Positions 1 through 64,000 of a DNA stretch of 64,000 nucleotides are shown here, in pieces. Both the position numbers and the translations under genes were made by a program. The stretch is from Hyphomonadaceae bacterium (GTDB taxonomy: Bacteria > Pseudomonadota > Alphaproteobacteria > Caulobacterales > Hyphomonadaceae): assembly GCA_024742355.1 (NCBI GenBank), contig JANSYM010000007.1, forward strand, positions 62,001 to 126,000, written 5' to 3'. Each line of letters starts with the position of its first letter. Positions within the stretch are counted from its first letter, which is position 1. The notes beneath the pieces were generated by a model. That model was not told where the DNA came from. It did not search any database and saw only the letters and a program-made list of their open reading frames with translations.

Positions 1-521
1 ACTTCGTAGCGGCCATAGCCATATTTCTCGCGCGTCTTCATCTCGGCCATGCTGGGTCGTGTACCGTTTTTGCCGGCCTGGACCCGCAAAATCAGCCGAT
101 CGTGCTGCTGGATAATGTTCTCGATCAACCATGGGCCACCATAATAGGCCTTTGGTTCATCATTCTTCTGAGTGGATACCCGCCAATCATTATAGTCCAG
201 CGGCTGCCGCAGATCCGCGAAAAACGACCCTTGCCGGATTGGACGGGGTTGCGGCACAGGCGCAGGGCGTACCGGGCGGCTGTCTGTGGAGTCAGTTTCG
301 TCGACATCGCGATCTGGCGAATCCCGCGGAATCTCAACAATGGCAGGCACGTCAGACGTGTCTGGCACGATCGCGATGGTTGAAACTATGGGCTCGGGAG
401 ACACCCCCGCAACCCGGCTGAGCGACAGCAAAAACGCAAATACCCAAGCAAACGGCACTAAAACATAGCGACCATTTGTTTGCTCGGAACGCGCAAAATT
501 TATCAGACTCGTTAACAGCAT
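1..521 (-). CDS. GH16-family glycoside hydrolase, N-terminal part (partial)
   Basis: The gene runs off the left edge; only about 173 N-terminal codons are visible, with an ATG at 519-521. Residues 18-40 form a hydrophobic segment (VLVPFAWVFAFLLSL), a signal peptide or anchor. A Pro/Asp/Thr-rich linker follows to about residue 100. The GH16-like fold then begins: YNDWRVS, PWLIENII, and near the cut SMAEMKTREKYGYGRYE. That last string matches the conserved strand of laminarinase/ExoK-type enzymes, just before their catalytic domain core. The family hydrolyses beta-1,3 or beta-1,4 glucans or galactans outside the cytoplasm. The catalytic ExDxE motif lies outside the window, so activity and substrate cannot be judged. 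No strong ribosome binding site precedes the ATG, so the start is tentative. Confidence 0.72.
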   Translation of the reverse strand, partial: MLLTSLINFARSEQTNGRYVLVPFAWVFAFLLSLSRVAGVSPEPIVSTIAIVPDTSDVPAIVEIPRDSPDRDVDETDSTDSRPVRPAPVPQPRPIRQGSFFADLRQPLDYNDWRVSTQKNDEPKAYYGGPWLIENIIQQHDRLILRVQAGKNGTRPSMAEMKTREKYGYGRYE

Positions 522-593
522 TCGGGTTCAAGTTCGGCTAGCCCCCGAATTTACAGCAATTTCCGGACCAATCATTGTTAACGATCGGCTACG

Positions 594-627
594 AAAAAAA
601 CCCGCGTCCGAAGACGCGGGTTTTCTT
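594..627 (-). terminator. Rho-independent terminator after hppA (bidirectional)
   Basis: An 8-bp GC-rich stem (CCCGCGTC / GACGCGGG) with a CGAA tetraloop is flanked by A7 on the left and a T-rich run on the right. Read on the minus strand it lies 20 bases after the hppA stop and ends in a T run, so it should end hppA transcription. It could also work on the plus strand. Confidence 0.85.
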
Positions 628-647
628 ATTTCGCGTTTGGGTTGTGC

Positions 648-2798
648 TTAGTGACCACCCGCCAGCACGGCGAGCATCAAAAGCGCCACAATATTGGTGA
701 TTTTGATCATTGGGTTCACCGCTGGACCAGCCGTGTCCTTGTACGGATCGCCAACTGTATCGCCGGTGACGGCAGCCTTGTGGGCTTCAGAGCCCTTGCC
801 GCCATGATTGCCGTCTTCGATATATTTCTTGGCATTGTCCCATGCCCCGCCGCCTGAGGTCATCGAGATGGCCACAAACAGGCCGGTCACGATCACACCG
901 AGCAGCATCGCGCCAACCGCAGCAAGCGCGGCTGGAACGCCGGCAATCCACCAGATCAGCAGGAACAGGACGACCGGAGACAGTACCGGCAGCAATGACG
1001 GAACAATCATTTCCTTGATCGCCGCAGAGGTCAGAATGTCGACCGCTTTGCCGTAATTCGGCTTCGAGGTCCCGGCCATGATGCCCGGATCATTCTTGAA
1101 CTGGCTGCGCACTTCTTCCACAACCGCCTGCGCGGCGCGGCCAACAGCCATCATCGACATACCACCGAACAGGAATGGCAGCAGGCCACCGAAGAGCAGT
1201 CCAACCACGACGTACGGGTTGGCGATGGAGAAGTCGACTGTGACGCCGTGCAGGATGGACCCTTCTGCGGCATGCGTCGCAAAGTATTTGAGGTCCTCAT
1301 TATAGGCCGCGAACAGCACCAGAGCACCGAGACCGGCAGAACCGATCGCATAGCCCTTGGTCACCGCTTTCGTGGTGTTGCCGACCGCGTCCAGTGCGTC
1401 GGTTGTGTCGCGCACAGAACTTGGCAGCTCCGCCATTTCAGCAATACCGCCAGCATTGTCAGTCACAGGACCAAAGGCGTCGAGCGCGACGATCATACCC
1501 GCGAGCGCCAGCATGGTCGTGGTCGCGATCGCAATGCCGAACAGGCCTGCCAGGTTAAAGGTCAGGATAATCCCGGCCATGATGGTGATCGCTGGCAGCG
1601 CCGTTGATTCAAGCGAGACAGCCAGGCCCTGGATCACGTTGGTACCGTGCCCGGAGGTCGAGGCTTCCGCCACAGACTTCACCGGACGATAGTCGACGCC
1701 GGTATAGTATTCTGTGATGACAACGATCAGCGCCGTCACAACGAGGCCGGCAACGCCGCAGAGGAACAGATCCATGCCTGTTACTGCGCCCGTCAGCCCG
1801 AGTGCGGCCGCAGCCCCATCAAGCGCACCGAAGCCGTTTGGCAGGGCATAGTTCACGGCAATGGCGAGCCCCCCCACGGTCAGGATGCCCGTCACGATGA
1901 GGCCCTTGTACAGCGCGCCCATAATGTTCGTGGAGCCTTTACCGAGCTTGACGAAGAAGGTGCCGATGACCGAAGCGAAGATACACACCGCACAGATGGC
2001 CAGCGGGAAGAGCAGGATCGCGCCGAGATAGCTGGTGCCACCGAAATAGATCGCGCTCAGCACCATCGTCGCCACAATCGTCACCGCATAGGTTTCGAAG
2101 AGGTCAGCCGCCATGCCGGCGCAGTCACCGACATTATCGCCGACATTGTCAGCAATGGTCGCAGCGTTACGTGGGTCATCTTCCGGGATACCGGCTTCGA
2201 CCTTGCCGACCATGTCACCGCCGACATCCGCACCCTTGGTGAAGATACCGCCGCCGAGACGGGCGAAGATTGAAATCAGGGAGGCCCCGAAGCCAAGCGC
2301 AACCAGGCCATCAACAACCTTGCGGCTGCTTTCTTCATAGCCGACGACGCCGACAAGCAGGCCGTAATAGGCAACCACACCGAGCAGCGCCAGGCCAACC
2401 ACCAGGAGGCCGGTCACGGCGCCTGATTTAAACGCCATGGACAGACCGTCCTGCAGCGAGTTGCTGGCCGCCTGTGTGGTGCGAACATTGGCCTGTACGG
2501 ACACTTTCATGCCGATAAAGCCAGCCGCGCCAGACAGCACAGCGCCGATCACGAAGCCGAGTGGAACTTCCCAGTTCCGGAACAAGATGGCGAGAACGAT
2601 CACAACGCCGACGCCGACCATGGCGATCGTGCGATACTGGCGGCTCAGATAGGCGTTTGCGCCTTCCTGAATCGCTGATGCGATCTCTTTCATGCGGTCA
2701 TTACCCGCATCCGCTTTCATAATCGATTGGCTCTGCAGCCAACCAAACCCAATCGCGAGCACCGCCGCGACTAAGGCTATCCAAAACCAGAGGGTCAT
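648..2798 (-). CDS. hppA: Membrane-bound proton-pumping pyrophosphatase
   Basis: This is a 716-residue polytopic membrane protein (about 16 transmembrane helices) that couples pyrophosphate hydrolysis to cation pumping across the inner membrane. The catalytic [11 protein letters not shown] motif begins at Asp191, followed by [20 protein letters not shown]. The diagnostic GNTTKA motif carries Lys477; in this family Lys at that site marks the potassium-independent proton-pumping class, while Ala marks the potassium-dependent class. Length is typical for bacterial enzymes. A strong ribosome binding site (GGGAGGAAGGG) lies just before the ATG. It follows thiL with a 137-bp gap and ends at a clear terminator, so it may be its own transcription unit. 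Confidence 0.97.
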
Positions 2799-2935
2799 TT
2801 AGCCCTTCCTCCCTAATTCAATGGCGAGCCTCTCACAGCCTCGCTCTACGTGTTTGTGGGACCATGACTGCAACAGCCACAGCGCATTCGCAAGGATTAT
2901 CGCGCTGGGCGCGAGTCGGAACTCTACAATTCGGG

Positions 2936-3832
2936 CTAATGCTCAAACCCAAGAGTTGATGGAGGGTTAACGCGCTGCCCATCGTAGCGCAGGTCAAGGC
3001 CAGGCGATTCGGTCAGAGTCCCGACCCGCGTGAAGCCCGGAATCACCTTGTTTTGCTGGGCACTCAGCAGGATTCTGTAATCATCTCCGGCCGTACATTG
3101 CGCTAGGATTTCAGCCAACTCGGTGGTCGGTGAGGCCAGCGGCACGCGCTCCAGGTCGATCGCAGCGCCGCAGCCCGAGGCCGTCGCCAAACGCAGTGCA
3201 TCGATCAACAGTCCATCCGACACATCCATGCTCGCGGATGCCAGGTCAGCCACGGTGTGCGCCGCCGTCGCCGGACTGATGCGCGGCACCTGATAGTGCT
3301 CCAGGGCGTGCGGATCACCGCCCTCGCGTGCGGCCTTCAAGCCGATCCCGCCCCAGCCAATTTCTCCATTGATATAAAGCGTGTCGCCCACGCGCCCGCC
3401 GGTTCGCCGCACAGGCGCCTTGCCAAGACAACGCCCGGTCAGGGTCAGTGTGAGCGTGAGTGGGCCATCATGGTGCACCAGATCCCCGCCGATCAGCGAT
3501 ACGCCGAACGTGTCCAGATCCATCTGGACCCCCGACATGAACTGCGCGAAAGCCTGCTCCGTCCTGTTGCCGGGCCAGGCGATGGACAACAGCGCCTCCA
3601 GCGGCTCAGCGGCCTTGGCATGGATGTCCGAGACGTTCACCCGCACCAGTTTCTGGCCAACACTGGACATCGGATCGGTGGGCAGGAAATGCACGCCTTC
3701 AACCAGCGTGTCCATGGTTGCAATTGTCGGCCCCAGCGCCGTCAGCAAGGCGACATCGTCGCGCAAGGCGTCAGCGCCTTCCGACGTCACCATCGGGGCG
3801 ATATAGCGTTCGATCCAGGTGTGTTCGTCCAT
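2936..3832 (-). CDS. thiL: Thiamine-monophosphate kinase
   Basis: ThiL phosphorylates thiamine monophosphate to thiamine diphosphate using ATP, the last step of cofactor synthesis. The 298-residue product shows the AIR-synthase-like fold: an acidic metal-binding N-terminal stretch (ADALRDDVALL), the HFLPTDPMSSVGQKLVRVNVSDIHAKAA region split over residues 45-75, GGDLV, and the later DVSDGLLIDA motif near residue 200. It lies 25 bases downstream of nusB on the same strand, the usual alphaproteobacterial pairing, and is probably cotranscribed. The length is slightly short for the family but no motif is missing. Confidence 0.93.
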   Translation of the reverse strand: MDEHTWIERYIAPMVTSEGADALRDDVALLTALGPTIATMDTLVEGVHFLPTDPMSSVGQKLVRVNVSDIHAKAAEPLEALLSIAWPGNRTEQAFAQFMSGVQMDLDTFGVSLIGGDLVHHDGPLTLTLTLTGRCLGKAPVRRTGGRVGDTLYINGEIGWGGIGLKAAREGGDPHALEHYQVPRISPATAAHTVADLASASMDVSDGLLIDALRLATASGCGAAIDLERVPLASPTTELAEILAQCTAGDDYRILLSAQQNKVIPGFTRVGTLTESPGLDLRYDGQRVNPPSTLGFEH

Positions 3833-3857
3833 ACCGGTCTCCGCCGTGGACTAAGGC

Positions 3858-4334
3858 CTAAGCCTCTTCTGGCCGCAAGTCCTTTGAGACATTGTCGAGC
3901 ACGGCATTGACGAAATTCGCTTCGGTCTTGTCGAAGAAATCATGTGCCAGGGAGACATATTCATCCAGCAGGATGCGCCGCGACAGTTCCTGATGCGCGA
4001 CCAGTTCGGCGACGGCCGCCCGCAGGATGGACCGCGTCGTGGAATCCAGGCGAGACAGTTTCCAGCCCTTTGAGAGTCGCGCCAGAATGGCTTTGTCGAC
4101 GGTGGCCTGATGCTCGATCGTGGCATTGACGATGGCTTTGAACAGATCCGGATCGGCTTCCTCAACCGGGTCCTCGTCCGGGCCGAGGCCAAGACGATCA
4201 TCCATCAGGTCACGGATGGCTGACTTACCGCTCTGGCCGGTCTGCTCCATCTGATAAAGCGCCTGCACAGCCGCCAGCCGTGCGCCGGCGCGTCGGGCCC
4301 GAATGACCTCAAATGGAAGTTTCTGTTCGCTCAT
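3858..4334 (-). CDS. nusB: Transcription antitermination factor NusB
   Basis: NusB binds the boxA RNA element with NusE (S10) and supports antitermination of rRNA operons. The 158-residue protein has the all-helical NusB pattern: ARRAGARLAAVQALYQMEQT at the N terminus, LDSTTRSILRAAVAEL in the middle and LLDEYVSLAHDFFDKTEANF followed by VNAVLDNVSKDLR at the C terminus. In related genomes nusB directly follows ribH. Here the pair is separated by a GIY-YIG gene and two hairpin repeats, which gives a gap of about 510 bases. Confidence 0.95.
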   Translation of the reverse strand: MSEQKLPFEVIRARRAGARLAAVQALYQMEQTGQSGKSAIRDLMDDRLGLGPDEDPVEEADPDLFKAIVNATIEHQATVDKAILARLSKGWKLSRLDSTTRSILRAAVAELVAHQELSRRILLDEYVSLAHDFFDKTEANFVNAVLDNVSKDLRPEEA

Positions 4335-4416
4335 CGCGCGTCCTTGCCACCGGTGGCCTCAAAAAGCCATGCCCTTTTGCCGGATTGAACTGCGAATAAT
4401 CAACATCGGGCTCGCT

Positions 4417-4442
4417 ATCCTTCGACTTCGCTCAGGATGAGC
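4417..4442 (+). repeat. REP-like hairpin, left arm flanking the GIY-YIG gene
   Basis: This 26-nt repeat is the exact reverse complement of 4803-4828. Its ends (ATCCT / AGGAT, extended by GCT / AGC) form a stem around the 12-nt loop TCGACTTCGCTC. The stop codon of the GIY-YIG gene (4432-4434) lies inside it, so the repeat encodes the end of that protein. Further copies occur at 58772-58867 and 61160-61278. Confidence 0.9.
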
Positions 4443-4788
4443 GTGGTCGTTTGGTCCCCGTCAATTTGAAGAATTTGCTTTTCGTGGGATCGGCGGGCGC
4501 TGTTTTTGATTTGGCCAGAGACTTGAGGGTTTCCAGGTCACCCCGGATGTAGGCTTCCTTCTTTGCCCGGCTCCATCCTTTCAACCGGCGCTCGGCGGCA
4601 ACCATGTCTTCTGGATCTTCAAAGTCCTCGCTCCAGACCAGTTCGACCGGGCGGCGCCTAAATGTGTAGGCTTTGGGGTCCAATCCTTCATTGTGCGCGT
4701 GCACGCGATTCATCACGTCATCTCCGCGATGACTCCCCACATAGTACGCTCCGTTGGCACAGCGCAGGATGTAGACGAAAAAGTGCAT
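4432..4788 (-). CDS. Single-domain GIY-YIG nuclease (YhbQ/UPF0213-like)
   Basis: The 118-residue protein has the whole GIY-YIG catalytic signature: FVYILRCANGAYYVG at residues 3-17 (the GIY and YIG tyrosines), the catalytic Arg in NRVHAHN and the metal-binding Glu in MVAAERRLKGWSR. It is therefore predicted to be an active DNA nuclease of the small stand-alone type, whose role is unsettled. The C-terminal tail is Lys/Pro-rich (TAPADPTKSKFFKLTGTKRP). I chose the ATG at 4786-4788. A longer frame to 4887 exists, but its extra 33 residues are a translation of the flanking repeat and of the ribH 3' end. Two identical inverted 26-nt hairpins frame the gene, and it interrupts the usual ribH-nusB junction. 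This suggests a later insertion. Confidence 0.9.
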   Translation of the reverse strand: MHFFVYILRCANGAYYVGSHRGDDVMNRVHAHNEGLDPKAYTFRRRPVELVWSEDFEDPEDMVAAERRLKGWSRAKKEAYIRGDLETLKSLAKSKTAPADPTKSKFFKLTGTKRPRSS

Positions 4789-4802
4789 CCAGGCACAATA
4801 CA

Positions 4803-4828
4803 GCTCATCCTGAGCGAAGTCGAAGGAT
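4803..4828 (+). repeat. REP-like hairpin, right arm flanking the GIY-YIG gene
   Basis: This is an exact inverted copy of 4417-4442, 14 bases upstream of the GIY-YIG start codon and 16 bases beyond the ribH stop. The stem is GCT-ATCCT paired with AGGAT-AGC (with small bulges) around the loop GAGCGAAGTCGA. It sits where the leader of the nuclease mRNA would be, so the hairpin could affect its expression. That is inference. Confidence 0.9.
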
Positions 4829-4844
4829 GCAGCGGGGCGGTGGC

Positions 4845-5279
4845 TTACCGAACGAACTTCTTCCGAAGCTTCAGCATTTCCAGGCATGCGATTGCAGCGT
4901 CCTTGCCTTTATTCTTCTGTTTCCGCTCAGCTCGCGCAAGCGCCTGGGCTTCGTTTTCGACCGTGACGATGCCGTATCCAATCGCCAGGCGACGGTCTGT
5001 GGTCAGGAACATAAGGCCCTTGGCACTCTCACCGCAGACATAGTCATAATGCGTGGTCTCGCCGCGAATGACGCAGCCAAGCGCGATATAGCCGTCATAT
5101 TTGGCGCTGTCGGCAGCCATGGCGATGGCGCCTGGGACTTCGAATGCGCCCGGCACCATGATGGTCTCGATCTCACACTCCTCACCAGACGCATCCAGCG
5201 CTTCGCGCGCGCCTTTCTCCAGCTCTTCAGAGATGTGCGCGTAATAGGGGGAATTCACAATCAGAATGCGGTGCGGCAT
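4845..5279 (-). CDS. ribH: 6,7-dimethyl-8-ribityllumazine synthase
   Basis: RibH condenses 5-amino-6-ribitylaminouracil with 3,4-dihydroxy-2-butanone 4-phosphate to lumazine, the penultimate step of riboflavin synthesis. The 144-residue protein shows the family landmarks: ILIVNSPYYAHISEEL, VPGAFEVPGAI (substrate pocket), GYIALGCVIRGETTHYDYV with the catalytic His region, and a conserved C-terminal helix. I used the ATG at 5277-5279 (MPHRILIVNS), since the longer frame runs into ribB. The gene begins 4 bases after the ribB stop, so translational coupling is likely. Confidence 0.95.
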   Translation of the reverse strand: MPHRILIVNSPYYAHISEELEKGAREALDASGEECEIETIMVPGAFEVPGAIAMAADSAKYDGYIALGCVIRGETTHYDYVCGESAKGLMFLTTDRRLAIGYGIVTVENEAQALARAERKQKNKGKDAAIACLEMLKLRKKFVR

Positions 5280-5283
5280 CGGT

Positions 5284-6408
5284 TTAGTCCTTATCAGAGA
5301 GCGGGCGCCAGCCTTCAATGGACAGCCCATAGCCATCCAGGCCCGCAACCCGGGTCGGTTCGGTGTCAGAGAGGTAGATCATCTTGCGAACGCCGAGTTC
5401 GCGCAGAATCTGCGCACCGACGCCATATTCGCGCAGCGGTGCGTGGGTGTCGCTCGGTTCAGATGTTTTCATGCCCAGCCGCTCAGCCAGCGCATTCGGG
5501 CGCATCGTGTTCACAAACACCACCACGCCTGGTTCATCCGCATCCGCAATGATTTTCATCGCCCGCTCGACCAGACCTTCACGAGGCCCCTGCTCGCCGA
5601 GAATATCGGCCAGAACATCTGTGCGGTGGACGCGGACAATCGTCGTACTGTCAGGCTCGATGCCGCCATGAACGATGGCGATGTGCTCGCTATTATCCAG
5701 CGCGTTGCGGAAGATGACGGTCTTGAAGCCATTGCCATAAGCGCTTTCGAGCGGTGCTTCGACACGGCGCTCGAGATAGCGATCATTCTTGCGGCGATAT
5801 TCGATGAGATCGGCAATCGTGCCAATCTTGAGCCCGTGCAGCTGCGCGAAGGAGACGAGCTCTGGCAAGCGCGCCATGCTGCCATCATCATTCATGATCT
5901 CGCAGATCACGCCGGCGGGATAGAGTCCGGCCATGCGTGAAATGTCGACGGCCGCCTCCGTATGCCCGGCGCGCACCAGCGTGCCGCCATCCTTGGCGAT
6001 CAGCGGGAAGACGTGACCGGGGGAGACAATATCGGCGGCGTCGCACAAAGGATCGATCGCGACCTGGACGGTGTGGCTGCGGTCATGGGCAGAAATACCG
6101 GTGGTGACGCCTTCAGCAGCCTCAATCGAAACGGTGAAGGCCGTGCCCATGCTTTCGCGATTTTCCCGCGCCATCATGTCGAGATTGAGCGCACGTCCGC
6201 GTTCGCCGGTCATGGCAAGGCAGATCAGGCCACGACCGAACCTGGCCATGAAATTGATCGCTTCCGGCGTGGCAAAATTCGCCGGGATGATCAGATCGCC
6301 TTCATTCTCGCGATCCTCTGCATCGACAAGAATGTACATCTTGCCATTGCGGGCATCCTCGATGATCTCATCAATGCTGGAAATAGCAGCGGAAAAGTCT
6401 TCAGCCAT
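5284..6408 (-). CDS. ribB: 3,4-dihydroxy-2-butanone-4-phosphate synthase with degenerate GTP cyclohydrolase II-like domain (RibBX type)
   Basis: Residues 1-205 are a complete DHBP synthase: DAEDRENEGDLIIPA (acidic metal-binding loop), GRGLICLAM, DPLCDAADIVSPGHVFPL and GGTLVRAGHTEAAVD. It makes the four-carbon unit of riboflavin from ribulose 5-phosphate. Residues 210-374 follow the RibA (GTP cyclohydrolase II) fold but lack the zinc cysteines. Where RibA has a C-x10-C-x-C cluster, this protein reads VHRTDVLADILGEQGPREGL with no Cys. The second domain is thus predicted to be unable to open GTP, as known for RibBX proteins of other alphaproteobacteria. The ATG at 6406-6408 overlaps the end of ribE by 8 bases. 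Confidence 0.93.
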   Translation of the reverse strand: MAEDFSAAISSIDEIIEDARNGKMYILVDAEDRENEGDLIIPANFATPEAINFMARFGRGLICLAMTGERGRALNLDMMARENRESMGTAFTVSIEAAEGVTTGISAHDRSHTVQVAIDPLCDAADIVSPGHVFPLIAKDGGTLVRAGHTEAAVDISRMAGLYPAGVICEIMNDDGSMARLPELVSFAQLHGLKIGTIADLIEYRRKNDRYLERRVEAPLESAYGNGFKTVIFRNALDNSEHIAIVHGGIEPDSTTIVRVHRTDVLADILGEQGPREGLVERAMKIIADADEPGVVVFVNTMRPNALAERLGMKTSEPSDTHAPLREYGVGAQILRELGVRKMIYLSDTEPTRVAGLDGYGLSIEGWRPLSDKD

Positions 6409-7045
6409 CCTTGGCTCCTTCAGCATCATGCGGGGTCGGCGCATCGACGCCAATCATGCGGGCCACGTAGCGTGCCAGCATATCGATCTCAAGATTAACC
6501 CGCGATCCGGGCTGCAATTCTCTCAGCGTGGTAACGTCCCAGGTGTGCGGGATGATCGCGACCTGGAAGTCGCCGTTCGGCAAGGCGTCCGCCACGGTCA
6601 GCGAGACACCATTGATTGCCGCCGAGCCTTTCTTGGCAAAATAGCGGGCAATGTCCTCAGGTGGCCGGATGGTGATCCGGTAACTCTGGCCTTCGGGCTC
6701 CACCGCGACGACCTCACCAACGCCATCAATATGCCCGAAGACAAAATGACCGCCCAGCTCCTGGCCAAGTTTCAGGCTTTGCTCGAGATTGACGGCGCTG
6801 CCCTCTTCCCAGTCGCCGAGCACAGTCAGTGACAAGGTTTCCGGCACCGCTTCCACGGCGAACCAGCTGCCTTCTCCGCGCGCGCCGAAATCGACGACGG
6901 TCAGGCAGACACCTGCGTGCATGATGGACGCGCCCATCTCGATACTCTCGACGGGATATGCGCAATCGACCTCGAAGCGGCGCAGACCGTTGCGGTCTTC
7001 GGCTTTGCTAATCGTTCCGACATCGGTCACCAGACCTGTAAACAT
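6401..7045 (-). CDS. ribE: Riboflavin synthase, alpha subunit
   Basis: This enzyme dismutates two lumazine molecules to riboflavin and the ribityl-pyrimidine. The 214-residue product begins MFTGLVTDVGTI, as almost all members do, and carries two repeats of the lumazine-binding barrel: IMHAGVCLTV with AVEAVPETLSLT, and AAINGVSLTVADAL with IIPHTWDVTTL. The GGHFVFGHIDGVG string of the first barrel is intact. It lies 18 bases after the reductase-only ribD and overlaps ribB, so it is in the middle of a tight riboflavin operon. No FMN riboswitch is seen upstream. Confidence 0.95.
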   Translation of the reverse strand: MFTGLVTDVGTISKAEDRNGLRRFEVDCAYPVESIEMGASIMHAGVCLTVVDFGARGEGSWFAVEAVPETLSLTVLGDWEEGSAVNLEQSLKLGQELGGHFVFGHIDGVGEVVAVEPEGQSYRITIRPPEDIARYFAKKGSAAINGVSLTVADALPNGDFQVAIIPHTWDVTTLRELQPGSRVNLEIDMLARYVARMIGVDAPTPHDAEGAKDG

Positions 7046-7063
7046 GGAGCCCTCCTGTAGAGC

Positions 7064-7723
7064 TTAGGCCCTAACATAAGTCTCCAGGGTGTCATCCCCA
7101 ATCCGTTCCGTGGCGGCAGTGCGCCAACGCGGCGCATCTGGCATCTCGGAAAGCCCCAAGGCCGCGACGGCAGGCAGGCCATCGCCGCCAATCAGGATCG
7201 GGGCGCGAAACCACTGGATTGTATCGACCAGCCCGGATTTGATGAAACTCGCCGCAAGCTTGCCGCCGCCTTCCAGAAAGACGCGCGAAAGCCCTTCGAC
7301 CGCGCAACGGTCGAGCAGGCGCTGCGGCGAGACTTTGCCATCCTCGCCGGGCACGACCCAGATTTCCGGGCCGTTCTCATCGGCGCCTTCCGGGTACCCG
7401 GTCGCCGGTCCAGCACTCGCCAGAACGACTTTGCCGAGTCCTTGAGATGCGAGCAGCCTGGCATGGGCTGGCGTTCGCAACTGGCTGTCGGCGACAATTC
7501 GGACCGGTTGGCGCGGCGGCGGCGGAACGGTGCGTGCGGTCAGCAAGGGATCGTCGGCCAGCACCGTTCCGACCCCGACAAGCACGGCATCATGGTCCGC
7601 GCGCATACGATGCACGCGGGCGCGGCTGTCGCTATTGGTGATCCACTGGCTGACACCATTGGCGAGCGCAATTCGGCCATCCATGCTGGTGGCAATCTTC
7701 AGCGTGACCTGTGGACGGGACAT
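7064..7723 (-). CDS. ribD: RibD C-terminal domain only: 5-amino-6-(5-phosphoribosylamino)uracil reductase
   Basis: The 219-residue protein matches only the reductase half of RibD: VTLKIATSMDGRIALANGVSQWI at residues 6-28, HRMRADHDAVLVGVGTVLADD (NADPH-site region), LTAR, and VFLEGGGKLAASFIKSGLVD. The usual N-terminal cytidine-deaminase-like domain (HAE and PCxxxGRTPPC zinc motifs, about 145 residues) is absent. The start codon lies 6 bases after the nrdR stop, so there is no room for a lost N-terminal half or a frameshift. The deaminase must be elsewhere in the genome or replaced. The reductase family assignment is firm, while the exact step (free or phosphorylated substrate) is inferred from the operon. 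Confidence 0.88.
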   Translation of the reverse strand: MSRPQVTLKIATSMDGRIALANGVSQWITNSDSRARVHRMRADHDAVLVGVGTVLADDPLLTARTVPPPPRQPVRIVADSQLRTPAHARLLASQGLGKVVLASAGPATGYPEGADENGPEIWVVPGEDGKVSPQRLLDRCAVEGLSRVFLEGGGKLAASFIKSGLVDTIQWFRAPILIGGDGLPAVAALGLSEMPDAPRWRTAATERIGDDTLETYVRA

Positions 7724-7729
7724 AGCGGG

Positions 7730-8188
7730 CTAGTCCTCGTCCAGCTCGGACTGTTTGATGAAGGCCGCGAAATCCGATGGCGCATCGAAATCACGATACA
7801 CGCTCGCATAGCGCACATAGCCGACTGGATCGACGACGCGCAGGCTTTCCATGGCGAGCTCGCCAATGTCCTGAGACGCGACTTCGGTCTCGCCGCTGCT
7901 TTCGAGTTTTCGAGCAATGCCGGAGACAATCTGATCGATCTGCTCGGTCGAGACGGGGCGTTTGCGAAGCGCGATCGCGATCACGCGCGCCAGTTTCTCA
8001 CGCTGGAAGGGCACGCGCTTGCCATCGCGTTTGACGACCATGATTTCGCGCAACTGAACGCGTTCAAAGGTCGTAAAACGCGCGCCGCAATTATCGCAGC
8101 CCCGGCGTCGGCGCACAGCGGTATTGTCTTCTGCAGGTCGGCTGTCCTTGACCGCCGTATTTTCAGATCCGCAGAATGGGCAGCGCAA
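7730..8188 (-). CDS. nrdR: Transcriptional repressor NrdR
   Basis: NrdR senses ATP/dATP through an ATP-cone and represses ribonucleotide reductase genes. The 152-residue product has the N-terminal zinc ribbon with Cys3, Cys6, Cys31 and Cys34, the RRRRGC basic patch that contacts NrdR boxes, and an ATP-cone from about residue 45 ([20 protein letters not shown]). The C-terminal [11 protein letters not shown] string is conserved. It lies 4 bases downstream of glyA and just before ribD, the common alphaproteobacterial order glyA-nrdR-ribD. Confidence 0.96.
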
Positions 8189-8192
8189 ACGA

Positions 8193-9500
8193 TCAGGCCC
8201 CCAATCCGTTATAAATCGGGAACTTAGCCGTCATTTTTTCAACTTCAGCGCGAACTTTCGCTTCCGTGGCTGCGCTATCACCGCTGGCCACGGCATCGAC
8301 CACTTCGCCGATCCATTTACCGATCTGTGTGAACTCCTCGACGCCGAATCCGCGCGTGGTTCCCGCTGGCGAGCCGACACGAATGCCGCTCGTGACCATT
8401 GGCTTCTCCGGATCAAACGGCACACCGTTCTTGTTGCAGGTAATGTACGCGCGCTCGAGCGCCTGCTCCGCATCGCGGCCGGTGACGCCTTTCGGGCGCA
8501 GGTCGATCAGGGCGACGTGAGTATCCGTGCCGCCCGAGACCAGGTCCATGCCGGCGTCTTTCGCGGCAGCAGCCATGGCCTTTGCGTTCTCGACCACGTC
8601 GGCGGCGTATTGATCGAATTCCGGCGTCAGGGCTTCACCGAAGGCCACAGCTTTACCGGCAATGACGTGCATCAGAGGGCCACCCTGGATGCCAGGGAAG
8701 ACGGCCGAATTCACCTTCTTGGAAATGTCGGCATCATTGGTCAGCACCATGCCGCCACGTGGCCCCCGCAGGGTCTTGTGCGTGGTCGTCGTCGCAACAT
8801 GGCAATGATCGAGCGGATTGGGGTGCGCCTTTCCAGCGACCAGTCCGGCAAAATGCGCCATGTCGACCAGGAAGAAGGCGCCGACGGCATCTGCGATCTC
8901 TCTGAAGCGCGCAAAGTCGATCTGGCGCGGATAGGCCGAGCCACCGGCAATGATGAGCTTGGGTTGATGTTCTTTGGCGAGCGCCTCGACCTGATCGAAA
9001 TCGATCAGGTGATCGTCTTCGCGAACGCCATACTGAATGGCATTGAACCATTTGCCTGACTGGTTGGGGCGCGCGCCATGCGTCAGGTGACCGCCAGCAT
9101 CAAGGCTCATGCCGAGAATGGTATCACCCGGCTGGATCAGCGCCTGAAACACGGCCTGGTTGGCTTGCGAGCCGGAATTCGGCTGCACATTGGCAAAGCC
9201 GCAATTGAACATCTGCTTGGCACGGTCGCGGGCAATGTCCTCGACAATGTCGACATACTCACAGCCGCCATAATAGCGCCGCCCGGGATAGCCTTCGGCA
9301 TACTTGTTGGTCAGGACCGTGCCCTGTGCTTCCAGCACCGCCTGCGAGGCGATATTTTCAGACGCGATCAGTTCAATCTGATGCTGCTGGCGTGTTTGTT
9401 CTTTCTCGATGGCGGCGAACACGTCCTGATCGCGATCTTTCAGCGATTGAGAAAAGAAGGTCGCAGTATCGAAGCGTGTCGGATGGCTGGTGTCTGGCAT
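8193..9500 (-). CDS. glyA: Serine hydroxymethyltransferase
   Basis: GlyA is the cytosolic PLP enzyme that interconverts serine and glycine with tetrahydrofolate, the main source of one-carbon units. The 435-residue length is typical. Landmarks are [55 protein letters not shown], the PLP-Lys motif [16 protein letters not shown] and [15 protein letters not shown] near the C terminus. It heads the glyA-nrdR-rib unit. The 210-bp gap to the divergent mucR-like gene must hold both promoters; no glycine riboswitch fold is visible there. Confidence 0.97.
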
Positions 9501-9710
9501 GGCGCATTCCCTAATTCTGCCCGATCATGTACGGCGACACGCGGCGCGCTGCAAGCTGTCTTTTTTTCTTCCGAATATTAGCCCGCGATTACCGCCGTTT
9601 TCTATATTCTATTTGGCACGTTGGCTTGAATTCTTGGTCGATTCGATGCTTTTATAGTTTCCGGGCCCGACGGAGAGCGGGTTTCTCAATAAATATATAA
9701 GAGCCGACAC

Positions 9711-10115
9711 ATGCCCCAGCAATCAAAAGCCGAGTTGCTCGAAATGACGACGGATATTGTCGCGTCATTTGTTGCCAACAATCCAGTCCCGGCAAGTGGA
9801 CTGCCCGATCTCATCACCACCGTGCATGAGACCGTTCTGGAACTGGCGTCGGAGGAACCCGCCAAGCCACCGCGCCCTGATCCTGCCGTGCCGATTTCGA
9901 AATCGATCACACCGGATCACATCATCTGCCTGGAAGACGGGCGGAAGCTGAAAATGCTCAAGCGCTATTTGCGCTCGCGCTTTGATCTTACGCCGGAAGA
10001 ATACCGGGCGCGATGGGGTTTGCCGAGCGATTACCCGATGGTCGCCCCGAATTATGCCAAGCGACGCTCCGCGTTTGCAAAAGAGATTGGTCTCGGAAAG
10101 AAACGCGCGAACTAG
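9711..10115 (+). CDS. MucR/Ros family transcriptional regulator with a degenerate zinc finger
   Basis: The 134-residue protein matches MucR along its length: an acidic N-terminal oligomerisation part ([14 protein letters not shown]) and a C-terminal DNA-binding part ([39 protein letters not shown]). MucR proteins bind AT-rich DNA and control cell-cycle, envelope and exopolysaccharide genes. In this copy the zinc finger is mostly lost. The first Cys remains in HIICLEDG, the second is replaced by Asp, and the expected His region reads [10 protein letters not shown]. Some rhizobial homologues (the Ml proteins) are known to bind DNA without zinc, so this need not be inactive. Its stop codon overlaps that of the convergent hemA. 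Confidence 0.9.
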
Positions 10116-11332
10116 GCGGCTTTCTCGTCCAGGCCGAGCTGTTTCCAGACAGCCAGAATGGCTGCGACCAGGTCATCCATCATCGCTTCGGTGTGGACCG
10201 GGCCAGGCGTGAAGCGCAGGCGTTCGGTGCCTTTCGGGACGGTTGGATAATTGATCGGCTGCACATAGATGCCGAAATCGAAGAGGAGCGTGTCGGACAG
10301 CGCCTTGCACTTCTCCGGATCGCCAACCAGCAGCGGCACGATATGCGTTTCGCTTTCCATCAACGGCAGACCGGCATCGCGCAATTTCTGCTTCAGCAGT
10401 GCCGCTTGCGCCTGATGTGACTTGCGCAGCTTGCGCCCGTCATCGGAACGCAGCTTGCGAATACTGGCAAGGGCGCCTGCGGCCATGACCGGACAGGTCG
10501 AGGTGGTGAAGATGAAGCCGGACGCCGTCGAACGGATGGCATCAATGATGGTCTCATGCGCCGCGATATAGCCGCCCATGACGCCGAAAGCCTTGCCGAG
10601 CGTGCCTTCAACAATGTCGAGGCGGTGCATGACATTGTCGCGCTGCGCAACCCCTGCGCCCTCTTCGCCATACATGCCGACCGCGTGAACCTCATCGAGA
10701 TAGGTCAACGCATCGAACTCATCCGCGAGATCGCAGATCGCTTCGATCGGGCCGACATCGCCGTCCATGGAATAGACGCTCTCGAACGCGATCACTTTGG
10801 GACGCTCAGGATCGTCATTTTCCATCAAAGCGCGCAAATGCTCGACATCATTGTGACGGAACACCCGGTAATCCGCGCCCGAGCGGCGGATGCCTTCGAT
10901 CATGGAGGCATGATTGAGCGCATCGGAATAGATGATCAGCTCGGGCAGGATCTTGCCGAGCGTCGACAGGGTCGCGTCGTTGGAAACATAGCCGGATGTG
11001 AACAAGAGCGCGCCCGATTTGCCATGCAGGTCCGCCAGTTCTTTTTCGAGCTCGACATGATAGCGCGTCGTCCCCGAAATGTTGCGCGTGCCGCCAGAGC
11101 CGGCGCCAAAGCTGTCGATCGCTTCATGCATGGCATCGATGACATCATCATCCTGGCCCATGCCGAGATAATCATTCGAACACCAGACGATGATCTCGCG
11201 CTCACCATGCTCGAAACGGGCCGTCGCCTTTGGAAACTCGCCTTTGTGGCGGTGCAAATCGACAAAAACGCGATAGCGTCCCTCATCGTGGATCGTGTCC
11301 AGCGCGCTCTCGAAGGCTTTCAGATGTTTCAT
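10112..11332 (-). CDS. hemA: 5-aminolevulinate synthase (C4 pathway)
   Basis: This PLP enzyme condenses glycine and succinyl-CoA to 5-aminolevulinate, the first step of heme synthesis in alphaproteobacteria. The 406-residue product has [44 protein letters not shown], the Asp of [10 protein letters not shown], the PLP-lysine loop [16 protein letters not shown] and the C-terminal [11 protein letters not shown] used the ATG at 11330-11332 ([11 protein letters not shown]), because residues further upstream are not conserved. An inverted repeat at 11421-11445 lies about 90 bases upstream of the start. Confidence 0.96.
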
Positions 11333-11420
11333 GGCAAATGTGTTCCGTTGGGTGCGAACCGGGATGTAAGGGATTGCCCCTAATTTTGAAACGGTATGAA
11401 TGGACGCACTACTGCGAAAT

Positions 11421-11445
11421 CCCATACGGGAATACCCGTATAGGG
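11421..11445. promoter_or_regulatory. Inverted repeat between the class II aldolase gene and hemA
   Basis: CCCATACGGG and CCCGTATAGGG are inverted with a 4-base spacer and a single-base bulge. The repeat lies 8 bases past the aldolase stop and 89 bases before the hemA start, both on the minus strand. It has no long T run on either side, so it could be a weak terminator for the aldolase gene or an operator for hemA. Sequence alone does not decide. Confidence 0.45.
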
Positions 11446-11452
11446 AAATTCT

Positions 11453-12229
11453 CTAGGCGTCATAGCCCGGGGACTCGCGGTCGAGTTTGCGCAGCAGACC
11501 CGGCCAGGCGAGCATATTCGCCAGTGTTTTCGTGCCTTCCGGGTTCGCTTGCCCTTTTACGACACCCTGAACCTCTTGCGACGGAATGACCATGTTTTCA
11601 CGTCCGGCCGTCAGCGCCCGCACCTGCATCGAGCAGGCCCGCTCCAGGAAGAACATGCGCAGGAAGCATTCGGCCGCCGTGCCACCGACCGTCAGCGTGC
11701 CGTGATTGTAGAGCATCATATTGTTCTTTTCGCCCATGTCGGCGACGAGGCGCTCGCGCTCGCCATGATCCAGCGCAACGCCTTCATAGACGTGATAGGC
11801 AAGATCGTGACGCGCCAGCATCGCCGTCTGGCTGAGCGGCAACAGGCCTTCCTTGTTGGCAGACACCGCGACGCCATCATCGGTGTGCAAGTGCATCACA
11901 ACCTGGGCGTCTTCACGAGCGGCGTGAATGGCTGAGTGGATGGTGAAACCGGCCGGGTTGATGAAGTAAGGCGTTTCCTGAACGACATTTCCGTCGAGAT
12001 CGACCTTGACCAGGGACGAGGCGGTAATCTCTTCGAAGAACATGCCATACGGGTTGATCAGGAAGTGATGATCGGGCCCGGGCACACGGTGCGAGATGTG
12101 CGTGAAGATCATATCCGTCCAACCATACAGGGCCGTCAGGCGGTACATCGCGGCGAGGTCGACGCGCGTTTTCCATTCTTCTTCGCTGACCTGCCCTTTG
12201 AGGCTGGTAATCTGCATTCCGTCTGCCAT
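11453..12229 (-). CDS. Class II aldolase/adducin family protein
   Basis: The 258-residue protein has the class II aldolase zinc pattern: VVMHLHTDDGVAVSA (HxH) at about residue 107 and MLYNHGTLTVGGTAAE (third His) near residue 165, together with the N-terminal TRVDLAAMYRLTALYGWTD. Members include fuculose-phosphate aldolase, ribulose-phosphate 4-epimerase and many uncharacterised relatives. The HISHRVPGPDHHFLINPYGM stretch is typical of the uncharacterised group common in proteobacteria. The substrate cannot be deduced. It lies between hemA and the divergent nadK and has no obvious pathway partner. Confidence 0.88.
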   Translation of the reverse strand: MADGMQITSLKGQVSEEEWKTRVDLAAMYRLTALYGWTDMIFTHISHRVPGPDHHFLINPYGMFFEEITASSLVKVDLDGNVVQETPYFINPAGFTIHSAIHAAREDAQVVMHLHTDDGVAVSANKEGLLPLSQTAMLARHDLAYHVYEGVALDHGERERLVADMGEKNNMMLYNHGTLTVGGTAAECFLRMFFLERACSMQVRALTAGRENMVIPSQEVQGVVKGQANPEGTKTLANMLAWPGLLRKLDRESPGYDA

Positions 12230-12337
12230 CGCTCATTCTCCGATCTGTTCGTTGGTCGCATTGTACCGGGAAGGTTCCGTTTGGGCAATTGAAGGCGGCG
12301 CTTGACCCCGCGTCCGATGCCCCCGACATAGGGGCGC

Positions 12338-13102
12338 ATGACCACCTGTATTGCCTTCACAGCCTCGAAACGTCCGGAAGCTCAGGAAGCGCTGAAGCGC
12401 CTGACCCAGAAGTATGGACAGTATGATGAAGACAAGGCTGATGTCATCGTCGCGCTCGGCGGGGATGGCGCCATGCTCGACACGATGCGCCGTCGGTTTG
12501 AAGACCACAAACCCGTCTATGGCATGAATCGCGGCACGGTCGGCTTCCTGATGAACGAGTATGATGAGGATGATCTGATTGCCCGCATCGACCGTGCTGA
12601 GCGCGCGACAGTCATGCCGCTGCGCATGGATGTGACCGACGTGCACGACCAGACCCACCAGCGCCTCGCCATCAATGAAGTCTCGATCCTGCGGCAGACG
12701 GCGCAGACCGCGAAGCTGCGGATCATTGTCGATGGCAAGGAACGCATGGCCGAGCTGTCCTGTGACGGCGTCATGGTGGCAACGCCTGCCGGCTCAACTG
12801 CATACAATCTTTCTGCCCATGGCCCGATCCTGCCGATTGGTGCCAATCTGCTGGCCCTGACCCCGGTCAGCGCGTTTCGGCCCCGCCGCTGGCGCGGCGC
12901 CTTGCTGCGCCACGATGCGCAAGTCGATATAGATGTCATCGCCCCGCGCCGGCGTCCGGTCGCTGCGGCGGCCGACAATCAGGAAGTTCGCGACGTCACC
13001 CGCGTCTCCATTCGCGCCGATCGATCGCAGCATCTGACCATGCTGTTCGACCCCGGTCACGCGCTGGATGAGCGCATATTGCGTGAACAATTCGCCTTCT
13101 AG
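12338..13102 (+). CDS. nadK: NAD kinase
   Basis: NadK phosphorylates NAD to NADP. The 254-residue protein has the GGDG catalytic loop (VIVALGGDGAMLDTM, near residue 45), the NE/S site in LAINEVSILR and the conserved glycine-rich SCDGVMVATPAGSTAYN. It is at the short end of the family, as usual for alphaproteobacterial NadK. The 108-bp gap to the divergent aldolase gene holds its promoter. It is likely monocistronic; the next gene starts 63 bases on. Confidence 0.95.
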   Translation: MTTCIAFTASKRPEAQEALKRLTQKYGQYDEDKADVIVALGGDGAMLDTMRRRFEDHKPVYGMNRGTVGFLMNEYDEDDLIARIDRAERATVMPLRMDVTDVHDQTHQRLAINEVSILRQTAQTAKLRIIVDGKERMAELSCDGVMVATPAGSTAYNLSAHGPILPIGANLLALTPVSAFRPRRWRGALLRHDAQVDIDVIAPRRRPVAAAADNQEVRDVTRVSIRADRSQHLTMLFDPGHALDERILREQFAF

Positions 13103-13165
13103 ACTTAACCTTTTTTCGCCATTTAATCAGTCGTTTGTTAAGCCGCGTTTGCTATAGATGGCAGC

Positions 13166-13660
13166 ATGGTTAAGTCGCTATTCAATATGTTCAAGAAGCC
13201 CAAAGCTGGCTCAGAACTCCTCACTGAACTCGACATTACGCGAGTGGTTGGGGCCGCTGACGACGAGTCTGAAATGCCTGTCGCCAATGAAGCCGAACTC
13301 GAGCCTGCCGAAGCGGTTGAGAACTGGAAACAGAACGATCTCGATCTGTTGCAGACAACCTGGCAAGCTTGCTGCGACAAGCCTCAAGATGTCGATTCTG
13401 ATGACGCCTTCCGCCGCGCCCTGCACAATCTGCATGGGGCCTCAGGCGCCTATGGTGGCGGTGCTCTGACACGCCTGTCCGGTTCGCTGCAAGAGCTGGT
13501 TTCCAGCGTTGACGACCTACAAGCCGAAGCGGCTCTGGTGAACCTGCATGTGCAGGCCTGCCGCGCCGCTGCGTTTGGAGACGGCTCAGCCGCTGATGAA
13601 GTTGCAGATGCGGTTTGTCAGGCCCTGGAAGACCAGGTCCGCGGACGCCTGCACGGCTAA
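13166..13660 (+). CDS. Putative Hpt (histidine phosphotransfer) domain protein
   Basis: The 164-residue protein starts with a basic stretch (MVKSLFNMFKKPK), then an acidic linker, then a helical domain from about residue 55. The segment ALHNLHGASGAYGGGALTRL resembles the Hpt active site (H-x-L-K/H-G-x-S/A-x-x-x-G). His87 would be the phosphorylated residue. The following helices (LQELVSSVDDLQAEAALVNL) fit the four-helix bundle. If the assignment is right, it relays phosphate between a hybrid kinase and a response regulator. No partner kinase is nearby. The assignment rests on one motif, so it is moderate. Confidence 0.62.
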   Translation: MVKSLFNMFKKPKAGSELLTELDITRVVGAADDESEMPVANEAELEPAEAVENWKQNDLDLLQTTWQACCDKPQDVDSDDAFRRALHNLHGASGAYGGGALTRLSGSLQELVSSVDDLQAEAALVNLHVQACRAAAFGDGSAADEVADAVCQALEDQVRGRLHG

Positions 13661-13670
13661 GCCAAGCCGG

Positions 13671-14648
13671 CTATCCGACGCCCTGAAAACCTTCAACTTC
13701 CCGCTTGGGCTTGTCCCCGCGATCGATGCCGAGCAGCAGCACGACGGCTGAGGCGACGAAGATCGAGGAATAGGTTCCGACCACAACACCGAAGATGAGC
13801 GCGAAACTCATGCCGCGCAGAACCGGTCCGCCGAACAGGAAGATCGAGAGCAGCGCCAGCAGTGTCGTGCTCGATGTCAGCAAGGTCCGGGACATGGTCG
13901 CGTTGATGGCGAGATCGACGACCTTGAACAATTCCAGCTTCTTGTATTTCCGCGCCTCTTCCCGCACGCGGTCGAACACGATCACCGTGTCGTTCATCGA
14001 ATAGCCGACAATGGTCAGCAAGGCCGCAATGGTCGCCAGGTTGAACTCAAACCCGGTGAAGGCGAACATGCCCATGGTCAGGATGACATCGTGAAACAGC
14101 GCCGCGACCGCGCCAAGGGCGTACTGCCACTGGAAGCGGAACGAGATGTAGATCATCATCAGGGCCAGCGCGACGGTCAGCGCCATGATGCCGGATCGGA
14201 ACAGTTCGCCGGAAACTTTCGGTCCGACCGAGGCTTCGGATCGCAGATTGAACCGCTCCGCCCCGATCAGGTCCCGCATTGCTGCGCTCACCTCGTCACC
14301 GGCACGGTTTTGCGCCTCGTCTGGCGTTTCATCGCCGACGGGTGGCTGGGGCTCAAAGCGGATAACCGCAATTTCCGGCGCGTTCGGGCCAGTGCCACGC
14401 GCTGAGTTGACCTGCACATCGCCGGTCACAAGTCCGGTCACGGTGCTACGGATCTGGTCAGCGGAAATATCCTCAGGCTTGTCCACCTCAATCACAGCGC
14501 CACCGGCAAAGTCGATGCCGAGATTGAGGCCGCGCGTGCCCAGCAGCGCCGCAGACGCAACCAGCGCGACCAGTGAAACGATCAGCGCAATGAAGCGCAG
14601 GCTCATGAATGAGACAGCTGTTTTTTCAGGCCATAGTCGTAAAAGCAT
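13671..14648 (-). CDS. secF: Protein translocase subunit SecF
   Basis: SecF with SecD uses the proton motive force to help exported proteins leave the SecYEG channel on the periplasmic side. The 325-residue product has an N-terminal transmembrane helix (ALIVSLVALVASAALLG), the LGIDFAGGAVIEV motif, a small periplasmic domain and five C-terminal helices with IVGYSMNDTVIVFDRVREE, the family hallmark. It begins 15 bases after secD on the same strand and ends 10 bases from the convergent Hpt-like gene. Confidence 0.96.
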   Translation of the reverse strand: MLLRLWPEKTAVSFMSLRFIALIVSLVALVASAALLGTRGLNLGIDFAGGAVIEVDKPEDISADQIRSTVTGLVTGDVQVNSARGTGPNAPEIAVIRFEPQPPVGDETPDEAQNRAGDEVSAAMRDLIGAERFNLRSEASVGPKVSGELFRSGIMALTVALALMMIYISFRFQWQYALGAVAALFHDVILTMGMFAFTGFEFNLATIAALLTIVGYSMNDTVIVFDRVREEARKYKKLELFKVVDLAINATMSRTLLTSSTTLLALLSIFLFGGPVLRGMSFALIFGVVVGTYSSIFVASAVVLLLGIDRGDKPKREVEGFQGVG

Positions 14649-14663
14649 GGTGCGTGTCTTTCC

Positions 14664-16337
14664 TTACATGGCCAGCCGTTTGGGGCGTATGGTGCGCAGG
14701 TACATGACGGTCAGCCAGCGGGTCACGACAAAGGCGGTGAACACCGATGTCAGGATGCCGACAGCCAGCGTCACGGCAAAGCCTTTCACCGGCCCCGACC
14801 CCACCATGTAGAGAATGGAGGCGGCAATGAATGTCGTGATGTTGGCATCGAGAATCGCCGACAGCGCGCGTTCATAGCCGGCCTGAATAGCCGTCGCGGG
14901 CGAGCGCCCGGAGGCCTGCTCTTCCCGGATACGTTCGAACACGATGACGTTGGCGTCCACGGCCATACCGATGGTCAGGATGATCCCGGCAATACCAGGC
15001 AAGGTCAGCGTCGCGCCGAAACCCGATAAGGCGCCGATGATAAGCACAATGTTGGACAATAGAGAGCCGACCGCGAAGCCGCCAATCAGGCCATAAGCGA
15101 GGATCATAAAGACGCCGACAAAGGCAAGGCCAATCAGACTTGCCCGCGAGCCGGCAGCGATCGATTCTGCGCCGAGGGTTGGCCCCACGGTGCGCTCGTC
15201 CAGGAAATTCAGTTTGGCTGGAAGTTCACCGGCCTCAATGATCGCGGCCAGGTCTTCGGCTTCCTCGACCGAAAACTGACCTTCGATAATCACATTGCCG
15301 CCCGGGATCGGCACCCGAATACTCGGCGACGACATCGACGTCCCATCCAAAACGATCGCAAAATTCCGCCCGACATTGTTGCGCGTCAGATTGTAGAACT
15401 TGGTCGCCGCAGAACTGTTCAGGCGGAAACACACAGCCGGGAAGTTGGCTTCATCGAAGCAGCGGTTTGCAGTCGCAATATCCGCGCCGGTCAATTCCGG
15501 AATGCGATTGACCAGGATCTTGCCGTAATCAATGGAATCGACCAGTTCGAAACGCGGCAACGTCCGGCCAGAATTGATTGCTGCATCGATCGCGGAGCGG
15601 TCGAGATTGGCCATATTGAAGGTCAGACGACCGGCCTGGCCGAGAATGTCCTTGATCCGTTTCGGGTCGGCTTCACCCGGCGCTTCCAGGATGATCCGAT
15701 TGTCACCTTGCGGGGTGATCGAAATCTCCGCCACGCCATCGGGATCGATGCGGCGGCGAATGATTTCCATCATCTTGCTTTGCGCGTCCGCGGCGAGCGC
15801 CGTGCGGGCATTGTTCGGAACCGTCAGCTGGATGAAACGATCACCGGTCTGCTGGACGTCGAACAATTCGGTCTGGGTTGTGCCAATCGTCGGATTGAGA
15901 CGGTTCAGGCGCCGGACGGCCTCGTCCATGTCCTCGGCTGGATTGAGGATTTCGATGGTCAGCCGGTCTTCGTTCTGGACCGGCGGATTTCGCTCGACCA
16001 GCGGGTTCCGGTTGAAGGCCGAACGAATATCGGCCTGTACGGTTTCCAGGCGGTTGGCCGCGATCTCTGCCGGATCGATTTCCATGAGCAGGTAGACCCC
16101 GCCCTGCAGGTCGAGGCCGAGATTGAGCTTGCCGCTCGGCAGGAACCACCAGGATTCCTCGGCCTCTTGAAGCTGTTGCTCATAAGCTGCCACGGCAGCG
16201 GTGTTCGTCGGGTCAGACACTTCCTTCGGCTCAATGCCGAGGAAGCCGTCCGAAAACATGTTAGGTACCGCCAGAAGCGTACCCCACAGCAAGACGACGA
16301 CGATTATTCCGACTTTCCAGACCGGGAAATTCAACAT
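14664..16337 (-). CDS. secD: Protein translocase subunit SecD
   Basis: The 557-residue product has transmembrane helix 1 at residues 8-27, the LNLGLDLQGGVYLLMEID motif, a large periplasmic domain (about residues 80-370, with IVLDGTSMSSPSI and IIEGQFSVEEAEDLA), and a six-helix bundle with IILTIGMAVDANVIVFERIR near residue 455, the proton-pathway hallmark. It lies between yajC and secF in a yajC-secD-secF unit, the standard arrangement. Confidence 0.97.
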   Translation of the reverse strand: MLNFPVWKVGIIVVVLLWGTLLAVPNMFSDGFLGIEPKEVSDPTNTAAVAAYEQQLQEAEESWWFLPSGKLNLGLDLQGGVYLLMEIDPAEIAANRLETVQADIRSAFNRNPLVERNPPVQNEDRLTIEILNPAEDMDEAVRRLNRLNPTIGTTQTELFDVQQTGDRFIQLTVPNNARTALAADAQSKMMEIIRRRIDPDGVAEISITPQGDNRIILEAPGEADPKRIKDILGQAGRLTFNMANLDRSAIDAAINSGRTLPRFELVDSIDYGKILVNRIPELTGADIATANRCFDEANFPAVCFRLNSSAATKFYNLTRNNVGRNFAIVLDGTSMSSPSIRVPIPGGNVIIEGQFSVEEAEDLAAIIEAGELPAKLNFLDERTVGPTLGAESIAAGSRASLIGLAFVGVFMILAYGLIGGFAVGSLLSNIVLIIGALSGFGATLTLPGIAGIILTIGMAVDANVIVFERIREEQASGRSPATAIQAGYERALSAILDANITTFIAASILYMVGSGPVKGFAVTLAVGILTSVFTAFVVTRWLTVMYLRTIRPKRLAM

Positions 16338-16355
16338 GGCAGCAAGGCCCTTATC

Positions 16356-16718
16356 TTAGTCGTTGGCAGCGACAGGCGTGTTCTTGTCCCGAACATCAGC
16401 GATCATGCCCTTGAGCGCGCGCACGCGCACGCCATCGGCGAGTTCGACCGTGATTTCGGCGTCCGCAACCCGCGTGACCTTGCCGATCAATCCACCTGCC
16501 GTGACCACGGTATCGCCCTTCTTCACCGCCTCGATCATCTGACGATGCTTCTTCTGGCGCTGTTGTTGCGGCCGGATCAGCAGGAAATAGAAGATCAGGA
16601 TCAGCGGCACGAACATGATCAGGCTTTGCATAAGCCCACCGCCAGCTGCCGCTTCTTGGGCGAGCGCGGTCGGCGCCAAGGCCAATGCCGCGAGGGTCAG
16701 GGAAGCAATTTTCCGCAT
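16356..16718 (-). CDS. yajC: Preprotein translocase accessory subunit YajC
   Basis: YajC is a small single-span inner-membrane partner of SecDF. The 120-residue product begins with a cleavable-looking signal (MRKIASLTLAALALAPTALA), followed by the true membrane span (IMFVPLILIFYFLLIRPQQQ) and the conserved cytoplasmic part RQKKHRQMIEAVKKGDTVVT then GGLIGKV. Two hydrophobic segments are typical of alphaproteobacterial YajC. It leads the secDF unit with an 18-bp gap to secD. Confidence 0.94.
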   Translation of the reverse strand: MRKIASLTLAALALAPTALAQEAAAGGGLMQSLIMFVPLILIFYFLLIRPQQQRQKKHRQMIEAVKKGDTVVTAGGLIGKVTRVADAEITVELADGVRVRALKGMIADVRDKNTPVAAND

Positions 16719-16819
16719 GAAAGAGTCACCTTCAACAAATCAATTGCGCTCGTATATCCACGCCCCCGCCCTTTAGCAATTGGGCGAATGCGATCAGTGA
16801 GGCCTCAGATCACAATAAA

Positions 16820-16850
16820 GGCCGCCCCGTTCAAGAGGGGCGGCCCGAAA
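16820..16850 (-). terminator. Terminator after the HD-domain gene
   Basis: A perfect 9-bp GC-rich stem (GGCCGCCCC / GGGGCGGCC) with an 8-base loop lies 23 bases after the HD-domain stop on the minus strand. The minus-strand copy is followed by TTTATTGT. It separates that gene from yajC. Confidence 0.75.
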
Positions 16851-16867
16851 TCTTGTCCCGACAGCTG

Positions 16868-17464
16868 CTAGTTTTCTTCCAGCGCTTTCAGGTACATCGA
16901 GTTCTTTGGCTGCGAAAACAGGCGCTCAACCATGGGCTCGAAAAAGTCCAGCGACTCGCTCTCATATTCAGGATCGAACGCGGTCTGATCATAGAGATGG
17001 CAGAACTGCGCGGTGTGCTCGTAATAGGGATGGTCCTTGAACTGGTCGCGCATATTCCGGTCCAGCCCGAGATGGTGGAAGAAATAATAGCCCTGGAACA
17101 TGCCGTGATTGGCCACCATCCAGTGGTTTTTCTCTGATACGAACGGCTTCAGAATCGCCGCGGCAACATCCGGGTGATTATAGGAGCCGAGCGTGTCGCC
17201 AATATCATGCAGCAGCGCGCAGACGACATATTCTTCGTCGCGTCCATCGCGATGCGCGCGGGTCGCTGTTTGAAGAGAGTGCGTCAGGCGATCCACGGGG
17301 AAGCCGCCAAAATCGCCATCAAGCAGACGCAAATGATCGAGCACGCGTTTCGCCAGGCCTTTGTTGAAGCCCTTTGAATGCTCAGCGATGATGTCCCAGT
17401 CTTCCTTGGTGCCTTCCAGCATTTCGCGGAATTTTGCCTGCACCGGGCCCTGTCCGTCGGCCAT
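16868..17464 (-). CDS. HD-domain protein, related to PhnZ/TmpB-type diiron oxygenases
   Basis: The 198-residue protein has an HD metal site: LTHSLQTATRAHRDG (first His), CALLHDIGD (HD pair), the later NHPDV, VANHGMFQGYY and LYDQTAFDPEY. The HSLQ...LLHDIGD spacing and the C-terminal D-Q-x-A-F pattern recall the mixed-valent diiron oxygenases that cleave hydroxy-phosphonates (PhnZ, TmpB) rather than classical phosphohydrolases. The Glu before HSLQ that PhnZ uses for substrate is Thr here, so the substrate should differ. A TetR regulator is divergent across a 140-bp gap with palindromes. The reaction is unknown; the subfamily assignment is inference. Confidence 0.7.
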   Translation of the reverse strand: MADGQGPVQAKFREMLEGTKEDWDIIAEHSKGFNKGLAKRVLDHLRLLDGDFGGFPVDRLTHSLQTATRAHRDGRDEEYVVCALLHDIGDTLGSYNHPDVAAAILKPFVSEKNHWMVANHGMFQGYYFFHHLGLDRNMRDQFKDHPYYEHTAQFCHLYDQTAFDPEYESESLDFFEPMVERLFSQPKNSMYLKALEEN

Positions 17465-17528
17465 TGTTCACTCCCATTATGTCTTTGTGCTCCAGATTGC
17501 TCATTGACGCGAAGGAGGGTCAAACACT

Positions 17529-17590
17529 AATTGTGAGCAATTAATCACTTGCACTTGCGAATTCACTATGTTATCAAACGCTCACTAATT
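17529..17590. promoter_or_regulatory. Candidate TetR operator region between the HD and TetR genes
   Basis: A perfect palindrome AATTGTGAGCAATT (17529-17542) and a second inverted half-box CTCACTAATT (17581-17590) lie in the divergent gap, the latter 15 bases before the tetR start codon. TetR-family genes often bind such sites to control themselves and the divergent gene. No binding data exist here, so this is pattern only. Confidence 0.4.
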
Positions 17591-17604
17591 GGAGCTGATT
17601 CCCC

Positions 17605-18195
17605 ATGGTTACGACCGATCAGAAACGTCCCCGCGCCCGAAATGCGCGCCCGAAGATTGAACGCGCCGCGTTGAAATTGTTCATCAGCGAGGGCGTTGAT
17701 GCTGCAACCACACGCGAGATTGCCGATGTCGCCGGTGTCTCGGAAGGCGCGCTCTATCGCCATTATAAAGGCAAGGACGAGCTGGCACTGGCTCTGTTCA
17801 TGGAGACGCACAATCGCCTCGCCGAAATGATGCAGGACGCCTTTTCACAGGCGGGCACAATTGAAGAGCGGGTTGGCCGCGCGGTCCGGGCCTATTGCGC
17901 CCTCGCCGATGAAGACTGGCTACTGTTCAGCTTTCACCTCGCCTCGCTCAACAAGTTCATCCCTCATGACACCAAGCGCGACGATGATCCAGTGACCGTG
18001 GTTGAACGCCTGATCGAGATGCTGATGAATGAGGGCGAAATCCCGAAAGGCGATTCGGCCCTCATCGCGGCCATGTCGCTTGGCGTGGTCATGCAGGCCG
18101 GTCTCAACAAGATCTATAACCGCCTGCCCGGCCCGTTCAGCCAGCATGCCGAGACCTTCACCCGCACCATCATGGCCATCCTTCACCAGAAGTAA
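17605..18195 (+). CDS. TetR/AcrR family transcriptional regulator
   Basis: The 196-residue protein has the N-terminal TetR helix-turn-helix: IERAALKLFISEGVDAATTR followed by EIADVAGVSEGALYRHYKGK, residues about 13-55. The C-terminal ligand domain (residues 60-190) is not assignable to a known inducer, although FSFHLASLNKFIPH suggests a hydrophobic ligand pocket. It is 19 bases upstream of an acyltransferase gene and divergent from the HD-domain gene, so it probably controls one or both. Confidence 0.92.
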   Translation: MVTTDQKRPRARNARPKIERAALKLFISEGVDAATTREIADVAGVSEGALYRHYKGKDELALALFMETHNRLAEMMQDAFSQAGTIEERVGRAVRAYCALADEDWLLFSFHLASLNKFIPHDTKRDDDPVTVVERLIEMLMNEGEIPKGDSALIAAMSLGVVMQAGLNKIYNRLPGPFSQHAETFTRTIMAILHQK

Positions 18196-18214
18196 GTCAC
18201 CAGGAGACATCACA

Positions 18215-19015
18215 ATGATCCGCGGTCTGCTTTTCACAGGCGTTTATTACGTCCTGTCCCTTTTTTATGTCATCGCCTCCCTGCCCTTTCTGGCCTTGCC
18301 AGGGCGCGGTCCGGTGACGGCGATCATCCGCTCCTATACCCGCGCGGTGAACCAAGCGCTGCACCTGATTGGCGGCGTCAAAAAGGAAGTGCGCGGGCGC
18401 GAAAACCTGCCCGAGGGCGCCTTCATCCTGGCGCCCAAACATGCCAGCTGGGGCGACGGCTTCATGGTCTATCCGGAAGTGAAGAACCTGGCCTTTGTCA
18501 CCGGCGACCATCTCGAACGGTTCCCGCTGGTCGGCGGCATCCTGCGCAAACTTGGCGCCATTGTCATCGACACGTGTGGCGGCGGCGAACGCAAGGCCGC
18601 GTCCCTCGCCGAAGGCATGGCCCGGGCGCGCGAGGACGGCCGCCGCGTGCTGATCTATCCGGAGGGCCACCTCGCCCCGGTCGGCTATCATTTCCGCTAC
18701 AAGCCGGGCGTTTGGCACATGCAAAAGGCGATGGACGTTCCGATTGTCCCGGTCGCGACCAACCTGAACTGTTTCTGGAACCAGGAAGAGATCGAAAAGA
18801 CACCCGGCACGGCAGTGATCGAATTCCTCGAACCGATTCCCGCTGGCTTGCCCAAGGAAGAAGCATTGAAACGCCTGACCGAAGCGGTCGAAACCCGCTC
18901 GGCTGAGCTTATCGCGGAGGCGAGAGGCACACCGGTCGAGCCCACCAAACTGTTGCCTGATCCTGACAAGGGCACGATTGCGGCGCCAGATGCAGAGACG
19001 GTAAAGACGGCTTAG
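18215..19015 (+). CDS. Lysophospholipid acyltransferase (PlsC family)
   Basis: The family transfers an acyl group from acyl-CoA or acyl-ACP to lysophosphatidic acid or a similar acceptor at the inner membrane. The 266-residue protein has an N-terminal hydrophobic segment (residues 1-28), the catalytic HxxxxD motif as KHASWGD at about residue 75, and the second block VLIYPEGH near residue 148, where most members read PEGT. The C-terminal tail is Pro/Ala-rich and variable. I used the ATG at 18215, preceded by AGGAGA; the longer open frame overlaps tetR and is not conserved. It probably forms an operon with tetR and ends at a terminator. Confidence 0.88.
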   Translation: MIRGLLFTGVYYVLSLFYVIASLPFLALPGRGPVTAIIRSYTRAVNQALHLIGGVKKEVRGRENLPEGAFILAPKHASWGDGFMVYPEVKNLAFVTGDHLERFPLVGGILRKLGAIVIDTCGGGERKAASLAEGMARAREDGRRVLIYPEGHLAPVGYHFRYKPGVWHMQKAMDVPIVPVATNLNCFWNQEEIEKTPGTAVIEFLEPIPAGLPKEEALKRLTEAVETRSAELIAEARGTPVEPTKLLPDPDKGTIAAPDAETVKTA

Positions 19016-19088
19016 GGTGGCTACGCTCCCGATATCTGCTTTTGGGTCAGGAGCGGACGTTGCTTAGATGGCCAGGCAAGTGTGTGAT

Positions 19089-19113
19089 CGGACCGTCGAG
19101 AGGTCCGGTTTTT
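19089..19113 (+). terminator. Terminator after the acyltransferase gene
   Basis: A 6-bp stem (CGGACC / GGTCCG) with a 7-base loop is followed by GTTTTT. It lies 74 bases downstream of the acyltransferase stop codon on the plus strand. Confidence 0.75.
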
Positions 19114-19165
19114 GCGTTGCAACCTCATCGCGATCTCTACTCCAGCAACAAAAGCCGCTTTCCGT

Positions 19166-20005
19166 TCAATCTCGGAAAAAAAGGCAATCAGTGTACGCGC
19201 GGGCCTGATAACATTGCTCTGCGTTTGGACGATACGAGTCGTAGCCGCTTTCAAAAACCACAGTGCCATTATCTGAACCACCTCGTTCGCGGCAGACTTC
19301 TCGTGCATTCGCCTCGGCGTATAAGTCGGTCTGATACTCGTTGTTTCTGCAATAGTATCCGCTCCCGTGCGCCCAAGCCCCATAGACGCGCTCTGTCCAT
19401 TGCGAAGGTCGCACAGGCTCAGCCTCCAGCGGCGTTGATGGCGTCGAGAGTTCGATCGGAGCAGCGTATGGCGCAGCGCCTGGCGAGCTGTTCGCCGATT
19501 GTGGCGGCGAAGCAGGATTTGCGTCGATTGTCCCGACACCATCGAATGAACATTGCAGGACAGATTCCGCCCATGCCATGCGCGCGGGGGTCGCAATTTC
19601 ACCGAGTACAGATGCCCAGGAGCCACCTCCTCGGCCCGTCTCATAACTTTCCACATCGCTCATCGCGAGGCCCCTTAGTTGCGACCGCTCAGACCGCGTC
19701 AGCGCAATATCGGCCGAACAATCATCAGCATGGCAAGGCAGGACGGGTACGACAAAAATCGGCAAATCGTCCAAAGCGGCATCACCAGCAGCGCTTGCGT
19801 AGGTGAAGTATGCCAGCGCCCGGGCGCGCCGACTGAGTTCGCTGGACACTTCGGCAAACATAATGTCATCGCCAGCGTTCGATACTGCCGCATCGGCGGC
19901 AACTGCCTGAGTTTTCAGATCATTACCGCTCGGACAGATTGGATCGGCGCTCGCGCTACCCATAATTACAATTAAACCCGTCGCCAAACAGAATAGCCGT
20001 CGCAT
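19166..20005 (-). CDS. Secreted protein of unknown function
   Basis: I do not recognise this 279-residue protein. It has a clear signal peptide (MRRLFCLATGLIVIMGSASA, cleavage near residue 20), and the mature part has several cysteines likely to form disulfides in the periplasm (ICPSG, VLPCHADDC, VLQCSFD, YYCRNN, EVCRE, EQCYQ, TDCLF). Residues about 150-195 are a Pro/Ala/Ser linker. The C-terminal part is aromatic and Cys-rich. I used the ATG at 20003-20005 because it begins a proper signal peptide; an in-frame start at 20083 would add 26 residues. Codon use looks less regular than in the neighbours. Confidence 0.7.
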   Translation of the reverse strand: MRRLFCLATGLIVIMGSASADPICPSGNDLKTQAVAADAAVSNAGDDIMFAEVSSELSRRARALAYFTYASAAGDAALDDLPIFVVPVLPCHADDCSADIALTRSERSQLRGLAMSDVESYETGRGGGSWASVLGEIATPARMAWAESVLQCSFDGVGTIDANPASPPQSANSSPGAAPYAAPIELSTPSTPLEAEPVRPSQWTERVYGAWAHGSGYYCRNNEYQTDLYAEANAREVCRERGGSDNGTVVFESGYDSYRPNAEQCYQARAYTDCLFFRD

Positions 20006-20187
20006 ACATCCCTCCACGCTATCGATGCAACATAACGTGCTCAGCCATAGCGAGCGCAAGTTCTTTTGCACGAGCATGACCACGCCGTCTGTTTTAAAAC
20101 TATTCGAGCCGCCGGTCTAATTTCTGCTTCGACGCCGAAAGCGGACATCAAGCGACGCTCTAAGCCTGCGAAGCGAGCCGCTGGCTC

Positions 20188-20841
20188 CTAGAAAACGAAT
20201 TCAGTTTTCTTCTCAAAGCCCGGCAGCACTGGCGGGCAGCATTCAAACGCTTCGCGATAAGAGAATGTATCGCCTGCGCGCGTATAGACGCGCGCCGCGC
20301 CGACACTGCGGCCCGTGGCGACAACAACTCCAAGGCGGCCACCTTCGGAGAGCTGGTCGAGCCAAGCCTGCGGCACGGTCTCGACCATGCCGGCAATCAG
20401 GATGACATCGAACGGCCCTTGCTCGGCCAGGCCTTGAGACAGGTCGCCTTGTACCGCGACGGCTTCGTCCATTCCGATTTCGGCAAAGCGCTCGGCCATT
20501 GCATCAACCAGGGCTTCGTCATCCTCGAGCGCGATGACCGCGTCGGTGGCATAGCCCAGCAGCGCCGCGCCATAGCCGGCGCCGGCACCAATCACCAGGC
20601 TGACATCGCTGGCCTGCGGCTCCAGGGCGCGCAGGATTTTTCCGAGGTCACGCGGCAACCACATGGCCCGGCCCTCGCTGGTCTCAATCTCAAGCTCTGC
20701 ATAGGCGCAGGAGCGCATGCCTTTCGGCACGAACACTTCGCGCGGCACGTTTGAAAAGGCGCTCACCACTTCCGGCGAGGTCACATCATTAACGCGAACC
20801 TGTGAATCGACCATGACCTGGCGAAGATTTGCAAAGTCCAT
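20188..20841 (-). CDS. pcm: Protein-L-isoaspartate O-methyltransferase family protein
   Basis: The 217-residue protein has the Pcm layout: an N-terminal LRQVMVDSQVRVNDVTSPEV, REVFVPKGM, the SAM-binding loop VSLVIGAGAGYGAALLGYAT (motif I), then VQGDLSQGL and PFDVILIAGMV. Canonical Pcm methylates isoaspartyl residues in damaged proteins. This divergent alphaproteobacterial type lacks the typical TGSGY loop and its repair activity is not established. It stands alone between the secreted-protein gene and tRNA-Cys. Confidence 0.85.
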   Translation of the reverse strand: MDFANLRQVMVDSQVRVNDVTSPEVVSAFSNVPREVFVPKGMRSCAYAELEIETSEGRAMWLPRDLGKILRALEPQASDVSLVIGAGAGYGAALLGYATDAVIALEDDEALVDAMAERFAEIGMDEAVAVQGDLSQGLAEQGPFDVILIAGMVETVPQAWLDQLSEGGRLGVVVATGRSVGAARVYTRAGDTFSYREAFECCPPVLPGFEKKTEFVF

Positions 20842-20982
20842 GTGGCAGCCCCTTTAAGAAACTCTGTCCATTGCGCGGCAATAGCACAGGATTCCCACGC
20901 TGCAATATGGCGATTTCGCAGAACGCACTTTACCCGATTGCAAGTGGTGCATCTCGCTGCTATGCACCCCGCTCACCAGCGA

Positions 20983-21056
20983 GGCTCTGTGGCGGAGTGG
21001 TGACGCAGCGGATTGCAAATCCGTGTACGCCGGTTCGATTCCGGCCGGAGCCTCCA
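20983..21056 (+). tRNA. tRNA-Cys (GCA)
   Basis: A full cloverleaf can be drawn: acceptor GGCTCTG pairs with CGGAGCC (one G-U), the anticodon loop ATTGCAAAT has GCA at 21015-21017, the T-loop is GGTTCGATTCC, and the 3' CCA is encoded at 21054-21056. It is 74 bases long including CCA. Confidence 0.97.
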
Positions 21057-21167
21057 ACCTTTCCAATTCCCCACCAAAATCAGACGTTTCCTGAAGATAT
21101 TTTCGGGTTCGCTTAAATCTTTTCGAATTCGTTTAAGGCTTGTTAACCAATCTATAGGAGAAGGTTA

Positions 21168-21266
21168 ATGTCTTCTATTGGAGACACCCACCATCACCCA
21201 ATGCCTCGGCGGAACATTTTTATGTTCCGCCCTTTTTTTGTCAGTCAGGTGAATTTCGTGGTTTGA
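21168..21266 (+). CDS. Candidate 32-residue small ORF overlapping a terminator
   Basis: A good ribosome binding site (AGGAGAAGG) lies 4 bases before an ATG that opens a 32-codon frame starting MSSIGDTHHHPMPRRN and ending VNFVV. The middle of the frame (about codons 14-24) is the stem, loop and T run of a rho-independent terminator, so a transcript ending there would have no stop codon. It could be a leader peptide, part of a small RNA, or chance. I know no matching family. It lies between tRNA-Cys and tRNA-Asn. Confidence 0.3.
   Translation: MSSIGDTHHHPMPRRNIFMFRPFFVSQVNFVV
21208..21239 (+). terminator. Strong rho-independent terminator between the two tRNAs
   Basis: A 9-bp perfect stem (GGCGGAACA / TGTTCCGCC) with a 6-base loop is followed by C and T7. 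It would end transcription coming from tRNA-Cys and the small locus after it. The hairpin is inside a possible small ORF. Confidence 0.9.
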
Positions 21267-21290
21267 CATCAGAATCGGGTTTGCTAGAGA
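21263..21290 (+). promoter_or_regulatory. Probable promoter of tRNA-Asn
   Basis: A perfect -35 hexamer TTGACA (21263-21268) is followed 16 bases later by a weak -10-like TAGAGA (21285-21290), 14 bases before the tRNA. It lies directly after the upstream terminator, as expected for a separate tRNA transcript. Confidence 0.45.
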
Positions 21291-21303
21291 GGCGGCTCGC
21301 TGT

Positions 21304-21379
21304 TCCGCGATAGCTCAGTTGGTAGAGCAGGCGACTGTTAATCGCCCGGTCGTAGGTTCGAGTCCTACTCGCGGAGCCA
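21304..21379 (+). tRNA. tRNA-Asn (GTT)
   Basis: The acceptor TCCGCGA pairs perfectly with TCGCGGA. The D-arm is GCTCAGTTGGTAGAGC, the anticodon loop CTGTTAA carries GTT, the T-arm is GTAGGTTCGAGTCCTAC, and CCA is encoded at 21377-21379. Total length is 76 bases. Confidence 0.97.
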
Positions 21380-21396
21380 CCTTCCCCAGATTGTCC

Positions 21397-21873
21397 TTAT
21401 TCAGGCTCGAGCACGGCATAGTCGTGCGTGTCCTTGACCGTCTCCATGACCGGGAATGTCGAGGTCTGGGCAATGCCCGGCAATTCCGACAGGACGTCGC
21501 CGAGAAGCTCGCGATAGGCTTTCATGTTGCGGGTGCGAATCTTGAGCAGGAAATCATATCCGCCCGACATCATGTGGCAGGACTGGATCTGCGGAATATT
21601 CTGCACGGCATCACTGAATTCATCGAGATGGCGCCGCGTCGTTGCCTCAAGTTTGACCTGGACGAAGGTGACATAGTCCTGCCGGATCAGCGCCGGATCG
21701 AGCACCCCCTTATAATAACGAATATAGCCCTTTGCCTCGAGGCGGCGAAGGCGGGTGAGGCACGGCGTCTTGGATAGCCCCACGGCATCCGACAAGTCGC
21801 CGACAGAAAGGCGGCCATTGGCCTGCATGGCGCGCAGGATTTTGCGATCGAATTCGTCCAGATCTTCCAACAT
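21397..21873 (-). CDS. putR: Lrp/AsnC family regulator, likely proline-responsive (PutR)
   Basis: The 158-residue protein has an N-terminal helix-turn-helix (FDRKILRAMQANGRLSVGDL followed by SDAVGLSKTPCLTRLRRLEA) and a C-terminal RAM effector domain with VQVKLEATTRR and MMSGGYDFLLKIRTRNM. It is divergent from putA across 129 bp. In Agrobacterium, Rhodobacter and Caulobacter the divergent Lrp-type PutR activates putA in response to proline; the same role is inferred here from position. Confidence 0.9.
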   Translation of the reverse strand: MLEDLDEFDRKILRAMQANGRLSVGDLSDAVGLSKTPCLTRLRRLEAKGYIRYYKGVLDPALIRQDYVTFVQVKLEATTRRHLDEFSDAVQNIPQIQSCHMMSGGYDFLLKIRTRNMKAYRELLGDVLSELPGIAQTSTFPVMETVKDTHDYAVLEPE

Positions 21874-22002
21874 ATGCCTGAATTAGACCAATCGCGTTAC
21901 ATTTTAATGAAAATAAGTCCATTTGGACCGTGTTGCCTCTCTCATACCTCCATCTGAACCCCATACGCATGATATCATGGGTGAACGCAATGGAGGATGT
22001 GA

Positions 22003-25000
22003 ATGGCATATAGCGATGGTCAACCCACGCCCGCTCTGGTGTGCCTGCCGGACATGTACCTGACGGACGAACGTCACCTCGCTCGAGATCTTGTCACAGC
22101 CACTCAGCTCTCCGATGCCGACCGCGGCGCCATTCGCGAGCAGGCGAGTGCTATGGCAGGCGCGCTACGCAAAGCGGCTCAGAAGCCCTCCATAATCGAC
22201 GCCTTCCTGCAGGAATACAGCCTCTCCTCTGAAGAGGGCATCCTGCTCATGCGCTTGTCGGAATCGCTGGTGCGCACGCCGGACACGTCCACCGCCACGC
22301 GCCTGCTGAGAGACAAATTGCTGGCGGGTGATTGGAGCGACCATTTCGGGGCCCGCCACGCACTGGTCAAACTCGGCACAGCGGGGCTGGCTTTTGCGAA
22401 AGTCTGGATCAAAGTGACAGGCGGTGTCGCCGCGACGAACCTGCTGGCGAAACTCGGTGATCGTGTCATGCTCAGTGCCGTGCGCCAGGCGGTCGGATTG
22501 CTCGGCCGCCACTTTGTCCTCGGCACAAGCATCGCCAACGCTGCCAGACGCGCCAGCGGCACGCATTTGCAAGGCTCGACTTTGTCTTATGACATGCTCG
22601 GCGAAGCGGCCCTGACCCAGGCCGATGCGGACCGATATTTCGATGCCTATAAGCGCGCGCTGCAACATCTCGTCGACACGACGCCCACCGGCACACCGCT
22701 GCACGATGCGCCGGCTCTGTCGGTAAAACTGTCGGCGCTGCATCCGCGTTATGAATACAATCAGCGCCATGTCTGTGTGCCGGCGCTGACCAGGCAACTG
22801 TTGGAGCTGTGCACGCTCGCCAAGGGCGCCAATCTTGGTCTCACCATCGATGCTGAGGAAGCCGACCGTCTGGAAGTGTCGCTGCTTGTCTTTGAACGCC
22901 TGCTCGCGTCGGATGAGACCAATGGATGGGACGGGCTTGGTCTTGCCGTACAGGCCTATCAACGCCGAGCCATATCGGTCCTGGACTGGCTGTCTCAGGC
23001 CACGCAATCCCACCGACAGAAGATCACCGTTCGCCTGGTCAAAGGCGCCTATTGGGACAGCGAGATCAAGCGCGCCCAGGAACTCGGGCTTGAGAGCTAT
23101 CCGGTGTTCACGCGCAAGGAACACACCGATATCAGCTACCTCGCCTGCGCCCGCAAATTGCTCGAGGGCTGTGACTGGATCTATCCACAATTTGCCACGC
23201 ACAATGCCCATTCCGCCGCAGCGATCACGCATATGGCCGGCGCCCAGCGCAATTTCGAATTCCAGCGCCTCTATGGCATGAGTGATGGCCTGCACCAGAT
23301 TCTCGCAGAGCAACACGGCTTCCGGATCCGGACCTATGCGCCGGTCGGTCGGCACAAGGATTTGCTGCCTTATCTCGTGCGCCGCCTGCTCGAGAATGGC
23401 GCCAATAATTCCTTCGTGAACCAGCTGCTCGACCCAACCGTGTCCGATCAGGACCTGGTCAGCGACCCGATCACCGAAGCAAGCACCCACGATTACACAC
23501 CGCACCCGAAAATCCATGCGCCGCGCGATCATTTTGACGGCCGCCGGCTCGCCGCGACCGGACTGGATCTGACCCAATCGGATATCGCAGGCGCCGCCGA
23601 AGAGACGCCCCTGCCCGTCGATTTGAAGGGGTTCGGCCTGATCAACGGCGCCGAGAGCAGCGGCCCGGCGCAGGCCATTACGTCACCAACCCGCCCAGGC
23701 CACCGCGTCGGCACGATCAGGGAAAACCGCGTCGCTGATATCCCGACCGCGTTGCAGGCCTGCGCAGCGAGCGCCTGGCCACAGCAATCTCCCGCGCAGC
23801 GCGCATCCGTGCTGCGCCGCGCTGCGGATCTGCTGGAGCAGGACAAATCCCGCCTCATGGCGCTCTGTGTCGCCGAAGCCGGGAAGATCTGGGTCGATGC
23901 TGACGCTGAAATCCGCGAAGCGGTCGATTTCCTGCACTACTACGCCAATCAGGCCGAGCGCGATGAGATCGCGAGGCTGGCGCCGCTGGGCCCTGTCGCC
24001 TGTATCAGCCCGTGGAACTTCCCGCTGGCCATCTTTCTCGGCCAGGTCAGCGCCGCGCTGGCGGTCGGCAATACGGTGCTGGCCAAGCCAGCCGAGCAGA
24101 CCCCCTTCATTGCCTATGAAGCGGTGAAGCTGCTGCACGCCGCCGGCGTTCCCGAAGACGCCCTTCACCTCTTGGTCGGTGATGGCAAAATCGGCGCCGC
24201 TTTGGTGTCCGCTCCGGCCATCAATGGCGTTTGCTTCACCGGCTCGACCCAGACCGCCAAACGCATCGCTGGGTCCCTCGCGGATACGGGCCGTGGCACG
24301 GTTCCGCTGATTGCTGAGACTGGCGGCATCAATGCCATGGTGATCGACTCCACCGCCTTGCTCGAGCAAGCGGTCAAGGATGTGATCGATTCTGCCTTCC
24401 AGAGCGCTGGCCAACGCTGCTCGGCTTGCCGGATTGTCTGTGTTCAGGACGATATTGCCGAGGCGTTCAACACCATGCTCGCCGGCGCGGTTGCCGAGCT
24501 TGAGACCGGCGACCCTGCGGCGCTGCGCTCAGACCTCGGACCGGTCATCGACCAACAGGCGAAAGCACACATCGAAACTCATATTGCGGCGATGCGACAG
24601 CGCTTTGCCGTGGTGGCAGAAGGTGCGTCCGAATCCTCCCCGGACGGCACCTTCGTCACCCCAATTGCCTTTGAGCTCAATCAGATCAGCGATCTTGAAG
24701 AAGAGATTTTCGGCCCGGTCCTGCACATCGTTCGCTACCCGGCCGCTCGGTTTGACCAGGTGATCGAAGATATCAATGCGCTCGGCTTCGGTCTCACGAT
24801 GGGGCTGCACACGCGCATGGACACGCGGATCGATCACGTCGCGGCGCGCGCCAGGGTTGGCAATCTATATGTCAATCGAAACCAGATCGGCGCGGTGGTC
24901 GGGGTCCAGCCCTTTGGCGGGCGCGGCATGTCCGGAACCGGTCCAAAAGCTGGCGGGCCGAACTATCTGGCGCGCCTGTGTCAGCGGCCTGACATGGCGA

Positions 25001-25395
25001 GCCCAGAAACGACAGAGCTGGAATCGCAATTGCCGGGTCCGACCGGAGAAGACAATCGGCTGAGCTATCACCCACGCGGTAAACTCCTCTGCCTCGGCGG
25101 TGACACGCCTGAAATCCTGGACCAACAAATCGAGCGCGTTCAGGCGACAGGCAATACGCCGCTGACGATCGAGACCCTGGACCCGGCCGACTTGAAACTG
25201 CCCGACGATATTGATGGGGTCCTTGTCGAGGGTGCGTTGCGCGCGCTGGTGGCTGAGCGCCTGGCCCATCGCGACGGTCCGATCTTGCCTCTGCTGTCCG
25301 TCGAGGACGCTGACTCACGCTTCTGGATCGAGAAAACTGTCACCGTGAACACCACCGCGGCCGGCGGAAACGCCTCGCTCCTGGCCGAGATCTAG
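22003..25395 (+). CDS. putA: Bifunctional proline dehydrogenase / L-glutamate gamma-semialdehyde dehydrogenase
   Basis: PutA oxidises proline to glutamate in two linked steps at the membrane. The 1130-residue protein lacks the N-terminal ribbon-helix-helix of E. coli PutA, so it is not a self-repressor. The proline dehydrogenase barrel (about residues 90-480) shows KLSALHPRY, LTIDAEEADRLE, VRLVKGAYWDSEI and GMSDGLHQIL. The aldehyde dehydrogenase part (about 560-1010) has ACISPWNFPLAIF, FTGSTQTA, the Glu of AETGGINAMV and the catalytic Cys806 in SAGQRCSACR. The last about 120 residues, ending with TVTVNTTAAGGNASLL, form the C-terminal domain of type B PutA enzymes that helps close the substrate channel. 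Control by the divergent putR is likely. Confidence 0.97.
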   Translation: MAYSDGQPTPALVCLPDMYLTDERHLARDLVTATQLSDADRGAIREQASAMAGALRKAAQKPSIIDAFLQEYSLSSEEGILLMRLSESLVRTPDTSTATRLLRDKLLAGDWSDHFGARHALVKLGTAGLAFAKVWIKVTGGVAATNLLAKLGDRVMLSAVRQAVGLLGRHFVLGTSIANAARRASGTHLQGSTLSYDMLGEAALTQADADRYFDAYKRALQHLVDTTPTGTPLHDAPALSVKLSALHPRYEYNQRHVCVPALTRQLLELCTLAKGANLGLTIDAEEADRLEVSLLVFERLLASDETNGWDGLGLAVQAYQRRAISVLDWLSQATQSHRQKITVRLVKGAYWDSEIKRAQELGLESYPVFTRKEHTDISYLACARKLLEGCDWIYPQFATHNAHSAAAITHMAGAQRNFEFQRLYGMSDGLHQILAEQHGFRIRTYAPVGRHKDLLPYLVRRLLENGANNSFVNQLLDPTVSDQDLVSDPITEASTHDYTPHPKIHAPRDHFDGRRLAATGLDLTQSDIAGAAEETPLPVDLKGFGLINGAESSGPAQAITSPTRPGHRVGTIRENRVADIPTALQACAASAWPQQSPAQRASVLRRAADLLEQDKSRLMALCVAEAGKIWVDADAEIREAVDFLHYYANQAERDEIARLAPLGPVACISPWNFPLAIFLGQVSAALAVGNTVLAKPAEQTPFIAYEAVKLLHAAGVPEDALHLLVGDGKIGAALVSAPAINGVCFTGSTQTAKRIAGSLADTGRGTVPLIAETGGINAMVIDSTALLEQAVKDVIDSAFQSAGQRCSACRIVCVQDDIAEAFNTMLAGAVAELETGDPAALRSDLGPVIDQQAKAHIETHIAAMRQRFAVVAEGASESSPDGTFVTPIAFELNQISDLEEEIFGPVLHIVRYPAARFDQVIEDINALGFGLTMGLHTRMDTRIDHVAARARVGNLYVNRNQIGAVVGVQPFGGRGMSGTGPKAGGPNYLARLCQRPDMASPETTELESQLPGPTGEDNRLSYHPRGKLLCLGGDTPEILDQQIERVQATGNTPLTIETLDPADLKLPDDIDGVLVEGALRALVAERLAHRDGPILPLLSVEDADSRFWIEKTVTVNTTAAGGNASLLAEI

Positions 25396-25406
25396 TCAGA
25401 CCGCGC

Positions 25407-26900
25407 TCAATCGCTCAGCGTCTGCTTCATCGCGCGTTGCCAGCCTGCGATCAGGCGCGCGCGTTCGTCCGGCGCCATGTTGGGCTCGAATCGCTGCCCC
25501 GGCGCTGATCGGGCGGCCCATTCGCTTTCGCTGACCCAGCCAAGCTGGATGCCGGCAAGCGCCGCAGCGCCCAGCGCCGTCATCTCCATGAAGTCCGGAC
25601 GCTCCACAGGGCGGTCGCAAATATCGGCAATGAACTGCATCAACCAGTCATTCGCCGCCATGCCGCCATCGACCCGTAGCAGGGCCACATCCGCACCGTC
25701 TGCCGCGAACGCCGTTAGAAGATCATGCGTCTGATACGCGGCTGACTCCAGTCCGGCCCGCACCAGATGCGCCGCGCTCGCCGCGCGGGTGAGACCGGTA
25801 ATGGTGCCCCGCGCATTGGCATCCCAGTGCGGCGCGCCAAGGCCAGTAAAGGCCGGTACGAGATAGACGCCGGCATTGTCCGGAAGCTCTGCCGCCATGG
25901 CTTCTGACTGAGCTGCGTCTGAGATCAGGTGCAATTCATCTCGAAGCCATTGCACCACCGTTCCCGCATTGAAGATGGCCCCTTCCAGCGCATAGGCCGA
26001 GCCGCCGCCCTCGATGCCATAACCGAGCGTACCCAGCAGCCGGTTCTCTGATTTCGGAATATCCGTCCCCGTATTGGCGACCAGAAACGCGCCCGTGCCA
26101 TAGGTGATCTTGGCAGTTTGCGGCGACAGGCAGCCCTGCCCGACCAAGGCCGCCTGCTGGTCGCCAATGGCCGACAGAATCGGGATCGCGCGACCAAACA
26201 AGGCTGGATCCGTTTCGCCAAAGCCGGCGCTGCTCGGTTTCACCTCCGGCAATAATGACCCCGGCACATTCAACATGTCGAGCATCTCGCGCGACCAACC
26301 TGCGTCTGCATCAATACTTAATGGATAGAGCAATGTCCGGGACGCGTTTGTCATGTCCGTCGCGTGCACACGGCCACGTGTCAGGCGCCAGATCAGATAC
26401 GTATCGACGGTCCCGAAAGCGAGCTCACCGGCATCGGCCCGGGCCCGCGCACCATCGACATTGTCGAGCAGCCAGGCGGCTTTCGTACCGGAGAAGTAGG
26501 GGTCGATCAGAAGGCCGGTTTCCTCTTGTACTTTAGGCTCGAGCCCTTGTGCCTTGAGTGCCTCACACGTGTCTGCGGTCCGGCGGTCCTGCCAGATGAT
26601 CGCAGGCGCAATTGGGGTCGCCGTCTCGCGGTCCCAGATCAGGGTGGTCTCGCGTTGATTGGTGATGCCGATGGCCGCAACGTTTTCAGCACCGCCAATC
26701 TCGGCAATGACTTGCCGGCAGACCTGCAGCGTCTTGTGCCAGATCTCCTCGCCATCCTGCTCAACCCAGCCATCATTCGGATAGCTGAGCGGCACTTCCG
26801 CCTGCGCCACCGCCGCCGGTTCGAAGGCGGCATCAAATGCAATGGCCCGGGTCGACGTCGTCCCTTCATCGATCACCACAATGTAATTTGATGCCGTCAA
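25407..26900 (-). CDS. glpK: Glycerol kinase
   Basis: GlpK phosphorylates glycerol to glycerol 3-phosphate with ATP. The 497-residue FGGY protein has IDEGTTSTRAIAFD at the N terminus, WVEQDGEEIW, IGITNQRETTLIWDR, WQDRRTA, and GITGLTRAASAAHLVRAGLE with the C-terminal MAANDWLMQF. I chose a TTG start at 26898-26900 (TASNYIVVIDEG) because a good GGGAGG site lies 7 bases upstream and family members begin at this point. The longer frame to 27005 crosses the glpD promoter region. Divergent from glpD. Confidence 0.95.
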   Translation of the reverse strand: MTASNYIVVIDEGTTSTRAIAFDAAFEPAAVAQAEVPLSYPNDGWVEQDGEEIWHKTLQVCRQVIAEIGGAENVAAIGITNQRETTLIWDRETATPIAPAIIWQDRRTADTCEALKAQGLEPKVQEETGLLIDPYFSGTKAAWLLDNVDGARARADAGELAFGTVDTYLIWRLTRGRVHATDMTNASRTLLYPLSIDADAGWSREMLDMLNVPGSLLPEVKPSSAGFGETDPALFGRAIPILSAIGDQQAALVGQGCLSPQTAKITYGTGAFLVANTGTDIPKSENRLLGTLGYGIEGGGSAYALEGAIFNAGTVVQWLRDELHLISDAAQSEAMAAELPDNAGVYLVPAFTGLGAPHWDANARGTITGLTRAASAAHLVRAGLESAAYQTHDLLTAFAADGADVALLRVDGGMAANDWLMQFIADICDRPVERPDFMEMTALGAAALAGIQLGWVSESEWAARSAPGQRFEPNMAPDERARLIAGWQRAMKQTLSD

Positions 26901-26959
26901 TATCGCCTCCCGCAGCGTCGTGTGCCTCTGGCGCGCAATGAACGCGAACCGGTCAGGTG

Positions 26960-27068
26960 TTCGTTTTCGAGTGCGCCAGCTGGCACTGTCAACTCCGAAC
27001 CGCAACGTTCACAAATTTCGTTGATCACTGTTTTCGGATTCGCGCTTACATTATTCGTTTACGAACAT
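26960..27068. promoter_or_regulatory. glpK-glpD divergent control region with two GlpR-like boxes
   Basis: Two copies of a TTCG-N4-CGA(A/G) palindrome occur: TTCGTTTTCGAG at 26960-26971 and TTCGTTTACGAA at 27054-27065 (inside TATTCGTTTACGAACAT). The second resembles the TTCG...CGAACA operators known for E. coli GlpR. A DeoR-type regulator is encoded right after glpD, so repression of both divergent genes from here is a reasonable inference. Confidence 0.5.
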
Positions 27069-27113
27069 CGCGTTTCTGGGTATGAGGCTCGCACGAGAAC
27101 AAGGGCGACGGAT

Positions 27114-28613
27114 GTGTACGATCTTCTGATCATTGGCGGCGGTATCAACGGCGCCGGCATTGCGCGCGACGCCGCCGGACGCGGGCTGAAAGTCCTGCTT
27201 TGCGAGAAAGATGATCTTGCCTCGCACACATCATCGGCCAGCACCAAGCTGATTCATGGCGGTTTGCGCTATCTGGAGCATTATGATTTCGCGCTGGTGC
27301 GAAAAGCACTGAAGGAGCGCGAAGTCCTGCTGAGAGCGGCGCCGCACATCATCTGGCCGCTGCGTTTTGTGCTGCCGCATCACAAGGATTTACGGCCGGC
27401 CTGGCTCATCCGGCTTGGCCTGTTCCTGTATGACCATCTTGGCGGTCGGAAATTGCTGCCACCAACCAAGACCCGAAAGCGCGCGAATAGCGCCGTGTTC
27501 GCGCCGCTGAAGGCCGAATTCGACAAGGGGTTCGAATATTCGGACTGCTGGGTTGAGGATGCCCGCCTGGTCGTCCTCAACGCCATGGACGCCGCCGCAC
27601 GTGGCGCGACGATCATGACCCGGACCGAATGTGTCTCCATCGAGGACTCCGGAGACGGATGGACGGCGCAGCTGCGCACTGAACATGGCGATGACATGCA
27701 GGTCGCAGCCAAGGCGATCGTCAATGCGGCCGGCCCCTGGGTCGATCAGGTCGCGAACGCAGTCGGCACGCCGCGCGAGAACACGCAGAATGTGCGTCTG
27801 GTCAAAGGCAGCCATATCATCGTGCCAAAACTGTTCGACGATCCACGCTGCTTCATCTTTCAGGCGGGCGACGGCCGGATCGTGTTTGCCATTCCCTATG
27901 AAGACGGCCGCTTCACGCTGATCGGCACCACCGACCTCGCCTTTGAGGGCGATCTGGATCAGGTCAACGCTTCAGATGACGAAATCGCATATCTCTGCGA
28001 CCTGGCAAACCAGTATTTCCAGACCCAGATTAGCGCGGACGATGTCGTCTCAACCTATTCCGGTGTGCGCCCTCTGTTTGAGGATCATGCCAAGAACGCC
28101 TCCTCGGTGACACGCGACTATGTCCTGAAACTCCGCCCGGGCGACGCGCCTTTCCTCTCAGTGATTGGCGGCAAGATCACCACCTATCGCAAGCTTTCCG
28201 AAGACGCGCTGAAGACGCTGAAACCGGCCCTGCCATCGCTTGGCTCGGCCTGGACCGAACACGCGCCGCTGCCCGGCGGCGACATCCCGGACGCCGATTT
28301 CGAAGCTTTTGAGAAGTCCTGCGCAATAGAGCTTGGCTGGCTCGACGACGCTGTCCGCCACCGTCTCGCCCGAACCTATGGCACGCGCATTCGTCAGCTT
28401 CTGGACGGGGCGACGTCGATGCAGGCGCTCGGCCACCATTACGGTGCGGGGCTGTATCAACGCGAAGTCGACTACCTGATGGCGCATGAGTTTGCGCGCT
28501 CAGCCGAGGATATCCTCAAGCGCCGGACCAAGCTCGTCCTGCATATGACACAAGCGCAGATCGACGGTCTGCAGCACGCCTTTTCAGAACCAATGCCCGT
28601 CGCGAAGCCTTAA
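27114..28613 (+). CDS. glpD: Glycerol-3-phosphate dehydrogenase (FAD, aerobic)
   Basis: GlpD oxidises glycerol 3-phosphate to dihydroxyacetone phosphate and passes electrons to quinone at the inner membrane. The 499-residue product starts at a GTG (27114) with YDLLIIGGGINGAGIARDAA, the FAD-binding loop, preceded by AAGGG. Later landmarks are SSASTKLIHGGLRYLE, AIVNAAGPWVDQ, the FTLIGTTDLAFEGD stretch and SVIGGKITTYRKLSEDAL. A longer open frame begins at 26922, but its added residues are not family-like and cover the operator region. It converges with glpR and their stops overlap. Confidence 0.95.
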   Translation: MYDLLIIGGGINGAGIARDAAGRGLKVLLCEKDDLASHTSSASTKLIHGGLRYLEHYDFALVRKALKEREVLLRAAPHIIWPLRFVLPHHKDLRPAWLIRLGLFLYDHLGGRKLLPPTKTRKRANSAVFAPLKAEFDKGFEYSDCWVEDARLVVLNAMDAAARGATIMTRTECVSIEDSGDGWTAQLRTEHGDDMQVAAKAIVNAAGPWVDQVANAVGTPRENTQNVRLVKGSHIIVPKLFDDPRCFIFQAGDGRIVFAIPYEDGRFTLIGTTDLAFEGDLDQVNASDDEIAYLCDLANQYFQTQISADDVVSTYSGVRPLFEDHAKNASSVTRDYVLKLRPGDAPFLSVIGGKITTYRKLSEDALKTLKPALPSLGSAWTEHAPLPGGDIPDADFEAFEKSCAIELGWLDDAVRHRLARTYGTRIRQLLDGATSMQALGHHYGAGLYQREVDYLMAHEFARSAEDILKRRTKLVLHMTQAQIDGLQHAFSEPMPVAKP

Positions 28614-29395
28614 TCGCCGCGCGCGATGTGCAGGTCCATATCCGCATCGCGGATCGCCCGCATGAAGGCGTCCGGCGGGGTCTGGTCGGTGAACAGGTGA
28701 TCAATGTCGGAATAGTCGCCAAGCCGAACCATGGCGCGTCGGCCGAACTTGGAGGCGTCAGCGACCAGGAACACGGTCCGTGAGTTCTTGATGATCGCCT
28801 GAGCGGCGCGGATTTCCTGATAATCGAAGTCGAGCAGCGAGCCATCTTCATCAATGCCGCTAATCCCGATCACGCCGATATCGAGCCGGAACTGGTTGAG
28901 GAATTCCGTCGTGGCCTCGCCGACAATCCCGCCATCTGACTGACGCACAAAACCGCCGGCAATCATCACATCCGAACCATCGGTTTCGCGCATCATGTTG
29001 GCGATGTTGATATTATTGGTGACGATGCGCAGGTCATTGCGCCCAACCAGTTCAGCGGCCAGCGCTTCCGTCGTCGTCCCGATATTCAGGAACAGCGACG
29101 CACCATCGGGAATCCGTTTGGCGACCATACGGGCAATCTTGCGCTTACCATCCATGCCCTTCTGCAACCGGTCCTGGTAAGGCTGATTATAGGCATTGCC
29201 GATCCGGCCGGCGCCGCCGTGAAACCGTTCGATCAGGTCGAGGTCGCACAGCATGTTGATGTCACGACGGATGGTCTGCGGCGTAACACCGAAATGCCGA
29301 ACCAGCTGCTCGGTCGCGACATAGCCCTGCGAGCGGATCAGCTCGAGAATCTCTTTCTGTCGCCCCGGTAGATTCGATACATCAGCGTCAATCAT
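28610..29395 (-). CDS. glpR: DeoR-family transcriptional repressor, likely GlpR
   Basis: The 261-residue protein has the N-terminal DeoR winged helix (RQKEILELIRSQGYVATEQL then VRHFGVTPQTIRRDINMLCD, residues 11-50) and the DeoR sugar-phosphate sensor domain (FLNIGTTTEALAAEL, VMIAGGFVRQSDGGIVGEAT, GISGIDEDGSLLDFD). In this family the effector is a sugar phosphate, and for GlpR it is glycerol 3-phosphate. Its position next to glpD and the GlpR-like boxes between glpK and glpD support the name. The gene also borders the galactoside genes, so a wider target set is possible. Confidence 0.9.
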   Translation of the reverse strand: MIDADVSNLPGRQKEILELIRSQGYVATEQLVRHFGVTPQTIRRDINMLCDLDLIERFHGGAGRIGNAYNQPYQDRLQKGMDGKRKIARMVAKRIPDGASLFLNIGTTTEALAAELVGRNDLRIVTNNINIANMMRETDGSDVMIAGGFVRQSDGGIVGEATTEFLNQFRLDIGVIGISGIDEDGSLLDFDYQEIRAAQAIIKNSRTVFLVADASKFGRRAMVRLGDYSDIDHLFTDQTPPDAFMRAIRDADMDLHIARGD

Positions 29396-29466
29396 TGCGG
29401 CCTGTTTCCTTCGATCCTGTCGCTAGTTTGCACGGGCCAGAGCCAATTCAAACAAGCAGTTGCAGA

Positions 29467-31608
29467 TCAAACCGCCTCGAAATGGTAGATCAAACAGGTC
29501 TCTGGAAGCAGCAATGGCACCTGCAATCCGACATTCGCAAGTGCCTCGCCGGACAGGACCGCTCCGTCTTCATCAAGGCTGAGCGCGTCCAGCACTGATG
29601 GCTGCGACACCGATCGTACGGGATCTGGCCAGACAATGCGTGTCCGGTAGACGCGCTCCGGATCGAGCGCCGGCACATACAGGCGACCAGGCAGCGTTTC
29701 ACGGTGCCCCGTCAGATTGCACCAGGAGACCAGCGCCTGCGCCTGATCCGGCGCGACCACGCCAATCGAATTCACATGCTGCGGCGTGTCGAGACGGATG
29801 AGGTCGCCGGTATGGATCAGATCGCGATGGCGCTTGTGCAGCGCGATCCCGGCTTTCAGCGTTTCGAGGTCAGCCGCGCGCTCTTCGAGCAGGTTCAGCT
29901 CCATGCCCATATGTCCGAACAGGGCCGTCGCGACCCGCAGCTTCATCGACAGGCGTCGGCCGGTAATGTGGCACCGCGCCGGCCCGACATGCGCGCCCAT
30001 CACGTCCAACGGAAAGAAATGCGACGCCCCGCGCTGGATCATCTGGCGATCCAGCGCGTCATTGCTGTCTGACGTCCAGATACGGTCAGTCCGTTCAAGA
30101 ATGCCATAATCAGCGCGCCCGCCGCCGGAGGAGCAGCTCTCGATTTCCACATCCGGATGCGCCGCGCGCAGGCGATCGATCAGCGTGTACAATGCATGCG
30201 TCTGTCGATGCCCGACCGCCCGGCCCTGACTGCCTGGATGGTGGATATCGCGGTTCATGTCCCACTTGATGTAGAAAATTGCATGGTCGCTCAGCAGCCG
30301 GTTCAGGCACTCGAACAGATAGTCGCAGACCTCCTGCCGCGTCAGATCGAGGACATATTGATGGCGAGACGGAACCTGTTCGACCCCATCCACCTGCAGG
30401 ATCCAGTCCGGATGCTGGCGAAACAGGTCGCTGTCGGGATTGACCATTTCAGGCTCGAACCAGAGGCCGAACTCCATGCCAAGGCCGGTGACGTGATCGA
30501 TGAGCGGTCCTAAGCCTTCGGGATATACTTCGTCCGACACGAACCAGTCGCCAAGGCCGGCTCGGTCGCTGCGCCGCGCCCCGAACCAGCCATCATCGAG
30601 AATGTACCGTTCCGCCCCCATGTCAGCGGCTCGGTCAGCAAGCTTGAACAGGATGTCCGCGTCGTGATCGAAATAGACCGCTTCCCAGGTATTGTAATGG
30701 ATCGGGCGAGGCCTGGTCTGCAGACGGCCCTGCATGACGGATTGCCTTAGATGGCGATGGAAATCCTGCGAGAGTGCGCTCAGCCCGCTGCCGGAAAACC
30801 CGGCATAGAGACGCGGGCTCCGATACACCTCGCCGGGCGCCAGGATCATTTCGCCAGGGAAGAAGTACTCCCCCAACTGCGCAAAGGCGCGGCCATCGTT
30901 CAGCCGATCAACGCGCACCCGGTGATTGCCGCTCCAGCCGAGGTGAAACCCGAAACACATCCCGCCCTGTTCATGGGTTTCTGGCGCCGCAGCAATGAGG
31001 CCTGGGAAACTGTCATGGCTGGTCCGGCCGCGTGTGTTCTCGCGCACATAGCTGCCGGTGAACGGGGTAATTTCCTCGCGTTGAAATTCATTCGCCCAAC
31101 GTCCCGTGAACCCCATCAAGCGCGTCGCGCGGGGGTCGAGTGGCAGGGTAATGGCGCAGCACCAGTCGATTGCAAGCTCGCTGTCACCGAGGTTTTCGAT
31201 CGCGGTCTGGCAGGTCAAGATGGAACTGTCCGGGTCCAGGCCAAGGGTGTGGATGGCGCGGATCTGGGCCGTCTCGTCAACGCAGACAATTTCAACCGCG
31301 TGATCATCGGGGCATCGAACATCCTGCACTTTGAACAGGCTGGCCCAGGCTTGCCCGGATCGGTGCGCCGCAAAGCCGGACGGTCCACCAAACCCGGACC
31401 CGGGCGCGTTCAGCAAGGACGGCGCGGCCTCCACGCTGGCGCTGCCCGGCGCGTGTTGGCGCGTGGTCATCAGCGCCACGTGTTCGGGATCGGGCGCCAT
31501 GAGCCGGGCACCCCAATACAAGACGCTCGGTCGGGCGCCATGGCGACAATCCAGAATCAAACTGGTCTCGCCAGCGCTGAGCGTCACATAAGCATTTGCA
31601 TCCGACAT
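29467..31608 (-). CDS. Alpha-galactosidase, GH36 family
   Basis: The 713-residue enzyme has the GH36 layout: an N-terminal beta-sandwich (residues 1-330), then a TIM barrel with LDDGWFGARR, the nucleophile Asp in FYIKWDMNRDIHHPG (about residue 460) and the acid/base Asp in RIWTSDSNDALDRQ (about residue 530), and SMKLRVATALFGHMGMELNL. It removes terminal alpha-1,6-galactose from melibiose or raffinose-type sugars. There is no signal peptide, so it acts in the cytoplasm on imported oligosaccharides. The ATG at 31606-31608 begins MSDANAYVTL; a longer frame reaches 31746 but is not conserved. It is divergent from galT-galK, which use its galactose product. Confidence 0.95.
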   Translation of the reverse strand: MSDANAYVTLSAGETSLILDCRHGARPSVLYWGARLMAPDPEHVALMTTRQHAPGSASVEAAPSLLNAPGSGFGGPSGFAAHRSGQAWASLFKVQDVRCPDDHAVEIVCVDETAQIRAIHTLGLDPDSSILTCQTAIENLGDSELAIDWCCAITLPLDPRATRLMGFTGRWANEFQREEITPFTGSYVRENTRGRTSHDSFPGLIAAAPETHEQGGMCFGFHLGWSGNHRVRVDRLNDGRAFAQLGEYFFPGEMILAPGEVYRSPRLYAGFSGSGLSALSQDFHRHLRQSVMQGRLQTRPRPIHYNTWEAVYFDHDADILFKLADRAADMGAERYILDDGWFGARRSDRAGLGDWFVSDEVYPEGLGPLIDHVTGLGMEFGLWFEPEMVNPDSDLFRQHPDWILQVDGVEQVPSRHQYVLDLTRQEVCDYLFECLNRLLSDHAIFYIKWDMNRDIHHPGSQGRAVGHRQTHALYTLIDRLRAAHPDVEIESCSSGGGRADYGILERTDRIWTSDSNDALDRQMIQRGASHFFPLDVMGAHVGPARCHITGRRLSMKLRVATALFGHMGMELNLLEERAADLETLKAGIALHKRHRDLIHTGDLIRLDTPQHVNSIGVVAPDQAQALVSWCNLTGHRETLPGRLYVPALDPERVYRTRIVWPDPVRSVSQPSVLDALSLDEDGAVLSGEALANVGLQVPLLLPETCLIYHFEAV

Positions 31609-31748
31609 CGTGTTCTCGCGTGTCATTTTTGAAGGTGTTTTCGCATCCTCTCGCAACAAAGCGAAATGTGTGAAATACGCAATCCCATTGTTGAATTCGA
31701 ACTTAACCACGCGCACCCGCGCAGTCAGACCAGGACAGGCCCTCATCG

Positions 31749-32831
31749 ATGACAGACCATTGGCAAATCCTGGACCGTGTCGCCGCCGGACGCGAAGTCC
31801 ATCGCCGCCACCACAAGAAGACGGATGGCCGGGATCTGTTTCTGTACGGCTATGCGCGCCACGATGCGCAGCGATTGCCAGGCGAAGACCTTCAGTCGGT
31901 CCAGGGGTCCGAGCTGCGCCGCCATCCCTTGCTCGGCGAGTGGTCCATCTATGCCGCCGGGCGCCAGAACCGGACCTTCAAGCCGAGCGCTGCAGCCAAT
32001 CCCCTTGCCCCGAGCACGCCGGGGGCGCCGCTGACCGAAATTCCGTTTGAGGCTTTCGAGCTGGCCGTATTCTCAAATCGCTTCCCGAGCCTGTTCGCAG
32101 GTGCAGCTGAGCCGGCCCCGTCAGAGCTCGAAATGCATGCAGCGACCGGGGCCTGTGAAGTGATCGTCTATGCGCCCGAACCGGACGGATCGCTCGCCAC
32201 CCTTTCCCAGGCGCGGCGGCGCCTATTGGTCGAGGCCTGGATTGACCGCTACCAGGCCATGTTTGCGGCCGGCGCCGCTTTCGTCCTGCCCTTTGAGAAT
32301 CGCGGCGACGAAGTCGGCGTAACGCTGCATCATCCGCACGGTCAGATTTACGGCTTTCCGATTGTGCCACGGCCGCAACAATCCGCCGCCGACGCCTTTG
32401 AGCAAGGCTATGACCTCGCCGCTGACGTCAAAACCTGGGGCAATGACTATCGTATTGCAGAAGCTGGCGGGCTGGCCTCCTACGCGCCGCGCTTTGCGCG
32501 CTTCCCTTATGAAGTCTGGATATCCGCCCTCGAGCCTGTATCCGGCCCGTGGGCGTTCAACGAAACCCAGTCAGACGGGTTCGCCCACCTGCTCGGCGAT
32601 ACGGTCCGGCGCTATGATGCCTATTTCGGACGCGAGACTCCATGCATGTTGAGCCTCCATGCCGCGCCTTATGGCCGTGACGGGCGGTTCCAGTTCACGG
32701 CGCAATTCTATCCGCTGCTTCGCGCACCGGATCGGGTCAAATATCTTGCCTCTGTCGAACAGGCGACGGGCGTGTTCACGGTCGACGTCATGCCGCGCCA
32801 GGCCGCAGACGCCCTGCGAGGGGCGCTATGA
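31749..32831 (+). CDS. galT: Galactose-1-phosphate uridylyltransferase
   Basis: GalT exchanges UMP between UDP-glucose and galactose 1-phosphate in the Leloir pathway. The 360-residue protein has FSNRFPSLF, FENRGDEVGVTLHHPHGQIY with the catalytic HPH (nucleophilic His) near residue 200, and the C-terminal SLHAAPYGRDGRFQFTAQFY. The N-terminal zinc cysteines (CPLCP in many members) are replaced by NPLAP, so the structural metal site is altered; some bacterial GalTs are known to do without one. It overlaps galK by 4 bases. Confidence 0.94.
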   Translation: MTDHWQILDRVAAGREVHRRHHKKTDGRDLFLYGYARHDAQRLPGEDLQSVQGSELRRHPLLGEWSIYAAGRQNRTFKPSAAANPLAPSTPGAPLTEIPFEAFELAVFSNRFPSLFAGAAEPAPSELEMHAATGACEVIVYAPEPDGSLATLSQARRRLLVEAWIDRYQAMFAAGAAFVLPFENRGDEVGVTLHHPHGQIYGFPIVPRPQQSAADAFEQGYDLAADVKTWGNDYRIAEAGGLASYAPRFARFPYEVWISALEPVSGPWAFNETQSDGFAHLLGDTVRRYDAYFGRETPCMLSLHAAPYGRDGRFQFTAQFYPLLRAPDRVKYLASVEQATGVFTVDVMPRQAADALRGAL

Positions 32832-33892
32832 GCCTCGCCGCACCGTTCACTGACATATTTGGATCGCCGCCAACCGCATTGGCCTCGGCGCCAGGCCGGG
32901 TCAACCTGATCGGCGAGCATACCGATTATAATGACGGCGCGGTCCTGCCAGCCGCCATCGACCGCTATGTGAGCGTGGCGCTCGCGCCAAATGACGGGTC
33001 AGCGCACCGGGTCCGGTCGACGCGATTTGGCGACACCACAGAACGCCCTGTCGGCGATCCGAAGCGGGACGACTGGTCCGATTATGCCATGGGCGCCTTG
33101 TGGAAAGCCGGCGCGTTGGGCTGGTGCACGGGTGGGATGGACGTGCTCATCGACAGCGACGTGCCCGACGGTGCGGGCGTGTCCTCCTCCGCCGCCTTGA
33201 TCACGGCCATTCTGCGTGCCGCAGCCGATAGCGCGGGCGTTTCAGTCGATCCCGCCGACATCGCCAAACACGCGCGCGCGGTGGAGAATGACTATATCGG
33301 CATGCCGTGCGGGATCATGGATCAGATGGCGGTGGGGCTCGCCCGCAAAGGCACAGCCCTGGCGCTCAACACCCGGGATCTGAGTTACGAAGTGGTCGAG
33401 ATTCCAGCGGCGTGGACCTTCATGGTGATCCATTCCGGCATCCGACGCGAGCTTGCTGATGGACGCTATTCGGTGCGTTTTGAAGAGTGCAGACATGCGG
33501 CTGAAACGCTCGGAACCGCGGCTCTGTGCCTGCTGACCGACGCCCAGAAGGACGCAGTTGCGGCCCTCCCGGACACTCTGCGCAAACGCGCCCTGCACGT
33601 GACCAGCGAACACGATCGGACGCTCGCCGCCAGCGCCGCGCTGAAAGCCGCCGACCTGGACACATTCGCGCGCCTGATGAGCGAAAGCCACCGCTCCTAT
33701 TCTGAAGATTTCGAGGCTTCGACGCCAGAGATTGACGCGCTTGTCGCCGACGCCGTTGATAGCGGCGCGAAGGCGGCGCGCCTGACTGGTGGCGGCTTTG
33801 GCGGCTGCATTGTCGTGCTAGTGGAAACGGCGATTGCAGAGGCCTGGATCACCGCATTCCTGGACCGGCACCCCGGCACCTGGCGCGTATAA
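32828..33892 (+). CDS. galK: Galactokinase
   Basis: GalK phosphorylates galactose at C1. The 354-residue GHMP kinase has the signature PGRVNLIGEHTDYNDGAVLP near residue 25, the ATP loop DVPDGAGVSSSAALITAI near residue 110, GMPCGIMDQMAVGLA with the catalytic Asp, and RLTGGGFGGCIVVLV at the C terminus. It is translationally coupled to galT. No galE, galM or sugar transporter is in the neighbourhood. Confidence 0.96.
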   Translation: MSLAAPFTDIFGSPPTALASAPGRVNLIGEHTDYNDGAVLPAAIDRYVSVALAPNDGSAHRVRSTRFGDTTERPVGDPKRDDWSDYAMGALWKAGALGWCTGGMDVLIDSDVPDGAGVSSSAALITAILRAAADSAGVSVDPADIAKHARAVENDYIGMPCGIMDQMAVGLARKGTALALNTRDLSYEVVEIPAAWTFMVIHSGIRRELADGRYSVRFEECRHAAETLGTAALCLLTDAQKDAVAALPDTLRKRALHVTSEHDRTLAASAALKAADLDTFARLMSESHRSYSEDFEASTPEIDALVADAVDSGAKAARLTGGGFGGCIVVLVETAIAEAWITAFLDRHPGTWRV

Positions 33893-34017
33893 TCTGCAAT
33901 CGCGCTTACACTAGACGCGGCAAGATCAATTGAATAAGGGCGGTTGGGGACGGCAACCTGTGCGCCGGACGATGGCATCGCTTTGGACCGCATTACCGAC
34001 GAAAGACGACCCAGACC

Positions 34018-35016
34018 GTGACCTTTTCCGACACCGTTCGCGCGGCCCTCGACAACAAGACCAAGCCTGTTGGGTCCCTGGGCGTGATCGAATCCCTGGC
34101 CCGGCAAATCGCCGAAGTTCAGCAGAGCCTGACCCCAAGCGCTGAGCGCTGCACTTTGACCATCTTTGCCGCCGATCATGGCATGGCGGCTGCCGGCGTG
34201 TCGGCCTTTCCATCCGAAGTGACACGCCAGATGGTCCTGAACTTTCTGTCCGGCGGCGCCGCAGCAAACGTGTTCGCGCGAAGCACGGGCGCCAATGTGC
34301 AAGTGGTGGACGCGGGCGTGCTCGGCGCGCCAATCGAGCATCCGGATCTCATCCAGAAACGGGTTGCCCCCGGCACGCGAAACGCGATCACCGAACCGGC
34401 TATGTCTGCGGACCAACTGGAGGCGGCGCTTGCCGCTGGTGATGAGATTGGGCGCTCCTTGACCTGCGAAGTCGCCTGCTTCGGCGAGATGGGGATTGGC
34501 AATACTTCATCCGCGAGCCTGGTCTCAGCGAAAACTCTTGGCTTGCCCATCGACGCCTTGATTGGCAGGGGCACGGGTCTCGACGATGCCGGTCTTGCTC
34601 GAAAAGCCGACCTGCTCGCCCAGGCCGCGCAGCGGACACTAACCATACTCGATGCGCGGACCGCGTTGCAGGAATATGGCGGTTTCGAAATCGCCATGAT
34701 GTGCGGCGCCATGATGGCGGCGAGCGAGACCGGGCGTCTGGTTATCATCGATGGCTTCATCGCCAGCGCCGCCGCTTTGTGCGCCCTCAAACTCCGGCCC
34801 GAGTGCGCGGCGAATTTCATCTACGCGCATTGTTCGGCCGAGTCCGGACATCGGCGTGTGCTGGACGCCATCCAAGCTCGCCCCTTGCTCGATCTCGACC
34901 TGCGCCTGGGTGAAGGCACCGGCGCGCTGCTGGCCTGGCCGCTGGTCAAGGCCGCCGCCGCGATGCTGCGGGAGATGGCGAGCTTTGAGTCGGCCGGTGT
35001 GAGTGGTCCCGGATGA
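34018..35016 (+). CDS. cobT: Nicotinate-nucleotide:dimethylbenzimidazole phosphoribosyltransferase
   Basis: CobT makes alpha-ribazole phosphate from the lower-ligand base and nicotinate mononucleotide, for the nucleotide loop of cobalamin. The 332-residue protein has KTKPVGSLGVIESLARQIAE, TIFAADHGMAAAGVSAFPSE, FGEMGIGNTSSASL and the C-terminal catalytic Glu in LDLRLGEGTGALLA. The start is a GTG at 34018. It opens the cobalamin block; the 125 bp before it show no convincing cobalamin riboswitch. It overlaps cobS by 4 bases. Confidence 0.96.
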   Translation: MTFSDTVRAALDNKTKPVGSLGVIESLARQIAEVQQSLTPSAERCTLTIFAADHGMAAAGVSAFPSEVTRQMVLNFLSGGAAANVFARSTGANVQVVDAGVLGAPIEHPDLIQKRVAPGTRNAITEPAMSADQLEAALAAGDEIGRSLTCEVACFGEMGIGNTSSASLVSAKTLGLPIDALIGRGTGLDDAGLARKADLLAQAAQRTLTILDARTALQEYGGFEIAMMCGAMMAASETGRLVIIDGFIASAAALCALKLRPECAANFIYAHCSAESGHRRVLDAIQARPLLDLDLRLGEGTGALLAWPLVKAAAAMLREMASFESAGVSGPG

Positions 35017-35774
35017 AGCGAGAAGCGGCAATCTTCCTGCTCGCGCTGCAATTCCTGACGCGGATACCTGTCCCGACAGCGGGCCTGTTTTCCGCCGAGC
35101 GTCTGAATGCGTCGACACGTTATTATCCGCTGATCGGGTTTCTGGTCGGGGCTGCCAGTGCAGGCGTCTATTGGGCGAGTGCTTTCGTGTTCCCAATCCT
35201 CATCGCGCTTGCCCTGGCGATCGCGGCAGGTCTGCTCCTTACCGGCGCGTTTCACGAAGACGGCCTGGCCGACACGTTTGATGGCATTGGCGGCGGTCAT
35301 GACCGTGACCAGTCGCTGGCGATCATGAAGGATTCGCGGCTGGGGACATATGGCACGCTGGCGCTGATCACGGCGCTGGCTTTCAAATTCCTGAGTCTGG
35401 CAGCCCTACCATCGGCATGGATTGTCACCGCCTTGGTAACCGGCCACGGCGCGTCGCGCCTGTCGAGCGTGATGGTCATCGCCACCAGCGCCTATGCGCG
35501 CGCCGACGGCAAGGCCAAACCGGTCGCCGACAGCCTGTCCGGTTCAAGCCTCATCATCGCAAGCGTGACCGGGCTCGCAGGGATTGCGGTCGCCACATAT
35601 TTTTTGCCCCTCGCAGCGATCGGTTTCGCCCTGGTGGGGCTCATCGTTGGCCACATCGGTATGCGCCTCCTGTTTGAACGCAAGCTCGGCGGATATACCG
35701 GCGACACGCTCGGCGCGGTGCAGCAGGCAAGCGAGATTGGCCTCTATCTGGGACTGGTCGCATGGCTGTCCTGA
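35013..35774 (+). CDS. cobS: Adenosylcobinamide-GDP ribazoletransferase
   Basis: CobS joins adenosylcobinamide-GDP and alpha-ribazole (phosphate) to form cobalamin at the inner membrane. The 253-residue polytopic protein shows ALQFLTRIPVP, TRYYPLIGFLVG, GAFHEDGLADTFDGIGGGHD (the acidic catalytic loop, near residue 80) and IMKDSRLGTYG, with several transmembrane helices. It sits between cobT and the ribazole phosphatase gene with overlapping ends on both sides, so a coupled operon is likely. Confidence 0.95.
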   Translation: MKREAAIFLLALQFLTRIPVPTAGLFSAERLNASTRYYPLIGFLVGAASAGVYWASAFVFPILIALALAIAAGLLLTGAFHEDGLADTFDGIGGGHDRDQSLAIMKDSRLGTYGTLALITALAFKFLSLAALPSAWIVTALVTGHGASRLSSVMVIATSAYARADGKAKPVADSLSGSSLIIASVTGLAGIAVATYFLPLAAIGFALVGLIVGHIGMRLLFERKLGGYTGDTLGAVQQASEIGLYLGLVAWLS

Positions 35775-36298
35775 TGCTCCGCCATACCCAGCCGCGCGTC
35801 GCACCGGGGACGTGCTATGGGCAGACCGATCTCGATGTTGCTGAGAGTTTCGATCAGGAGGCAGCCGTGGTTCTGGGCAATCTGCCAGAGGTCGACGCGA
35901 TCGTGTCCAGTCCGCTGACGCGGTGTCGTAAGCTGGCGGACAAGGTCGCGGCACATTTCGAGCGCAGTGTGCGTCTCGAACACCGCCTGATGGAAATGAA
36001 CTTTGGCCGCTGGGAAGGCCTCGCCTGGAACAAGGTCCCGCGATCGGAGCTGGACGCCTGGGCCGGCGATTTCAACCATGCCCGCCCACATGGCGGCGAA
36101 TCCGTTGCTGAACTGAAAGCCCGCGTCGAGGCTGCCCTGGCCGATATTCGGGAACGAGAGACCTCGACGCTGATCGTCACCCATGCCGGCGTCATCCGCG
36201 CCGCGCTGGCCCAAGGCACTGATGCCAGCCACTTCCAGACCCCCATCGATTTTGGCGAAATAATCCGCCTGCCCGAAACCCAAGAGGAGCGCCCATGA
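35762..36298 (+). CDS. cobC: Histidine phosphatase, probable alpha-ribazole phosphatase
   Basis: The 178-residue protein has the histidine phosphatase site LRHTQPRVAPGTCYGQTDLD at residues 6-25, the SSPLTRC motif near residue 47, EMNFGRWEGLAW and the second catalytic His in TLIVTHAGVIRAAL. The DxxxxxGQTDLD part is typical of CobC, which removes the phosphate of alpha-ribazole phosphate or of adenosylcobalamin phosphate. It overlaps cobS by 13 bases and cobO by 4, supporting the assignment. A second in-frame ATG 12 bases later (MLRHTQ) could be the true start. Confidence 0.9.
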   Translation: MAVLMLRHTQPRVAPGTCYGQTDLDVAESFDQEAAVVLGNLPEVDAIVSSPLTRCRKLADKVAAHFERSVRLEHRLMEMNFGRWEGLAWNKVPRSELDAWAGDFNHARPHGGESVAELKARVEAALADIRERETSTLIVTHAGVIRAALAQGTDASHFQTPIDFGEIIRLPETQEERP

Positions 36299-36894
36299 GC
36301 GACGCTGACAATCACAAAGCCGAGATGCAAAAGCTGCAAGCCGAGCAGAAGCGCAAGACTGACGAAGCGCGCGACCCGGACCGCGGGTTGGTCCTGGTTC
36401 ATACGGGCGATGGCAAGGGCAAATCCAGTTCGGCCTTTGGTGTCATCATCCGAGCGCTAGGCTGGGGCAAATCAGTTGGCGTCGTGCAATTCATCAAAGG
36501 CAAGTGGCTCACCGGCGAGCGCCAATTCTTTGACAAGCTAGGCGGCGTCGACTGGCACACAATGGGCGATGGCTTCACCTGGAACACGCAGGACAAGGAT
36601 AGGGATATCGAGGCCGCCGAGGCAGCATTCGCCAAAGCCTGCAAGATGATGGCAAGCGGCGATTATGACCTGGTCGTGCTGGACGAAATCAACATCGCCA
36701 TGCGCTACGACTACATTTCCGTCGAAGCCGTTCTTGGTGGATTGGACCAGCGTCATCAGCGGACCAGTGTGATCCTGACCGGCCGCGACGCCAAGCCGGC
36801 GCTGTGCGACTATGCCGATCTCGTCAGCGAAATGCGGGAAGTGAAACACCCGTTCAAAGCCGGTATCAAGGCCCAGCGCGGGCTCGATTTCTAA
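36295..36894 (+). CDS. cobO: Cob(I)yrinic acid a,c-diamide adenosyltransferase (CobA/CobO type)
   Basis: The enzyme puts the adenosyl group on reduced corrinoids, needed both for de novo synthesis and for salvage. The 199-residue P-loop protein has a charged N-terminal helix (AEMQKLQAEQKRKTDEARD), the atypical Walker A VHTGDGKGKSSSAFG near residue 37, GVVQFIKGKW and the Walker B-like YDLVVLDEINIAMRYDY. It overlaps cobC by 4 bases. The operon seems to end here, since a new promoter and riboswitch follow. Confidence 0.96.
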   Translation: MSDADNHKAEMQKLQAEQKRKTDEARDPDRGLVLVHTGDGKGKSSSAFGVIIRALGWGKSVGVVQFIKGKWLTGERQFFDKLGGVDWHTMGDGFTWNTQDKDRDIEAAEAAFAKACKMMASGDYDLVVLDEINIAMRYDYISVEAVLGGLDQRHQRTSVILTGRDAKPALCDYADLVSEMREVKHPFKAGIKAQRGLDF

Positions 36895-36919
36895 TCCCCG
36901 TGCGCGACGCCCCGGGAAA

Positions 36920-36948
36920 TTGACAAGCGCACACACCTGTAGCATCTA
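36920..36948 (+). promoter_or_regulatory. Probable promoter of the cobalamin riboswitch-btuB operon
   Basis: TTGACA (36920-36925) and CATCTA (36943-36948) are separated by 17 bases. The expected start of transcription near 36955 fits the 5' edge of the riboswitch fold. The hexamers are good but unproven. Confidence 0.5.
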
Positions 36949-36956
36949 GCGCCCCA

Positions 36957-37120
36957 GATGGTGCCGCTCGAGAGAGTGGCTAAGAGGGAAGCCGGTTCAA
37001 ATCCGGCGCTGTACCCGCAACTGTCAGCCAGGAGCAACCGGCCACACAGCCACTGAGGAAATCCTTGGGAAGGCGGCCGGAAGCGAAGATTGGTGAGCCA
37101 GGAGACCTGCCATCGCGTCG
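36957..37120 (+). promoter_or_regulatory. Cobalamin (AdoCbl) riboswitch
   Basis: The conserved elements occur in order: AGAGGGAAGCCGGTTC, the paired CCGGCGCTGTACCCGCAACTG stretch, AGCCAGGAGCAACCGGCCAC, GGGAAGGCGGCCGG, and the distal GGTGAGCCAGGAGACCTGCC. It lies 170 bases ahead of btuB in a 394-bp gap, and should shut down the downstream genes when cobalamin is plentiful. The gap after it (37121-37288) would hold the expression platform; GAGAGGGTTTTCCTC near the btuB start may take part, but I cannot settle the switch. Confidence 0.96.
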
Positions 37121-37288
37121 TTCGTCCGGAGACCGGGAAGAGTCTCAGCGGTCGGGAAGGTTTTGAAGACCTCTCCTTTGAAACGGCAGCAATCTGGCCT
37201 GGCCGCTCGCGCAGTCTGTCTGTGAGGCCATTGTGTCGTTTTCAGTGCGCCATTTTCCGGGCGGCATGGCGCTGAGAGGGTTTTCCTC

Positions 37289-39133
37289 ATGTACTTTAGA
37301 ACCGCGCTGCTTGGCGCTGTTTCACTCTCTGTCTTCTCCCCTGCCCTGGCGCAGGACGAGGACAATACCACGACCATGAATACGGTCATCGTCGAAGGCT
37401 CGCGCTTGAACCAGACCGCGACCGAGGTCGGGTCGTCTGTCAGCATCATTACCGCTGACGAGATCGAAGAACTGGGCTTTGATTTTGCCGTGGACGCCGT
37501 TGCCAGCGCGCCCGGCGTGACCATCAATCAGAATGGCGCTTATGGCGGGCTCGCCAATGTGAGAATTCGCGGCGCCCAGACCGGTCAGACGCTCGTTTTG
37601 ATCGATGGCGTTCCCGTCAATGATCCATCTTCGACTAGCGGCGCGGTCAATTTCTCGCGCATAGACACCGAAAACATCGAACGGATTGAAGTGCTGAAAG
37701 GGCCGCAATCCACGCTGTGGGGCACAGACGCGATTGGCGGCGTGGTCTCAATCACGACCAAAAGCCCGGACGAAGGTTTTGGCGGCAGCGCATTTGGTGA
37801 ATTCGGCAGTTATAACACGTTTCGAGGCGGCGCTTCGGTTGGAAATGCCAATGATCAGGGGGATTTCCGTCTGGCCATTGCGGGTTCGTCGACCGACGGC
37901 ATTTCGAAAGCCGACGAGAATAATGGCAATAGCGAGGATGATGGCTATGAAGCGCTCACCCTCTCGGGAAAAGCCGGCGTGAATTTCTCCAAAACGACTC
38001 GTCTCTCAACCGACATTGTATGGACCGATACAGAGACTGATTTCGATGTCTTCTCCGGCGGCGCGCAAGGCAGCGTCGCTGATGGTGACAGTACCAATGA
38101 AACAGAAGAGGTCGCGGCCAATATCTCCCTTACCACGACGCTGTTTGATGAACGGTTCGAGAACCTGTTCCTGATCGGGTATTCCGATATTGATCGCCGG
38201 AATTTCAGTGCTGGTGTGCCGAGCTTCTCCGCGAAAGGGGATCGCATCCTGCTTCGTTATCAAGGCACATTCACGGTCGACGATCGCAACAAGATCGCGT
38301 TTGGCGCCGAGCAGGAAGAAACCAATTCCGGCGGCAATAATGCAACGATAGACAGCTTGTTTGCGCTCTACGAATTCAAACCTGTCGAGACCCTGACGCT
38401 GACCGGCGGCGTCCGCCGTGATGAACAGGATGGCTTCGGATCTGAAACAACTGGCCGCGTGGCCGCCGCTTACAATCCAACTGAAAATCTCACCCTGCGC
38501 GCCAGCTGGGGCCAAGGCTTCAAGGCGCCGAGCATTTTTCAATCGACTTACATCTGTACGTTTTGCGGCCTCACTGCGCCCAATGCCAATCTGCGCCCGG
38601 AAACGTCTGAAGCCTTCGATATCGGCCTCGACTGGCGCTCCAGCGATGGCCGCACCGAATTCGGTGTGACGCTGTTCGACCAGGAATCGGAAGACCTGAT
38701 CGATTTCTCGTTCACGGCTGGCTACGAAAATATCGACTTCGTCGAAAGCCAGGGGGTCGAGCTCTATGGCGCCCATCAACTGACCGATACGCTGACTGTG
38801 TCGGCCAACTACGCCTATATCGACGCTAAGGATGGCGACGGCAATGCGCGCGTTCGCGTGCCGGAACATTCGGGCGATGTTCGGCTGTCCTACGACCCGG
38901 ACGGTCCGTTCTCCGGCGCCGTGCTCGTTCGGTACAATGGCGAGGAGCAAAACAGCGCGACCGTGACGGTCGATAGCTGGACCCGCGTCGATGTCACCGG
39001 CAGCTATGATTTGAATGAACGCATCGAGCTGTTCGGGCGGATCGAGAACCTGTTCGATGAAGAGTATCAGCAGATCCTCGGCTATGGCACGCCGGATCTA
39101 TCGGGATCCATCGGTATTCGGTTACGGTACTGA
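37289..39133 (+). CDS. btuB: TonB-dependent vitamin B12 receptor (BtuB)
   Basis: BtuB is the outer-membrane corrinoid importer. The 614-residue protein has a signal peptide (MYFRTALLGAVSLSVFSPALA), a plug domain (MNTVIVEGSRLNQTATEVGS, QTLVLIDGVPVND, VLKGPQSTLWGTDAIGGVV) and a 22-strand barrel ending with IGIRLRY, which finishes on an aromatic residue. Size and plug match BtuB. The cobalamin riboswitch ahead and btuFCD behind make the substrate assignment strong. Confidence 0.95.
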   Translation: MYFRTALLGAVSLSVFSPALAQDEDNTTTMNTVIVEGSRLNQTATEVGSSVSIITADEIEELGFDFAVDAVASAPGVTINQNGAYGGLANVRIRGAQTGQTLVLIDGVPVNDPSSTSGAVNFSRIDTENIERIEVLKGPQSTLWGTDAIGGVVSITTKSPDEGFGGSAFGEFGSYNTFRGGASVGNANDQGDFRLAIAGSSTDGISKADENNGNSEDDGYEALTLSGKAGVNFSKTTRLSTDIVWTDTETDFDVFSGGAQGSVADGDSTNETEEVAANISLTTTLFDERFENLFLIGYSDIDRRNFSAGVPSFSAKGDRILLRYQGTFTVDDRNKIAFGAEQEETNSGGNNATIDSLFALYEFKPVETLTLTGGVRRDEQDGFGSETTGRVAAAYNPTENLTLRASWGQGFKAPSIFQSTYICTFCGLTAPNANLRPETSEAFDIGLDWRSSDGRTEFGVTLFDQESEDLIDFSFTAGYENIDFVESQGVELYGAHQLTDTLTVSANYAYIDAKDGDGNARVRVPEHSGDVRLSYDPDGPFSGAVLVRYNGEEQNSATVTVDSWTRVDVTGSYDLNERIELFGRIENLFDEEYQQILGYGTPDLSGSIGIRLRY

Positions 39134-39137
39134 TTGG

Positions 39138-39986
39138 ATGTTCAGGCTGACTTTCCTCATCATGGCTTTCGGTCTTGTCAGTTGTGGCAAGCCGAGTTCG
39201 GTAAGTTCCCCCACGTCCGAACGCCCGATGCGGATCGTCAGCCTGGATTTTTGCGCAGACCAATATGTGCTGAAGCTGGCCGACCGTGACCAGATCCTGG
39301 CGCTCTCGCCTGATGCGGAGCGCGACTTCTCATTCATGCGGGCCGACGCGGCAGGCATTCCCACAGTCCGGGCGCTGGCCGAAGACGTGTTGATCCTGAA
39401 GCCAGACCTGATCGTGCGCTCTTATGGCGGCGGACCGAATGCCGGCGCCCTGTTCGAACGCGCCGGAATTCCCGTGCTGCAAGTTGGATGGGCCTCGTCC
39501 ATTCACGGCGAGGATGTCGGCTCGATCCCCAGTGTCATCGCCGACATCGCAGACGGCCTGGGACAGTCCGAACGCGGCGATCAGGTCATTCAGGATTTCA
39601 ATCACCGCCTGAGCCGTATCCGGTCCGAGGCGAGTGGAAAAGCCACGCTCTACATGACCCCAACCGGCGTCACCACAGGCGGCGAGACGATGGCGCACAA
39701 GATGATGCACGCCGCTGGCCTCACCAATTTCATGGACAAGCCGGGCTGGCACAGCCTGCCGCTCGAGCGTCTGGCCTATGAACGGCCGGAACTGGTGGCG
39801 GCTGCCTTCTATAACGCCAAGACCAATCACGAGAATGTCTGGAGCCCGTCGCGGCACCCGATCGCCCGGCGCGAACTGACGCAGACGCCGCGTGTTGACC
39901 TGGACGGCGCCTGGCTCGCCTGTGGCGGCTGGTTCATCCTGGAAGCGGTTGAAGCTCTGGCAGAAGGAGCTGGCGCCGATGGTTGA
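39138..39986 (+). CDS. btuF: Corrinoid ABC transporter substrate-binding lipoprotein
   Basis: The 282-residue protein has a lipoprotein signal ending GLVSC (Cys16), so it is membrane-anchored in the periplasm. The fold is the BtuF/FhuD type: RIVSLDFCADQYVLKLADRD, LKPDLIV, a helical backbone and a second lobe with GWHSLPLERLAYERPELV. It starts 4 bases after the btuB stop and overlaps btuC by 8 bases. A longer frame from 39015 overlaps the btuB end and is rejected. It should deliver corrinoids to BtuCD. Confidence 0.9.
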   Translation: MFRLTFLIMAFGLVSCGKPSSVSSPTSERPMRIVSLDFCADQYVLKLADRDQILALSPDAERDFSFMRADAAGIPTVRALAEDVLILKPDLIVRSYGGGPNAGALFERAGIPVLQVGWASSIHGEDVGSIPSVIADIADGLGQSERGDQVIQDFNHRLSRIRSEASGKATLYMTPTGVTTGGETMAHKMMHAAGLTNFMDKPGWHSLPLERLAYERPELVAAAFYNAKTNHENVWSPSRHPIARRELTQTPRVDLDGAWLACGGWFILEAVEALAEGAGADG

Positions 39987-40968
39987 ACGCTGGTTGGTTC
40001 CGGGCCTGGTCGCACTGAGCGCACTGGCCATCTTCGCTGCCTGCTTGCTCGGCTCGACGCCGATGCCGGCCGACCGCGTACTGGCCGCGCTGGTTGGCGG
40101 CGCTGACGCATCTGACCGACTGGTTGTCTGGTCCATCCGCCTGCCGCGCGCGCTGGCGGCCTTCCTGACCGGCGCCGCGCTCGGCATTAGCGGCGCTGCG
40201 CTGCAAGGCTTGTTGCGCAACCCGCTGGCTGAGCCTGGCGTCCTGGGCGTGTCTGCCTCGGCCTCGCTGACGGCGACCTTCGCGCTATATTTCGGATTGG
40301 TCGCTTTGAACCCCTGGGTCCTGCCCTTTGCCGCCATTGCCGGGGCGCTACTGGCGACAACTGTGCTGGCGTTTGCCGCGACGAGAACACAATCCGTGGT
40401 CACGCTGATCCTGATCGGCGTTGGCCTCTCCAGTTTTTCCGGCGCGCTGATGAGCCTGTTGATGAACCTTGCGCCCAACCCCTTCTCACTGGCCGACATG
40501 ATCAACTGGATGCTTGGTTCGGTCGCCAATCGCAGTTTTGACGAGATCACGCTGGTCCTGCCCTTTATCCTCGGCGGCGCCGCGCTCTTGCTGGCGACAC
40601 GGCGCGGCCTGTCAGCTTTGACACTTGGCGAGGAAGCGGCGAGCGGCATTGGGCTCAACCTGCAACGTCAACGCATCTGGACCGTGCTCGGGGCTGGTTT
40701 GGCTACAGGCGGCTCAGTGGCACTGGCCGGTGCGATTGGATTTGTCGGCATTGTTGCCCCGCATGTTGTTCGCCCATTTGTCAGACACGACCCGGCACGA
40801 TCACTCATCCCATCAGCCCTGCTGGCCGGACTGATCCTGGTCGTCGCGGACATCTTTGTGCGCATCCTGCCAAGCACCAATGAGCTCAAGCTCGGCGTCG
40901 TGGCGGCGTTGATTGGCGCCCCGGCTTTTGTCTGGATCGCGATGCAGAGGCGGGCTGGATATGACTGA
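39979..40968 (+). CDS. btuC: Corrinoid ABC transporter permease
   Basis: The 329-residue FecCD-family permease has about ten transmembrane helices. Family landmarks are IRLPRALAAFLTGAALGISG, GLLRNPLAEPGVLGVSASAS and GAIGFVGIVAPHVVRPFVRH near the C terminus, the coupling-helix region. I used the ATG at 39979 (MVERWLVPGL). The gene lies between btuF and btuD with short overlaps on both sides. Confidence 0.95.
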   Translation: MVERWLVPGLVALSALAIFAACLLGSTPMPADRVLAALVGGADASDRLVVWSIRLPRALAAFLTGAALGISGAALQGLLRNPLAEPGVLGVSASASLTATFALYFGLVALNPWVLPFAAIAGALLATTVLAFAATRTQSVVTLILIGVGLSSFSGALMSLLMNLAPNPFSLADMINWMLGSVANRSFDEITLVLPFILGGAALLLATRRGLSALTLGEEAASGIGLNLQRQRIWTVLGAGLATGGSVALAGAIGFVGIVAPHVVRPFVRHDPARSLIPSALLAGLILVVADIFVRILPSTNELKLGVVAALIGAPAFVWIAMQRRAGYD

Positions 40969-41722
40969 TCTCGTCGCCACTGATCTGACTTTGAAGGCCG
41001 GGGACGTCACCCTGGTCGACTCGGCCAGTTTCCAATTGTCGCCCGGTGAGCTGGTTATCCTGCTCGGCCCGAATGGGGCCGGGAAGACCAGCCTGATCCG
41101 CGGCGCACTCGGACTGGAGGCGCCGGCTTCAGGCACAGCTGCGCTCAATGGTCAGGACACACACCGGTTGTCGCCCATGGCGCGGGCGCAGCAGATTGCC
41201 TACCTGCCCCAGATCCGCCCGCTCGCCTGGCCCAATCAGGTGCATGATGTCGTGTCGCTCGGCCGCTTCAGCCATGGCGCCGCCCTTGGACGGCTGAGCG
41301 GACCCGACGCGGCTGCGGTCGACCGCGCCATCGTGGATTGCGACCTGACCCATCTCGCGGACCGGGCAACCGATTCCCTGTCGGGCGGCGAGCTGGCCCG
41401 TGTCCATTGTGCCCGCGCGTTCGCGACACAAGCCCCACTCCTGGTCGCGGATGAGCCAACCGCTGCACTTGATCCGCGGCACCAGTTTCGAATCCTCGAT
41501 CTGATCAAATCCTATGTCGATAAAGGCGGCGGCGCGTTGCTGGTCCTGCATGATGTAAATCTGGCCGCCCGCTATGCGACTCGTCTGATCTGGATGAAAG
41601 ATGGCAGGATTGTCGCCGATGGACCGCCGGCCGAAACCCTGACGCCGGAACGCCTGTCAGAGGTCTACCGCGTCGCCGCCCGGATGGAAGGCGACCGTAT
41701 TGTCATGGATGGCGCGCTGTGA
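40961..41722 (+). CDS. btuD: Corrinoid ABC transporter ATP-binding protein
   Basis: The 253-residue ATPase has Walker A LLGPNGAGKTSLIRG (near residue 35), the Q-loop YLPQIRP, the signature DSLSGGELARVHCARAF, Walker B LLVADEPTAALDP and the switch His in LLVLHDVNLAARYA. It energises BtuC. The gene overlaps btuC by 8 bases and cobQ by 4, so transport and biosynthesis genes are cotranscribed under the riboswitch. Confidence 0.95.
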   Translation: MTDLVATDLTLKAGDVTLVDSASFQLSPGELVILLGPNGAGKTSLIRGALGLEAPASGTAALNGQDTHRLSPMARAQQIAYLPQIRPLAWPNQVHDVVSLGRFSHGAALGRLSGPDAAAVDRAIVDCDLTHLADRATDSLSGGELARVHCARAFATQAPLLVADEPTAALDPRHQFRILDLIKSYVDKGGGALLVLHDVNLAARYATRLIWMKDGRIVADGPPAETLTPERLSEVYRVAARMEGDRIVMDGAL

Positions 41723-43206
41723 CCGGCAAAGCGCTGATGCTGCAAGGCACCGGCTCAGATGTCGGCAAATCGATCCTGACCGCGGCGCTGTGCCGGATCG
41801 CAAAACAGAACGGCCTCAGGGTCGCGCCGTTCAAGCCGCAAAACATGTCGAACAATGCCATGGCCTGCCGCAATGGCGGCGAGATTGGCCGCGCACAAGC
41901 GCTGCAGGCGCGCGCGGCTGGTCGCGAGCCGCATGTCGACATGAACCCGGTCCTGTTGAAACCGCAAACCGATCGCTCGGCGCAGGTCGTGGTCCATGGC
42001 CAGGCGCTCAGCGCAATGGACGCTGCGGATTACATGTCCTCTCGCGACCAGCTCATGGGCGCCGTGACGGAGAGTTTTCAGCGTCTGGTCGAGACCAATG
42101 ATCTGGTGATTGTCGAAGGCGCGGGCAGTCCGGCGGAGATCAATCTGCGGGATCGAGACATTGCCAATATGGGCTTCGCGCGGCGCGCAGGTGTCCCGGT
42201 CTGCCTGATCGGTGACATTGACAAGGGCGGCGTGATTGCCAGCCTGGTCGGCACGCAGGCGGTGATCGATCCCGATGATGCGAGCATGATCCGCGGGTTT
42301 CTCATCAACAAGTTTCGCGGTGATCCGGCCCTGTTCGAGGACGGCGTGAGCGCCATCGAAGCGCGCACCGGCTGGCCCTGTTTCGGCGTCGTGCCCTGGC
42401 TGCGCGCGCCGTCGCTCTTGCCGGCCGAAGATGCTGTGTCACTGGAATTCTGGCAAAAACCAAGCTCAGGCGCGCTGAAGGTCGTTGCGCCGATGCTTTC
42501 GCGCATTGCGAATTTCGACGACGCTGATCCGCTACGCCTGGAATCCGGCATAGATTTTCGATGGATACCGCCTGGAACGGCCCTGCCCCGTGACGCCGAT
42601 CTGGTGATCCTGTTCGGCACCAAGTCGACCCTTGGCGATCTCGACTTCCTGCGCGAGCAAGGCTGGGATCACGACATCATAGCCCATGCCCGCGCGGGCG
42701 GCCGTGTACTTGGCATTTGCGGCGGCTATCAGATGCTCGGGCACAAGATCTGCGATCCCGAGGGTCATGACGGTCCGGCTGGGTCAGCGCGGGGGCTTGG
42801 TCTTCTGGATGTGAAAACCGTCATGACCAATGCCAAACAAGTGCAGCCTGTAACGGCTCAATGTGCCCGCACGGGACGCGCGCTTAGCGGCTACGAAATT
42901 CATACCGGCGCGACCGAAGGCCCCGACACAGACCGCCCGTTCGCCATTATTCGTGGCAAGCCCGATGGTGCGCGATCCGCAGATGATCGCGTCCAGGGCA
43001 CCTATCTGCACGGCGTGTTTGAAGATGATCAATTTCGGCGCTCCTGGCTTTCAAATGCGGGCGCTGTTGCGGATACGCATCTCAGTTTCAACGCAACGAT
43101 TGAGACGGCACTGGATGAGCTGGCTGAAGAAGTGCGCCAGGCGGTGCGCGTCGATGACCTTCTGGACCTGGCAAGCGCGCCGAGCCTGCCGCGAAAACAG
43201 GTATGA
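41719..43206 (+). CDS. cobQ: Cobyric acid synthase
   Basis: CobQ amidates side chains b, d, e and g of adenosylcobyrinic a,c-diamide using glutamine. The 495-residue protein has an N-terminal dethiobiotin-synthetase-like domain (LMLQGTGSDVGKSILTAALC, FKPQNMSNNAM, VLLKPQTDRSAQV) and a C-terminal class I glutaminase domain with the nucleophile Cys in RVLGICGGYQMLG and the His in GTYLHGVFED. The start is a GTG overlapping the btuD stop. It works on a ring intermediate not made by any gene in this window. Confidence 0.96.
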   Translation: MTGKALMLQGTGSDVGKSILTAALCRIAKQNGLRVAPFKPQNMSNNAMACRNGGEIGRAQALQARAAGREPHVDMNPVLLKPQTDRSAQVVVHGQALSAMDAADYMSSRDQLMGAVTESFQRLVETNDLVIVEGAGSPAEINLRDRDIANMGFARRAGVPVCLIGDIDKGGVIASLVGTQAVIDPDDASMIRGFLINKFRGDPALFEDGVSAIEARTGWPCFGVVPWLRAPSLLPAEDAVSLEFWQKPSSGALKVVAPMLSRIANFDDADPLRLESGIDFRWIPPGTALPRDADLVILFGTKSTLGDLDFLREQGWDHDIIAHARAGGRVLGICGGYQMLGHKICDPEGHDGPAGSARGLGLLDVKTVMTNAKQVQPVTAQCARTGRALSGYEIHTGATEGPDTDRPFAIIRGKPDGARSADDRVQGTYLHGVFEDDQFRRSWLSNAGAVADTHLSFNATIETALDELAEEVRQAVRVDDLLDLASAPSLPRKQV

Positions 43207-44156
43207 CCGCGTTGACGCTCATGGCAGCCGCCTGGGCGTTCGAGGCGGTATTTGGCTGGCCGGATTGGCTGTACCGACGCGTGCGTCACCCCGTGGTCTG
43301 GATCGGCGCTTTGATCAATGTGCTGGACACGCGCCTGAACCAGACCGCCTACGCGCACGTCACGCGCTATGCCTTGGGCGCGCAGAGCGCATGTATCGTC
43401 ATTGCAATCACCCTTGGCGCCGCCGGGCTGATCAGCCATGCACTGCCCGGCACCTGGTGGGGTTTCGCCACCGAGGCTGTGATCGCCTCAAGCCTGATCG
43501 CGTCACGCAGCCTTTACCAGCATGTCTCGGCTCTGCTCACGCCCTTGAAGCGCGGCGACGTCGGCGCAGCCCGTGCCGCTGTCAGCCAGATTGTTGGCCG
43601 TGACCCGGCCCAGCTCAATGAGCATGGGATTGTCCGGGCGGGCCTCGAAAGCTTGGCTGAAAACGCGTCCGACGGTGTTGTCGCGCCGGTTTTTTGGGGC
43701 AGCGTGTTGGGACTGCCCGGGCTTGCTGCCTACAAGGCCGTGAATACGTTGGACTCAATGATTGGTCATCGCACAGACCGATATGCTGCTTTTGGCGGAT
43801 TTGCGGCGCGGCTCGATGATCTCGCGAATCTGATCCCGGCCCGCCTGACGGGGTTCCTCTTAGCGGCGGCGAGTCTGAAGCCCACTGCCTTGGCTGTGAT
43901 GTTTCGAGATGCGGGGCAGCACCGATCTCCGAATGCCGGCTGGCCGGAAGCAGCTATGGCGGGCGGGCTCGACGTTCGACTGTCGGGCCCGCGTGTGTAT
44001 GGCAATAGCGTACAAAGCGAGCCCTGGCTCAATGCCAGCGCCCGCGACCCCGAACCTGCGGATCTGCAACGTGGCCTGGCGGTCTATGTCCGCGCCATGG
44101 GGCTAGGTGGCATCGCCCTCATCTCACTGGCATTGGGGGTGCACTATGCAGCGTAA
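43203..44156 (+). CDS. cbiB: Adenosylcobinamide-phosphate synthase
   Basis: CbiB (CobD in Pseudomonas naming) attaches aminopropanol phosphate to cobyric acid to give cobinamide phosphate. The 317-residue membrane protein has FGWPDWLYRRVRHPVVWIGA near the N terminus, ARAAVSQIVGRDPAQLNEHG then IVRAGLESLAENASDGVVAP (the hallmark block) and LDSMIGHRTDRYAAFGGFAA with DDLANLIPARLTG. It overlaps cobQ by 4 bases and the next gene by 11. Confidence 0.95.
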   Translation: MTALTLMAAAWAFEAVFGWPDWLYRRVRHPVVWIGALINVLDTRLNQTAYAHVTRYALGAQSACIVIAITLGAAGLISHALPGTWWGFATEAVIASSLIASRSLYQHVSALLTPLKRGDVGAARAAVSQIVGRDPAQLNEHGIVRAGLESLAENASDGVVAPVFWGSVLGLPGLAAYKAVNTLDSMIGHRTDRYAAFGGFAARLDDLANLIPARLTGFLLAAASLKPTALAVMFRDAGQHRSPNAGWPEAAMAGGLDVRLSGPRVYGNSVQSEPWLNASARDPEPADLQRGLAVYVRAMGLGGIALISLALGVHYAA

Positions 44157-45144
44157 CTGGACACATGGCGGCGCGCTCGATTGCATGCAGGACGCGTTTC
44201 CTGACGCCCCGTCGCCCTGGATTGATCTGTCCACCGGGATCAATCCCTGGCCTTATCGCAGCGCTCCCAGCGATGAGGGGATTTATGACCGCCTCCCGAC
44301 CGACGCGGCCTATGGCGAATGCCAGGCAGCCCTGGCGGAGTCGATCCTGGCTCCGCGAACCAGTATTTGTCTCGCACCAGGCAGTGAACTCCTCATTCGC
44401 CTGCTGCCGCACCATCTGGCTTGCACGCGCGTGGCGATCCTCACGCCGACCTATGGCGACCATGCAGAGGTGTGGCGACGCGCCGGATGCGACGTCGTAG
44501 AGACGCCCGATCCGCTTTCCCTGGTAGGCGAGGTCGACGCGGTGATCATCTGCAACCCCAACAATCCGGATGGGCGCCTGTTCGATTGCGACGACCTGCG
44601 TGCCGCCCGATCACGCCTGGCGGCGCGCGGTGGATGGCTGATCGTGGACGAAGCTTTTGCCGACCTCCAGCCAGACTTGAGTATGGCGCCTGAAGGCGGT
44701 GCGGACGGGCTGATCGTGTTGCGGTCCTTCGGCAAGTTCTTTGGCCTGCCCGGGCTTCGCCTCGGTGCGATGATCGCGCGAGACGAAATCTCCGCGCGCT
44801 TGTCAGAACAATTGGGTGCCTGGCCAGTGTCGAGTGCCGCGCTGGAGACCGGCATCGGCGCCTATCGCGACCTCGACTGGCAAGCCCGCACGCGCCAGGC
44901 CTTGCAACAAGCGCGCCTGCTGCTCGACCAGGTCCTGATCTCGAACCAGATCGAGATTGAAGGCGGCACGGACCTGTTTCGCTTTGTGAATGTCGATGAT
45001 GCACAGGCGGTCTGGCATCACCTTGCCGAAGCAGGAATTTATGTTCGGCGGTTTGACGCTCTGCCGGGCAAGTTGCGGATCGGGCTGCCGGCGGATGAAA
45101 TCCAGCTCGCCCGGCTGAATGAAACACTTAGCCTTTTAGCGTAA
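44146..45144 (+). CDS. cobD: Threonine-phosphate decarboxylase-like aminotransferase (CobD of Salmonella / CobC of Pseudomonas)
   Basis: The 332-residue PLP enzyme of the class I/II aminotransferase fold has WIDLSTGINPWPY, APGSELLIRLLPH, ICNPNNPDGRLF, LIVDEAFADL and the PLP-Lys motif VLRSFGKFFGLPGLRLG. In the B12 pathway it decarboxylates L-threonine phosphate to the aminopropanol phosphate used by CbiB, its neighbour. The ATG at 44146 (MQRNWTHGGAL) fits the family start. It ends the riboswitch operon and its 3' end overlaps cobU on the other strand by 17 bases. Confidence 0.92.
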   Translation: MQRNWTHGGALDCMQDAFPDAPSPWIDLSTGINPWPYRSAPSDEGIYDRLPTDAAYGECQAALAESILAPRTSICLAPGSELLIRLLPHHLACTRVAILTPTYGDHAEVWRRAGCDVVETPDPLSLVGEVDAVIICNPNNPDGRLFDCDDLRAARSRLAARGGWLIVDEAFADLQPDLSMAPEGGADGLIVLRSFGKFFGLPGLRLGAMIARDEISARLSEQLGAWPVSSAALETGIGAYRDLDWQARTRQALQQARLLLDQVLISNQIEIEGGTDLFRFVNVDDAQAVWHHLAEAGIYVRRFDALPGKLRIGLPADEIQLARLNETLSLLA

Positions 45145-45640
45145 GGGGCAGGCCAGCCGCAATGAACTCCACGCGGTCGCAAACCTGCGCCATCGCCTGA
45201 TTGAGCCGCCCCTGCGCATCACGAAAGGCGCGCCCCAATTTGGTTTCGGGCACCAATCCCAGGCCGACCTCATTGGAGACCAGGATGATTGAGCCGGGCC
45301 GCCCGTTGAGCGCACGGCACAGACGTGCCGTCTCTCGTTCCATGTCGCGCCCGTGATGCATGAGGTTTGACAACCAGAGCGTCAGGCAATCCACGACGCA
45401 AACCACGTCGGGCGTCGCAGCCGCTTCAAGGGCCTCGACGAGATCGAGCGGCGCTTCCACCGTCTCCCAGCCTTCGCCGCGCTCCGCTTTGTGCCGCGCA
45501 ATCCGCGCGTCCATTTCGTCATCGAGCGCTTCTGCCGTCGCCAGGAAGACGCGGCGTTCGCTGACCTTCTCAGCAAGCGCCAGGGCGCGCCGGCTTTTGC
45601 CAGACCGCGCCCCGCCGAGAATCAACGTGTTGGTCATCAC
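45128..45640 (-). CDS. cobU: Adenosylcobinamide kinase / adenosylcobinamide-phosphate guanylyltransferase
   Basis: CobU (CobP) phosphorylates cobinamide and then attaches GMP, activating it for CobS. The 170-residue P-loop protein has TLILGGARSGKSRRALALAE at the N terminus, RIARHKAERGEGWETVEAPL (with the guanylylated His), VVDCLTLWLSNLMHHG and SNEVGLGLVPETKLGRAFRD. It is transcribed against the rest of the cobalamin genes, so it is not under the visible riboswitch and must have its own promoter in the short gap near 45650 or come from read-through of mmsA. Confidence 0.95.
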   Translation of the reverse strand: MMTNTLILGGARSGKSRRALALAEKVSERRVFLATAEALDDEMDARIARHKAERGEGWETVEAPLDLVEALEAAATPDVVCVVDCLTLWLSNLMHHGRDMERETARLCRALNGRPGSIILVSNEVGLGLVPETKLGRAFRDAQGRLNQAMAQVCDRVEFIAAGLPLTLKG

Positions 45641-45661
45641 CTGCTGCCGGGCACGCCCGCC

Positions 45662-47158
45662 CTACTGCATCGTCGGGATGATGAAAGCCTGGTCGCCAAT
45701 GTCGCCTTCCGGCCAGCGCGAGGTGACGGTCTTGATCTTGGTCCAGAAGCGGACGCCCTCGGGGCCATGCTGGTTGGTGTCGCCAAAGGCGGAGCGCTTC
45801 CAGCCACCGAACGTGTGATAGCTGACCGGCACCGGGATCGGCACATTCACGCCGACCATGCCGACATTTACTTGCGCCGCAAACTCACGCGCCGCGCGGC
45901 CATTCTGGGTGAAGATGGCGACGCCATTCCCGTATTGATGGTTGGAAGGAAGACGAGCCGCCTCTTCAAGGCTTTCAGCGCGCACGACTTGTAAGACAGG
46001 TCCAAAGATCTCTTCTTCATAGCTCTTCATACCAGGTTTCACATTGTCGAACAAAGACGGGCCGATGAAATAGCCATTCTCATGGCCTTGCAGCGTGTGG
46101 CCGCGACCGTCGAGCTTCAGGTCAGCGCCTTCATCGACGCCCATCTGGATATAGTCCTCGACTTTGGCCTTGTGGCCCGCAGAAACGACCGGCCCGTAAT
46201 GGGCTTCAGCATCGGTTGAGACACCGACTTTCAAACCGCGGGCGGCGTCCAGCATCCGCTCGACAAACTCGTCGCCGGTCTTCTGGCCGACCGTGACCGC
46301 AACCGGCAGCGCCATGCAGCGCTCGCCTGCCGAGCCGTAAGCCGCGCCGACAATGTCCTTCACCGCCTGCTCCATATTGCAGTCGGGCAGGATAATGCCG
46401 TGGTTCTTGGCCCCGCCCATGGCCTGGACGCGTTTGCCGTGCGCCGTGCCGGTTGAGTAGACATATTGGGCAATGTCCGATGAGCCGACAAAGCTCACGG
46501 CTTTGACGTCCGGATGGGTCAGGATCGCATCAACGCTTTCCTTGTCGCCATTGACCATGTTGAGGACGCCTTCCGGCGCGCCGGCCTCGAGGAAGAGTTC
46601 GACCAGGCGCAGCGGCACGCTCGGGTCTTTCTCGGATGGCTTGAGGATGAACGTGTTGCCGCAAGCAATCGCCACGGCAATCATCCAGCACGGGATCATC
46701 GCCGGAAAGTTGAACGGGGTAATGCCAGCGACCACGCCGAGCGGCTGGCGCATGGAATAGACATCGATGCCGGGCCCTGCGCCTTCGGTATATTCGCCCT
46801 TTTGCAGATGCGGGATGCCGCAGGCGAACTCGACCACATCAATGCCGCGCTGCACGTCGCCGCGACTGTCGGCAATCACCTTGCCGTGCTCTGAGGAAAG
46901 CAGCTCCGCCAGCTCATCCATATTGGCTTCGAGCAGGCGCTTGAATTCATACATGACGCGCGCCCGGCGCTGCGGATTGGTGTTGGCCCAGCCCGGAAGG
47001 GCCGCCTTGGCGTTCTCGACCGCGTCAGCCACTTCCTGCTTGGTCGCCAGCGCAACGCGGGCCTGAACCTCACCGGTGTTCGGATTGTAGATATCGCCAA
47101 ACCGGCCGGACGTACCCGCCACCTGCTTGCCGCCAATAAAATGGCTCACCTCGCGCAT
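45662..47158 (-). CDS. mmsA: CoA-acylating methylmalonate-semialdehyde dehydrogenase
   Basis: MmsA oxidises malonate or methylmalonate semialdehyde to acetyl- or propionyl-CoA in valine, inositol and beta-alanine breakdown. The 498-residue ALDH starts with HFIGGKQVAGTSGRFGDIYN and has GVVAGITPFNFPAMIPCWMI, SFVGSSDIAQYVY, GGAKNHGIILPDCN and the catalytic Cys in GSAGERCMALPVAV. The Arg/Asn signature GAKNH in place of the usual Glu loop is typical of MmsA. It is upstream of cobU on the same strand with a 21-bp gap. The rest of the pathway is not nearby. Confidence 0.95.
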   Translation of the reverse strand: MREVSHFIGGKQVAGTSGRFGDIYNPNTGEVQARVALATKQEVADAVENAKAALPGWANTNPQRRARVMYEFKRLLEANMDELAELLSSEHGKVIADSRGDVQRGIDVVEFACGIPHLQKGEYTEGAGPGIDVYSMRQPLGVVAGITPFNFPAMIPCWMIAVAIACGNTFILKPSEKDPSVPLRLVELFLEAGAPEGVLNMVNGDKESVDAILTHPDVKAVSFVGSSDIAQYVYSTGTAHGKRVQAMGGAKNHGIILPDCNMEQAVKDIVGAAYGSAGERCMALPVAVTVGQKTGDEFVERMLDAARGLKVGVSTDAEAHYGPVVSAGHKAKVEDYIQMGVDEGADLKLDGRGHTLQGHENGYFIGPSLFDNVKPGMKSYEEEIFGPVLQVVRAESLEEAARLPSNHQYGNGVAIFTQNGRAAREFAAQVNVGMVGVNVPIPVPVSYHTFGGWKRSAFGDTNQHGPEGVRFWTKIKTVTSRWPEGDIGDQAFIIPTMQ

Positions 47159-47258
47159 CGCGCTTCTCCTGTCATCAAGTCTGAGCGAAACTCTATAGCG
47201 CGCTTTCGCGCCGGGCCAACACCTCGCGCGGAGATTTGACCGGCACCGGATACGACAA

Positions 47259-47284
47259 AGGGCGACCCGGTCCCGGATCGCCCT
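47259..47284 (-). terminator. Probable terminator after the large TonB receptor gene
   Basis: A 7-bp stem (AGGGCGA / TCGCCCT) with a 12-base GC-rich loop lies 44 bases after the TonB receptor stop. On the minus strand it is followed by TTTGTC, a short T tract. Confidence 0.55.
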
Positions 47285-47327
47285 CCATCTTACGTCCCCC
47301 CGGCCCTCGCCGGGATGATTGGATCGA

Positions 47328-50258
47328 TTACCAACGCTTGGAGATGGTCACGCCATAAGTGCGTGGCTCCGTCAGGAACACGTTGGTGAAGAGACCAGAG
47401 CTGTCATCGGTCAGGTAAGCACCGGTGATGACTTCCTCATCGGTGATGTTCTTACCGAACAGTTCCAGCGACCAGTCATTCTCCGTGTTCACCAGCTCGA
47501 GCGACAGGTTCACATTGTCCCAGCTCTCCAGCAAGTCACGGTTGGTGTTGAACACGCGGCTGAACGCCTCGGCCTGGTAGTAATAGTCGCCGCGAAGGCG
47601 AATATCCCAGGAATTATCGAACGCGCCTTCCCAGGTGTACTCGGCACCGAAGTTGAAGGTCGTTTCTGGTGTACCCGGCAGGTTGTTGCCGTCCAGATTC
47701 TTCGCTTCACCATCAAACGGGGTCAGACCACCAATGGTTTGCATCTGACCGTTACCGTCAATGTAGGTAATGTCCGGCACACCGAAGGCGGCTTCTTGTC
47801 CAGCAAATGCGCCAGAGCAAAGGCCCAGCGTCGCACCTGGCCCTACGCCCGGAACCGTTCCGGCCTGAATGGCGCCAAGCACGGTTGCATAGCCTTGCGC
47901 CGAGACGACACAATTGGCTGCGCCAACGAACTGCTTGAGCACGACCAGATCGCTCCGGCCATTGGTGCGGTCAAGCGTATCAACGCCCCAGGTGTCGACG
48001 ATTTGAGCATCAAGGAAGCCGAGATTGGCGTTGATGACAAAGGTCGAAGCCGGGTTCCAGATCGTCTCAAGTTCGAGGCCCTGGATCTCAGCATCCACGT
48101 TGAAGTTCGCAGATGTCCGATTGACGATCGCAGAAATCTGGTAGCCGTCATAATTGTAGAAGAATGCGGTACCGTTGAGCTGCATCGCGCCACCGGCGAG
48201 CGTGTTCTTCGTCCCGATCTCGTAAGAGTCGACGAACTCAGGATCAAAGGCTTCTGCGAACAGATTCACGCCAGCTGGCTGCGGTGGGTTGATACCGCCG
48301 CCCTTATAGCCTCGAGAATAGAAGGCATAGAACAAGCTGTCCTCAGACCAGCCCAGGTCTGGTGCCCAGTCGACGCCGATACGGCCGGTCGTTTCCTGGA
48401 AGGACGCACTCGCGATACCCGTACCAGCCAGTGGATCAGCAATCGCTGAAGCCGGCTGAGACAGGAAGGTCGGAATGCGACGCACTTCTTTTTCATCATC
48501 GGTGTAACGCAGACCAACGGTGACGGTCAGATCGTCATTGACATCGAGATAGCCTTCACCAAACAGCGCGAAGCTGTCGAGCTTATATGGCGTGATCGAG
48601 CGGAAATACTGGCGCGATACACCATCCAGGTTTTCGATTGGGGTCGAACCGACATTGGCGAAATCCTCGATCGGGAAGACTACCGGACCACCGACGCCTG
48701 TCGATGCTGCGTTAAACAGTTGGTTGAAAGCCGTCGAGGTGTTGAAGAACACATAATAGCTTTCCTGCAGCGCAGGTCCCTGATTGGTTTCGCCATCGAC
48801 CTTGATCGCACCAAGGTTGAAGTTGAACGGACCATCAAAGTCTGACTGGAGACGCAATTCGTGCGTCGTCGCTTCTGTTTCGGACCCCGAAATATCGGCC
48901 GCACCGTACAGGTTGCTCGCACCGAGTTGCGGATCGCTCACGACACCACCCGGGAACAGCAGCGGATAAAGCGCCGTCACCGCCGCACCACCGATTGGGT
49001 GGAACGCTGCGAATGGTCCCGGCGTTGTGTTGAACGGAACCTCAGAGGACTGTTCGTTATAGTCTTCCTGCGAAATGTTCGTCCGCTCATTGTAGCTGCC
49101 GAGATAGGTCACGGTCAGAGCATCGGTCAGATCAAACTCACCTTTCCAGGTCAGCAAGGTCTGTTCAGTCTCAAATGTCGGATCGAACAAGGCCTCAATC
49201 ACGCGAAGATCAGACGGAATGCCGTCCAGATTCGCATTGAGATTGATTGCGTTGCCCGTTGTTGGATCAACACCCCCGATCAAACCAGCGAGATAACCGT
49301 ATTGTGCCCCCAATGTGGAGGCATTGTTCAGGCCTTCCAGCGAGGCCGGTGCGCCGAGATAGTTATCGACACAACCTTGGCTGGTGATCAGCTGATCCAC
49401 CGCTGAAATGGCAATGCCATTAAAGCTGGTTTTGGTTGGATCCTGATCACAAAGCTGCTTACCCGAACGGAGACGTGAGTCATCTTCGTTGAAGTGTTCG
49501 GCGATAAGCAGACCGCGGAAACGATCGGTTGGCTCAAACGCAAACGATGCCCGCAGCGCATAGAGGTCGCGGCTGTCTACATCATTGCCTGTTGTCAGGT
49601 TGGTCACATAGCCATCGCGCGACAGATACGATCCAGCCAGGCGAAGCGCGGCCTTCTCGCCCATCGGCAAGTTCAGCATGCCTTTGGCTTTCACCGTATT
49701 GTGGTTGCCATAGGTGAGCTGGGCATCGGCCTGGAATTCTTCAAGCACAGGCTTGGCCGTGATCACATTGACCACACCGCCGGTCGCGTTCCGGCCGTAC
49801 AGTGTTCCTTGTGGACCGCGCAGTGATTCGACGCGCTCGACATCATAGAACTCAGCTTCGAAGAAACTGTTGGTGAACAAAGGCACGTCATTCATGTGAA
49901 TACCGACACCGGCATCCGCACTGGTCGTTACCGCATCGACGCCGATACCGCGAATCCGGAAGTTGAACCCGCCAAAGTTGCCTTTGGTAAAGTTCACGTT
50001 CGGAATGGCTTTGACCAGGTCAGGACCGCCCGCAAGTTGCATGGCATCCAGGGCTTCCTCGTCAAAGGCCGACACCGCGATCGGAACATCCTGAATCGAT
50101 TCTTCGGTTTTCTGCGTGGTTACGACCACCGTACCGAGCGTGCGCGCATCCTCATCCTGATCCTGATCTTGCGCAATCGCTGCAGGTGCAGCAAGCGACA
50201 AGGCCAGTGCGGACGCACCTGCGAGCAAGACGTAATTCGAACGTCGTGAGACTTTCAT
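47328..50258 (-). CDS. TonB-dependent receptor, substrate unknown
   Basis: The 976-residue outer-membrane protein has a signal peptide (residues 1-29, ending AAPAAIA), a DQDQDED acidic spacer, a TonB-box-like VVVTTQKTEES and a plug domain with SIQDVPIAVSAFDEE, FRIRGIG, ESLRGPQGTLYGRNATGGVV. The barrel follows to the C-terminal YGVTISKRW, which ends in Trp. This group (oar/fyuA-like proteins) is common in Sphingomonadales and Hyphomonadaceae and often takes up siderophores or plant and algal compounds. The neighbours do not tell the substrate. The 260 bp upstream, up to tRNA-Thr, hold only its promoter as far as I can see. Confidence 0.93.
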   Translation of the reverse strand: MKVSRRSNYVLLAGASALALSLAAPAAIAQDQDQDEDARTLGTVVVTTQKTEESIQDVPIAVSAFDEEALDAMQLAGGPDLVKAIPNVNFTKGNFGGFNFRIRGIGVDAVTTSADAGVGIHMNDVPLFTNSFFEAEFYDVERVESLRGPQGTLYGRNATGGVVNVITAKPVLEEFQADAQLTYGNHNTVKAKGMLNLPMGEKAALRLAGSYLSRDGYVTNLTTGNDVDSRDLYALRASFAFEPTDRFRGLLIAEHFNEDDSRLRSGKQLCDQDPTKTSFNGIAISAVDQLITSQGCVDNYLGAPASLEGLNNASTLGAQYGYLAGLIGGVDPTTGNAINLNANLDGIPSDLRVIEALFDPTFETEQTLLTWKGEFDLTDALTVTYLGSYNERTNISQEDYNEQSSEVPFNTTPGPFAAFHPIGGAAVTALYPLLFPGGVVSDPQLGASNLYGAADISGSETEATTHELRLQSDFDGPFNFNLGAIKVDGETNQGPALQESYYVFFNTSTAFNQLFNAASTGVGGPVVFPIEDFANVGSTPIENLDGVSRQYFRSITPYKLDSFALFGEGYLDVNDDLTVTVGLRYTDDEKEVRRIPTFLSQPASAIADPLAGTGIASASFQETTGRIGVDWAPDLGWSEDSLFYAFYSRGYKGGGINPPQPAGVNLFAEAFDPEFVDSYEIGTKNTLAGGAMQLNGTAFFYNYDGYQISAIVNRTSANFNVDAEIQGLELETIWNPASTFVINANLGFLDAQIVDTWGVDTLDRTNGRSDLVVLKQFVGAANCVVSAQGYATVLGAIQAGTVPGVGPGATLGLCSGAFAGQEAAFGVPDITYIDGNGQMQTIGGLTPFDGEAKNLDGNNLPGTPETTFNFGAEYTWEGAFDNSWDIRLRGDYYYQAEAFSRVFNTNRDLLESWDNVNLSLELVNTENDWSLELFGKNITDEEVITGAYLTDDSSGLFTNVFLTEPRTYGVTISKRW

Positions 50259-50518
50259 AGATTAACTCCTCCCATGGAGCCCGATTTTTGGGCACCACTA
50301 ATGATATGTTTCCTGCGGATTTACGTTCTTTGCGCAAACCTCAAATCGATGACACGACGGGGAGCGCCCCCTTGTCAATCATTTACGCGGCGTCCGGTTG
50401 CAAACTTCTGGACGGTGTGTGGCAAACTCCACAGCGTCGTCTCGCGGCCAAAATGGCCCGGCCGCGGCGACAATACCCCGATAATACGGGCGTCGATCAG
50501 TCATTTTTCGGGTGAAAA

Positions 50519-50594
50519 TGGTGCCCCCACACGGACTCGAACCGCGGACCTACTGATTACAAATCAGTTGCTCTACCAGCTGAGCTATAGGGGC
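50519..50594 (-). tRNA. tRNA-Thr (TGT)
   Basis: On the minus strand the acceptor GCCCCTA pairs with TGGGGGC (one G-U), the D-arm is GCTCAGCTGGTAGAGC, the anticodon loop TTTGTAA has TGT, the T-arm is GCGGTTCGAGTCCGTGT, and CCA is encoded (complement of 50519-50521). Length is 76 bases. Confidence 0.97.
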
Positions 50595-50737
50595 ACTGGC
50601 GGCTCCTTTATCTTGCGCCTCGGCAAAGCGCAAGGCGTCATCACAAGATCATGCAGTTGCCACAATTGATCCCCGATCCGGCATGTTTTCGCCTTCTGGC
50701 CTGCGTTTCCTGAGACCAAGCAAGACGGGAGCTGAAA

Positions 50738-51190
50738 ATGTTCAAGACACTGACCTGTACCGCCACCCTCATCGCCGCAGCGGGCATCGCGCAAAGCCAG
50801 CCATTGCCGGCGCCGCCGACCGCCGCCTACACGCCGCCAGCGGCCGCGTCCTGCGCCAGTGAAACCCTGCAAGTCTATTTCCCGGCCGGCACCAGCGCCC
50901 TGACGCCTGCCTCGCGCGCCGCGCTTGAAGCGGCCCAGGCGCGCCTGGATGGCTGCATTGTCGGACAAGTCTCCCTGAATGCTTCTGCTGCTGACGCGCG
51001 GTCCGAGGCAGAAGCCGACTCTCTCACCGCCGCGCGTATTCAGACGGTCACCGCCGCTCTGTCGACCTATGAGCTTGATGGCATGCGTGTCTCAGCCGGC
51101 GACATGACCGACGCGGCCGCGACTCTCTGGACACCCATGGATCGCAAGGTCGAGATTCGTCTCGCCGCCTGGGCCCCTGAGATCAGCTAG
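50738..51190 (+). CDS. Small periplasmic protein with a possible truncated OmpA-like domain
   Basis: The 150-residue protein has a signal peptide (MFKTLTCTATLIAAAGIAQS), a Pro/Ala stretch and then a segment LQVYFPAGTSALTPASRAAL resembling the start of the OmpA C-terminal fold (YFxxGSxxLTxxxxxxL). The later SLTAARIQTVTAALSTYELD and MDRKVEIRLA match the second half of that fold in order. The peptidoglycan-binding Asp and Arg positions are not all clear. It may be a cell-wall-associated protein. The gene stands alone with a good terminator after it. Confidence 0.55.
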   Translation: MFKTLTCTATLIAAAGIAQSQPLPAPPTAAYTPPAAASCASETLQVYFPAGTSALTPASRAALEAAQARLDGCIVGQVSLNASAADARSEAEADSLTAARIQTVTAALSTYELDGMRVSAGDMTDAAATLWTPMDRKVEIRLAAWAPEIS

Positions 51191-51243
51191 AGTTCAACAA
51201 GTCCCTCCCAGAAGCTCTGACCTCCTCATGCAGGGCTCACTTA

Positions 51244-51283
51244 AAACCCCCGAAGGCGATTAGCCTCCGGGGGTTTCTTTTTT
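51244..51283. terminator. Bidirectional terminator between the OmpA-like and DUF1761 genes
   Basis: A 14-bp stem with one mismatch (arms 51244-51257 and 51263-51276) and a 5-base loop is followed by C and T6-7 on the plus strand. On the minus strand it is followed by TTTTAA. It lies between two convergent genes and can serve both. Confidence 0.9.
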
Positions 51284-51302
51284 AGCGCATCGAAACCGCC
51301 AT

Positions 51303-51713
51303 CTAGTCGAAGAAGGACAAGACGGCACAGGCAGCGACGAAGGTGGCGACTGTGTAGCCACTGTCAATCAACAGCAATTCCCAGGAATGGGTTGGCGAAT
51401 AGACATAGCCATACATCATCAATGGCACGCCGATCAGAAGCGCCATCCACAATCCGAACAGCGCCGCTGTATCGAGCTTGGTGATGCTCTTCTGTTTCAT
51501 GTGCCAGCCGAGACCGAAGGTCAGAAGCAGCGAAATCACGAAGCCCGCAGGCATCCATAACGGGCTTTGGCCTTCGAACATTTCTTCGGTGAATCCGCTT
51601 GCGCTCATCCACGCATCCGAAAACAGTACGCCATACCAGATGAAGCCGAGGACCCACATAGCGAGCGCCCCGAGCACCAAGCCGAGAATGTTTACTCCTG
51701 CAATTTTTGGCAT
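51303..51713 (-). CDS. DUF1761 family membrane protein
   Basis: The 136-residue protein has four predicted transmembrane helices (residues about 8-28, 53-72, 83-103, 115-134) and the family signature VLGFIWYGVLFSDAWM near residue 20. DUF1761 proteins are widespread, small and of unknown function. I used the ATG at 51711-51713 because AGGAGGGAACA precedes it; a frame to 52055 reaches into metG on the other strand and is rejected. It is divergent from metG. Confidence 0.88.
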   Translation of the reverse strand: MPKIAGVNILGLVLGALAMWVLGFIWYGVLFSDAWMSASGFTEEMFEGQSPLWMPAGFVISLLLTFGLGWHMKQKSITKLDTAALFGLWMALLIGVPLMMYGYVYSPTHSWELLLIDSGYTVATFVAACAVLSFFD

Positions 51714-51824
51714 TGTTCCCTCCTTAAGGATGTTCCAATTATCCCATCGCGCGATTAGGAATGCACAGCTTCTGCGGCCGAATCCGCCTAACGCAGCGTA
51801 AACCTTTGTACGGGAACATGAATC

Positions 51825-53546
51825 TTGAGTAAACGCCGGATCCTGATCACCTCTGCCCTGCCCTATATTAATGGCATCAAGCATTTGGGGAATTTGGCGG
51901 GCTCGATGCTGCCCGCTGACGTCTATGCGCGCTTCCAGCGACTGCAGGGCCATGATGTCCTGTATATCTGCGCCACGGACGAACACGGAACGCCAGCCGA
52001 ACTCGCCGCCCAGGCCGCTGAGATGAGCGTCCGGGCCTATTGCGATGAGCAACATGACATTCAGCGCGCCGCTGGCGAGGGCTTTTCACTGTCCTATGAC
52101 TGGTTCGGGCGCTCCTCCAGCGACGAGAACAAGGCGCTGACCCAGCATTTCGCGCGTGTCCTGGAAGAAAAAGGCCTGATCGAAGAGCGCGTTTCGCAGC
52201 AAGTCTATAGCGTCGATGATGGCCGCTTCCTGCCAGACCGTTATGTCGAGGGCACCTGCCCACATTGCGATTACGAGAAAGCCCGCGGCGACCAATGTGA
52301 CAATTGCGGGCGCCTGCTCGACCCGGTCGATCTGAAGAACCCGTATTCTGCAGTCTCAGGTGGCACCAATATCGAAATCCGTGACACCGCCCACCTGTTC
52401 CTGCTGCAGTCGAAAATGCAGGACACGATCCGCGAATGGGTCGAGGCGTCGAAAGACTGGCCGCAGCTGGCGCGTTCGATCGCGCTGAAATGGCTGGATG
52501 AGGGCCTTCGGGACCGGGCCATTACCCGCGACTTGAAATGGGGCGTTCCGGTGCTCGGCGCAGACGGCAATCCGCGCCCAGGCTTCGAGGACAAGGTCTT
52601 CTATGTCTGGTTCGATGCACCGGTCGAATATATTGCCGCGACCGAAGAATGGGCGACAGCGACCGGCGGCGACTGGGAAAGCTGGTGGCGCACCGATAAA
52701 GGCGCAGGCGACGTCGAATATGTTGAGTTCATGGGCAAGGACAATGTCGCCTTCCACACGGTCTCTTTCCCGGTCACGATATTCGGCTCCGGCGAGCCCT
52801 GGAAAACGGTCGACAAGCTGAAAGCCTTCAACTGGGTCACCTGGTATGGTGGCAAATTCTCGACCAGCCAGAAACGCGGCGTGTTCATGGACCAGGCGCT
52901 CGATCTGCTGCCCGCCGACTATTGGCGCTGGTATCTGATGGCCAATGCGCCGGAAGGTTCCGACGCCGCCTTCACCTGGGAAGGCTTCCAGGCGGCGATC
53001 AATTCCGACCTCGCCAATGTGCTCGGCAATTTCGTCAACCGGATCACCAAATATACGGTCAGCAAGTTTGATGGCGCCTTGCCCGCCGCTGGCACACCCG
53101 GCGAGGATGAAGCCTGGATGGAAGGTGAGCTGAAAGCGAGCCTGACCCGCATCGCGGACCATTATGAAGCCATGGAGTTTCGCAAGGCCGCCGCGGAAAC
53201 CCGCGCGCTATGGGCGGCCGGGAATGAATATCTCACCCGCGCCGAGCCCTGGGTGAAATACAAGACTGATGTCGACGCTGCAGCAGTTGGCGTGCGCACC
53301 GGACTCAATCTCGTGGTCCTCTTCGCCATCGTCGCGCAACCGCTGATCCCGAACACGGCCAAGTCCATACTGGATACAATCGGCGTCCCGGACGGGAATC
53401 GCAAATGGCCGTCACCGGATGATAAAGGCCTGCTCGATGCGCTGCCACACGGTATGCCGATCCAGGCGCCGCCGGTCCTGTTCCAGAAGATCGAAGACGC
53501 CATGGTCGCCGAGTGGACCGAGCGTTTTGGCGGCGAAGAAAGCTGA
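51825..53546 (+). CDS. metG: Methionyl-tRNA synthetase
   Basis: MetG charges tRNA-Met and initiator tRNA. The 573-residue protein has the HIGH-like [13 protein letters not shown] at residue 11, [14 protein letters not shown], a zinc-knuckle insert with two CxxC pairs ([20 protein letters not shown], about residues 144-163), the KMSKS loop as [11 protein letters not shown] near residue 345 and an anticodon-binding domain. The C-terminal EMAP/tRNA-binding domain of longer forms is absent. The start is a TTG at 51825. An ATG at 51819 is out of frame and stops after four codons. The next gene follows after 3 bases. Confidence 0.95.
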
Positions 53547-53549
53547 ACC

Positions 53550-54173
53550 ATGCCCCTCCAGAACCGCGTTGACCCTTTTGGCCTGATCCACGCGGTTCCT
53601 GATCGCGGCACGATGATGGGCAATCGCGGCGGGTGTTTTCACGGTGACGACAAGACGCTGAAGCCCACTCATTGGAAGACCCGGCAGTGGATCACCTGCG
53701 TGCTCGAATTCAAGGGGCGCCAGCGCGAGCTGATGTCCGAAGGCACCTATACCGAGCTGTTCTTTCTCGACGAGGTGACGGCATTCGCGGCCGGACATCG
53801 GCCTTGTTATGAGTGCCGGTACGCGGACGCGAAACGGTTTCGCGAGGCGCTCGTGCGCTCCGGCGTCTTTCACTATCGCCCCAAGGCCAGCGATCTCAGC
53901 GATGCCATTGCCGGCGAAATCCAGGCCGTCCTCAAAGGTAAGTCAGAGCGCGAACAGGTGCGGGTCGCAGAGCTGCCCGACGGGGCGATGTTCACAACCG
54001 GTGCGAACGCGTTCCTGAAATGGGAAGACCGTGCATTCCCCTGGGCGTTCTCAGGCTATGGTGACGCGCAGTCTTTGCCCGAACACGCGGTGCGCTTGAC
54101 CCCGCACATTACCTGCCAGGCATTGGCGCATGGTTATGAGCCTGGCGTTCATTCGAGCATCTCAAAACCTTGA
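53550..54173 (+). CDS. Conserved protein of unknown function with a CxxC motif, downstream of metG
   Basis: I do not know a function for this 207-residue soluble protein. Its N-terminal NRVDPFGLIHAVPDRGTMMG and NRGGCFH, the middle TELFFLDEVTAFAAGHRPCY, and the HRPCYECRYADAKRF motif (Cys91 and Cys94, roughly) look strongly conserved in style, and could hold a metal with the nearby His/Cys residues. The C-terminal RLTPHITCQALAHGYEPGVH has two more His and a Cys. It starts 3 bases after metG, so the two are probably cotranscribed. A link to tRNA or methionine is only a guess from position. Confidence 0.7.
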   Translation: MPLQNRVDPFGLIHAVPDRGTMMGNRGGCFHGDDKTLKPTHWKTRQWITCVLEFKGRQRELMSEGTYTELFFLDEVTAFAAGHRPCYECRYADAKRFREALVRSGVFHYRPKASDLSDAIAGEIQAVLKGKSEREQVRVAELPDGAMFTTGANAFLKWEDRAFPWAFSGYGDAQSLPEHAVRLTPHITCQALAHGYEPGVHSSISKP

Positions 54174-54189
54174 ACAATCGCCCGCCGAC

Positions 54190-54276
54190 ACCTGCGAAGG
54201 CAGGTATCCATGGACGGACCGAGATGTCAGAACGAGAGGATATTCTTGTCCCTGGACACCTGCCTTCGCAGGTGTC
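54190..54276. repeat. Paired palindromic repeat (second REP-like family)
   Basis: Two hairpins in inverted orientation lie between convergent genes: ACCTGC-GAAG-GCAGGT (54190-54205) and GACACCTGC-CTTC-GCAGGTGTC (54255-54276), 49 bases apart. The tetraloops GAAG and CTTC are complementary to each other, so the two units are copies on opposite strands. It may serve as a bidirectional transcript end. No other copy is in the window. Confidence 0.8.
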
Positions 54277-54310
54277 TTCGGACAATAAGGGCCCGGACTT
54301 ACCTTTGAAT

Positions 54311-55042
54311 CTAATCCACAGGTCGCGTCACGATCAGCTCGTTGATCCGGTGCGCTTTTTCTTTCGCGAACAGGACATTGTGCAGGTACCAGACCTCGCC
54401 ATCGCCGAGCGTGATCTCAATATCGCCGGTCACGATCAGGCCAAGCATGCGGTGGCGCAGGAAGTCGTCCTTGAGATACTTACAACGCGCATTGGCGCCG
54501 CTTTCGGCTCGGTCGCCGCTGCCCCAGAACACGCGTTCGCGGACCTGGCCGGGCGCGATCTCGTAGAATTTGACCTTGTCGAACCCGAAGATCATCACCG
54601 CCCACATGATGAAGACAGAACCGCCAACGAACCAATAGAAAGCCGGGCTCATGCGGATATCCAGGCCGCCAATAAAGGCCGCGATTGGGCCCGATAGATT
54701 TGCCGTCGCCAGCAGGATCCCGCCAATCGCCAGGATCAGGCCGAGGATGACAGAGTTTGCACCGCGCAGTTTCACCGTGGTCGAGAAGATCACGAAAACC
54801 AACACAAACACGAAGGTCTGCCCCTGCACGCGCGCTGCCGCTTCGGTGCCCTCGCCGCCCACGAACAAGGAGACGAACCCGAAGACAAAACCGAGCAACC
54901 AGATCGGCCACCAATACAGGATCGGCGAATGGGTATAGATCTTCAGCGTCGAAAGCTGGTTGAGCCCCTCCTGCACATGATTGTGCGGGTGGCTGTCCGC
55001 CGGTTTTGACGCCTCTGGCGTCGGCGCTGGTGTCTCAGACAT
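54311..55042 (-). CDS. Membrane protein of unknown function
   Basis: The 243-residue protein begins with an acidic, Pro- and His-rich tail (PETPAPTPEAS-like region; then ADSHPHNHVQEG), followed by about four transmembrane helices (residues roughly 43-62, 72-92, 98-118, 130-152) and a soluble C-terminal domain of about 90 residues (KVKFYEIAPGQVRERVF through INELIVTRPVD). The last part resembles a small beta-rich cytoplasmic domain. I do not recognise a family. The gene is isolated, convergent with the previous gene and preceded by its own short upstream region. Confidence 0.75.
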   Translation of the reverse strand: MSETPAPTPEASKPADSHPHNHVQEGLNQLSTLKIYTHSPILYWWPIWLLGFVFGFVSLFVGGEGTEAAARVQGQTFVFVLVFVIFSTTVKLRGANSVILGLILAIGGILLATANLSGPIAAFIGGLDIRMSPAFYWFVGGSVFIMWAVMIFGFDKVKFYEIAPGQVRERVFWGSGDRAESGANARCKYLKDDFLRHRMLGLIVTGDIEITLGDGEVWYLHNVLFAKEKAHRINELIVTRPVD

Positions 55043-55114
55043 GGCACGGTCCCTCCGTCACTCCGCGGAGCTTAGCAAGACCGACCGGTATTACAAATTC
55101 AATTTTGAGAACGG

Positions 55115-55906
55115 CTAGCTGCCGGCGTCTTCCGACTCTTCGGCATTTTTCAGCAATTGCTGCTGCTTCAACGCCATCAGCGCCATGCCGCGGAACAACG
55201 TGCCGCGATCTTCCGCCGACTTGTAGCTCAGGCGCTTATAGACGGTGATCATGCCGTTGCAGATTTTTTCGTTCTCTTTACCGCGGCGTTTCTGATCGCC
55301 TTCCATCAGCTGGAACATTTCAGCGACGGCTGGTTCGGAAGTCGACATATTGACCATCCAGTTGACGACTTCCTTGTCGGACGCGGCACGGCGATTGGCC
55401 ATCGCTTTTGGAGAATCCAGCAGATCCACGACCAGCTGTAGCTCACGCTTTCGCAGTTCAGCCGGGTATTTCTCGACTTTCTCTGGTGGCAGGCCTTCAA
55501 TGCTGCGCACGCAATCGGCAGGATCTTCGGCATTGAGGTGCTCATACGTGGTGATGATCACATCGATCATCTCTTTGACATTGTCATCACTGGCGCTGCG
55601 CGACAGGTGCATGATCTCGTCCAGGAACACTTCACGCATCTGCAGGCCTGCAACATAGCTCGCTTCGCGCACCGGGCGGCCGCGGCTAAACTCACGCACC
55701 GCAATATTGCGGAACTTGCCATAGACTTGCGGACGACGCTCTTTCAGCACCAGAAAAATCTCGCCATACATATCGCCTTCATCGGCAAGGCGCTGGACCT
55801 CGCTGTCAAACATGGCTGGATCGATTGGCTCACTGCCACCACAGGCCACGAGGCCGAATATGCTGGCGGCCAGAGTGGCGGCTTTGAGTGTGCTGCGTAC
55901 CTTCAT
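55115..55906 (-). CDS. Lipoprotein of unknown function
   Basis: The 263-residue protein has a lipoprotein signal peptide with lipobox GLVAC (Cys22), followed by a helix-rich periplasmic part of about 240 residues. No known domain is obvious to me. Features are several Met/Glu-rich helices (EVFLDEIMHLSRSASDD, VNWMVNMSTSEPAVAEMFQL) and a CVRS and KICNG pair of cysteines. I chose the ATG at 55904-55906 because GAAGGG lies at a good distance; the GTG at 55912 would be too close to it. The helical repeats might bind a partner, but no function is evident. Confidence 0.75.
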   Translation of the reverse strand: MKVRSTLKAATLAASIFGLVACGGSEPIDPAMFDSEVQRLADEGDMYGEIFLVLKERRPQVYGKFRNIAVREFSRGRPVREASYVAGLQMREVFLDEIMHLSRSASDDNVKEMIDVIITTYEHLNAEDPADCVRSIEGLPPEKVEKYPAELRKRELQLVVDLLDSPKAMANRRAASDKEVVNWMVNMSTSEPAVAEMFQLMEGDQKRRGKENEKICNGMITVYKRLSYKSAEDRGTLFRGMALMALKQQQLLKNAEESEDAGS

Positions 55907-56005
55907 TGTCACCCTTCGGGCGCGTTCGAGACACGCCCCTTGTCTTCCACAATCATTGCCGCCACCATGGCACGGTTACCTTAATATGCTGATAAGTGAG
56001 GGCTC

Positions 56006-57442
56006 ATGTTTCGATCAGTTCCAGTAATCTCTTCGCTCGCCATTGCCGCCATTCTGGGGGGCTGCACGAACGCACAGCTTGCCGAAAACGTGGCCGAATC
56101 GGCTGAAATCCAGACGGCCACGCTGACCAAAGCGCCGCTTGAAATCACCGCCGACATGCCGACACCAGGCACAAATCTGATCGACCTCTACACTTATTTT
56201 CACCGGCATCCCGAGCTCTCGTTCAAAGAGGTCAGATCGTCGACCATCATGGCGAATGAGCTTGAAAGCCTTGGCTTTGACGTCACGACCGGCCTCGGCG
56301 ATGAATGGACCAAGGCGAAATCCATGCGCGACAATGGCGTCGTCAGAGATGGCGTTGGCGGCTATGGCGTCGTCGGCGTCTACCGCAATGGCGATGGCCC
56401 GACGGTTCTCATTCGCGCCGATATGGACGCGCTACCTGTGGCCGAGCGCACCGGCGTTCCACACGCATCGCAGGTGGTCGATGAAACCTGGACCGGCGTC
56501 ACCAATGGCGTGATGCACGCTTGCGGCCATGACATTCACATGACCAGCTGGGTTGGCACCGCGCGCAACCTGATCGCCGCCAAGGATGACTGGTCGGGCA
56601 CGCTGATAATGATTGCGCAACCGGCTGAAGAGCTTGGTAATGGTGCCCAGGCGATGATTGCCGATGGCCTGTTCGAACGTTTCCCAAAGCCTGATTACAA
56701 CCTTGCTTTGCATGTCTCCGCCGGCTTGCCGAGCGGCAAGGTCGCTTACTCGTCCGGCTTTGCGCTGGCCAATGTCGACAGCGTCGATATCACCGTCAAA
56801 GGGGTTGGCGGGCATGGCGCTTATCCGCACACGACCAAGGACCCGGTGATTGTCGGCGCATCCATCGTCACCGCCGTCCAGACCCTGGTCTCACGCAATG
56901 TGAACCCGCAAACACCGGCCGTTATCACCGTCGGCTCGTTCCAGGCCGGCGCCAAACACAATATCATTTCCGACGAAGCCAAGCTGCTGCTCACCGTCCG
57001 CTCCTATGACGATGATACACGCGCCATGTTGCTCGACGGCATCGAGCGCATCGCCAAAGCCCAGGCGCTCGCCTATGGCGCGCCTGAGCCTGAGATCTTC
57101 ATCGAACCCGATTACACGCCATCCACGTACAATGAGCCGGAACTGGCAGCGAAAGCTGCAGCCGCGATTGCCGCGGCGATTGGCGAAGAGAATATCAGCG
57201 AGGTCGATCCGGTCATGGGCGGCGAGGATTTCAGCCAGTATGGCCGCACCGACGCCAAGATTCCGGGCCTGATCTTCTGGGTCGGCGCGGTCGAGCCTGA
57301 GAAATGGCAAGCGGCGCAAGACAGCGCCCTCGGCCTGCCGTCCCTGCACTCGCCATTCTTTGCCCCGGACTATGAGCCAACCATCGAGACCGGCGTGACC
57401 AGCATGACCGCCACGGCGCTGGCTTTGTTCAATGATGAGTAA
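56006..57442 (+). CDS. Exported M20-family amidohydrolase (lipoprotein)
   Basis: The 478-residue metallopeptidase has a lipoprotein signal (LGGC, Cys20), placing it outside the cytoplasm. The M20D motifs are present: IDLYTYFHRHPELSFKEVRS, VLIRADMDALPVAERTG, MHACGHDIHMTSWVGTA, MIAQPAEELGNGAQAMI, LHVSAGLPSG and the late GGEDFSQYGR metal ligand. Relatives are hippurate hydrolases and N-acyl-amino acid or IAA-amide hydrolases that use a Mn or Zn centre. Secretion as a lipoprotein hints at use of external acylated amino acids. The substrate is unknown. Confidence 0.92.
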   Translation: MFRSVPVISSLAIAAILGGCTNAQLAENVAESAEIQTATLTKAPLEITADMPTPGTNLIDLYTYFHRHPELSFKEVRSSTIMANELESLGFDVTTGLGDEWTKAKSMRDNGVVRDGVGGYGVVGVYRNGDGPTVLIRADMDALPVAERTGVPHASQVVDETWTGVTNGVMHACGHDIHMTSWVGTARNLIAAKDDWSGTLIMIAQPAEELGNGAQAMIADGLFERFPKPDYNLALHVSAGLPSGKVAYSSGFALANVDSVDITVKGVGGHGAYPHTTKDPVIVGASIVTAVQTLVSRNVNPQTPAVITVGSFQAGAKHNIISDEAKLLLTVRSYDDDTRAMLLDGIERIAKAQALAYGAPEPEIFIEPDYTPSTYNEPELAAKAAAAIAAAIGEENISEVDPVMGGEDFSQYGRTDAKIPGLIFWVGAVEPEKWQAAQDSALGLPSLHSPFFAPDYEPTIETGVTSMTATALALFNDE

Positions 57443-57448
57443 GGCAAC

Positions 57449-57979
57449 ATGCACCTGATCTTAGTGTACGGACCGCCAGCGGCCGGAAAGTACACCGTGT
57501 CAAAACGTGTTGCGGAGTTGACCGGGCTGCCGCTCTTCCACAATCACCTCGTCGTCGACGCGGTGGCGGCTGTGTTTCCGTTCGGCTCGGACAATTTTGT
57601 CCGGCTGCGCGAGCAATTCTGGATGGACACGTTCGCGGCAGCGATCTCAGATGGCAGATCGCTGATCTTCACCTACCAGCCAGAGAATTCGGTAGCAGCA
57701 GACTTTCCAGATCGCGTTCAAACTCTGGTCGAAGCAGCGGGAGGGCGCATCACATTTGTCCACCTCCATTTGTCGCGCGAAGGACAGATCGATCGCATCG
57801 CGAATGCTGACCGGGCGAAGTTCGGCAAACTGCGCGACCTCAATATCCTCAAAGCAAATCTCGACCAGTTCGAAGCCTGTACCGATGCCATGCCGACAGC
57901 CGACATCCGCATCGACACAGCGCAGACTGCACCGGATCGCGCCGCCGAGATCATTGCGAAAGCTGTGCGAAGCGCTTGA
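57449..57979 (+). CDS. P-loop kinase-like protein
   Basis: The 176-residue protein has a Walker A motif at residue 8 (GPPAAGKYTVSKRVAEL), a His/Asp-containing HNHLVVDAVAA stretch and a lid-like RFxxQ-type region (REQFWMDTF). It resembles small shikimate-kinase or AAA-type nucleotide kinases in size, and matches the uncharacterised ATP-binding group with HNH at residue 31. The acceptor is unknown. It starts 6 bases after the amidohydrolase stop, so it may be cotranscribed with it. Confidence 0.75.
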   Translation: MHLILVYGPPAAGKYTVSKRVAELTGLPLFHNHLVVDAVAAVFPFGSDNFVRLREQFWMDTFAAAISDGRSLIFTYQPENSVAADFPDRVQTLVEAAGGRITFVHLHLSREGQIDRIANADRAKFGKLRDLNILKANLDQFEACTDAMPTADIRIDTAQTAPDRAAEIIAKAVRSA

Positions 57980-58088
57980 GTGCGTCCGCCTCGCAGCAGT
58001 CCGGTGGGCGCCTTTCGCCACGACACCCCTAGCCGCGACACCATGCGCGATTAGATTATGCTTCAGATTGAGATCAAGGAGCCCGATC

Positions 58089-58760
58089 ATGGATGTCAGC
58101 ACGGCCGTTAAACAACGCATTTCAACCCGCGGGTTCCTGGACACACCTTTGCCGAAAGCCGAGGTCGAGCAATGGCTGAAAGATGCCCAGCGCTCTCCTT
58201 CCGGTGGCAATCTGCAGCCGTGGCGAGTCATTGCGGTCAGCGGTGAGGAACGCGACAAGGTCGTCCAGCTTGCCGCGGCCAAACTCACCGGCAATCCGCG
58301 CGGCGAGCCAACCGATCGTCCGATCTATCCCGAACACATCACCGACGCGCAGAATGCCCGCCGCTTCCGCGTCGGCGAGATGATGTATGAAAAGCTCGGC
58401 ATCCCGCGCGATGACAAGGCCGGGCGCCTGACCTGGTTCATGCGCAATTACAATTTCTTCAACGCGCCAGTGGCCTTGTTCTTCGTCCTCGACGAGCGGG
58501 TGGGCCATGGGCAGTGGGGCCATACGGGTATGCTGATGCAGACACTGGCCTTGCTCGCCGAAGAGCGTGGCTGGGGCACCTGTATGCAGGAATGCTGGGG
58601 CGTGTTGCGGCCAAGCCTGAAAACCCATTTTGGCCTCGACGAGCACGAAATGGTCTGGTGCGGCATGGCCGTCGGCATTCCGGACAAGGATGATCCGGTG
58701 AACGCGCTCTACACGGAACGGGCAGAGCTTGAAGAGTTTGCGGAACTGCGAGGGTTTTAG
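58089..58760 (+). CDS. Nitroreductase family flavoprotein
   Basis: The 223-residue protein has the FMN-binding pattern of the nitroreductase fold: KQRISTRGFLDTPLPKAEVE, DAQRSPSGGNLQPWRVIAVS (residues 34-53), and the C-terminal EMVWCGMAVGIPDKDDPVN. The family reduces quinones, nitroaromatics or enones with NAD(P)H. The true substrate is not predictable. I chose the ATG at 58089 with AAGGAG just upstream; a longer frame to 57756 is unlikely. A REP pair begins 11 bases after the stop. Confidence 0.93.
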   Translation: MDVSTAVKQRISTRGFLDTPLPKAEVEQWLKDAQRSPSGGNLQPWRVIAVSGEERDKVVQLAAAKLTGNPRGEPTDRPIYPEHITDAQNARRFRVGEMMYEKLGIPRDDKAGRLTWFMRNYNFFNAPVALFFVLDERVGHGQWGHTGMLMQTLALLAEERGWGTCMQECWGVLRPSLKTHFGLDEHEMVWCGMAVGIPDKDDPVNALYTERAELEEFAELRGF

Positions 58761-58771
58761 CTGAATAGATA

Positions 58772-58867
58772 GGCCCTCATCCTGAGCGAAGTCGAAGGAT
58801 AAAGGGCCGGGCTTCCTGGAGCTTGTCCAAAGCCCGCCTCGTCCTTCGACTTCGCTCAGGATGAGGC
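58772..58867. repeat. BIME-like element: two inverted REP hairpins after the nitroreductase gene
   Basis: The first hairpin (58772-58808) has outer stem GGCCCT/AGGGCC and inner stem ATCCT/AGGAT around GAGCGAAGTCGA. The second (58836-58867) has a 10-bp stem GCCTCGTCCT/AGGATGAGGC around TCGACTTCGCTC. They are the same repeat in opposite orientation. Between them a third small hairpin GGGCTT/AAGCCC is present. The core is identical to the repeats around the GIY-YIG gene. Confidence 0.92.
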
Positions 58868-58970
58868 TCAAGGGTGCCCAGGGAGTTTCGAGTCTTAGCC
58901 GACATTAGCAGGCGTCACGACGCCCTTTTCTCTCCCAATTCACGCCACACTGCCCGGTCATCTTCACGTC

Positions 58971-59558
58971 ATGGAGATCACCCGCCGCACCACGCTTGCT
59001 AGCCTGTTCTCGGTCCCGCTCTTGCCGAGCGCCGCGCCGGGCAGCGACACCAAGGCGGCGAACCTGATCGTCCAGGCCCGCAAGCAAATCGGCGTCACGA
59101 CCCTTTATGACGGGGCCTATGTCGCGCTCGATTATCCGAATGGCGACGTGCCACGTGATCGCGGTGTCTGTATTGATGTCATCATTCGCGCCTATCGCGA
59201 GGCGTTCGAGTTTGATTTCCAGAAACATGTGCACGAGGACATGGTGGCAAATTTCAGCGCCTATCCGGCGCGCTGGGGTCTGACCCGCACCGACCGCAAT
59301 ATTGACCATCGTCGTGTTCCGAATGTTGAGACCTGGCTGCGCCGCCGCGGCCACGAATTGCCCGCAGGCGACTGGCAACCCGGCGACCTGATGACCTGCC
59401 GGGTTGGTGGCAGCCTGCCGCATATCGGCATTCTTTCCAGCCGGAAGGACCGGCGCGGCCGCTGGAAAGCCATCCACAATATCGGCCTCGGCACGTTGGA
59501 AGACAGCCGCATCTGGGATTATGGCGACAAGCGCCGGTTCCGCTTCCTGCCTAGCTGA
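58971..59558 (+). CDS. DUF1287 family protein
   Basis: The 195-residue protein carries the DUF1287 signature: LDYPNGDVPRDRGVCIDVII near residue 52, then RTDRNIDHRRVPNVETWLRR and LPHIGILSSRKDRRGRW. The Cys in GVCIDV and the His in LPHIGI recall an NlpC/P60-like Cys/His hydrolase, so a role in peptidoglycan or peptide bond cleavage is possible but unproven. The N terminus (ITRRTTLASLFSVPLLPSAA) looks like a signal peptide with a twin Arg. It stands alone, convergent with the AHSA1 gene; their ends overlap by 8 bases. Confidence 0.88.
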   Translation: MEITRRTTLASLFSVPLLPSAAPGSDTKAANLIVQARKQIGVTTLYDGAYVALDYPNGDVPRDRGVCIDVIIRAYREAFEFDFQKHVHEDMVANFSAYPARWGLTRTDRNIDHRRVPNVETWLRRRGHELPAGDWQPGDLMTCRVGGSLPHIGILSSRKDRRGRWKAIHNIGLGTLEDSRIWDYGDKRRFRFLPS

Positions 59559-59958
59559 GCATCATCCGCAGGCGCAGCAGGTGCTCGTCCCAGCCTTTGT
59601 CGTGGCCAGTCAGTTCTTCGAACGTATTGATGCCGTCATGCGTGAGGGTCAGCTGTGTGCCGCCCTCGACGGCCATCAATTCCCAACTGACTGTGGTGAC
59701 CACGCCTTTTAGCCATTGATGCGTAAACGTGTGGACCAGCTTGTTCGGCGGATCGACCTCAACCACATCTCCCCACATCAGTTTGCGATCGGGCTTGTCA
59801 TCGTGAAAGCTGAAATACTGAAATGACGCCTTTTCGGTGAGATCGCGATCCGTCTCATGGAACCACTGCGCCAGCAGCTCCTTCTTGGTAATATAGCGCC
59901 AGACCTTTTCCGGGGTCGCTTTCAGGTAGATCGTCTTGACCATCACCGCTTCACTCAT
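59551..59958 (-). CDS. AHSA1/SRPBCC domain protein
   Basis: The 135-residue protein has the START-like fold of the AHSA1 group: VKTIYLKATPEKVWRYITKK at residues 7-26, WFHETDRDL, KLVHTFTHQWLKG and the C-terminal helix GWDEHLLRLRMML. Members bind hydrophobic ligands or act as co-chaperones; none of the details can be fixed here. It overlaps the ArsR-type regulator gene by 8 bases, the very common ArsR-AHSA1 pair. Confidence 0.92.
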   Translation of the reverse strand: MSEAVMVKTIYLKATPEKVWRYITKKELLAQWFHETDRDLTEKASFQYFSFHDDKPDRKLMWGDVVEVDPPNKLVHTFTHQWLKGVVTTVSWELMAVEGGTQLTLTHDGINTFEELTGHDKGWDEHLLRLRMMLS

Positions 59959-60265
59959 CGTCCATCTCCACTGCTTGTTTCAGGTTTGCGAGTTTTTCAT
60001 CCCAGAACTGGCTGAAGAAATTGACCCAGTCGGCCACGGTTTTCAGCGCTTCAGGCTGCAGGCGATGAATGCGTTCGCGCCCTTGCGACCGCACGCTGAT
60101 CAGCCCGCCCTGTTCGAGGATTTTCAAGTGTTTCGTGACCGCCGGCCGGGTCATCTCATACTGCGCCGAGATGTCGTTCAGCGATCGTTCTCCGTCTGAC
60201 AACATCGCCATGATGCTGCGCCGGGTCGGGTCGGATATGGCCCGGAAGATCATTTGTTCGGTCAT
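59951..60265 (-). CDS. ArsR/SmtB-like transcriptional regulator
   Basis: The 104-residue winged-helix protein has RAISDPTRRSIMAMLSDGER at the N terminus and LNDISAQYEMTRPAVTKHLK then ILEQGGLISVRSQGRER as recognition helix and wing. There are no metal-binding ELCVCDL cysteines, so it is the non-metal ArsR type that accompanies AHSA1 genes. It is expected to repress its own operon; candidate operator repeats lie upstream at 60271-60311. Confidence 0.92.
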   Translation of the reverse strand: MTEQMIFRAISDPTRRSIMAMLSDGERSLNDISAQYEMTRPAVTKHLKILEQGGLISVRSQGRERIHRLQPEALKTVADWVNFFSQFWDEKLANLKQAVEMDDE

Positions 60266-60270
60266 GATAT

Positions 60271-60311
60271 GAAACCTTTCAGTTGCCCTTTATAGGAAAC
60301 CAAACAGTTTC
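60271..60311. promoter_or_regulatory. Candidate operator of the ArsR-AHSA1 pair
   Basis: GAAAC at 60271-60275 and 60296-60300, with GTTTC at 60307-60311 forming an inverted repeat with the second GAAAC across a 6-base spacer, just upstream of the arsR start codon. It also lies 58 bases before the divergent xthA start. Pattern only. Confidence 0.35.
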
Positions 60312-60368
60312 ATGTCAAGCAACAATTCCAAGGCTGGCGCTTCTGACAAACCGCGCTAAACAGAAGCC

Positions 60369-61148
60369 ATGAAAATCGCGACCTGGAACGTCAATTCCAT
60401 CAAAGCCCGCCTGCCCACGGTGATCGAAGTGCTGAAAGCCATCGATTGCGACGTCGTCTGCCTGCAGGAAATCAAATGCGAGACCGACGCCTTTCCTTAT
60501 CTCGAGATCGAAGAGCTCGGCTATAATGTCGAGGCGCATGGCCAGAAGAGCTATAATGGCGTCGCCATGCTGTCGCGATTCCCGCTGGAAGACGTCGTCC
60601 GTGGCTTGCCCGGCAATGAGGATGACGAACAGGCCCGCTATATCGAAGCTCTGGTCCTGTCCGACAATCCAGTGCGTGTCGGCGGCCTCTACTTGCCCAA
60701 TGGCAACCCGGCGCCCGGTCCGAAATATGACTATAAGCTCGACTGGATGGGGCATCTGAAGACCCATGCGGCGGACCTGATGAAAGCCGAGGAGCCGATC
60801 ATTCTGTGCGGCGACTATAATATCATCCCGCGCGCCGAGGATTGCTGGGAAGAGACGGTCTGGGCCGATGATGCCCTCGCCCTCCCGCAAAGCCGGGCGG
60901 CGTTTCGGCGCCTGAAAAATCTCGGGCTCACCGAAGCCTTCGAGGCCAGCGACAATCGCGGGCATCAATATTCATTCTGGGACTATCAGGGCGGCGCCTG
61001 GCAAAAGGATCACGGCATCCGCATCGACCATCACCTGCTCAGCCCACAGGCGGCAGATCGACTTGAGAGTGTCGAGATTTATCGCAAGGCGCGTGGGCTC
61101 GAGAAGCCGTCAGACCATGTTCCGGTGATTGTGACTTTGCAGGATTAG
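60369..61148 (+). CDS. xthA: Exodeoxyribonuclease III (AP endonuclease)
   Basis: ExoIII repairs abasic sites and 3' blocked ends. The 259-residue enzyme of the exonuclease-endonuclease-phosphatase fold has MKIATWNVNSIKARLPTVIE, VCLQEIKC (metal-binding Glu), the LCGDYNIIPRAED loop, GIRIDHHLLSP (conserved Asp/His) and KPSDHVPVIV with the catalytic His. All catalytic residues are present. It is divergent from the ArsR-AHSA1 pair. A REP pair starts 11 bases after the stop. Confidence 0.96.
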   Translation: MKIATWNVNSIKARLPTVIEVLKAIDCDVVCLQEIKCETDAFPYLEIEELGYNVEAHGQKSYNGVAMLSRFPLEDVVRGLPGNEDDEQARYIEALVLSDNPVRVGGLYLPNGNPAPGPKYDYKLDWMGHLKTHAADLMKAEEPIILCGDYNIIPRAEDCWEETVWADDALALPQSRAAFRRLKNLGLTEAFEASDNRGHQYSFWDYQGGAWQKDHGIRIDHHLLSPQAADRLESVEIYRKARGLEKPSDHVPVIVTLQD

Positions 61149-61159
61149 GCCAACCATCA

Positions 61160-61278
61160 GGCCCTCATCCTGATCGAAGCCTGCCCTCGACCCGATCGAG
61201 GGTCGAAGGATAAAGGGCCGTGCTTCCGGAAACTCGCGTTGCGCCCGCCTCGTCCTTCGACTTCGCTCAGGATGAGGC
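61160..61278. repeat. BIME-like element after xthA, with an enlarged first hairpin
   Basis: It has the same layout as 58772-58867. The first hairpin (61160-61219) has outer stem GGCCCT/AGGGCC and inner stem ATCCT/AGGAT, but its loop carries about 22 extra bases, including the palindrome CCCTCGA...TCGAGGG. The second hairpin (61247-61278) has the same 10-bp stem GCCTCGTCCT/AGGATGAGGC and the usual loop. The spacer also shares bases with the other copy. Confidence 0.9.
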
Positions 61279-61301
61279 TCACTTTTTGAACAGCCGGTCC
61301 G

Positions 61302-61667
61302 CTAGTTCCGCACGCATTTTCGGTTATACGCCGCGACTTCGTCATTCAGCGAAACCACCAGACCCTGCAGTGAGGTTTCCTTCTCCAGCAAATCCGCCTT
61401 GAGCGTGTCATAAGCGACCTTGGTCGCATCCGCTTCTGCGGCCTGTTCAGCGCTGAAATTGCGCAAGGCTTCGGCGTTTTCCCAGGCATCTCCGGCAGCC
61501 TCGACCTCGTCGACCAGGGTCAGCCGGGCATCCGCCATCTCCTGCGCCGTAATCTGGCGCTCCTGTAACTGAGCGGCTTGTTGAGAACAGGTAAGGGCGC
61601 TGGCGGCCGGTGCAGTGACGAGAAAAACCACGCCAAGCACGCCGAGGGAGGAAATCACTGGTTTCAT
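61302..61667 (-). CDS. Small secreted protein of unknown function, coiled-coil
   Basis: The 121-residue protein has a signal peptide (residues 1-24, ending APAASA) followed by an almost wholly helical mature part rich in Ala, Glu and Gln (SQQAAQLQERQITAQEMADA), fit for a coiled coil. It has one Cys near the mature N terminus (LTCSQQ) and one near the C terminus (NRKCVRN), which could pair. I chose the ATG at 61665-61667. No known family. It follows a DUF3137 gene on the same strand. Confidence 0.65.
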   Translation of the reverse strand: MKPVISSLGVLGVVFLVTAPAASALTCSQQAAQLQERQITAQEMADARLTLVDEVEAAGDAWENAEALRNFSAEQAAEADATKVAYDTLKADLLEKETSLQGLVVSLNDEVAAYNRKCVRN

Positions 61668-61754
61668 ACAAGTTTCTCTAGGCAAACAGACCTGAAGCTT
61701 TTCTGAACATAGATGCCCTGATCTGGACGAAAGTGTGACCGATCTGCGCGGCGC

Positions 61755-62795
61755 TTAGCCGTCTTCGCCGTCACGGCGTTCGCGTTGTAGCTGTTCCGGA
61801 TCCGCGAAACTGTCAATCAGGTTGAAGATGGCGGCAAAATCGTCGAGCAGTTCGCGCACGCGTTCCGGATTGTCCAGCGGCGTGAACAGGCTGCCCGGCT
61901 CGAACAGGTCGCCGCCTTCGAGCGCGATCAGCAGCTCCCCGTCCTGAAAGGCGCAGCGCAATTTGCTGCCGTGAAAGACTTTCTCGAGATTGATCAGGCG
62001 CTGCATCAGGTTCGGCGTCAGCAGGAAACGGGCCTCGACCTGGTCATTGGAATAGACCTGGAAGGCCTGCTCGAACACGTTCGATTCCAGCTTCACCTGC
62101 TCGAGGCCGCGGCCGCCACCAAATACATTGAACAGACCGGCATCGCGCAAGACCAGCGTGCGCCCCTGAAACGCTTTGTGAAACTGGAAGCGCAGGCATT
62201 GTCCCTTGAACACGGTAACCCAGCGGGTGCGCGTCCGTCCTCGGGAATCCCTGGTTCGTCGCCGTTCTTCCAGGTGCGCTTCGAAAAACTCAAACTCCAC
62301 GCCATTGCGGGCGCCGTCGAGGCGATCTTCGTAGCGCGCGCGATCCCAACTCGACAGCAGCCCGGCCTGCTGCAGATCGAGCACGCTATTTTGCGGGCCC
62401 GGCTCCGGATTGAACAACATATCGAAACGCGCCGCGACCGGATTGACGATCAGGGATTTCGCCCGCTTGCCAATCTGATTGAGCGGACCGCGACCAGCAC
62501 CGTGCACGGCAAATCCGATCACACCCGCCACGATTGCGAGCTGCGGTACCCGAAACACGAAGAACCCGAACAGTGCGCCGAGCAGGCCAACGCCGACACC
62601 AACCCAGGTCCAGCGGATCGCGGACCTGGCCGCAGCCTGTCGTTCGACCTCCTGTGCCTGCAAGGCAGGTTGGAGCTCATCCTGATAGATGCGCGGAAAG
62701 TCAGCAAAATCCTTGGGCAGGCCGCGCATGGCCTGAAGGATCAGAGGGTCTATGTCTGTCTCGTCCCAGGGGCCGTTAGATATCGGCGTAGACAT
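61755..62795 (-). CDS. DUF3137 family membrane protein
   Basis: The 346-residue protein has a soluble N-terminal part, a pair of transmembrane helices (about residues 62-80 and 84-102, [20 protein letters not shown] onward), then a large cytoplasmic DUF3137 domain with [30 protein letters not shown] and the conserved [20 protein letters not shown] near residue 250. The function is unknown. I used the ATG at 62793-62795. The start overlaps the end of ilvD by 20 bases, so its translation is probably coupled to ilvD. Confidence 0.85.
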
Positions 62796-64000
62796 GGCGT
62801 TCTCCGGCAAACCCTTCATGGGTTACCGCGCCAAGATGGGCCGGACCGACCAGTTTCGCAAATTTCGCCAGCGTACCATTGCCATACGCAGTCACGCGCG
62901 GTTTCCAATTGCGCTTGCGATCTTCAAGCTCTGCCGGGGTCAGGCGCACATCAATCGTGCCCTTCTCGGCATCGATGGTGATGATGTCGCCATCTTCCAA
63001 CAGTCCGATCGGACCGCCTTCCTGAGCCTCTGGCCCGACATGACCAATGCAGAACCCGCGCGTCGCGCCTGAGAAACGGCCATCCGTGATCAGGGCCACC
63101 TTGTCGCCCATGCCCTGCCCGTAAATGGCGGCCGTGGTCGACAGCATTTCGCGCATGCCGGGACCGCCTTTCGGGCCTTCATAGCGGATGATCAGCACGT
63201 CGCCTTCTTCATATTCGCGCTTGGAGACCGCTTCGAAACAAGCCTCCTCACCATCAAACACGCGGGCCTTTCCGGTGAACTGGAGCTTTTCGAGGCCAGC
63301 CACTTTCACGATCGCGCCATCCGGGGCGAGTGAGCCCCACAGGCCGACCACGCCGCCATTCTCGGTGATTGGCTTGCCGGCCGGGTAGATGACTTTCTGG
63401 GTTTCGTCGAAGGTGACGTCTTCAAGATAATCGCCCCAGGTCTTACCGGTCACGGTCAGGCAATCGGCATCGATGATCTTCTCATCCATCAGCGTCTTCA
63501 TCAGCATCGGCACGCCGCCCGCTTCACCGAAATCCTGGGCGACATAATTGCCGCCCGGCTTGAGGTCCGCGATATAAGGCGTGCGCTCGAACACTTCGGC
63601 GACATGGCGGAGCGTGAACTCCACCCCGCACTCATGCGCCATGGCTGGCAGGTGCAGCGCTGCATTGGTCGAGCCACCGGTCGCAGCGACGACGATCGCC
63701 GCATTCTCGAACGCCGCGCGGGTACAGATTTCGCGCGGACGCAAATTATTGGCGACGAGGTCCATGACCACGCGGCCGGACTCCCGCGCATAGCCGTCGC
63801 GGTCCGTCCACGGCGCCGGCAAGGCCGAGGAAAGCGGCAGAGCCAGGCCGATCGCCTCGCTGACGCAGGCCATCGTATTGGCGGTGAACTGCCCGCCACA
63901 GGCGCCGTCGCCTGGGCATGCCACTTTCTCGAGCGCGCGCAGCTTGTCATCGCTCATCTCGTTCGATCCGGCGGCATTTGCGCCCACGGCTTCGAACACG
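62776..64000 (-). CDS. ilvD: Dihydroxy-acid dehydratase, C-terminal two thirds (partial)
   Basis: IlvD dehydrates dihydroxy acids to the keto-acid precursors of valine, isoleucine and leucine. The visible 408 C-terminal residues include [20 protein letters not shown] with the iron-sulfur cysteine, [20 protein letters not shown], the [19 protein letters not shown] block, [15 protein letters not shown] and [20 protein letters not shown]. The N-terminal part is beyond the right edge, so there is no start codon in the window. The GGPGMRE and SGATRG strings fit IlvD rather than the Edd (phosphogluconate) branch. Confidence 0.93.

Follow-up and report, generated by a model that had tools for sequence, protein, structure and literature searches.

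Small GIY-YIG nucleases with repeated genomic targets are reportedly represented by the Ssn family, which Chenal et al. are said to have described in Nat Commun in 2025 as site-specific single-strand DNA nucleases with target repeats in the genome. The Ssn enzymes are reportedly small proteins with many homologues of different specificities, and a repeated genomic sequence is said to be their cognate partner. The family reportedly cleaves only single-stranded DNA and does so site-specifically; the Neisseria repeat is reportedly of the dRS3/CGTC type, and the role of the enzyme is said to lie in tuning natural transformation.

In anatomy, the systems closest to the unit described here are the RAYT/REPtrons. 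According to the available excerpts of PMC3733652, they too have a small enzyme gene inside inverted REPs, gene-less pairs elsewhere and lineage-specific hairpin sets. The same excerpts describe CGTC REPs as palindromes with AT-starting stems of 8-9 bp and loops of 4-5 nt, which are mostly alphaproteobacterial, occur mostly as inverted pairs and are not associated with transposase genes; Neisseria CGTC-1 is dRS3 (PMC3733652). REPINs, as the accessible portion of PMC3116915 presents them, are likewise paired inverted hairpins that form a short non-autonomous unit. The available part of a 2025 REP survey (PMC12306157) contains no words that start with nuclease, RAYT or Ssn, and that of a GIY-YIG phylogenomic analysis (PMC1564403) none that start with palindrom. 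Among the matches listed for the open-licence literature, the passages available contained no description joining GIY-YIG enzymes to REPs, REPINs, RAYTs or palindromes.

The window analysed here is a 64,000-nucleotide stretch of contig JANSYM010000007.1 from a Hyphomonadaceae bacterium. It contains a small GIY-YIG nuclease gene between ribH and nusB, bracketed by inverted copies of a hairpin. Like Ssn, this gene combines a small GIY-YIG protein with a repeated genomic sequence, here a putative cognate target; in contrast to what is reported for Ssn, the hairpin is of the bulged TGAG/TCGA form, and the window proteins make up a clade of their own. The evidence for a mobile unit, from empty sites, deletion derivatives and REPIN-like pairs, comes from the present analysis. 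We regard Ssn as probably the closest precedent and the window family as probably a cousin of it, not a categorically new system. Given the reported Ssn family, the claim of an earlier sequence-only reading of this DNA, that nothing of the kind had been described, is probably too strong. Compared with RAYT/REPtrons as excerpted (PMC3733652), the gene encodes a GIY-YIG rather than an HUH/Y1 enzyme, and the conserved letters flank the core instead of forming a GTAG foot; compared with REPINs in the accessible text (PMC3116915), the partner enzyme proposed here is a GIY-YIG nuclease and not a RAYT. We consider it fairly probable that the unit is a minimal REP-like element, mobile or formerly mobile, in which a single-domain GIY-YIG gene is bracketed by its own recognition hairpins.

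The GIY-YIG gene and its hairpins

The features of the window that bear on this reading are as follows.

4845..5279, minus strand: ribH, the upstream neighbour (Pfam DMRL synthase; start taken at MPHRIL...)
4803..4828, minus strand: upstream hairpin copy, 26-nt exact inverted repeat, 14 nt 5' of the ATG
4432..4788, minus strand: gene for a GIY-YIG nuclease (Pfam PF01541), 118 codons and a stop
4417..4442, minus strand: downstream hairpin copy, 26-nt exact inverted repeat, which supplies the stop TGA
4398..4838, minus strand: inserted unit (gene and hairpins), approximate limits set by eye, in a 513-nt spacer (seven closest relatives: 68-80 nt)
3858..4334, minus strand: nusB, the downstream neighbour (Pfam NusB)
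58775..58866, no strand assigned: gene-less paired hairpin, REPIN-like, a perfect pair with arms at 58775-58799 and 58842-58866
61163..61277, no strand assigned: second paired hairpin, one arm degenerate

The gene likely starts at the ATG at 4788-4786 and stops at the TGA at 4434-4432; start codons, like the control ORFs used below, were assigned by simple scripts. Its product matches PF01541 at 51.2 bits (cut-off 22.6, E 1.5e-13), and GIY-YIG is its sole Pfam domain. The sequence-only reading had placed a GIY-YIG gene between ribH and nusB, flanked by exact inverted 26-nt copies of which the left holds the stop codon and the right lies 14 bases from the ATG, and each of these points was confirmed. 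Y6, Y16, G18, R28, H32 and E66 are invariant among 16 close relatives of the protein. We take these Y, YxG, R, H and E positions to be the catalytic residues of GIY-YIG enzymes, and together with the PF01541 match they place the protein in the GIY-YIG superfamily.

The AlphaFold model of the protein has a mean pLDDT of 79.5. Its nearest folds in a Foldseek search are UPF0213 structures 1zg2 and 1ywl (E 2e-5 and 1e-3, with modest TM-scores), followed by Slx1. The same two entries, UPF0213 proteins BH0048 and EF2693 (PDB 1zg2, 1ywl), are the best solved relatives by sequence (E 4e-15 and 1e-13); alike in sequence and predicted fold, they are entered as hypothetical proteins. No NCBIfam family and no family among the PADLOC models matched the protein up to E 1, and with no PADLOC match a reading as a defence system was dropped. 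Viral contigs hold 15 weak relatives. A plasmid or phage vehicle is without support, as matches were found in 7 of 72,556 plasmid and 8 of 50,697 phage records, all below 60% identity. In Sphingomonadales and Betaproteobacteria, five own-clade GIY-YIG frames (L189, L204, L210, L216 and L219, the last reaching the end of its contig) extend over 363-534 codons and are perhaps fusions with a further domain.

The hairpin core TGAGCGAAGTCGA, with up to one mismatch allowed, occurs in five copies in the window against 0.12 expected. The 3.46-Mb home genome holds 38 copies of the core and none of the reversed pattern. Twenty-two of the 38 form 11 inverted pairs with a spacing of 48-64 nt and a single relative orientation; the pair that brackets the gene, its members 389 nt apart, is the only one in the genome in the opposite orientation. 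Because of this opposite orientation, a derivation of the gene-less home-genome pairs from the gene unit by simple deletion is unsupported. An ORF at 4662-5552 (plus strand) and other spurious ORFs through the hairpin encode HPERSRR-like peptides, which are likely an annotation artefact wherever the repeat is common. Elsewhere in the window, a cobalamin riboswitch lies at 36942-37127 (plus strand, 129.9 bits).

The repeat had also been said to recur in the window as paired hairpins. The pairing stands, perfect at 58775-58866 and partly degenerate at 61163-61277; the word hairpin needs qualification, as the folds are weak. As single strands, the gene-flanking copies reach only -5.0 to -6.6 kcal/mol, with z between -0.9 and -2.2, and one of them, at 4411-4445, favours a different fold. 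In the pair at 58775-58866, the arms scarcely fold at all (-1.7 and -2.5 kcal/mol, z near 0). Folding is strong in a long-core relative (-20 kcal/mol, z -4.6), where a GA bulge separates the inner from the outer stem. The hairpin search pattern consisted of TGAG and then C or G, the core, G or C and then TCGAA, and three outer pairs. For covariation, the search was anchored on the core only and not on the stem, and yielded 254 motif matches, nested ones included, at 91 of 102 genes; these gave 178 stem pairs. The three stem positions outside the anchor pair in 146, 152 and 135 of the 178, against 109, 90 and 87 expected. The fourth position pairs in 96 of 178 against 85 expected, and further positions are not far above expectation. 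Stem changes are compensatory, for example from ATCC/GGAT to ATGG/CCAT; TGAG and TCGA are constant, as the anchor demands.

Hairpin type and nuclease clade

Coupling between gene and hairpin was measured by a flank score, defined as the highest-scoring inverted match of one flank of a gene with the other, with cut-offs of 13 and 15. Among 86 GIY-YIG genes of 61 related genomes, 54 score at least 13 and 48 at least 15. A score of 13 is reached by none of 28 nusB controls and by 14 of 1500 intervals drawn at random from the window, the three highest of which are the gene element itself. The wider own-clade set consists of 80 loci, the best of at least 530 matches in genome records, and thus leans to closer relatives. 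At these best 80 of at least 530, a flank score of at least 15 was found for 53 of the 80 own-clade genes versus 3 of 406 control ORFs from the same loci, a TGAG/TCGA hairpin within 220 bp for 70/80 versus 18/406, and an inverted hairpin on both sides for 36/80 versus 1/406; the remaining 10 of the 80 have no such hairpin nearby. An even class sample of 190 Alphaproteobacteria includes 22 genes of at least 100 bits, of which 21 were analysed, the 22nd being the window's own gene. The hairpin lies near 15 of these 21 own-clade genes, on both sides of seven, and is absent nearby from six; it was found at none of the nine weaker-scoring GIY-YIG genes looked at, of 15. The enrichment of the hairpin beside GIY-YIG genes, proposed earlier as a check on the arrangement, is therefore seen both at the best 80 of at least 530 loci and in the class sample. 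L003 and L036 are one gene, so that L003 was omitted from the gene counts, and a gene fragment in G025 (L110) was kept in the flank, hairpin and AT-stem counts and left out of the tree. At L041 (~1850-2956, G010:C29), there is a break in the downstream hairpin, and behind it lies an ORF that, by its appearance, we take to be an IS110-type transposase; this is possibly an insertion sequence targeting the hairpin.

A second clade of small GIY-YIG proteins in the related genomes forms its own branch in the tree (support 100). There, TGAG/TCGA hairpins lie near 18 of 22 own-clade genes and 2 of 64 other-clade genes. Palindromes with AT-starting stems show the converse, with 35 of 64 other-clade genes having one nearby (20 of them on both sides) and 0 of 22 own-clade genes; at genus control genes they were found in 3 of 70 cases. 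The AT-stem test required a stem of 8-9 bp starting with AT and a loop of 4-5 nt, and also allowed a loop of 3 nt and one mismatch. By the description in the excerpts of PMC3733652, the palindromes beside the other clade (35/64) are of the CGTC REP type, and the window clade differs in this respect, with none at its 22 genes in related genomes. Loci L055, L057, L058, L061, L065, L103, L104, L124, L131 and L318 are other-clade genes with AT-stem palindromes on both sides. At the wider own-clade loci (the best 80 of at least 530), such palindromes occur at 10 of 80 (both sides in three) versus 34 of 406 controls (both sides in none), so that the double dissociation is clean in the related genomes only.

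Five genomes (G004, G005, G017, G047 and G106) carry two window-clade genes each, with a different hairpin at each gene. In the paralogues of G004, G005 and G017, each hairpin matches that of the protein's nearest relatives in other hosts, so that hairpin type tracks the protein more closely than the host. Such paralogue pairs within one genome argue against host phylogeny as what determines hairpin type, although L101 also carries a second upstream hairpin of the other stem type. On the tree, hairpin types are more clustered than in any of 500 shuffles, a result that may partly reflect relatedness because the tree is a quick one built on few columns, with 52 of 115 inner branches open and 19 of the 64 other-clade genes included. 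The home genome's other small GIY-YIG gene (L002, C13:348775-348996; gene at ~1501-1773 within the locus G000:C13:347275-350496) lies between two CCCACGG...CCGTGGG palindromes. This palindrome has 23 copies in the home genome, and with L002 it constitutes a second enzyme-palindrome set there.

Copy number follows the presence of the gene in part. Across the genus, the median number of matches to TGAGCNNNGTCGA is 51 in the 11 genomes that hold a close relative of the gene versus 19.5 in the 18 that do not (p 0.0027, kinship uncorrected), and the reversed control gives 1-8 per genome on both strands. In the class sample, at least 10 hairpin copies were found in 14 of 19 genomes with the gene versus 14 of 171 without (p 5.6e-10), and among genomes of at least 2.3 Mb in 14 of 18 versus 14 of 86 (p 8.2e-7); both values are uncorrected for kinship, and some gene absences may be misses, as up to 25 first-look candidates per genome were scored. 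A further 18 gene-bearing genomes hold 42-494 copies in 15 cases and 2, 5 and 11 in the remaining three, with a control of 0-2. The expectation that the repeat would be commoner in genomes with the gene is thus upheld at 10 or more copies, but several gene-less genomes are nonetheless rich in it. Within the genus, 34-63 matches were counted in G002, G020, G026, G025 and G016, all of which lack an intact close relative of the gene; of these, G020 and G025 retain gene remnants between hairpins. In some genomes, then, the repeats have outlasted the gene or arrived before it.

Occupied, empty and deleted sites

The ribH-nusB locus was recovered in 28 of 29 genus genomes. The unit is present in two of the 28, the home genome (G000) and G028, with a 513-nt spacer, and absent from 26, in which the spacer measures 68-80 nt in seven close relatives, 88-92 nt in two and 0-5 nt in seventeen. 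These 26 gene-less loci bear out the sequence-only reading in its assertion that ribH and nusB are normally adjacent.

A second site lies between genes that we take to be acyl-CoA synthetase-like and aminotransferase-like, and was recovered in 20 of 29 genomes. G005 carries a full unit of 491 nt there. G020 has 197 nt comprising both hairpins and the last 31 codons of the gene (E 3e-10 against few sequences only), and G012 has 169 nt comprising both hairpins and approximately codons 17-31 (E 4e-5, likewise against few sequences only). G004, G014, G016 and G017 have 114-131 nt that include an apparent hairpin remnant, checked in G004. The site measures 41 nt in G018 and is empty, at 6-11 nt, in nine genomes; in three of the 20, the upstream gene was not found. 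No target duplication was evident by eye at either site, the ends of the unit being approximate.

The gene-less pair at 58775-58866 is missing from the equivalent spacer in G008, G024, G011, G003 and G015. Ten of 27 loci were looked at for this spacer: the home genome, G028, these five empty spacers, two with other neighbours and one not parsed. In G028 (L267), a CCTGCG-type palindrome pair occupies the spacer that in the home genome holds the TGAG/TCGA pair, so that the same spacer accommodates two palindrome families; the gene preceding it is presumably nitroreductase-like. Terminal inverted repeats and non-autonomous deletion derivatives, which are features of MITEs and insertion sequences, are both present in this family. 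The site comparisons read as patterns of insertion and internal deletion, and they suggest that the unit has moved.

Proposed mechanism and alternatives

Gene and hairpin are coupled, the coupling is specific to the clade, the unit is present at some sites and absent at others, and its deletion derivatives keep their hairpins. From these sequence patterns we infer recognition and cleavage of the hairpin, a preference for single strands, copying and transposition. In the recognised hairpin, a short outer stem would be followed by conserved TGAG and TCGA strands that enclose a variable core; the long-core forms have a GA bulge. The nuclease would most likely recognise its own hairpin in single-stranded DNA, either on the lagging strand or in incoming DNA, and may cut it in the TGAG/TCGA region. 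Repair or recombination of the cut could then copy hairpins and sometimes the whole gene unit. A hydrolytic nuclease alone does not join DNA, and the copying step would therefore need host repair. The REPIN-like gene-less inverted pairs and the internally deleted units would be non-autonomous dependants. Beyond this locus, we lean on balance towards the broader view that REP enzymes include a second, HUH-independent class, formed by small GIY-YIG nucleases. For the CGTC REPs, the other clade would supply the missing enzyme, and the bulged TGAG/TCGA hairpins would have the window clade as their partner, each clade spreading its own hairpins and cassettes through single-strand hairpin cutting and repair.

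The main rival is a domesticated or regulatory role, in which the nuclease would cut incoming single-stranded DNA at the repeats and tune transformation or recombination, the repeats being under selection and their spread a by-product. The conservation of the unit suits such a maintained function. Between the window gene and its counterpart in G028, pN is 0.097 and pS 0.78 (saturated), giving a pN/pS of ~0.12; dN/dS between L038 and L040 is 0.08, and the neighbouring nusB and ribH have pS values of 0.53 and 0.59. All 52 hairpin bases are identical between G000 and G028 (26/26 in each copy), compared with 46 of 82 positions in the 3' spacer and 52 of 115 third codon positions. These values point to purifying selection on the protein and to strict conservation of the hairpins, and gene conversion among copies could add to the hairpin identity. 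The reported Ssn precedent in Neisseria favours a regulatory role as well. However, the patchy presence of the unit (2/28), its internally deleted copies and its remnants resemble mobile DNA, as do the different clade-hairpin sets within one genome, and we consider a domesticated or regulatory role rather unlikely as the explanation.

The hairpins could instead be moved by another enzyme, a RAYT or some other transposase, with the GIY-YIG gene as a passenger between copies. RAYTs provide the precedent for REPs, and the RAYT-type (HUH/Y1) profile PF01797 has matches in 9 of 61 genomes searched. It has none in the home genome, however, where a RAYT as mover is accordingly unsupported and the GIY-YIG gene stands in the RAYT's place. 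A passenger gene also poorly explains the double dissociation, the paralogues with their own hairpins and the enrichment across many lineages, and we judge this alternative highly improbable. The sequence-only reading had recognised a RAYT-like arrangement with a GIY-YIG enzyme instead, and this genomic side of the reading gains support here from the enrichment, the empty sites, the copy numbers and the lack of PF01797 matches in the home genome.

The GIY-YIG fold is a homing-nuclease fold, and the presence or absence of the unit at defined spacers would suit a free-standing homing endonuclease whose gene copies itself into cognate intergenic sites via double-strand cleavage. Against this, the unit occurs at different, unrelated sites, each with a hairpin of one kind, dozens of copies are gene-less, and homing has no need of genome-wide hairpins, so that this alternative is less credible still. 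The least probable alternative, ordinary terminators or mRNA-stabilising elements placed by chance around a small gene, can point to one weak terminator-like match over the upstream hairpin (no more than shuffles give, with 1.6 expected) and to some spacers that hold gene-less pairs only, but hairpin sequence tracks protein clade, no Rfam family matches the locus at gathering score, and the equal flanking of unrelated small genes that it predicts was checked and not seen (1 of 406 control ORFs bracketed by inverted hairpins, at the best 80 own-clade loci out of at least 530).

For the reading that we prefer, a REP-like element with a GIY-YIG nuclease as its enzyme, the specificity between clade and hairpin points to nucleases of this kind as the enzyme partners of abundant alphaproteobacterial palindromes, and adds a further hairpin family, TGAG/TCGA, with its own enzyme clade. 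It also makes the origin of the palindromes directly testable, through defined protein-hairpin pairs with mismatched pairs from the same genome as negative controls. If this reading is true, REP-type mobile families do not depend on transesterases alone and can also be sustained by a hydrolytic nuclease.
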